Source: Marine Group II euryarchaeote MED-G33
GTDB taxonomy: Archaea; Thermoplasmatota; Poseidoniia; Poseidoniales; Thalassarchaeaceae
Assembly (NCBI GenBank): GCA_949538655.1
Contig: CATISE010000078.1
Location: forward strand, 1-34,400
Direction: 5' to 3'
Length of the DNA stretch: 34,400 nucleotides
Position numbers and translations under genes: made by a program. Numbering within the stretch: the first letter of the stretch is position 1; each line of letters begins with the position of its first letter. The notes below the pieces were generated by a model. The model did not search any database, had not been told where the DNA came from, and saw nothing but the letters and a program-made list of their open reading frames with translations. This document shows, one piece after another, positions 1-34,400 of this stretch.

Positions 1-1
1 C

Positions 2-175
2 ACAATAGCCAGAATGGGTGATGCCTGTCCAACTTGGGAAGGAGTTTTACCAACTCAAGAGATTAACCTAAACAATGAATCATCAGGAGGTAGTTCCAAC
101 CTAAGTAGTTCATTTTCCATGTCACTTTCTGTGATTTCGGTGGTGATGGCTGCTGTGGTAATTCGTAAAGAATAA
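2..175 (+). CDS. C-terminal fragment of a membrane-anchored (surface) protein, 5' truncated by window edge
   Basis: Open frame from base 2 to TAA at 173-175: ...PTWEGVLPTQEINLNNESSGGSSNLSSSFSMSLSVISVVMAAVVIRKE*. Ser/Asn-rich linker, one hydrophobic segment and a short basic tail. Confidence 0.6.
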   Translation, partial: TIARMGDACPTWEGVLPTQEINLNNESSGGSSNLSSSFSMSLSVISVVMAAVVIRKE

Positions 176-357
176 CAAGCAGAAAATGTATTGATTTATC
201 CAGATGGTATGGGATTAGACTCACAAAAGTGAACAAGTGGTTTACTTATGATCACGAGGGGTTATGCTAAACACCCTTGTACGCAATCAGTCTGTTAAAA
301 AGGGGTCGCAGTGCGTCCTATTCGTGCGTACCCATGCGTTCGTGGACCCTTTGACAA

Positions 358-1179
358 TCAAGCGATACGATCCACAGTCTCTGGTGTAATGGCTTCATCC
401 TTGGTAACACGGAATGAAATGGCTTTGAGATTCTCAGGTCCATTTCTGAACTTCCGAATAACCATCCGTGTTTCAAAATCGGTTCCAAGCATTCCAACTT
501 CGAATTCCATGACAATATCACAAATGGAACGCAACTCACGCTCCACCGATTTGTCAACCATGTCACTAGATACATTGAGCAAGAGAATACCTCTGTGCAA
601 TTGCGCATGTGCTTGAATCATTCGCAGCATCGAGATGACTCGAGATGGTTCATTTCTAGCGAAGAAAAAGTCGAGGTTATCGATTGCAGCTCGGAAGTAA
701 GTGGGCATAGAGGTCATCTGACTTGTGAGATCGGTTAGATAATCGTGGATGTCATTATCGACGAATCTGGTTTGTGCAAGTCTCTGAATGTCTTGCATTG
801 TAAAACCCTCAAGCCTGTAACGACTGGCTCGTAAATCACGTTCCAAGACATTGCGGTTGTATTCTTCACCCATGGTGCGTACCATGATGTCAGTGGGCCA
901 ATCATATCGACGGAATAGTGAAAGAATTTCAGCTTGACTTTCAGCCGTGGAAATCAGCAATGTCTTTTCGGCATCTTCAGCAACCGATACAAATTGTTTC
1001 CCAAACAAATCCATTCCTGCACCTTGGTTTCCAATGGCCAGCAGTGTAAATCCACGTGGAATGCTGCCTTCATTGAGTGGACTACCAGTCAAGATTGCAT
1101 CGAATTTGGGTGAGCCAATACTTGCCATGTCACCATAGAACTCTTCATCATCGGCATCAAATCGAACAGTTGTTGTCAT
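358..1179 (-). CDS. KaiC/RecA-superfamily-like protein with degenerate Walker A (pseudo-ATPase)
   Basis: ORF 358..1194; the ATG at 1179 preceded by GAGGTG is the more likely start than the TTG at 1194. Degenerate P-loop GNQGAGMDLF (Lys replaced by Met), Walker-B-like RAAIDNLDFF, adjacent to two other KaiC-like genes. Confidence 0.65.
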   Translation of the reverse strand: MTTTVRFDADDEEFYGDMASIGSPKFDAILTGSPLNEGSIPRGFTLLAIGNQGAGMDLFGKQFVSVAEDAEKTLLISTAESQAEILSLFRRYDWPTDIMVRTMGEEYNRNVLERDLRASRYRLEGFTMQDIQRLAQTRFVDNDIHDYLTDLTSQMTSMPTYFRAAIDNLDFFFARNEPSRVISMLRMIQAHAQLHRGILLLNVSSDMVDKSVERELRSICDIVMEFEVGMLGTDFETRMVIRKFRNGPENLKAISFRVTKDEAITPETVDRIA

Positions 1180-1190
1180 ATCAGCACCTC

Positions 1191-1778
1191 TCAATGGATT
1201 ACGACCTGCCCACGGTCAATCAGGTCGGTGCAATACAGATCTAAATTTGCAAGCACACCTGGTGGTGTTTGGTCTGGAACGTTAACGATCGCCGTTAGCA
1301 CCTCACGTGCGCGAAACGTGTTGATGAATGTGTGAAGATATTCTGCCAGCATTCTCTTTTCATTGTAAATTGATAGTGCATTGACTGAATCAAGAATTAC
1401 GAAATTACCGGTTTCAGTGTATTCACCCAAGTGGTATAATGTCTGCAGCATGATTGACTCTAGCATGATTGGACTGTCTACAAATCGAACATTTGGATAG
1501 GGTATATTTGTGCCACCGATGAAACCACTTGACACCGTATCGATGAATTGAATTCCACTAGGGTCAACCCCAATTTGCTCAAGTGTTTGAATGACTTCTG
1601 TAGCGCTGCGAGATGCACAGATGTAGACACCTCTCATTTCAAAGCCCTGAATCAAAGGTTGCAACAATGAGGCGATAATCAACTCGGAATTACTCGTGCC
1701 GACACGAACCTGAATTGCTGATGAAGGTGTGGCTTCTTCAGCCAATTGCTGAGCGATACCTGTGTCCAATTCAATCAT
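1191..1778 (-). CDS. KaiC/RecA-like protein lacking Walker A
   Basis: Walker-B-like NFVILDSVNALS and RecA-like order of secondary structure, no GxxGxGK motif; overlaps the upstream KaiC gene by 8 nt. Confidence 0.6.
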   Translation of the reverse strand: MIELDTGIAQQLAEEATPSSAIQVRVGTSNSELIIASLLQPLIQGFEMRGVYICASRSATEVIQTLEQIGVDPSGIQFIDTVSSGFIGGTNIPYPNVRFVDSPIMLESIMLQTLYHLGEYTETGNFVILDSVNALSIYNEKRMLAEYLHTFINTFRAREVLTAIVNVPDQTPPGVLANLDLYCTDLIDRGQVVIH

Positions 1779-2619
1779 TCACAGCACCCCACTTCAACAT
1801 CGGCGTGAGCATCACACCCTTCGGTGTCAACTCTAAGGCATATTTCGCTCGTGCGTGAGATGTCCCTCTCATTTTTACGACCTGAACAAATCGTAGAAGA
1901 TGCCCCATTCGCTCAACGTCTCCGAGCACGATGATACCATCGAGAATGGCTTCTTCAACACCGAATGATGACCAGTATGCCTTGGCACCTGAAGATGTAA
2001 TTTCTGAGACGAGCAATGCAGTACAACCGAGTGTAGCAAGTGCTTTTCCAAGTTTGAACAAGAAGTCACGAATCAATTGCTCACTTGGGATTTTGTAGCA
2101 CAACGTTGTGACTGAATCAATTACCAATCGAGTTACACCAATCGTGTTGACGATATCTGTAATCGACTTGACCATGGCGTCGATATCTGACAATTCAAAC
2201 GTCGACTTCGTCATCCCTAGCCAAGAGAACAGGACGTCCATGTCGAATACGTTGATCAAACCTTGATCCACCAGTTGCATGTCGAAAAAGTCGAATTGAC
2301 GGACGTTCTCAAGAAGTTTGACAGAGGGCTCCGTCGCAGAAAAATGGGCGCAAGCTTCTCCATTGCTTGCACCATTCACCAGGAATTCCATGCACATTGT
2401 TGTCTTGCCTGAACCACAGGTTCCGGCGACAAGAACGGTGGAACCGTAAGGGATTCCACCTCGCAAAATCTCATCCAACCCAGGAATTCCTGTGACACAC
2501 CTGTCACGCTGGTACTGGGGGGTCGGCATCATGGGAACAGTCCGCGATTCAACAGGCTGTAGATAAGCCGATTGACTCAGAGGTGCCGAATTCACCCCAA
2601 CTGACGAGTTTCTTACCAA
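1771..2619 (-). CDS. KaiC-domain ATPase
   Basis: TGIPGLDEILRGGIPYGSTVLVAGTCGSGKTT (Walker A), RLVIDSVTTL (Walker B), C-terminal VVKMRGTSHARAKYALELTPKGVMLTP typical of KaiC-like proteins. Start uncertain (TTG at 2619). Confidence 0.88.
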   Translation of the reverse strand: MVRNSSVGVNSAPLSQSAYLQPVESRTVPMMPTPQYQRDRCVTGIPGLDEILRGGIPYGSTVLVAGTCGSGKTTMCMEFLVNGASNGEACAHFSATEPSVKLLENVRQFDFFDMQLVDQGLINVFDMDVLFSWLGMTKSTFELSDIDAMVKSITDIVNTIGVTRLVIDSVTTLCYKIPSEQLIRDFLFKLGKALATLGCTALLVSEITSSGAKAYWSSFGVEEAILDGIIVLGDVERMGHLLRFVQVVKMRGTSHARAKYALELTPKGVMLTPMLKWGAVND

Positions 2620-3692
2620 CCGGGTGTACCGCCGTCAACAGCGGTCCAATTTGTCAAACTGCTCGGTGAGCCACCAAGGTTGTAGGTCATTGAGTGATTT
2701 GCCTGGATGTTCCACGTATTATCCCAAGTAATGACAATTACATCATACGTCAATACAGTACCAGGCCGAGTCCAACCAAGTGTGATGGAATCTCCCTCGG
2801 CAGCCAATGTATCGATTGTACCAGTTCCAAGCACACCACTAGATGCTAAATCAATCATTGGGACATTGTAGGGGTTGTACTGTGTGGCTGAATTGCCAGT
2901 GCAAATAACGCGTCCACCGGCAGCTACGGCTCCATCCTGAATCAACTCAAATGCTCCCGGCCGGGACATGCTCCATCCAGAAAGGTTCATCGCAAATCCA
3001 TCAGGGTTTTCCAATTCAATCCACTCTGGTGGACCGTTCAATGGGTCGGCCATAAATTCAGTAATTCTGAGTCCCGATGGCTCCCGTCCCGCATTGTGTA
3101 CTTCCAATGTTACGCGCACAGAATCATCACCTAGATGCATTACACGACTCGCAGTGGCACCTTGCGTTGCGCCGGAGCGGTGAGACCCGTCTGAGAAGAC
3201 AATTTCACCAATGCTTGATTCGTCAGCACTTTGTACGATTATAATCGTTAGATTGATACTCAATCCTTCATCGATTCCAAGGCCATGAATGAGACGATCT
3301 TCTGTCACATTCCCGAGTGCTGAAATCCGATTCAAATCAAGATGCCCATCGCCATCCCCGATTGCGGGCAATAGATCAGCAGTGAGCAATGTACTGGCGT
3401 TGTATACATGCCAATCATCGGTTGAATTTTCGATATCACGGATTCCAGCGTCCCTTAACACAACATGGCCCTTAGAATCTGTCAATCTTTCGAGACTATC
3501 GATGGCCATTTTATCCAGTCGATCTGTGTCGGCCACATTGCTCCCCAGTTTCAGCTGGCTAAGGGCAAGAAAAGCACTGACGATGACCAAGAAAAGCACG
3601 AACGCGGAGAGGAATTCAACCACTGCCGTCAAGCCTCTCTCGTCGCGCACTTTTCGTGCGCTCGCGACCGCGTTCCCGCCCCGCCTCATCAT
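2613..3692 (-). CDS. Type IV pilin-like N-terminus with lamin-tail-like (LTD) domain, secreted/membrane protein
   Basis: RDERGLTAVVEFLSAFVLFLVIVSAFLALSQL resembles an archaeal pilin N-terminus; LRITEFMADPLNGPPEWIELENPDGFAMNLSGWSMSRPG resembles LTD. Overlaps the downstream KaiC gene by 7 nt. Confidence 0.7.
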   Translation of the reverse strand: MMRRGGNAVASARKVRDERGLTAVVEFLSAFVLFLVIVSAFLALSQLKLGSNVADTDRLDKMAIDSLERLTDSKGHVVLRDAGIRDIENSTDDWHVYNASTLLTADLLPAIGDGDGHLDLNRISALGNVTEDRLIHGLGIDEGLSINLTIIIVQSADESSIGEIVFSDGSHRSGATQGATASRVMHLGDDSVRVTLEVHNAGREPSGLRITEFMADPLNGPPEWIELENPDGFAMNLSGWSMSRPGAFELIQDGAVAAGGRVICTGNSATQYNPYNVPMIDLASSGVLGTGTIDTLAAEGDSITLGWTRPGTVLTYDVIVITWDNTWNIQANHSMTYNLGGSPSSLTNWTAVDGGTPGW

Positions 3693-3811
3693 GCTGCCAT
3701 AATGGTCGCATCCATCAACCCTGTGGCTAGATTCGTAGTGTCGTACAATCCTTCTGTTGCAGTGTCAGTTCGCCGAGGGGTATTTACGGGCCGTTTGTGG
3801 TCGTCGGTTCA

Positions 3812-6800
3812 ATGGGTTCAGTCCAGCGCGCCCTACGGGCGCGGAAGCAGCACCGTGCGAGCGGCTTGGTTTTGCTGATGATTTTCAGCTCTCTAGCGGC
3901 ATTTTTGGCACCCGTTCAAGCCAGTATTGCCACAGACGATTTGGCGATTGTGTCAGCGATTGAACCTCAACCGGAGATTCATTATGACTCCGACGACCTA
4001 ATCGATTGGACGCCCAGTGTTTTGATTGAAAATCAATATAATTTCAATGCCGTGGCTCGTACAATCGATCTCGAGATTTGTGGTGGTGATCACACCGGAC
4101 TTGCTACCTGCCCGGCTCAACATATTGTGAAAGAAGCATCCGCACAATCTCCAAATCTCAATCGCTCAGGAGTCGATGGTGATTCAGCAATTGTTTCCTT
4201 TTGGTCGTTCTTGTGGTTCGTAGACGCGGGAGATATTTCGACGTATTCTGGCGTTTTCACAGTCATGTTCCATTTTGCGATTGAAGACAGCAACGCTGCC
4301 AATGACCACCTTCGATATACAGTAACAATCGAAGAGGACTTGGTCGATTTGATCGCCAATGATCATGATGTTGACACATCAGTGGTATACAATAGTGGTA
4401 CTCCGATTCCTGCCAATCTCGATGTGCGTAGCCGTTCATGGCCGCAAGGTCAAAGCTTCTACACCCATTGGTCGATGCATTTGATCAGCCCATTGGTTGC
4501 TGAATCCCAAGATTGTGTTGATTGGGATATGAATTTCACAGGTATAGGTGACGCGGATGGTTCGGGTGAATTGATTATTCACACTGCAAATCACTATAAT
4601 TCAACCTCGAGTATTCACTACACCCCGTTCGATATCGAAGTTATGCTCACCAATAACTCAAACAAACTCCTAGGCAACATTGCAGTCACAGGAACCGAAT
4701 GGGGCGTTAATCATGATGTCGAAGTTACTGCTTCAGTGAACGGAACAGAGGTATACACCGAAAATTGGCTATTCGTTGGTGATGGAACAGTCCAGACCCA
4801 GCAATACAATACCGATCTCGAAAATGGTACGCTTTGCTTCACAGTCAAGATGACTGTAGATGAAATGCAAGTTGCTGAAGACAATCATGAGGTGACCGGT
4901 TTTGATGGGACATACAATTCCCAAATGATTCCATTGCCCGACATCATCGCGCCTTTCGCTGATGATTTTGAAGTTCGCGCATGGGTGAATGGGACTCAAT
5001 TGGACCCTAATTTATACAATGATATGATTGTCTTTGATCTCACAGTTAACGATACCACCGATGTATGGATTCGCGAAGTTGTCCCAGCACGTGGCACCAC
5101 TACGTATGTTTTCCAGGGAGGGGAGTATCTCGTCCGGTTCCCTTACGGCGAACAGTCGATTCGTGTTGTATCTGGAAATATTGGTTGGGTGACTGCAACC
5201 TCGACAGTCGAAGTGAATCTCTACAATTTGGTTACCAATGAATTTGCTGCGGGCCCCTATACCTGCGAAGTTACACTAATGCCTGGGGAAGAAACCAATT
5301 GTGATTTTGATTTCTCTTCAACAGGACTCTACACCCTCAATGCATCGATTACAACCACCGATGGTAACATCGATTCTCTACCCAGTGACAACTGGTTCGA
5401 GCAAGCGATCATCATTGATTTTGGAGCGATTAATCCAACAATTGCAAACCCTTCACCAACGGATGTTTTCGAAACCGGACAAAATATTCTCGCTGTTGCT
5501 GCAGTCGACCCACAGGCTCCAATGCCGTTAAATTACACATGGAGGATGAATTTCATGGAGATTTTGGGCTATGGGGCAGTCACCAATGTCACATTGCCCA
5601 TGGGCGAGTGGGTTCTAACCCTATATGTGACAGATGAAGCTGGAAATCTTGAAATCGCCACACAAAACATTCGTATTCTCAACAGAGTTGAATTGCAATC
5701 GATGCCTTACGTCACAGATGGTGTAGCGATTTCTACCTACTCAATGGAACTCGATTTCGATCCACCTCAATTGCCTCCGCCTGGAGTTTTCTATCCATCT
5801 GCATACAACAAAGGAATGGAGCCATTGGCCCTCTTCAACTTGACAATGGAATCCCCCTATGGTGTCGACATTAATGTAGACAGTATCGAAGCGTGGATTG
5901 ATTTGGACCAATTCCTCCCATCTTCAATCAATCAATCAACAGTCGAATTGTTGCGCTTATCAAATTGGTCCTCAACAGTCACAAATGAATTGGATGGTGC
6001 TGAGAGTTTTACCGTTTACAACAACGGTAGCCTACACATGACGTTGACCATGCACAATGGGGGCTCGTTCATGATTATTGGAGATCTAAGCCCCGTTGAA
6101 GTCAATCCTGCAAATTTGACCATGGTGCTCCAAAAAGATGGCCAAGTTCAACTGGAATGGGAAAATGAAGGAGATGTCGAGAATCCTTATTTCGGTGGCT
6201 GGAAGATTTTCAGAAAAGACACATTCCGATTTATTTTCCCGTATGATTCAGCTTCACACTTCGATGCATCAACCGGAGGTTATGCAATTACAGAAGTCTC
6301 GAGCGACACACAATCTTGGCAAGACCCCAATTTCTGGGAAGAAGGAACTTGCCTGTCCTATCTTGTGATGTCTCATAATCGTGCTGGGATGATTGATTGG
6401 CGGTTCGGAAACGTATCGAATGCGGTGTGGGATTCTGTGCAAGAACGCATGGTTGTCGACGAAGTTTGTGTCGATGATTCAGATCCTGGGACCACAGTAC
6501 AGAGCATGGATGCAATAGCCACCTTCGACAATAATTCCAAGCGCCACACGATTCATGTTAGTTGGACATGGCCCGAAATTGATGATGAAGGGCCATTGGC
6601 CTGGAATCTCTATCGCTCTCAAGTTGTACTACCGAGCGTCACTTACATGGAACCACTCGTCATTGGATTGCAGGGCACACCAGGTGAGACAGAATGGTTC
6701 AATGAATCAGAAAGTGGATTGCGTGAATCAATCAAGGTAGAGCAATTCTACTACTATGTGTTGGTCCCATTTGATGCGGTTGGGAACAGCGACTATCTTG

Positions 6801-7165
6801 TCCGGGATGCCAATGCGGTAGAAATCGAATTAGATGACATGTTCTGGGATTATCCTCACAATCAACCTCCGATTGAAGGTTGTAGGGACAGTAGTGCTGA
6901 AAATTACGATTCTGAAGCATTGATCGAAGATGGCTCGTGTACTTATCCCTGGGATGGCCGTCTTCAGAATGATCTCAAATCAGGAGCATTCCAGCAGGCA
7001 GGAATTGTTTGTCTTGCCTTGGGTGTGATGAATATGCTGATGATTCCTATGCTCATTAACAAGTTCAAGGAACAGAAGGTCAAACTCAAGCGAAAGCGTG
7101 CCAGGCAAAAGCGACTTTCTGGTGTTGAAGACTTCGCTGACGATTTAGAGGACTTCTTCGATTGA
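3812..7165 (+). CDS. Large surface protein with signal peptide, Ig-like repeats and C-terminal TM anchor
   Basis: ORF 3797..7165; TATA-like tatttac at 3781 is about 26 nt from the ATG at 3812 (leaderless start). N-terminal hydrophobic signal, C-terminal GIVCLALGVMNMLMIPMLI then basic tail; CRDSSAENYDSEALIEDGSCTYP motif near the C-terminus. Confidence 0.8.
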   Translation: MGSVQRALRARKQHRASGLVLLMIFSSLAAFLAPVQASIATDDLAIVSAIEPQPEIHYDSDDLIDWTPSVLIENQYNFNAVARTIDLEICGGDHTGLATCPAQHIVKEASAQSPNLNRSGVDGDSAIVSFWSFLWFVDAGDISTYSGVFTVMFHFAIEDSNAANDHLRYTVTIEEDLVDLIANDHDVDTSVVYNSGTPIPANLDVRSRSWPQGQSFYTHWSMHLISPLVAESQDCVDWDMNFTGIGDADGSGELIIHTANHYNSTSSIHYTPFDIEVMLTNNSNKLLGNIAVTGTEWGVNHDVEVTASVNGTEVYTENWLFVGDGTVQTQQYNTDLENGTLCFTVKMTVDEMQVAEDNHEVTGFDGTYNSQMIPLPDIIAPFADDFEVRAWVNGTQLDPNLYNDMIVFDLTVNDTTDVWIREVVPARGTTTYVFQGGEYLVRFPYGEQSIRVVSGNIGWVTATSTVEVNLYNLVTNEFAAGPYTCEVTLMPGEETNCDFDFSSTGLYTLNASITTTDGNIDSLPSDNWFEQAIIIDFGAINPTIANPSPTDVFETGQNILAVAAVDPQAPMPLNYTWRMNFMEILGYGAVTNVTLPMGEWVLTLYVTDEAGNLEIATQNIRILNRVELQSMPYVTDGVAISTYSMELDFDPPQLPPPGVFYPSAYNKGMEPLALFNLTMESPYGVDINVDSIEAWIDLDQFLPSSINQSTVELLRLSNWSSTVTNELDGAESFTVYNNGSLHMTLTMHNGGSFMIIGDLSPVEVNPANLTMVLQKDGQVQLEWENEGDVENPYFGGWKIFRKDTFRFIFPYDSASHFDASTGGYAITEVSSDTQSWQDPNFWEEGTCLSYLVMSHNRAGMIDWRFGNVSNAVWDSVQERMVVDEVCVDDSDPGTTVQSMDAIATFDNNSKRHTIHVSWTWPEIDDEGPLAWNLYRSQVVLPSVTYMEPLVIGLQGTPGETEWFNESESGLRESIKVEQFYYYVLVPFDAVGNSDYLVRDANAVEIELDDMFWDYPHNQPPIEGCRDSSAENYDSEALIEDGSCTYPWDGRLQNDLKSGAFQQAGIVCLALGVMNMLMIPMLINKFKEQKVKLKRKRARQKRLSGVEDFADDLEDFFD

Positions 7166-7168
7166 TGG

Positions 7169-7251
7169 CGCGACGTGGGAGATTTGAACTCCCGTGGGTG
7201 AACCCACTGGTTTAGCAAACCAGCGCAATGGCCAGACTATGCGAACGTCGC
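7169..7251 (-). tRNA. tRNA-Ser (anticodon GCU)
   Basis: Reverse complement GCGACGT TC GCATAGTCTGGCCATTGC G CTGGT TTGCTAA ACCAG TGGGTTCACCCAC GGGAG TTCAAAT CTCCC ACGTCGC G: 7-bp acceptor stem, long variable arm, discriminator G, anticodon GCT. Confidence 0.95.
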
Positions 7252-7275
7252 AGTGGCCGCACGACCAGCATTTTT

Positions 7276-7284
7276 CATTTAAGC
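7276..7284 (-). promoter_or_regulatory. Putative TATA box for tRNA-Ser
   Basis: Minus-strand CTTAAAT centred about 28 nt upstream of the tRNA 5' end (7251). Confidence 0.4.
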
Positions 7285-7296
7285 CGAGTGGTTTAC

Positions 7297-10074
7297 TCAC
7301 TCTTCCCCATCGTCAACTTGTTCTTGTTGTGCGGCTTCGAATTCTTCGCGATCAATGACCCCATCTTGATTGGTGTCCATCGAATCAAAATCATCCTCCT
7401 CGTCAATCAATTCAGAGGGTAATCGTGCTGTGAAAATAATCTCATCAACAAATCCGTCTTTGTCTTTGTTTCTTAGTTCCATGACTCTAGTTCCCTTGGT
7501 TGCCTTTCCTGTTGTTTCCTTTGTTTGGTCGGCCCGAACTCGAATCATCATACCTTTTCCAGTCAAGATGAAGAGTTGGTCCCCTAAGTCCGGAATGGTG
7601 TGAACACGTACAATTTCATCATCATCGCCAAGTTTCATGGTTGCTACTCCGCCTGCGCCACGGTTCGTCTTTCGATATCCATCTCTCTCTTGTTTGGTTT
7701 CACCGGTTTTCAAGTCGATGACCGGTTCGCCATCTTCGCCGATAATCGGGTGCATTTCACCATCGCCAAGACGGCTACGTTTGGCCATTCCATATTTAGA
7801 GAGGGTAAGGACTTGTGTTTCCTCATTTGAAGTGGCAATCATGCCGACAACAGCATCATTTTCTTTGAGGTTCATACCACGCACACCAGCTGTCACTCTA
7901 CCTTGGACCTTGACCGTAAATCCAGTAGATCCATCTGGTAATTGCTTTGTTTGACTTGGCTTGAACCTACATGCTCGTCCATTCTTTGAGACGAGTACAA
8001 CATGGTCATCATCTGTTGCTTCACGAACAGCAACCAGTGTATCGGTTTCAGTCTTGAATTTCAGAGCAAATTTACCATTCCGATTGATTCGTGTATAATC
8101 TTCCAGTTTTGATCTCTTTACAACGCCTTCATGTGTTGCGAAAATTAGGTAGTGCCCTTCTGGATTCTCTTGTAATTCTTTAGAAATAGGCAGTATTGTA
8201 ACTACACTTTCATCTTCGCGCAATCTCTCAATCAGGTTTCTGATGTGACTTCCTCGGCTGTGGCGACTCCCTTGCGGAGTCTCCCATGCCTTGAGCCCAT
8301 AGACGCGCCCCTGGTCAGTGAAAATGAGTAACCGATCTTTGCTGAAGCAAGTCAGAATTGATTTTGGGAAATCCTCATCTTTTGTGGTAACGCCCTTCAG
8401 CCCCTTGCCGCCGCGATTCTGAACCCGGAATGCTTCAGCAGGAAGATGTCTGATGTAATTGTCTTCGGATAGAGAGATGACAATAGCTCGCTCTTCGACC
8501 AGGTCTTCTCTGTCCATTGAGAGTGGCATTGGGTCAATGTCAGTACGACGCTCATCGCCGTGTTTTTCGACCATTTCATCTAATTCATTCAACAGAATTT
8601 CCAATTGTCGGCTACGGCTCCCCAGAATTGAATTGTATTCTGTGATGTCAATTTTCAATTCGTTGAATTCATCGTCTACTTTCTGAGTATCCATCTTTGA
8701 GAGTTGATACAGACGACGTTCAGCGATGGCCTTCGCTTGTGGTTCTGAGAAGTCAAAGGCTGAGAGTTTGCCAAATGTGACTTCACCACGAAGAATTTGT
8801 TCAAAGTGGTCACGACTATCCGCACCTTTACCGGCAGCCACAATATCATCAATTCGGGCTTGTGCCTTGACCAATCCTTCTAGCACGTGAGCACGAGCTT
8901 CTGCCTTGGCAAGATCGAATTGAGTTCGTCTGCGAATAACTTCTTCTCGGTGTCGAACGTAAGCGTGTAAGATTACGGGCAGGGTCAACTGCACGGGCTC
9001 TCGATTGATGATTCCCATCATGTTGGCCGAATATGATTCTTGCAATCGACTGGAACGGTATAATTGATTCAGAACAGCATGAGGGTCTGCATTCTGTTTG
9101 ATTTCAATCACCACACGAATCCCTTCCTTGCTGGATTCATCTCGAATATCTCGGATTCCTTTGACGGTTTCTTTACTCACAAGTTCGGCTATTGCTTCCA
9201 GCATTGCTGCTTTCTTGACCTGGTATGGGATTTCGGTGACGACAATACGCTTTCCGTTACCATCATCATGGACTTCACATTGTGAACGGATGTGGAACCG
9301 TCCATGGCCGGTTTCATACATGTCTCGAATGCCATCTATGCCATGTATTGTCGCACCAGTGGGGAAATCGGGGCCCTTTAGGTGTTGCATATATTCTCCA
9401 ATATCGATAGTGGGGGGCGTTTCAGGATCGCCATTTTCATCACCTTCTTCCATTATCCGTCCCACGTGTAGGTGGACAGCAGAAGCAACCTCTGGGAGGT
9501 TATGTGGGGGTATTTTTGTCGCCATTCCAACCGCGATACCGTCGCTTCCGTTGAGGAGGAGGTTGGGTAGCCTGGCTGGGAGTACTTCTGGTTCCTGTTC
9601 GGAGTCATCAAAATTCGGTTGGAAATTGACAGTATCTTTTTTGATATCTTCAAGCATATGCTTGGACAATCGATCAAGTCGACTTTCTGTATATCGCATT
9701 GCGGCAGGGGGGTCGCCGTCAATACTACCGAAATTGCCTTGACCATCTACAAGTGGATAGCGAAGACTGAAATCTTGTGCCATTCGAACCATTGTGTCAT
9801 AGATTGACTGGTCGCCATGAGGGTGATATTTACCCATCACTTCACCAACGGAGCGTGCTGATTTCGAATAGGAGCGGTCAGATGTATGTCCTGCTTCGTG
9901 CATCCCGTAGAGGACACGCCGATGAACAGGTTTCAATCCATCTCGAACCTCTGGTAATGCACGTCCGATGATGACAGACATTGCATAATTGATGTACGAT
10001 ATACGCATTTCATCATCGACAGTATGTCGAACTTGGTTATCGGTTGGGTTTGCTGGTAATTCATCATCACTCAT
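7297..10074 (-). CDS. gyrA: DNA gyrase subunit A with C-terminal EF-hand extension
   Basis: GyrA N-terminus ([31 protein letters not shown]), catalytic Tyr context [10 protein letters not shown], GyrA-like beta-pinwheel repeats, then [26 protein letters not shown]. Confidence 0.97.
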
Positions 10075-10083
10075 TCTATCACC

Positions 10084-12087
<2,004 letters not shown>

Positions 12088-12102
12088 TTATTTTTTAATG
12101 TC

Positions 12103-12127
12103 TGAGGACCCCCTATGGGGGTCCTCA
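12103..12127. repeat. Perfect 11-bp inverted repeat (3-nt spacer) upstream of gyrB
   Basis: TGAGGACCCCC-TAT-GGGGGTCCTCA, starting 28 nt upstream of the gyrB ATG. Confidence 0.9.
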
Positions 12128-12334
12128 TTGGATGTTCATAGGTTGTCTGTCGGGGTTATTGAATGATTCGCTAAAAAAGCCTGAAAAGCACCATTTTACG
12201 CACCCTTGGGAGAACCCAAAAATGTACACGTTCGGGCCATAAATAGGCGAAGAAACACGGTGTCAAAAATCACACAATCAGGTGCACGAATCTAGCGCAA
12301 TACGATTAAACAGGGAGTGCGGGTCCCCGGCTCG

Positions 12335-13132
12335 ATGACTGAGACCGAAATCTGCGTATCTTTGCGTGGCCACAGTGTGGGCGACATGATTCGTGATGCC
12401 AGCCGGGCGACAGCAGCTGGTGCGGATTTGGTCGAAGTTCGCTTCGATAATTTGTATGTCAATCGGATTGAAGTCGACCCCATCGTAACCAAGGGTTCAG
12501 ATGGTGAAGAAACCATCGAAAAGCAACCACCTATTATGGAAAATCGTCCCATTGAAGAAGTCGATGTGGAATCGTCGATTCAAACCCTTAAAGATGGCAT
12601 TCAGATTCCTGTGATTTTCACATGCCGATCTACTGGTGAAGGTGGCTACTTCCATGGTGAAGAAAAGACACGGATTTCGATTTTGAATACAGCGATTGAG
12701 AGTGGTGTGAGCTGGATTGATCTTGAGATTTCAATCGATACGAAATCTCGTAAGGCTCTGGTTGAGGCTTGTAGTGATTCGACATCGATTATCGCCTCTA
12801 ACCATTCTATGGCTGCCAATTCGTCTGAAGAAATTATTGATTTTGTCAAGGAAAATGCGGATGCTGGTTCAATCATTAAGTGCTGTTATCGGGGTGTTGA
12901 ACACGCGCACAGTTTGCATATCTTTGAGGCGGCATACAGCCTCTCTGGTGGCGATACACGCGTCGCTCTCATGGGTCTGGGGCCTGGTGGGGACTGGACT
13001 CGAATACACGCACCTCTCCTCAAACAAGCATTGGTTTACACCACGCTTGACAGGGATTATGCTTTGGTCAAGCGAGGCCAAGTCAATATCAACGACTTGC
13101 GAACGGCTTGGGGCGTCCTAGAATACGAGTGA
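12335..13132 (+). CDS. aroD: 3-dehydroquinate dehydratase, type I
   Basis: TETEICVSLRG..., PVIFTCRSTGEGGYF, ASNHSM (catalytic His), IIKCCYRG (Schiff-base Lys), ALMGLGPGGDWTRI. ATG at 12335 lies about 26 nt after TATA-like gattaaac. Confidence 0.92.
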   Translation: MTETEICVSLRGHSVGDMIRDASRATAAGADLVEVRFDNLYVNRIEVDPIVTKGSDGEETIEKQPPIMENRPIEEVDVESSIQTLKDGIQIPVIFTCRSTGEGGYFHGEEKTRISILNTAIESGVSWIDLEISIDTKSRKALVEACSDSTSIIASNHSMAANSSEEIIDFVKENADAGSIIKCCYRGVEHAHSLHIFEAAYSLSGGDTRVALMGLGPGGDWTRIHAPLLKQALVYTTLDRDYALVKRGQVNINDLRTAWGVLEYE

Positions 13133-14101
13133 TTACCCTTGAGGGGGTGCAGGTTGTACTGGGGTTGGGTTCTCCCTCTCAGGTGCTGTATCGAGGTGTG
13201 GCATCAAATCCCCACCTCCGGACTCGACTACATCCAATCCAGCCTTCATGTAACGATGGTGTACGAGGAACGGGGCTGCAAGAATCCCGATTAATCCCCC
13301 ACAACAGACCATGGACACAGTCCAGTTTGGAAGGGAGAATCTCTCTTCGACTTGTATGGTTAAATCAACACTAAAATTCGATTCTTGTGATTTGGAATCG
13401 TAATCTCGAATGTTGTCCCATGATTCAATCATCAGGAACATCGGGTCGGCACCTACTGCATCTGTCTCCCAAATCGAATAACTTCGCTCTTCATGATCTA
13501 GTGCAACGGCAAAATCGACTTGACTTAATTTCTCATAAGAATGGACGTCTCTGAATGGGTGCCAAAGTATTAGATTTTGCAGCCAGGGTGAAGAATGCGC
13601 AATATCATCCCGCATTCCACCCCATTCATTGTGCCTCGAATTATAATCCCATTCATACCGTTCATAATCATCTTCTTGCATCAAATATACATCTGCAATT
13701 GGATCTTGATCAAATTCTGTGAGTGGCTGTAGGTTAACTGAAACCGTGTATTTCCAGCCAGTTGTGAGGTGCATTCGTAAGCCCACCGCAGTATCGTTGT
13801 AGAGCACAAATGACGTACTGAATGTAGTGCGGAGGGGACATAAATCTTGGACCATGTATTCAGGTCCTGTATTGTCTCCAAAACCCCAGTCATCATCTTC
13901 ACCGTAATCGCCTACTGAGGTCATATTGAATTGTTCAATCGACCACTCGTCGATGGGCATTCCAACTTGGCAAGTAGGCGCTTGTTGAGCTGATGCCTCT
14001 GGTGCAATTTGAATTCCAGTTTCGTATGAAATTGCTGTGAGTAAAGGTAGGAGTAGCATTGCGACAGCAACGGTGGAACTAACCCGCCTAACACCCGTCA
14101 C
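13133..14101 (-). CDS. Secreted/membrane-anchored protein of unknown function
   Basis: N-terminal signal (VAVAMLLLPLLTAISYETG), C-terminal TM (WTVSMVCCGGLIGILAAPFLVHH) and Pro-rich tail; 4 nt downstream of the protease gene. Confidence 0.75.
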   Translation of the reverse strand: MTGVRRVSSTVAVAMLLLPLLTAISYETGIQIAPEASAQQAPTCQVGMPIDEWSIEQFNMTSVGDYGEDDDWGFGDNTGPEYMVQDLCPLRTTFSTSFVLYNDTAVGLRMHLTTGWKYTVSVNLQPLTEFDQDPIADVYLMQEDDYERYEWDYNSRHNEWGGMRDDIAHSSPWLQNLILWHPFRDVHSYEKLSQVDFAVALDHEERSYSIWETDAVGADPMFLMIESWDNIRDYDSKSQESNFSVDLTIQVEERFSLPNWTVSMVCCGGLIGILAAPFLVHHRYMKAGLDVVESGGGDLMPHLDTAPERENPTPVQPAPPQG

Positions 14102-14105
14102 AACA

Positions 14106-17100
14106 TCACCGCCGGCGCCTACTGGTCACAGGCCGCACATAACCTGAATCCTTGCTGCGCCGGTCATCCTTCGTCAAATGACCTGGTTTGGGTGGCGGGG
14201 CGTGTTGATCCATGCCCAAAATTCCACCTTCGGTGTGAACTTCTGTAACGTCGTAGGTGCTGGCTGCTTGCTCGGCTTCGACTTCAATTTCTTCAGGTTC
14301 TCGCATGACCAACCAACCGAGGGTAAGGACCAGTGCGATTAGAATGATGATGTACAAACTTCCAGAATCTGATGACGGCAGCAAATCTTTCCATGACAGA
14401 TCGCCCAATGCTTCGTCTTCTGAATCGGGATCTCGAACGATGAGGTCATAGGTTTCAATCACACAGACATCGGTATCGTCACAGACCTTCAATCGGATGA
14501 CATATTCACCCGATTCATTCCACTGTGCATCGTTTCCACGGCCTTCACGGACATTTGGATTCGTGACCCAATCGTCATTGAAATTACCGTTTTCATCCTC
14601 ATCAACACTGTCGTCAACATCCCACCAGTAGGTGAGGATACTGTTGAGTAGTGTATCTTGATCGTTATCAGAAATTCCATCATTGTCACTGTCGATCATC
14701 GCATCTTCGTCACGCCAAGCAAGCATTCCAGAATCCATATCCGAATCGATTGCATAGGCTTCGATGATGTTCAAATTTTCACTGTATGTGGTCCCATCAC
14801 CAATGACATGGTCGGAGAGGATGGATGGGGCGCTTGAGACCCAGATTCCAATCGTTGTTGAATTGCTATCTCCTGTGCCATAACCATCTCGAACGGTTAG
14901 GGTCACCGTGTAGTATCCCGGTTGCTCGAAAACATGCCATGCATCGTTTACATGCGATGGTGGGGATGCATCTCCCCAATTCCATGTGGTGTCGACAATA
15001 CCATTCCAGTCAGGAGCATTTTGGTCAGGGTTTAGCATTCCATCGTAGGCAACATCCATGTCTCTCGAACCGTCCGATGAGAATCGCAAAGCAGTCCCCG
15101 GTGCGACGAAAATATCACCTGAATCGGTAAACGTCCGTCGCCATGTGTAGACTGAAAAATCGGACCCGGGCACTGTGACAATCATCTCATTGAGCCAAGC
15201 CTCATGGACAGAAAGAACTGGCATTGGGAGTGGGTTTGCGATATGGATGGTGTAACTCTTTGGCAAGGAATCTAATCCTCTTTCATCGGTGACCACCAAT
15301 GTGACAGTGTAAACGCCAGGTTCAGTGAACACATGGTTGACCTGATTGTTGGGTGGAATCGCATCTTCAATCCCAGAAATGGTCCAGTTGTGAGTCATAT
15401 TCCCTGTGTTTCCATCCGGGTCAAATGATGAGGATAGGAACGAGTACATCGTGTTGGTCGTACCATCATTGGGGCGCGGGAAAATAGCCACAGGTCGTTG
15501 GTTCAACACCTCGACACGTAGCACGGTCCAACTCGTGTTTCCAGAATCATCTGTTGCGTAAATCGTGACATTCTTCCAGCCAGGGGTTTGCCAAGCAGGA
15601 GTGGGGTTGGCCTCCATAGTTTGGTTGTTCAAAAACGGTGAAGACATTGTGACAATACCACCATCAAAGTTGACGTGTTCATCGAACGACCATTGCGTGG
15701 TGACGATTGTTCCATCGTCGTCAGTAAATACGGTTGGCAGGTGTAGAGGTGTCAATGTCGATGTCTGCAAATCTTCGAACCAAACTTGCCGCGGGACTCG
15801 ATTCATCACCAAGATTGTGACAGACATGTTGGAAATGTGTGTTCCATCACCGACTTGGAGTGTCAAATTGTAAGGCGTTCCATTTGAAGAACCAACAGCC
15901 CATTCGTGAGATACTTCATAGAGACCTTGGCCACTGAGGATGGTTCCATCGCCAAAATTCCAAATAAAGTTCAATTGGTTCAGTGGTACATTGTCTTCAC
16001 TTCTCGCTGCAGAGAATTGCACTCTTTGGGATGTGAGGAGTGTGTAAGGGTCTGAAATTGAAGCTGGTGGCGAACCAACATCGATTCGAGGTGTTGGGGG
16101 TTCAGTGTCGTTGACACTGATTTGCCATGCCTGTATATCGCTAACACTACCGCCTTGATCGACAACGGTCAGTGTGACATTGTACATTCCGGGGTTTTGC
16201 CAAGAACGCATTGGGTCCTTCAAGCCAGAACCAGACAACCCATCGCCGAAATTCCAGTTGTAACCAACCGGGGTTTCGTTGTGTGAAAATGACTCATTGG
16301 TTAGCCCCAATCCCCAGAGATCGTAGCCCGCTCCGAAGAACTGTAAGGGCATCCAGGTCTGAGTTGCATTGGCAGCAGCACCACCTACGGCCACAGGTGC
16401 CATATTTTCCAAAGTTAGGGGTAGAGTGAGTGCTTCATCGACAATTTCACCGATTTGGTTTCGCATTGTGAAATGTAGTGTCCAATCACCATCCCATGGT
16501 GGTGTATACCAGATTGTTCGGTTGGTGAAACCGATCGGGATGGTATTGCCTGCCTCAAGTGAGAATTCAAGGGCGTCATGGAGGGTATTGTTTTCGTATG
16601 CCTTGACCTCAATGTCTAGAACTTCGTAAAACGCTGATGAGGTTACGTCAACAGTTGCTTCGACTGTATCGATTCCACCGTCTTCATCACGATCTGCTGT
16701 AATTTCCTGTGTAACGGTGATTTCAGCAGGCTGACTGATGATTCCAGCAGTTACATCGAAGGTGGCGATAGGGTATTCGCTCCCACCGGGGAATGCACAA
16801 TTTGGACTGGTGTAATCACAATCATCCACGCCACTTTCGTACCAAACGATGAGGTAAACATCATCGGTGACATTTCCAAAGCTGGGAATCAATGCTGTTC
16901 CGATTCCTGTAAATTCATCAAATCGCAATTGGTCCATCGACCAAGTCCCAGTTACTGCATCATGGGTCATCACCGTGGCTGCAAAACCCAACTCACTGGG
17001 CTGAATCATGATGTTCAAAGGTGCCCCCGTTCCATCCAAAAATCTGAATGCATGCACGCCCCAACCTTCGATATCCTGTGTTCCACTTTGCCACATTCCA

Positions 17101-18266
17101 CCCCAATTGAGATTGGAACCTGAGAGTTGAATCCTACAAAATTGGTTGGCACCACAGGTTTCGTACATATCGATATTATCGAGCCCAAATTCTGCTTGAG
17201 ACGCGTGGTCAAGGGTTACGGATGCGGTAAAGTTGGCATAAATGTCACTCATTGTGGTCCCAATTGGCGTTCCTGTCGGTCCGAGTGTTTGAGCCAAATC
17301 GATGATTCCTTGGCCACCTGTTAGGGTGTCAGCGACCAATTGTCGAATGGCTGATCCACCACCCAGGTTGTCTGCAAGGAAGAGCATGAACATGAATCCG
17401 CCACCGTAATCTCCGAGACGCTGGTTCCACCATCGGACGGATGCGCTGGCATTCTGTGTCCAAGCATTGGCGTGCCCGATGACCGCATTGGATGCTCCAA
17501 AGCAGAGGAAAGCGGCCATGTCTGCATTTCCTTCATCAATCCAGATGTATTCAAATGGGTCTCGAGCATTGTGGAGGAGGTGCTGGAATTCGTGAGAAAG
17601 AATGGTATTTCTCCATGACAAATCATCGATGTCAACGTACATCACTTCACGAGTTGATGACATGCTGGGCATGAAATAACCACCAATGTTTGCGCCCCCA
17701 TCAATGGCATAGATGACAATCTCAATCTGACAATTGTTATCGACGTCAGGAGCGTTTCCGAAGTAGTTTGTATTGGTGGGGAAAATTGTGGTTTCCCAAG
17801 TTGAGCCAATATTGTTCAGGGTAGTCGATGAAACCGATTGACCATTCTCGATTAGAATCACAGAATTGGCCGTTACATGCATTGCAGAAACCTGAATTTG
17901 GCCACCGGTGGTCTGCACCGTCCCGGTTTGTCCTGTCGTCCAAGCATTCTCACAGGCTCTCGCTGCGGTTCGTGCGCTGGTAGTCGTTTCTTCAAACGGT
18001 GAAACAAGTCCTGGGTATCCTTCATCCACCCATTGTTGCTTGAGATGGCGGGTGGCACTGAAGATGAGTTCGTCTTCTCCACCAGCGAAAAGATAGGGTT
18101 TGCCATTGGTCGTCGGATCGAATTCATCAAGGGTGTAGAACAACCCTGCATTCATGTTTGAATCTTGTTCAGAATCGCCTTCATCAGCCGTAGCCAGGGG
18201 CACCCAAGATGCCAGAATCATCAGAGAAACCAAGAACAGACTTTGAGAGCGGTTGTTTGTCGACAT
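14106..18266 (-). CDS. Membrane-anchored HEXXH metallopeptidase with PKD-like repeats
   Basis: ILSHEFQHLLHNARDPFEYIWIDEGNADMAAF (HEXXH with downstream DEG), repeated WNFGDG/WNWGD PKD motifs, Asp-rich DSDNDGISDNDQD, C-terminal TM. ATG at 18266 (MSTNNRSQS plus signal peptide) preceded by SD-like GAGGTGA is preferred over ORF start 18341. Confidence 0.85.
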   Translation of the reverse strand: MSTNNRSQSLFLVSLMILASWVPLATADEGDSEQDSNMNAGLFYTLDEFDPTTNGKPYLFAGGEDELIFSATRHLKQQWVDEGYPGLVSPFEETTTSARTAARACENAWTTGQTGTVQTTGGQIQVSAMHVTANSVILIENGQSVSSTTLNNIGSTWETTIFPTNTNYFGNAPDVDNNCQIEIVIYAIDGGANIGGYFMPSMSSTREVMYVDIDDLSWRNTILSHEFQHLLHNARDPFEYIWIDEGNADMAAFLCFGASNAVIGHANAWTQNASASVRWWNQRLGDYGGGFMFMLFLADNLGGGSAIRQLVADTLTGGQGIIDLAQTLGPTGTPIGTTMSDIYANFTASVTLDHASQAEFGLDNIDMYETCGANQFCRIQLSGSNLNWGGMWQSGTQDIEGWGVHAFRFLDGTGAPLNIMIQPSELGFAATVMTHDAVTGTWSMDQLRFDEFTGIGTALIPSFGNVTDDVYLIVWYESGVDDCDYTSPNCAFPGGSEYPIATFDVTAGIISQPAEITVTQEITADRDEDGGIDTVEATVDVTSSAFYEVLDIEVKAYENNTLHDALEFSLEAGNTIPIGFTNRTIWYTPPWDGDWTLHFTMRNQIGEIVDEALTLPLTLENMAPVAVGGAAANATQTWMPLQFFGAGYDLWGLGLTNESFSHNETPVGYNWNFGDGLSGSGLKDPMRSWQNPGMYNVTLTVVDQGGSVSDIQAWQISVNDTEPPTPRIDVGSPPASISDPYTLLTSQRVQFSAARSEDNVPLNQLNFIWNFGDGTILSGQGLYEVSHEWAVGSSNGTPYNLTLQVGDGTHISNMSVTILVMNRVPRQVWFEDLQTSTLTPLHLPTVFTDDDGTIVTTQWSFDEHVNFDGGIVTMSSPFLNNQTMEANPTPAWQTPGWKNVTIYATDDSGNTSWTVLRVEVLNQRPVAIFPRPNDGTTNTMYSFLSSSFDPDGNTGNMTHNWTISGIEDAIPPNNQVNHVFTEPGVYTVTLVVTDERGLDSLPKSYTIHIANPLPMPVLSVHEAWLNEMIVTVPGSDFSVYTWRRTFTDSGDIFVAPGTALRFSSDGSRDMDVAYDGMLNPDQNAPDWNGIVDTTWNWGDASPPSHVNDAWHVFEQPGYYTVTLTVRDGYGTGDSNSTTIGIWVSSAPSILSDHVIGDGTTYSENLNIIEAYAIDSDMDSGMLAWRDEDAMIDSDNDGISDNDQDTLLNSILTYWWDVDDSVDEDENGNFNDDWVTNPNVREGRGNDAQWNESGEYVIRLKVCDDTDVCVIETYDLIVRDPDSEDEALGDLSWKDLLPSSDSGSLYIIILIALVLTLGWLVMREPEEIEVEAEQAASTYDVTEVHTEGGILGMDQHAPPPKPGHLTKDDRRSKDSGYVRPVTSRRRR

Positions 18267-18280
18267 TAAGTCACCTCGCA

Positions 18281-18297
18281 GGAACACTACGTGTTCC
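18281..18297. repeat. Perfect 7-bp inverted repeat (3-nt spacer) upstream of the protease gene
   Basis: GGAACAC-TAC-GTGTTCC in the divergent intergenic region. Confidence 0.85.
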
Positions 18298-18319
18298 GCG
18301 TTGACTTGAACCGAGCAGG

Positions 18320-18327
18320 TATTTAAC
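18320..18327. promoter_or_regulatory. Putative TATA element usable in both directions
   Basis: tatttaac (+) / gttaaata (-), about 27 nt from the ATG at 18351 and about 26 nt before the inverted repeat on the minus strand. Confidence 0.45.
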
Positions 18328-18350
18328 ACAAGGTGGAGCATTGTTCATAC

Positions 18351-19319
18351 ATGCTCGGGGGGCGAGGTGTACTGGCGGTCTTATTCACCACCATTTTTTT
18401 ACTCTCAACAGCCCCAATTATTGGCGCGCAGGAAGACGAACCGGCCTATGTTCGGGCCGAATCTTATTTGGTGGTTGTTCACGACAATGTTACGCATGAT
18501 TCCGGCGCCTATACCCAAGGTCTGGAGTTTTATCAAGGACGTTTGTTTGAATCCACGGGCAAGTATGGGGAATCAACACTTCGGGAAGTGAACCTTTCAA
18601 CAGGTGAAGTCATTCGTTCACTCAATCTATCTGGAGACGAATTCGGAGAAGGGATGACATTCGTTGGGGATGAGATTGTTCAACTGACTTGGAAGAATGG
18701 AACTGCATATCGCTACGACATGGATACGTTTGAGATCATTGCGAATTATTCCTATGCCGGTGAAGGCTGGGGGTTGGCCTATGATGGGCAGCACCTCATC
18801 ATGTCAGATGGTTCCGATGTGTTACAATTTCGAAACGCTTCTACATTTGAACTAGTGTCGACCCTAAATGTGACATTGAACAATCAATCTCTTAACCGTA
18901 TTAATGAACTTGAGATGGTCGGAGATCTATTGATGGCAAATATTTACCAAACCGATGAGATTGTCGCAATCGATCTGGTTTCCGGTGTGGTCGTCGAGCA
19001 TATCGATGCGAGTAATCTGAATTCCTCTGGTGGGGAGGTGCTGAATGGAATCGCCTTCGATTCGACAACACAATCCTTGTGGGTCACAGGGAAATATTGG
19101 CCGAAAATGTACAATATTACATTCACCGTTCCAGAACCAGAAATTCAGGATCCACCAGGTTCTGAAATCATCGAAGAGGAAATCATCACCTCAACGACTG
19201 TCAATTCAATATTTTCCGAGGCGATTCTATTCTCTCTGTTAACCCTCACAGTGATTCTATGGGCCATGAACTTGAAGGACGGCGGACCCAACCCACCGGA
19301 TAGGGGGCCTTCTGAGTGA
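18351..19319 (+). CDS. Glutaminyl-peptide cyclotransferase (glutamine cyclotransferase family), membrane-anchored
   Basis: HDSGAYTQGLEFYQGRLFESTGKYGESTLREVNLSTGEV, LTWKNGTAYRYD, GEGWGLAYDGQHLIMSDGS, RINELEMVGDLLMANIYQTDEIVAID, LNGIAFDSTTQSLWVTGKYWPKMY; signal peptide and C-terminal TM. Confidence 0.9.
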   Translation: MLGGRGVLAVLFTTIFLLSTAPIIGAQEDEPAYVRAESYLVVVHDNVTHDSGAYTQGLEFYQGRLFESTGKYGESTLREVNLSTGEVIRSLNLSGDEFGEGMTFVGDEIVQLTWKNGTAYRYDMDTFEIIANYSYAGEGWGLAYDGQHLIMSDGSDVLQFRNASTFELVSTLNVTLNNQSLNRINELEMVGDLLMANIYQTDEIVAIDLVSGVVVEHIDASNLNSSGGEVLNGIAFDSTTQSLWVTGKYWPKMYNITFTVPEPEIQDPPGSEIIEEEIITSTTVNSIFSEAILFSLLTLTVILWAMNLKDGGPNPPDRGPSE

Positions 19320-20095
19320 GTGATGATGAAGACCTGGTTGTTCAGTTAAATCTCGATGAAGAAGTCGAAGCCGCCGCCCGCCTTGGTTCCCAAGAAGAGG
19401 CGCTTGAATGGTCTAGCAATGTAGCGGTTACTTTGATTGTTGTTGGTTCGTTGATGGGCCTTTGGTTCGGAGCGTTACTGTTTGCTGCGGATCCTCAAGA
19501 TGTGCTTGAAAACCCCCTATTTATCGATAATAATACTGCAACCGTAAGTGGTCAAATTTTGTCTGCAGTGGATCAGGGGAACCTTACTGGTGGAGATCCC
19601 ATTGAAGGCATTCAAGTGATCTTGTTGGATATCGAGGACAAGCCCACCCCCCACAGTGCCTATACCAATCGAGATGGGCGTTTTTCAATGACTGATGTTC
19701 CCAAAGAACAATCATTCATTCTCAAAGTTGCTCATTCTGGAAACCAAACCCTCCGAATCACATTCAACCCAGGTGACCAAGCAGATTTGTCATTGACCAT
19801 GACTCCTGGTGAAGGGGTTATCGAAGAGGATTTGCGACGCGACTCTCATCTCGAAGGGGCTGTATTACTCGCATCTGTAGTCGCATCACTGACGGTCATT
19901 TCAGCATTATTTGGCCTCGTTGGTGCGACTGAAGCCAGACGGGGCAAGCGTTACCGCAGAACTCAGTACCTTTGTGGACTTGCTCTATTTAGTCGGGGTG
20001 GTATTTTCATTGGACCCATGCTAATTTTGGCAGGGATGGGGATGCTTTCAGCGACAAAGCACCAGTTCGACGATATCGAAGAAGCCGAGGATTGA
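19316..20095 (+). CDS. Membrane protein with carboxypeptidase-regulatory-like Ig domain
   Basis: GTG start overlaps the preceding stop by 4 nt. TM, then ATVSGQILSA...PIEGIQVILLD...TNRDGRFSMTDVPKEQSFILKVAHSG, then two TM segments. Confidence 0.75.
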   Translation: MSDDEDLVVQLNLDEEVEAAARLGSQEEALEWSSNVAVTLIVVGSLMGLWFGALLFAADPQDVLENPLFIDNNTATVSGQILSAVDQGNLTGGDPIEGIQVILLDIEDKPTPHSAYTNRDGRFSMTDVPKEQSFILKVAHSGNQTLRITFNPGDQADLSLTMTPGEGVIEEDLRRDSHLEGAVLLASVVASLTVISALFGLVGATEARRGKRYRRTQYLCGLALFSRGGIFIGPMLILAGMGMLSATKHQFDDIEEAED

Positions 20096-20104
20096 GGTGC
20101 GAAA

Positions 20105-21445
20105 ATGTACCTGATTACCGTTGAGGGTGGGGATGGTTCGGGCAAAGGTCTGGCCACAAAAATGATTGCTGAAATTTTACAGCAAGAATTCACATTTTCT
20201 GGTGTGGACGTTACCGCTGAACCACGTCGAGATGCCGAACTGGGGTTGCTGGCGGTTGAAGCAGTCCGCACAGGTGATGCAGGACCGACCAGAGAGGCCG
20301 TATATTTCGCAGCAGATCGTATGGACCACTCGCATACTTGGATTCGTCCAAGATTGGGGCAGGGTCGTGTGATTGTCAGTGAGCGAAATATCCACTCTTC
20401 TTTGGTCTACCAAGGGGTGGTAGGAGATCTCGGAATCGAGGAAGTCGCCCGCATGAACGCAGCTGCGATGATTCCAGATCTCTGCATCTGGGTCGATTGT
20501 GATCCAGGAGCAGCATTGCGTAGAATTGAACAAGATACACTTCGAATCACACTCGACAAGTCAGAATATTTTGAAACTGATGAGTATCAGAAAAAAATTC
20601 GTCAAGGGTACCATGATTTACTCGGTGGAACTGTTCCAATGCCCTCTCCATTCAACCGGGGGCGCGTAGTAGGGCCCATTGTCAATGATAGCACAAAGGG
20701 GGAGTTGCGGAAGAAATTGCAACTTGAAATCCGGCGATTTCTGCATGAACGTCCAAAGCCACTGAATGTTTCGACCGAAGAAGTCGACCTTCACATGCTG
20801 GGTCGGGCTTTGGTTTCTCAGCGAGGACAAACAACCCTGGATGTAGTCGAATCACGGCCTCCTCGTAGCAATTTGGATTGGCTAGATTCACGCAAACCTT
20901 GGGAAATTGTTCGCGACTCTACGAAGATCTATGTCGATGCCATTCAGGCGTCGGACACACCCTCACGTCTCGATGCACCTGCGGATCCTCTTAGCCATCC
21001 AGTGCTAGCCATCGTCGGGACTCTTTCTTTGCTCCCGAGCGTTGAGATTCATGAGTTGAGGACGTGGCTAGGCCCGGTCCGGATGGTAACGGAGAGGCAC
21101 ACACGTAGGATGGTGAAAATATTCCATGAACAATCTGGCTGGGTTAGGGTCTATCGCTCGCTGGTCGGTGGCGATGCTTCACGCTCTGAATTGCGTTCTG
21201 ACTGGCAGGCTTTCGGTCGAATTGGAATTGCACTGTGGCCACTCAAAGAAGCCCTTTCTGAATGGCGCAAGACACATCCAGGATCATCTTGGAAACATGC
21301 ACTCAGTGCATCATTGTCATCTGAACCAAACGCTGCACAATCATGCCTTTCTCGATTGGCCTTGCTGGGTTCTGGTAAGGCAGAAGTTCCACCCCCAAGC
21401 AACCGTGAAGAACTCATCACTTGGTGGCAAAATGGTGCTGTTTGA
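20105..21445 (+). CDS. Thymidylate-kinase-like protein with about 220-aa C-terminal extension
   Basis: MYLITVEGGDGSGKGLATKMIAEIL, ...EPRRDAELG, VYFAADRMDHSHTWIRPRLGQGRVIVSERNIHSSLVYQG, PDLCIWVDCDPGAALRRIE; SD-like GAGGTG upstream. The C-terminal part was not recognised. Confidence 0.8.
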   Translation: MYLITVEGGDGSGKGLATKMIAEILQQEFTFSGVDVTAEPRRDAELGLLAVEAVRTGDAGPTREAVYFAADRMDHSHTWIRPRLGQGRVIVSERNIHSSLVYQGVVGDLGIEEVARMNAAAMIPDLCIWVDCDPGAALRRIEQDTLRITLDKSEYFETDEYQKKIRQGYHDLLGGTVPMPSPFNRGRVVGPIVNDSTKGELRKKLQLEIRRFLHERPKPLNVSTEEVDLHMLGRALVSQRGQTTLDVVESRPPRSNLDWLDSRKPWEIVRDSTKIYVDAIQASDTPSRLDAPADPLSHPVLAIVGTLSLLPSVEIHELRTWLGPVRMVTERHTRRMVKIFHEQSGWVRVYRSLVGGDASRSELRSDWQAFGRIGIALWPLKEALSEWRKTHPGSSWKHALSASLSSEPNAAQSCLSRLALLGSGKAEVPPPSNREELITWWQNGAV

Positions 21446-22222
21446 TTATTCACTTTCATCTTGGGTGTTCACTGCAGCTGACAAACGGGCACCTGCTGGG
21501 AGGTGGACCTGAGATGCATCAAAACCGAATTTCTCAGGCCTTGATGACAAGCTTGCACACAAATACCATCCAATGATGAAGCCAAATGGGAGTCCGGTTA
21601 GGATACGCATTGGGTTGATTGATTCGTAGTCAGTGATGGCTTGGATGCCCCCATCCAGCACAACAGGTAAACAAAATAGTACACCCATTCCAAGCATGGC
21701 GGGCAATCGTCGATCTTTCATGTAGAGGGGGGCAATCATTGAATCGGGTAGGAGGGTTAGGAATGAGTCGCGTATGGTCCATCGATTCAGCCCACGTCTT
21801 GAAAACCACCAACTGCCCAGGGCGAGTCCGAAGAAAATACCAACATCACGGGTACACACTGGCATTTGGTTGCCATTGATTACCCAGGAACGTTCATGCT
21901 TTTGATGGCAATTCAAATCGCCAAAAGCATAGACGAATGCAAAGTATGGGTTGAGTTCTGACCAAGCAAAAGTCCCGCCATGGGCACTTTGGTTGTGCCC
22001 CATTTCACCACCCTCATGGTGATCTTGATTCCCCCATGATCCTTCGGATGTGTAATCCATCATATTGGCTCGACCCGACAGTTCGGGGACGGTGCCATGT
22101 GGCATCAAAATTGGAACTAGAAACATCGAGATACAGTAGAATGCAACGATTCGGAAAACCCATCGGCTGACCTTAATTTCACGGTCGCGACCACTCAACC
22201 CATTCCGATAGGGTGGCTCCAT
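21446..22222 (-). CDS. DUF2085-like membrane protein
   Basis: LNCHQKHERSWVINGNQMPVCTRDVGIFFGLALG matches the CHQ..RS.....Q.P.C.R..G pattern; several TM segments. Confidence 0.75.
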   Translation of the reverse strand: MEPPYRNGLSGRDREIKVSRWVFRIVAFYCISMFLVPILMPHGTVPELSGRANMMDYTSEGSWGNQDHHEGGEMGHNQSAHGGTFAWSELNPYFAFVYAFGDLNCHQKHERSWVINGNQMPVCTRDVGIFFGLALGSWWFSRRGLNRWTIRDSFLTLLPDSMIAPLYMKDRRLPAMLGMGVLFCLPVVLDGGIQAITDYESINPMRILTGLPFGFIIGWYLCASLSSRPEKFGFDASQVHLPAGARLSAAVNTQDESE

Positions 22223-22309
22223 GTTGGCTGGACTGCCAGTCGCATCTAATGTGCTTGCTGTTTCAATCTCTGCCGCCTCTTTGATAGCCGGCGACGTGGC
22301 GGCACATAC

Positions 22310-23086
22310 ATGACCGAGTTGAGACCGAGGGACTTGTTCACTCTCTCGGGCGTCATGGGTCTTATGATTGGCACAATGTCCTTTTTCATGTATATCTTTG
22401 CAAATGGGATGGATGTTTCCAATCTTGATCGGGCCATGGAAATCGGCGGGGTTGTCGGCGGTTCAACCGCTCTGGTTTTCCTCAGTTACACATCAGTTCG
22501 CTATGTGGAGCGCAATCGAAAGTTGGCAACAGCCACCGTTGAAATCGACACACTCGATCGTTTGCAAATGCTACTTCACCCAATCGAAGAGGCTGCAGTA
22601 ACCCTTCCATGGGCGGATGAAAAGCCGTGGACTACCTCCAGTCATGTCCGGCGTGACCGCGGTGTTTTGAGTGTGGATTTACATGATTTGGACCTTAAAC
22701 AAGCGAGAGCGACCATAGAACTCATTATCGCTTCTCGAGATTGGCTCGGACGGATTCGAATTGTCACTGGCCGAGGATTGCATTCGGCGACAGTTCCGAA
22801 GATTAGACCGATGGCCATTGAAAGACTACGCCAGGTCACAAGTAGACTCAATTGGGAATTACTCATGAAGAAAGGATCGGTGACCCTTCGCCCAATTGGG
22901 GCAGCCCCAACCCTGACGAAGTGGTTTTTGAGATTCATTTTCTTGGGTAGCCCGATTACTGTTGCCTTCGCATTGGCTTTCCGTGACCTTGCTGGCGAGG
23001 GAGCGCATACGCAAGGGCTCCAAGTCGGGGTTGTGCTGGGGATTCTTTTGAGCGGTCTACTCGCATCCTACAGAGAGCGTCAGTGA
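22310..23086 (+). CDS. Integral membrane protein with internal Smr-like domain
   Basis: Two N-terminal TMs, then LSVDLHDLDLKQARATIELIIASRDWLGRIRIVTGRGLHSATVPKIRPMAIERL (Smr-like), then two C-terminal TMs. Confidence 0.75.
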   Translation: MTELRPRDLFTLSGVMGLMIGTMSFFMYIFANGMDVSNLDRAMEIGGVVGGSTALVFLSYTSVRYVERNRKLATATVEIDTLDRLQMLLHPIEEAAVTLPWADEKPWTTSSHVRRDRGVLSVDLHDLDLKQARATIELIIASRDWLGRIRIVTGRGLHSATVPKIRPMAIERLRQVTSRLNWELLMKKGSVTLRPIGAAPTLTKWFLRFIFLGSPITVAFALAFRDLAGEGAHTQGLQVGVVLGILLSGLLASYRERQ

Positions 23087-23224
23087 CTATTCCCAAGTGG
23101 GGGCACCTTCACAGCACGCTTCCACAACATGGCCACAGCGTGGACATTCCATGTGTTGTCTCCGAGGGACAGCTCTCCCCTTGTATCCACAGTGGCAGGT
23201 AATCGTCTCACAATAGTCTGCCAT
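23087..23224 (-). CDS. Small (45 aa) Cys-rich zinc-ribbon-like protein, below the ORF-track cutoff
   Basis: Translation MADYCETITCHCGYKGRAVPRRQHMECPRCGHVVEACCEGAPTWE*; CxC and CPRCG knuckles. Confidence 0.7.
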   Translation of the reverse strand: MADYCETITCHCGYKGRAVPRRQHMECPRCGHVVEACCEGAPTWE

Positions 23225-23254
23225 GCACAAGGCGTGTCATAGACGGTCGAAAAG

Positions 23255-23329
23255 TGCTCGTGCCGGAATTCGAATCCGGGTCAGCGGGATGAAAACCCAC
23301 CATGATGGGCCTGGCTACACCACACGAGC
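23255..23329 (-). tRNA. tRNA-Glu (anticodon UUC)
   Basis: Reverse complement GCTCGTG TGGTGTAGCCAGGCCCATCATG GTGGG TTTTCAT CCCGC TGA CCGGG TTCGAAT TCCGG CACGAGC A: 7-bp acceptor, TTC anticodon, TTCGAAT T-loop. Confidence 0.94.
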
Positions 23330-23370
23330 GACAGACTTCGCGCAGTCAATCGGGTTGATGAGGGGTTCGG

Positions 23371-23982
23371 TCATTCTTCCTCATCAAGAAGTCCATCCCA
23401 CCACTTTTTGGCCGGTATGGAAATCACAATCAAGAGAATACTCAGTATGATCCAGACAATGGGGTTCGTGAGTGCATCGTACAGGCGATCACCCCAGAGT
23501 CCAATGGCGATGGCTTGGATGCCAAATCGTAGACCGCGACCCCATAAGCCAGCGATGATGAATCTTCGATAATCCATCTCGCCCATGCCGGCAACCCAAG
23601 CTAGGACTTTGTATGGGATTGGGGAAATTGCGGCGATGAAGATTCCAGCATCGCCATAACGAACAATCAGTTCATCCAATCTAGCAATATGGTTCGGTTT
23701 GATGTACCGGTCCGCCAAGGGGCGCCCTAATTTTTTACCAAACCACCATCCTACCATCGCCCCTGCTACACTGGTAAATGTGACCACGGACCAAATCAGG
23801 AAAATCATCACCGGGTTTCCTTGGTTGGCGATGAACATCGGTAGTGTGAGGACTTCTGGAGGGATTGGTTGTATGAATGACTCTGTGAAAGAAAGAACGG
23901 CCAGACCCGGCAAACCGAGACTGTCAGCCCAATTCACGAAGGAATCAATGGCCGACCAGAAACTGGGTGGGAGCAGGCCCAT
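23371..23982 (-). CDS. DedA/VTT-family membrane protein
   Basis: SFTESFIQPIPPEVLTLPMFIANQG, AGAMVGWWFGKKLGRPLADRYIKP, RYGDAGIFIAAISPIPYKVLAWVAGMGEMDYRRFI. Confidence 0.85.
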   Translation of the reverse strand: MGLLPPSFWSAIDSFVNWADSLGLPGLAVLSFTESFIQPIPPEVLTLPMFIANQGNPVMIFLIWSVVTFTSVAGAMVGWWFGKKLGRPLADRYIKPNHIARLDELIVRYGDAGIFIAAISPIPYKVLAWVAGMGEMDYRRFIIAGLWGRGLRFGIQAIAIGLWGDRLYDALTNPIVWIILSILLIVISIPAKKWWDGLLDEEE

Positions 23983-24071
23983 GTGTGCAAGGCGGGTGAT
24001 AGAAGGGATGACCCTTTCCCATCATCGACAGGTGCGGAAGGCTGATGTCACATCGATGCTGCCTTGCCGAC

Positions 24072-24527
24072 ATGGAGGTTCTCGATACGGCTGCATTACT
24101 CACCTGGCCGCTGGAGATGCTCATGCATGGGGTCTGCTCAGTCAGCCAATTGGATGAAGTTGAGCGATTATCACCTTCACGCCACCTCATGATTGAATCG
24201 CAGGGCCCTGATTTTCAATCACCCACTCCCGCTTCGCTTGAACTTGCAACCTTGGCCAGCCAAGAAACCGGTGATTTCAGCGGTCTATCCAATGTAGATC
24301 TAGATGTCCTGGCGCTGGCATTTTCAACCGGATTGACATTGGTTACAGATGATTACAGAATGCAAAATGTCTGCCAACACCGCGGACATCCTTGGCGTGG
24401 AGTCATCCAAGATGGTGTCCGGGAAGTTCGAACCCATGCTTTGGTCTGCAAGGGTTGTGGCGCAGTGCACAAGCAAGGTGAAAATTGTCCAGATTGTGGA
24501 TCAATACTCGAATTTAAGAGGGTCTAG
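24072..24527 (+). CDS. nob1: Nob1-like rRNA maturation endonuclease (PIN domain plus zinc ribbon)
   Basis: MEVLDTAALLTWPLE..., LSNVDLDVLALAFSTGLTLVTDDYRMQNV (PIN), LVCKGCGAVHKQGENCPDCGSIL (zinc ribbon). Confidence 0.9.
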   Translation: MEVLDTAALLTWPLEMLMHGVCSVSQLDEVERLSPSRHLMIESQGPDFQSPTPASLELATLASQETGDFSGLSNVDLDVLALAFSTGLTLVTDDYRMQNVCQHRGHPWRGVIQDGVREVRTHALVCKGCGAVHKQGENCPDCGSILEFKRV

Positions 24528-24531
24528 ATTC

Positions 24532-24557
24532 CAATTGGAAATTTAATTTTCCAATTG
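24532..24557. terminator. AT-rich hairpin between convergent nob1 and tatA, possible bidirectional terminator
   Basis: CAATTGGAAA-TTTAAT-TTTCCAATTG: 10-bp perfect stem, 6-nt loop, filling the 31-nt gap between the two stop codons. Confidence 0.55.
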
Positions 24558-24558
24558 A

Positions 24559-24837
24559 TTATTCTGACATTTCGCCTTCAACTTCATCAGGTGTCTTTCC
24601 TTCTACATCAACCCCAGAATCTTCGGCTTTTTCCGTCAATTCTGCAGCCTCGGTACGGCCACCACGATCCAAATCTTCTTCAGTTGAATCCCCAGCATTC
24701 TTGACATCTGCCAAACCTTGGTGGAATTCACCCTTTGCTTGCCCCATCGCTCGAGCGAGTTTGGGCAACTCCTTCGCTCCGAATAGAATGAAGAAGGCCA
24801 CGAGTACGATTACAAGTTCCTGAGTACCGAATGCCAT
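24559..24837 (-). CDS. tatA: Sec-independent translocase TatA-like protein
   Basis: MAFGTQELVIVLVAFFILFGAKELPKLARAMGQAKGEFHQGL, then acidic tail. ATG at 24837 preferred over ORF start 24876. Confidence 0.92.
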   Translation of the reverse strand: MAFGTQELVIVLVAFFILFGAKELPKLARAMGQAKGEFHQGLADVKNAGDSTEEDLDRGGRTEAAELTEKAEDSGVDVEGKTPDEVEGEMSE

Positions 24838-24888
24838 GTGCTTACCGAACCCTGCTGAGCGAGCCAGCCCATTCAAGATTGCGCATGA

Positions 24889-25116
24889 TTAACCGCCTGA
24901 AACCGGTGGAAGTAGAGCAATTTCAGAACCCACCTTCAATTGGGTGGAAATCGGCATAATTTCACCATCCATGGCCGTTTTTACGTAATCCGTGTCCACA
25001 CCAAGGTGATTTAGCAAGTCCTCAATGGAACTATTTTCTGGCATTTCAATTGTGAGTTCACTCGAATCGAATTTGTCGCGCAGTGGGCCGAAAAGAAGGA
25101 CTGTATGGGGATTCAT
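24889..25116 (-). CDS. MoaD/SAMP-like ubiquitin-fold protein
   Basis: SIEDLLNHLGVDTDYVKTAMDGEIMPISTQLKVGSEIALLPPVSGG, ending in GG. Confidence 0.88.
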   Translation of the reverse strand: MNPHTVLLFGPLRDKFDSSELTIEMPENSSIEDLLNHLGVDTDYVKTAMDGEIMPISTQLKVGSEIALLPPVSGG

Positions 25117-25169
25117 CTGGGGTTCGCTACAGCCGGAGTGTTATATCCCTGCTCCACCCACAGTAAGTC

Positions 25170-25868
25170 ATGACGACAGTACTCGAAGCGCTTGATTTGT
25201 GGAAGGTGTACGAAACAGGCTCAAACAGGGTGGAAGCTCTACGCAAAGTCAGCGTATCTCTGGAAGCCGGTGAAATGGTTGCTGTCATGGGTCCCAGTGG
25301 ATGTGGAAAGACAACACTTCTCAATTGCCTTTCTGGGTTGGATGAAATCACGGCAGGCGATGTTCTAATCCAAGACCAAGCATTGTCGCAGATGTCCGAT
25401 TATGACCTCACAGCACTACGTGGCTCACAGTTGGGATTCATTTTCCAATCATTCAATTTGCTACCCGTATTGACTGCAGTAGAAAATGTCGAACTCCCCT
25501 TGTTGATGGCTGGCTGCTCACCCCGTGAGGCACGTGAGCGAGCCTTGGCAGCATTGGAAGCGGTTGGTTTAGGGGAGCGAGATGGCCATTTACCATCGGA
25601 ATTGTCAGGTGGACAGCAGCAGCGTGTCACGATTGCCCGCTCTTTTGTTCATGACCCCGCGGTTATTTTCGCCGATGAAGCGACCGGAAACCTAGACTCT
25701 CAGACCAGTGATGAAATCATTGATTTATTGCTAAATTTGAATTCTGAAAGGGGTGTGACAATGATGCTTGTAACACACGATTCGGAGATTGCCGACCGCT
25801 GTTCCCGAGTGTTGGTCATGCAGGATGGTCGAATTGTGGAAGATCGGCGTACTGGAGAAGAGGAATAA
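25170..25868 (+). CDS. ABC transporter ATP-binding protein (LolD/MacB-type)
   Basis: GPSGCGKTTLLN (Walker A), LSGGQQQRVTIARS (signature), AVIFADEATGNLDSQT (Walker B). TATA-like ttatat about 26 nt before the ATG. Confidence 0.95.
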   Translation: MTTVLEALDLWKVYETGSNRVEALRKVSVSLEAGEMVAVMGPSGCGKTTLLNCLSGLDEITAGDVLIQDQALSQMSDYDLTALRGSQLGFIFQSFNLLPVLTAVENVELPLLMAGCSPREARERALAALEAVGLGERDGHLPSELSGGQQQRVTIARSFVHDPAVIFADEATGNLDSQTSDEIIDLLLNLNSERGVTMMLVTHDSEIADRCSRVLVMQDGRIVEDRRTGEEE

Positions 25869-25879
25869 GGGGTTTTTCC

Positions 25880-28800
25880 ATGTCACTGGCAGGACCGTGG
25901 ACACTCGAGAAACGAGTTATTTCCGCTTGTGCCAGCATTCTCGCTGCCATCCTGGTAGCAGCCGTTCAGTGGGGCGATTACGATTGGAGTTTGGGTCGTA
26001 CATTCACACTGACAGGTCTTTCTCTAATCGCGGGCCTTGTCGTTTGGTCAACACTCCAGTGGCTTCTCTCAAGTCGCCATCGGATTTTGTCTGTGATGGC
26101 ACGTAACAATTTGGTTCGGAGAAAGCGTAACACGGCGCTCGTTGTCATCGGTTTGCTTGTCGGTTCGGCGATTGTCACCTCTTCCCTGGTTATCGGTGAT
26201 AGTTTGGATGCGACCATGGAGGAGCAATTCATCGCACCCCTGGGTGATACTGATTATTACATTAAGAAAAATGACAAAGCCACGGGCCTGTGGGTCGAAT
26301 GGAACCACACAAGAGCCAGTGAAATTTCTGAGGATTTACGCACCTGGTCCAACGTTCAAGGCGCTAGACCCGGTTTGCAAATGAGTGCATCGATCGAATT
26401 TGAGGGATTGGGGGAACCGGTTGCGACGTGGTATGCATTTGACTCGATTTTATCCAACGCGGGTGGTTTTGATCCCATTGGCGGCCCTGATGGTATTCGG
26501 TACATGGATATCGATGATGGCAATGTTGTAATCAATGAAGAACTGTCAAACAGTATTTCAGCCGGTATTGGGGATTCGATTGAAATTCATTGGGTAAACA
26601 TCGATTTGGAAGATGGAATTGTCCGCAGTAGCACAAACCTGACGGTGCAATACATCGTTAATGACATCAATACTGGACATCGAAATAGTGGACAGCCACT
26701 GTTGTTTACGAGTTTGACACAAGCTCAGGAAATCACTGGGAAGGAGTTACTTGTTACCCATGTGGGTATCGCAGTGGATGGCAATGGAAACGAGGCACTC
26801 CGCGATGATATCCGGACACTCGTCGATGAACATCTCATCGCTGAAGACGCAGGTTTTTCGATTGAATCAGATGCGGAATCGGGGCTGATCGCAGTGGCTC
26901 GAACGACCGGGCTCGGGCAACTGCGCGAGAATGAAGTCACCAATCTCACAACTTTGGTCAATGAATCTCAATTCACTTTAGATTCGGTCGAATTGTTGCA
27001 GGTCCCTCTCTACAACATCGCACAACAATGGTTCAATGTCTCTGGTCTTGCATCAGCATCGATCTCATTGATTGAACAATCGGATGGTTGGGATTGGTAT
27101 GCAACAGGTTCGGGCTTATCCCTGCAAGATGAAGGTGGTCAATGGTGGATTTGGGCTCCAGATGATGCCGATGATGAATCGATTCGCGATATCTTACTGA
27201 CTGGAAATGATAGTGCATTCATCGCACATGCCGATGGTGTTCGGTACATCGATTTGGCACCTGATGCTCCGGATTCAGATTACCTGGAATCACACTCTAT
27301 CGAGGGGCTGGCCTCGGTTTGTTTCGACGATTGCTCGAACAACCAATCGACCATACTTGCCCTTGAGGAAAGCGAAGGCAACGTTTGGCTTCATTCATCT
27401 TCTGACAACCTAGAGACGTGGGTGGCCACCAACCTCGTCAATGATGGGTCGGCATTGGGTGTCGATATCGCTGTTGATGACGATGAAATCATCATTAGAA
27501 TCGGGGGTATAATCGGCAGCCAAACCTGTTCTGGTAAAGATGTAGAATCGTTAAACTGTTCTCAAGATTCAAGCGAGAGACGGGATTTGTTTGAGCACGG
27601 TTCTTCGACATGGGTTGTCGAAGGGCAATCACTCTATCTCTTGGATAATGGGAATACCACTTTAGCATGGGCCTATGGGCTTCCAAACGGGACATTGGTC
27701 GCCTATTCCTCAGATGTGATATGGGTTGAGGATGAAGGCCTTTGGGCTTGGAACGGATCTGTATTCAACGCACTTTCGATTTCCTTGCCATCGGCAGCCA
27801 ACCCCGATGATGCTGCAATTGGCCTCAAATCTGATCGATTGATTGTGACCACTGGTTCAGGTGTTTCAGTGGTAGAGGGGGATGATCTATCCGGCCGTCT
27901 TCCATCACGAATCCGAATCGATTCGGTCAACCGCGTCCCACTTACGGTTGTGGGCTGTGATGGATGCGACACAATGGGCTTCCCATCCGTCGAGAGTGGA
28001 AAAATACACGTTTCTGACTGGGCTGGCGACACGCTGTCTTTGGAACCGGAAAGTTTGATTCGTTTGCGTGGGTATTTACCCGCGATTCGAGGACAACTCG
28101 ATGGTGAACTATTCAGGGTGGAAGATGCCAATCTCAGCCTACCTTCGCCACCAGGACAGCCTTCATTTGCAGATATGACATTCGGACTCGTATCAATTCC
28201 GGATGCTGAATTGTTGGCTGGAGGTAGTACTGGTGCTCGAAGCATGGTCATCATCGTCGGGCCGGGTTTGGCCAATCCGGCTGTTTATGAGGCTGTTTTG
28301 GCTATTGTCGAAGACTGGGCCGATGAACAAGCCGACCTTGATTCAGCAGATTTGAATGTCGCCCCAATCAAGGTTAGGGCGATTGAATCCACCGCAGATG
28401 CAGGTGAGAATTTCTCTATGTTATTCCTCATTTTTGGCTCGTTTGTCATTTTCGCTGGTATTCTCTTGGTGATGAATATCTTCGTCATGTTGGCTGATGA
28501 ACGTAAGCCCGAGATGGGCATGGCCCGTGCCATTGGAATGCATCGTGGCGACCTGCGAGTTTTGTTCGTTCAAGAAGGTGCCTTACTCGGCATGATATCG
28601 AGCGCAGTTGGCGCTTTTATCGGCATTGGGGTTGCTTGGGTTTTGATGAAATTCATGGCCACCGCATTCCAGGACACACTCTCTTGGACGGTGGTTTTCG
28701 ATTGGTCATTCCAGAGCCTATTGGCGGGATTCACTGCGGGTTTCTTGGTCACTTGGTCCACATTGTGGATGACCTCCATGTGGATCAGTCGGCTCAATGT

Positions 28801-30511
28801 TGTCGCAGCCATTCGAAGCATACCGACACGTTATGCTGGTGCCTTGCCATGGTGGTCGATTTTGGTCACCTTATTCCTTGGATTTTCATCCCTCGGTAGT
28901 TTTGCCCTCGCCTTCTTCCTCGGCGTTCCTGAAGATGGTACACGGCATGCTTGGTGGCTGTTGGGTGGATTCACACTCTTGCTTGCCTTGGTTCCCCCTG
29001 CATTTTGGATTCTTGGCCGAATCCTGCCTGAAGACATCACTGTTCGGGGCATGCGATTCCACCGTCCAGTTGTTCTCCCGCGCCTGATTTTATCCATCCT
29101 AAGTTTAACAATGATTTTCTGGGGTTGGAAGGGTGATCCAATCAGTGAGCCTTGGGAACAAGGTCCCTTTTCATTCATCATTTTGGGTGTTTTCATGGTG
29201 GCTGCCGGCGTCTTGTTGTTGACCAGCCTTGCACCTCTGGTGACCCGTTTCTTATCGCGTCTGTTGGCCCCTCTTTCGGGGCGCATTGCCTCTGTTTTAC
29301 CGACCAGTCTTGCTTACCCGATGGCGACACCATTCCGGACAGCCATGACAATGGGCATGTTTTCCTTGGTCATCTTTGCCGTTGTCATTCTTTCAGGAAG
29401 TTCAGCGATTACATCTAACAATCTCGATGAAATGGGTGATGAATCAGGTGGCAATTACGAGATTCTTGCATACAGCAGCAGTGAATTGGATCCAGATGTG
29501 AGCAATTGGAATCTAGGTGCAATGAATGTATCTGATTTCGATTCGATTGCAACCATACATACCGGCGTGGTCAAGGCTGAAAGAGGCGATGGTACCGGCG
29601 AATCGCTAAATGTTGGTTTACGGGGTTTCGACTCTAATTTCTCAGGGCACGGTGCACTGAGTTTGGAGATTTGGGCTACAGAATTGGGAGATACGGAAGA
29701 GGATGCATGGGCGGCTGTTCTCGCTGATGAAAGCCTCGTCATTGTCGATTTCAGCTTAACCCCCACACCAGAGGGTTGGGAGAATGCACCACCGACACTC
29801 GACCTGGGGATTGGTGATAGAATTCTGATTAGCGACCCTAGTAACTCTGGAGTCAATCGTACCGTATTTGTCGGTGGAATCCTGAAGCAGGAGGCCTCAG
29901 TGTTCATTCCGGGAATTTACATACAGTCCGATTTTGCCGAAGAGCGGTTTGATGCCAAGCCCCATATCGTTTGGTTTAGCGTTCCCAATGGTACGGACGT
30001 TGATGATCAGGAATATGCTGCTGATGAAATTGAACGAGGTATGATTGAGGAAGGGGTTGGTGTATTTGTCATTGAAGTCGCTTGGAGTAAAATAAACTCA
30101 TTCGTACTGTCTATATTCGGGCTACTGAAGGCCTTCTTGGGCTTGGGTCTGGTCGTGGGGATCGCCGGGCTGGCTGTTGTTACAATTCGCAACGTTAGCG
30201 AACGTCGTCATCAAATCGGAATCTTGAGGGCACTTGGTTTCCAGAGAAGCATGGTTGTGGCCACCTTCCTTGTTGAATTGTCATGGGTTTCTTTCTTGGG
30301 CATTCTCAATGGGGCTCTGGTTGGAGTGGGTTTCCACTATGCATTGTATGAACGATTTCTCAAAGAAGATGGTGCGGAATTCATCATGCCATGGAATGAA
30401 ATTTACATGATTGTCATCGGTGCTTACATTTTGACACTTCTCGCCACATTGTGGCCTGTCCGTCAGGCGGCTTCGATTCATCCGGCCGAAGCACTGCGGG
30501 ACGTAAATTAA
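25880..30511 (+). CDS. ABC transporter permease (FtsX/MacB-like) with very large extracytoplasmic insertion
   Basis: FtsX-like blocks: VMARNNLVRRKRNTALVVIGLLVGSAIVTSSLVIGDSL; FLIFGSFVIFAGILLVMNIFVMLADERKPEMGMARAIGMHRGDLRVLF; VTIRNVSERRHQIGILRALGFQRSMV; WPVRQAASIHPAEALRDVN. Follows the ATPase gene. Confidence 0.92.
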   Translation: MSLAGPWTLEKRVISACASILAAILVAAVQWGDYDWSLGRTFTLTGLSLIAGLVVWSTLQWLLSSRHRILSVMARNNLVRRKRNTALVVIGLLVGSAIVTSSLVIGDSLDATMEEQFIAPLGDTDYYIKKNDKATGLWVEWNHTRASEISEDLRTWSNVQGARPGLQMSASIEFEGLGEPVATWYAFDSILSNAGGFDPIGGPDGIRYMDIDDGNVVINEELSNSISAGIGDSIEIHWVNIDLEDGIVRSSTNLTVQYIVNDINTGHRNSGQPLLFTSLTQAQEITGKELLVTHVGIAVDGNGNEALRDDIRTLVDEHLIAEDAGFSIESDAESGLIAVARTTGLGQLRENEVTNLTTLVNESQFTLDSVELLQVPLYNIAQQWFNVSGLASASISLIEQSDGWDWYATGSGLSLQDEGGQWWIWAPDDADDESIRDILLTGNDSAFIAHADGVRYIDLAPDAPDSDYLESHSIEGLASVCFDDCSNNQSTILALEESEGNVWLHSSSDNLETWVATNLVNDGSALGVDIAVDDDEIIIRIGGIIGSQTCSGKDVESLNCSQDSSERRDLFEHGSSTWVVEGQSLYLLDNGNTTLAWAYGLPNGTLVAYSSDVIWVEDEGLWAWNGSVFNALSISLPSAANPDDAAIGLKSDRLIVTTGSGVSVVEGDDLSGRLPSRIRIDSVNRVPLTVVGCDGCDTMGFPSVESGKIHVSDWAGDTLSLEPESLIRLRGYLPAIRGQLDGELFRVEDANLSLPSPPGQPSFADMTFGLVSIPDAELLAGGSTGARSMVIIVGPGLANPAVYEAVLAIVEDWADEQADLDSADLNVAPIKVRAIESTADAGENFSMLFLIFGSFVIFAGILLVMNIFVMLADERKPEMGMARAIGMHRGDLRVLFVQEGALLGMISSAVGAFIGIGVAWVLMKFMATAFQDTLSWTVVFDWSFQSLLAGFTAGFLVTWSTLWMTSMWISRLNVVAAIRSIPTRYAGALPWWSILVTLFLGFSSLGSFALAFFLGVPEDGTRHAWWLLGGFTLLLALVPPAFWILGRILPEDITVRGMRFHRPVVLPRLILSILSLTMIFWGWKGDPISEPWEQGPFSFIILGVFMVAAGVLLLTSLAPLVTRFLSRLLAPLSGRIASVLPTSLAYPMATPFRTAMTMGMFSLVIFAVVILSGSSAITSNNLDEMGDESGGNYEILAYSSSELDPDVSNWNLGAMNVSDFDSIATIHTGVVKAERGDGTGESLNVGLRGFDSNFSGHGALSLEIWATELGDTEEDAWAAVLADESLVIVDFSLTPTPEGWENAPPTLDLGIGDRILISDPSNSGVNRTVFVGGILKQEASVFIPGIYIQSDFAEERFDAKPHIVWFSVPNGTDVDDQEYAADEIERGMIEEGVGVFVIEVAWSKINSFVLSIFGLLKAFLGLGLVVGIAGLAVVTIRNVSERRHQIGILRALGFQRSMVVATFLVELSWVSFLGILNGALVGVGFHYALYERFLKEDGAEFIMPWNEIYMIVIGAYILTLLATLWPVRQAASIHPAEALRDVN

Positions 30512-30537
30512 TTACAAATCGTTCGTTCTAGTAATTA
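30509..30537. repeat. Short inverted repeat at the permease stop codon
   Basis: TAATTAC (30509-30515) / GTAATTA (30531-30537), 15-nt spacer. Confidence 0.4.
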
Positions 30538-30586
30538 TAAACAAATGCGTGTTTAAGCGGAAAAACGTAACTTGGACCGCCCATCA

Positions 30587-30595
30587 CTATAAATA
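30587..30595 (+). promoter_or_regulatory. Putative TATA box for the major surface protein gene
   Basis: ctataaata, followed by SD-like GGGAGGA 7 nt before the GTG at 30643. Confidence 0.6.
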
Positions 30596-30642
30596 CGAAG
30601 TTTTACTGTGGCAACGCACCCACTGTGAGGGAGGACTGTAAA

Positions 30643-33600
30643 GTGAAGCAAATAGTGCCCATAGTACTCACTGCGTTGATGATGACCAGCTTGTTCGCTG
30701 GAATCGACTTCGTTGATGAGCTGAAGGATACGAACGAAATGGAAACGGGTGGCCGTGCAGCATACGAATTGAATCTGCACGACGTCTTGGAACCACGAGA
30801 AACATTCGTGGACCAAGCCGGTAACACTCGGAATGGAATTGACGTTGGTGACACCGTCTATTTCCGGCCGATCATCATCAATGATGGTGACAACGCACAC
30901 GACGAATTTAACGTACGTGTGACCGTTACGCCGGCCGGCGATGGTCAAACTGCCGTGATCGATAGCCTCGATGACGTCGTTTGCCCCGGTAACACCGCCG
31001 AAACTGGTTGCAGCTACAATACGCTGGGAGCCGGTGACTTCTTGGGTGGCGGAAACTACCGCATCCAAGCAGAAAGTGGTGGCGACCTAGCATGGACTCC
31101 ATCCGTTCCTGGCGATTATACTGTAACGATTTCAATCGACGTCGACAGTTCAATGGATACTGATCTAACCAACAATGACATGACTTACCAAGTCACTGTT
31201 CAGCACTACCGCGACATCGTTGTCGACCTATGTTGGACAGACGGCCCCGGTGGCGAGTGTCTTTCAGAAGCTGCAGGTGGATACGACAACGTGCAGGGTG
31301 AAGGCCCGCACAACTTCGCACTTACTGTAACTGCAGATGGTTCCGAATCATGGGCACCTCGAGCAACAACGGTCTCTGTTGAATTATCAGGTGCATATTC
31401 CACGACCAGTATGAAGCCCACAAGCTTCGACTCTGATGGAGATGGAGCGATGGAGATGGCGTCCGACAATGGACACATGTACACTGTTGTCGTCGGTGAT
31501 GCAACCGACGTTGACGTATGGCACAACATGTCCAACTTGGACAGCCCTGTGACCGATGCCAACGACTTGGCTGAGAACCCATGCACAAACGGTGACAACC
31601 CGTGCCAGCAGTCTCGCACTGTCATGGTTTACCAGCAAGCATACGTCTTCCACGGCGAGATTGCTGGTGACACTGCCGCAGAAGGTGCATCAAGCGCACC
31701 AGTTGGATTCTCAATCACTGCAATGCTACAATCCATGGATGAATACTCACCATCGTCTGGAGCATCTGGTGGAATGGGTCCTGGTGGCCAAAATGATACC
31801 GAAGAGCCATCGATAATCATGAAAGAAAACTCAGTCGATTATGATGACCGAACTGGTAACAATGATGGAACCCTCGCAGGATATTTCTCAGTCTTCCACG
31901 ACATTGGCGTAACATCCCTCACCGCCGGTGACAACGAAGCGACTGAAGGCACTCTGAATGTTGGGGTTACAACTCTGAAAGCAAACGTCGTTTTCGGCGG
32001 CTCTGCTGGTGACAACGAATACGATTGGGCAGTCACATTTTCAGTCACTGACGAAAATGGTCAATCTGCTCTTGGTGGCGACCCCGGTATTGCAGACTCT
32101 TGCGAGGATGGATCCGAGGATGCTTACTCACACGCTTTGCTCAGTGAAACGGCACCTGGTTCATTCCCAGAAGGCAAGGCTTGCCTAGATGTGAACTTGC
32201 AGGCTGGCCGATACACGGTTACTGCAACATCCAGTCTACTTGGTGCAACCAGTTTGCCATCGAATGCAACAGACATGAACGGTGGTAACGACGTTCGAGC
32301 AACCTTCTACGAGGTTATCAACGACAATCCAACCGTGTTCATCACACTGGACGAAATCGCTCGCGGTGATGAGAGCGTAGAAGCTCCAGTCATCGTTGGT
32401 GACACCATCACCATGCGTGCGCGCGGAATGGATACAGAATCAACAGATGAAGAACTGATGTATTCCTGGAAGCGAGTCACTGCTTCCGGTGAAGTCGAAG
32501 AGATGCTTTGCGACTTGACGATCTGCACAGTCGAGACCGATATGTCTTGGGCTGGAGAGCGAATGGTTACTGCAACAGTGACCGATGGCAATGGTGCCAG
32601 CGCCTCCGACAGCATGCTCATGTCCGTTTGGAACTCGTATTCCGCAGACATGTCCGTGACTGGAGCAACCATGAGTTACTCGATCGTTTACGGTCCTATG
32701 GTTAACTACAACGTCTCAGCAGCTGATGCTGATGCGTTCACAGCACAGCAACTGGGCAACAATGCAGGTTCATACGACAGTGTGGTCGCATTCGACCTCA
32801 CAGTCTCCAACCTGATGATGCCAGCTGATATGGGAACAGAGACACTCACCATCGACTTCGATGGTGATGCAACAAACTCCTGGGGACTATGGTACAAGCG
32901 TACCACGGATTCCCCATGGACCTCTGTCAACCACATCACCTCCTCTGCAGGTGCAGCCAGTGGTACAACCATGACCTTCTCTCACGATGGTAGCATGGAA
33001 GGCAACCTTGGTGGCGGAACCTACGCGATCTTTGATGCAGCAACAGCAGGTGCACAACCACCCGCAACAGGCGTATCAGGACTCACTGCAACCTTGGCAC
33101 CCGATGCACGCATCGATGTTGCTTGGGGCTATGGTGAGAACCCACAGTTCGCAAGTGGCGACACAGTGAACGTTTACTGGTGCGCTTGGGCAGATGCTGA
33201 CACTTCATGTGACGCAATGGCTGGAACATCAATCGCAGGACAGGATCCTGTTACACAGGCTTGGCAACACAACGGCGTAGATGCGACAAAGTATACCATC
33301 CTCGTACAGACACAGAATGGTAACACAGACGCTGTGACTGGTGCAATGCTCACTGGTGGCCTCGCTGAGATCACTGTGACTGCTGATGGTAGCGTAACAC
33401 CTGCACCAACACTCAGCAACGCAGCAGCAACCATGACATCCACAAATGATGGTCTAACCTTCACATGGGATGCAACTGGTACCGATGACGTATCGTCATG
33501 GGTAGTCTGCTGGGCTGGAACTCAAGACATCGTCAACAACGAGTTTGACAGTCTATTGGGCAACAGCTGTGCAACAACCGAAGACACAACCTCCTCGATC

Positions 33601-33903
33601 ACAGTGACCGAGCAGGACATGTGTGGTGGAACTTGCAGCGCTGACATGTACTTTGGTATCGCAGGCAAGGACTCAGTCGGTAACGTAGCCGACCCGGGTG
33701 CAGATATGTATGCAGACATGAAGGCAGGCCTAGATGTGCCTGACAATATCGATGCTACAGACCCAGGTGCTGAAGACGAAGGCATGCCATCTACCGCAAT
33801 CTACGCAATCATTGGATTGGTCGTACTTGCAGTGATTGGTGGCGCTTTCATCCTCACCCGTGGCGCAGAAGCCGACGGTGATGACAAAGAGTGGGATTAC
33901 TGA
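30643..33903 (+). CDS. Large secreted, C-terminally anchored surface protein (S-layer-like candidate)
   Basis: GTG start at 30643 with SD GGGAGGA; signal KQIVPIVLTALMMTSLFAG; Thr/Asp/Gly-rich beta repeats; C-terminal TM IYAIIGLVVLAVIGGAFILTRG and acidic tail. ORF track start 30625 is less likely. Confidence 0.75.
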   Translation: MKQIVPIVLTALMMTSLFAGIDFVDELKDTNEMETGGRAAYELNLHDVLEPRETFVDQAGNTRNGIDVGDTVYFRPIIINDGDNAHDEFNVRVTVTPAGDGQTAVIDSLDDVVCPGNTAETGCSYNTLGAGDFLGGGNYRIQAESGGDLAWTPSVPGDYTVTISIDVDSSMDTDLTNNDMTYQVTVQHYRDIVVDLCWTDGPGGECLSEAAGGYDNVQGEGPHNFALTVTADGSESWAPRATTVSVELSGAYSTTSMKPTSFDSDGDGAMEMASDNGHMYTVVVGDATDVDVWHNMSNLDSPVTDANDLAENPCTNGDNPCQQSRTVMVYQQAYVFHGEIAGDTAAEGASSAPVGFSITAMLQSMDEYSPSSGASGGMGPGGQNDTEEPSIIMKENSVDYDDRTGNNDGTLAGYFSVFHDIGVTSLTAGDNEATEGTLNVGVTTLKANVVFGGSAGDNEYDWAVTFSVTDENGQSALGGDPGIADSCEDGSEDAYSHALLSETAPGSFPEGKACLDVNLQAGRYTVTATSSLLGATSLPSNATDMNGGNDVRATFYEVINDNPTVFITLDEIARGDESVEAPVIVGDTITMRARGMDTESTDEELMYSWKRVTASGEVEEMLCDLTICTVETDMSWAGERMVTATVTDGNGASASDSMLMSVWNSYSADMSVTGATMSYSIVYGPMVNYNVSAADADAFTAQQLGNNAGSYDSVVAFDLTVSNLMMPADMGTETLTIDFDGDATNSWGLWYKRTTDSPWTSVNHITSSAGAASGTTMTFSHDGSMEGNLGGGTYAIFDAATAGAQPPATGVSGLTATLAPDARIDVAWGYGENPQFASGDTVNVYWCAWADADTSCDAMAGTSIAGQDPVTQAWQHNGVDATKYTILVQTQNGNTDAVTGAMLTGGLAEITVTADGSVTPAPTLSNAAATMTSTNDGLTFTWDATGTDDVSSWVVCWAGTQDIVNNEFDSLLGNSCATTEDTTSSITVTEQDMCGGTCSADMYFGIAGKDSVGNVADPGADMYADMKAGLDVPDNIDATDPGAEDEGMPSTAIYAIIGLVVLAVIGGAFILTRGAEADGDDKEWDY

Positions 33904-33954
33904 AATCCCGCAGGCCTCGAAACAAAACATGACCCGTCCATGAGACGGTGACCC

Positions 33955-33992
33955 GGGCCGGGCCCCCTATAGGGGGCCCGGTCCTTTTTTTT
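33955..33992 (+). terminator. Strong GC hairpin plus T8, intrinsic-type terminator
   Basis: GGGCCGGGCCCCCTATAGGGGGCCCGGTCC followed by TTTTTTTT, about 50 nt after the stop at 33903. Confidence 0.85.
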
Positions 33993-34317
33993 GTTTCCGA
34001 TTTCACCAATGTTCGGATCATAAAAATTGTTAGATTCTTGTTATCAGGCTCACAGTTGACCGATTTTTGGCGTGTAGAAACCGACATTTCCGCATGTCTT
34101 TTTTCATGTTTGAAATCAATTATCGAGCAATCATATTCTGTGGATGGAGTTTGTTACAAATTGTTTGTACCACTTATTTTCGTAGATTTTAACTGCTCAA
34201 AAATATCTGCGCAGTTTGTCGAACAGAATTGAGAAATCAAAGGGTTTGCACCCATACGGTTATATCTACGTCAGAACGTGGAACGGCCTGTTCATAGGAC
34301 ACTCTGGGGTATCTTGA

Positions 34318-34400
34318 ATGGTGACAAATGGAAACAAGAAGGTGTTGGGCGGCAGTTGGCTGTTGCTCACGCTATTGATGATTGGAATGAGTTGGGCCCA
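34318..34400 (+). CDS. N-terminal fragment of a secreted protein, truncated by window end
   Basis: ATG GTG ACA AAT GGA...: MVTNGNKKVLGGSWLLLTLLMIGMSWA (signal-peptide-like), open to window end; ttatat about 55 nt upstream. Confidence 0.55.
   Translation, partial: MVTNGNKKVLGGSWLLLTLLMIGMSWA

Follow-up and report, generated by a model that had tools for sequence, protein, structure and literature searches.

A conserved trio of KaiC-family proteins, two with degenerate nucleotide-binding sites, in the company of type IV pilus genes in Poseidoniales

What does a KaiC-type ATPase do in a tight gene cluster with two relatives that have lost their P-loop, behind the gene for a pilin-like protein? 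KaiC-like proteins have been proposed as signaling hubs in archaea, and few of their partners have been identified; a 2017 mBio paper reportedly treats KaiC proteins as such hubs. A connection between KaiC proteins and pili is known. The trio of one intact and two degenerate copies is apparently undescribed: the 2017 archaeal KaiC paper aside, no description of it was found in the literature.

Four genes at the end of a contig

The window, by which we mean the whole stretch of DNA analyzed (34,400 nt), is an entire contig (C78) of a 1.84 Mb genome that is 79% complete and whose closest named relatives are Ca. Thalassarchaeaceae, order Poseidoniales. The initial annotation described four minus-strand open reading frames in 358-3692 that overlap or almost touch, and all four are in place in the order LTD-pilin, K1, K2 and K3; the K1 and K2 frames overlap by 8 nt and the gap between K2 and K3 is 11 nt.

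2613..3692, minus strand: LTD-pilin, 359 aa (PF00932, 39.1 bits)
1771..2619, minus strand: K1, single-domain KaiC ATPase (PF06745, E=2.3e-55)
2398..2424, minus strand: intact P-loop of K1, GTCGSGKTT (79/79 Poseidoniales copies)
1191..1778, minus strand: K2, degenerate KaiC of 195 aa, no P-loop (AF2 pLDDT 73)
358..1194, minus strand: K3, pseudo-KaiC (PF06745, 33.6 bits; AF2 pLDDT 77)
1003..1032, minus strand: degenerate P-loop of K3, GNQGAGMDLF (GxxGxG kept, K-[ST] lost)
442..453, minus strand: KFRN motif of K3, at the place of the KaiC KxRG motif
3797..7165, plus strand: large secreted/anchored protein, divergent from the quartet (start uncertain; no Pfam family)

The start of K1 is most likely ATG 2532, where its homologs begin, and not TTG 2619. 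The true start of K3 is most likely ATG 1179, which is preceded by a ribosome-binding-like site (GAGAGGTG), and not TTG 1194. Since the contig stops 357 bases after K3, a prepilin peptidase gene next to K3 would be invisible in the window; bases 1-174 hold the end of another, convergent gene, for which prepilin peptidase was ruled out.

K1 is a single KaiC domain of ~230 aa, and not the CI-CII pair of domains that characterizes circadian KaiC. It scores 187.9 bits against PF06745 (gathering cutoff 26.6), its core is invariant among 17 homologs, and KaiC clock proteins were the top matches of a PDB sequence search. Walker B is kept as well as the P-loop, whose GK[TS] is found in 56/56 copies from families outside Poseidoniales. 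In the CI domain of KaiC, a KxRG-type motif touches the ATP of the adjacent subunit, and in K1 it is KMRGTSH that aligns with the KLRGTSH of KaiC. Where KaiC has two adjacent glutamates as its catalytic pair (E-E), K1, like ArlH, has T-E (ATEPS), and strong ATP hydrolysis by K1 is therefore not to be assumed. The NCBIfam ArlH model gave K1 a score of 35 bits versus an equivalog cutoff of 215.

In the case of K2, RVGTSNSELIIA or a similar sequence stands where the P-loop should be, in all copies; the protein ends before the C-terminal KxRG hairpin and keeps LDSVNAL. Its PF06745 score of 17.3 bits is below the gathering cutoff of 26.6, and neither a PDB sequence search nor a profile-profile comparison with K1 produced a match. 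The empty comparison with K1 means that the homology of K2 rests on the Pfam members and on the fold. Foldseek with the AlphaFold single-chain model, which is of moderate confidence (pLDDT 73), placed PH0284, KaiC and FlaH on top (E about 1e-6, probability 1.00). As modeled, K2 is a KaiC that has diverged and been truncated.

K3, which exceeds the PF06745 cutoff (33.6 vs 26.6 bits), is a full-length divergent KaiC. Its single-chain model, also of moderate confidence (pLDDT 77), matched KaiC (3.7e-11) and FlaH (4.4e-11) in Foldseek with probability 1.00. K-[ST] is absent from all copies of the P-loop, which reads GNQGAGMDLF or similar in Poseidoniales and mostly GxPGSGxELFAKQF elsewhere; MGIII retains G-K-E. 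Within the KFRN motif, F, R and N are invariant and K nearly so in the Poseidoniales alignment, and other families mostly have KxRNxPE. The nearest NCBIfam model is ArlH, at 41.9 bits, with its cutoff of 215 bits far above. K3 also grouped with ArlH in the tree, a hint only, with weak support (87/64) and flagged as long-branch attraction.

A Walker-B-like Asp is retained in both K2 and K3. Active KaiC-type ATPases carry Walker A in each subunit, and here K1 is the only one of the three to carry it. These results agree with the initial annotation, which had given GTCGSGKTT to the first KaiC copy only, no Walker A to the second and GNQGAGMDLF to the third, and they extend it from the window to all copies, as the P-loop loss is common to them. 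The structure predictions, which had been suggested as a check on whether the degenerate copies have a RecA fold, likewise returned a RecA/KaiC fold for both.

Conservation and age of the trio

The Poseidoniales set consisted of 80 loci taken from genome contigs of both families, and practically all of them whose contigs allow it have the quartet complete and in order. One locus (L031) is rearranged: upstream of K1 lies a divergent pilin gene, and the LTD-pilin gene is downstream of K3 and convergent to it. Beyond the order, the K2 profile gave strong matches (E<1e-22) in 69 further Thermoplasmatota genomes. K1 adjoins K2 in 56 of 57 fetched loci, which come from 24 Thermoplasmatota families outside Poseidoniales, and K3 comes next in 44 of the 57. 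The gene-neighborhood check proposed for the initial annotation thus came out in its favor, both for the quartet in the two Poseidoniales families and for the K1-K2 pair in the 24 others.

In the tree, K1, K2 and K3 each formed one clade (UFBoot 83, 100 and 98, respectively). Because each paralog is one clade and is kept phylum-wide, the degeneracy of K2 and K3 is ancient and retained, and because the pattern of the three proteins is conserved through order and phylum, it is not a product of chance. Judged from the sequences, the trio is an ancient set, mostly vertically inherited, in which the loss of the nucleotide site in two members is old.

Two families (f13 and f20) have a protein of ~372 aa with a match to MetOD1 (methanogen output domain) between K2 and K3 (L161:3751-4875; L163:8285-9400). 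Two more KaiC-like genes of the source genome (G000:C9:1384-2061 and G000:C111:964-1632) occur in many relatives, and no pilus linkage of either was seen in the stretches read.

Association with type IV pilus genes

In the LTD-pilin, a short basic leader precedes a class III-like site (G^LTAVVEF) and a hydrophobic stretch, and a lamin tail domain lies at the C terminus. That domain (39.1 bits vs a cutoff of 34.3) was its sole Pfam match, and Pilin_N (PF07790) gave none. All 74 readable Poseidoniales homologs have G (40) or A (34) as the residue preceding the predicted cut. This pattern of residues predicts signal cleavage and an exported, pilin-like protein. In both Poseidoniales families, most loci encode a homolog of the 3797-7165 protein upstream of the LTD-pilin gene and divergently from it; this companion of the cassette is probably a surface component. 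In the window, a minus-strand tRNA-Ser (GCT) gene at 7166-7251 directly adjoins the stop codon of this large gene.

Other type IV pilus genes lie beside the trio in relatives. A Pilin_N gene follows K3 in other Thalassarchaeaceae genera (L016, L017, L020, L077, L120 and L121), and a prepilin peptidase gene is convergent to K3 in the window's own genus, in loci with enough downstream sequence (L004, L009 and L011-L015). In L120, a prepilin peptidase gene is directly upstream of the LTD-pilin gene. Among the 57 non-Poseidoniales loci, 15, from 11 families, have Pilin_N genes at <=3 kb, for a rough expectation of about 0.7 loci, and the distant family f20 has an LTD-pilin homolog upstream of K1 (L163 and L180). 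At the genome level, Pilin_N was found in 148/152 strict K2-positive genomes versus 91/195 K2-negative ones, a descriptive figure, since the pilin-association tests ignore phylogeny. These neighbors strengthen the earlier proposal of a link to an exported pilin-like LTD protein, and the association of the module with a pilus is well supported. In Poseidoniaceae the cassette adjoins the A-type ATP synthase operon, and no pilin gene was seen beside it in the loci read, the rearranged L031 excepted. Some families have type IV pilus genes and no triad; the triad is therefore not essential to these pili.

No T2SSE or T2SSF gene was noticed directly beside the triad in the window or in the relatives' loci read. 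The initial annotation saw no ArlI, ArlJ, PilB or PilC homolog in the window, and this stands for the window; the rest of the genome encodes ArlI, ArlJ and ArlH as well as two T2SSE/T2SSF sets. Its three T2SSE (secretion-ATPase) loci are C225, C59 and C121. The first is the archaellum locus, with ArlI above the NCBIfam cutoff and ArlH and ArlJ-like genes; this ArlH scores 150 bits on the NCBIfam ArlH model (cutoff 215). C59 (type A) encodes a TadA-like ATPase and two T2SSF proteins with OB-fold-like neighbors, and C121 (type C) is a further secretion-ATPase locus.

Across 59 relatives, the cassette always occurred with the type A TadA-like ATPase (43/43 genomes), and type A occurred without the cassette in 3 of the 59, in genomes that are 70-81% complete. 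The distribution of type C almost equals that of type A, so the two cannot be told apart as the partner ATPase, and a small number of losses may account for the phyletic match within Poseidoniales. A positional trace also links the cassette and type A: genes for a UbiE-like methyltransferase and A-type ATP synthase subunit I are beside the cassette in Poseidoniaceae and beside type A in this genome, and the methyltransferases of the two settings are 51% identical. In L116:11900-14998, as in L125 and L130, the type A ATPase and two T2SSF genes are clustered with genes for 2-3 OB-fold/RPA-like proteins, which gave one weak OB-fold Pfam match and are odd company for a pilus.

A remark on Methanomassiliicoccus in PMC4858521 suggested that triad-bearing genomes might have no secretion ATPases. 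This idea was rejected, as T2SSE was found in nearly all of the strict K2-positive genomes. Two were noted without it, G086 (68% complete) and G132 (97%). In G132, which has K2 at C109, there was a weak Pilin_N match and no T2SSE match at 1e-5; this genome either has a gap in its assembly or uses the module without a pilus.

A candidate switch for a pilus, and its alternatives

The conserved trio beside type IV pilus genes suggests an ancient switch controlling surface filaments. A model for such a role is ArlH (FlaH), which binds the filament ATPase of the archaellum and has been proposed to switch it (PMC12448462). Like the proteins of the trio, ArlH is a filament-associated, single KaiC-like domain; its NCBIfam model is the closest to K3, and its T-E is common to K1. 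The module differs in lying outside the arl operon, in having three paralogs in place of one, two of them P-loop-less, and in a distribution independent of the archaellum, and its ArlH scores (K1 35 bits, K3 42) contrast with the cutoff of 215. By this analogy we consider it fairly probable that K1-K3 are an ancient cytoplasmic module of the KaiC family that depends on ATP and serves a non-archaellum type IV pilus as switch or adaptor.

The conserved operon, the loss of sites in K2 and K3, and the pilins, prepilin peptidase and TadA-like ATPase with which the module is associated can be read from the genomes themselves. To these we would add a mechanism, in line with the hetero-oligomeric switch suggested in the initial annotation, in which K1 binds ATP and cycles. 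K3, without the P-loop lysine and with KxRN kept, would adjoin K1 in a mixed ring as its trans partner, reading or completing the K1 site, and K2, with neither half of a site, would serve for docking or as a cap. The module would dock to TadA/TadC and gate pilus assembly or the choice of pilin, and the LTD-pilin may belong to the same filament as a minor or tip pilin. The specific form of this proposal, a phylum-wide mixed ring of one nucleotide-binding and two pseudo-ATPase subunits that switches pilus assembly with K3 as the trans half, is put forward tentatively, as less likely than not.

The main rival is a KaiC-type signaling hub that acts on transcription, with the pilin genes among its targets and no contact with the pilus machine. 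An association of KaiC with archaeal type IV pili was proposed in 2016 for arCOG01171, arCOG01174 and arCOG01175 (Makarova et al., PMC4858521), to one of which K1 may belong. In its passages on these families, that paper resembles our findings in placing KaiC genes near type IV pilus genes and proposes KaiC families as regulators of pilus expression; it differs in describing KaiC families and not a fixed operon of two pseudo-ATPases and an LTD-pilin. The KaiC homolog CirA affects motility and shape in Haloferax (PMC13286277), and the MetOD1 protein that f13 and f20 have between K2 and K3 would fit an output of this kind. However, the neighborhoods read showed no DNA-binding partner, and the KaiC protein closest to K3, ArlH, is a structural switch. 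We regard the hub as unlikely, if worth keeping in mind.

Far less probable is that the genes are archaellum parts, as extra ArlH-like components. The KaiC fold and a similar published distribution of the MGII archaellum (PMC6461757, PMC6336850) speak for it, but ArlH and ArlI are encoded in a separate arl cluster of the genome, at C225, and the neighboring pilins are Pilin_N type IV pilins. The cassette and the archaellum ATPase also dissociate in four genera: g5 and g6 have the ATPase and no cassette, and in g2 and g4, which have the cassette, no archaellum ATPase was found. Membership in the archaellum was accordingly rejected, and the archaellum link at which the initial annotation had hinted gives way to an accompaniment of another type IV pilus.

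A circadian-type timing device is more improbable still. The trio shares the RecA fold with cyanobacterial KaiC and PH0284-type proteins, and K1 has the P-loop, Walker B and KMRGTSH, with clock proteins leading its PDB matches; however, the proteins of the module have one domain and not CI-CII, and K1 has two partners without nucleotide-binding residues, unable to bind nucleotide normally. Nor was a gene for KaiA or KaiB noticed in the vicinity. Functionless decay of K2 and K3 as duplicates, which the loss of catalytic residues might suggest, is refuted by a mean column identity in Poseidoniales of 80% for K2 and 72% for K3 and by their phylum-wide retention, and can be set aside.

As a pilus switch, the trio would be a case in which pilus and archaellum are controlled separately, in abundant marine archaea for which attachment to particles is assumed. 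A fixed trio, two members of which have the fold only, that travels with pilins offers a concrete test of KaiC control over surface filaments; its conservation is striking, as is the one-plus-two design, and the mechanism is what we infer from them.

Relatives of the trio may extend to haloarchaea. K2 (3.5e-6 at best) and K3 (1.9e-8 at best) weakly match the uncharacterized Pfam families DUF7090 and DUF7125, with the proteins of the window below the gathering cutoffs. Among 14 control genomes, these two families exceed their cutoffs only in Haloferax volcanii, and the trio may have a haloarchaeal version.
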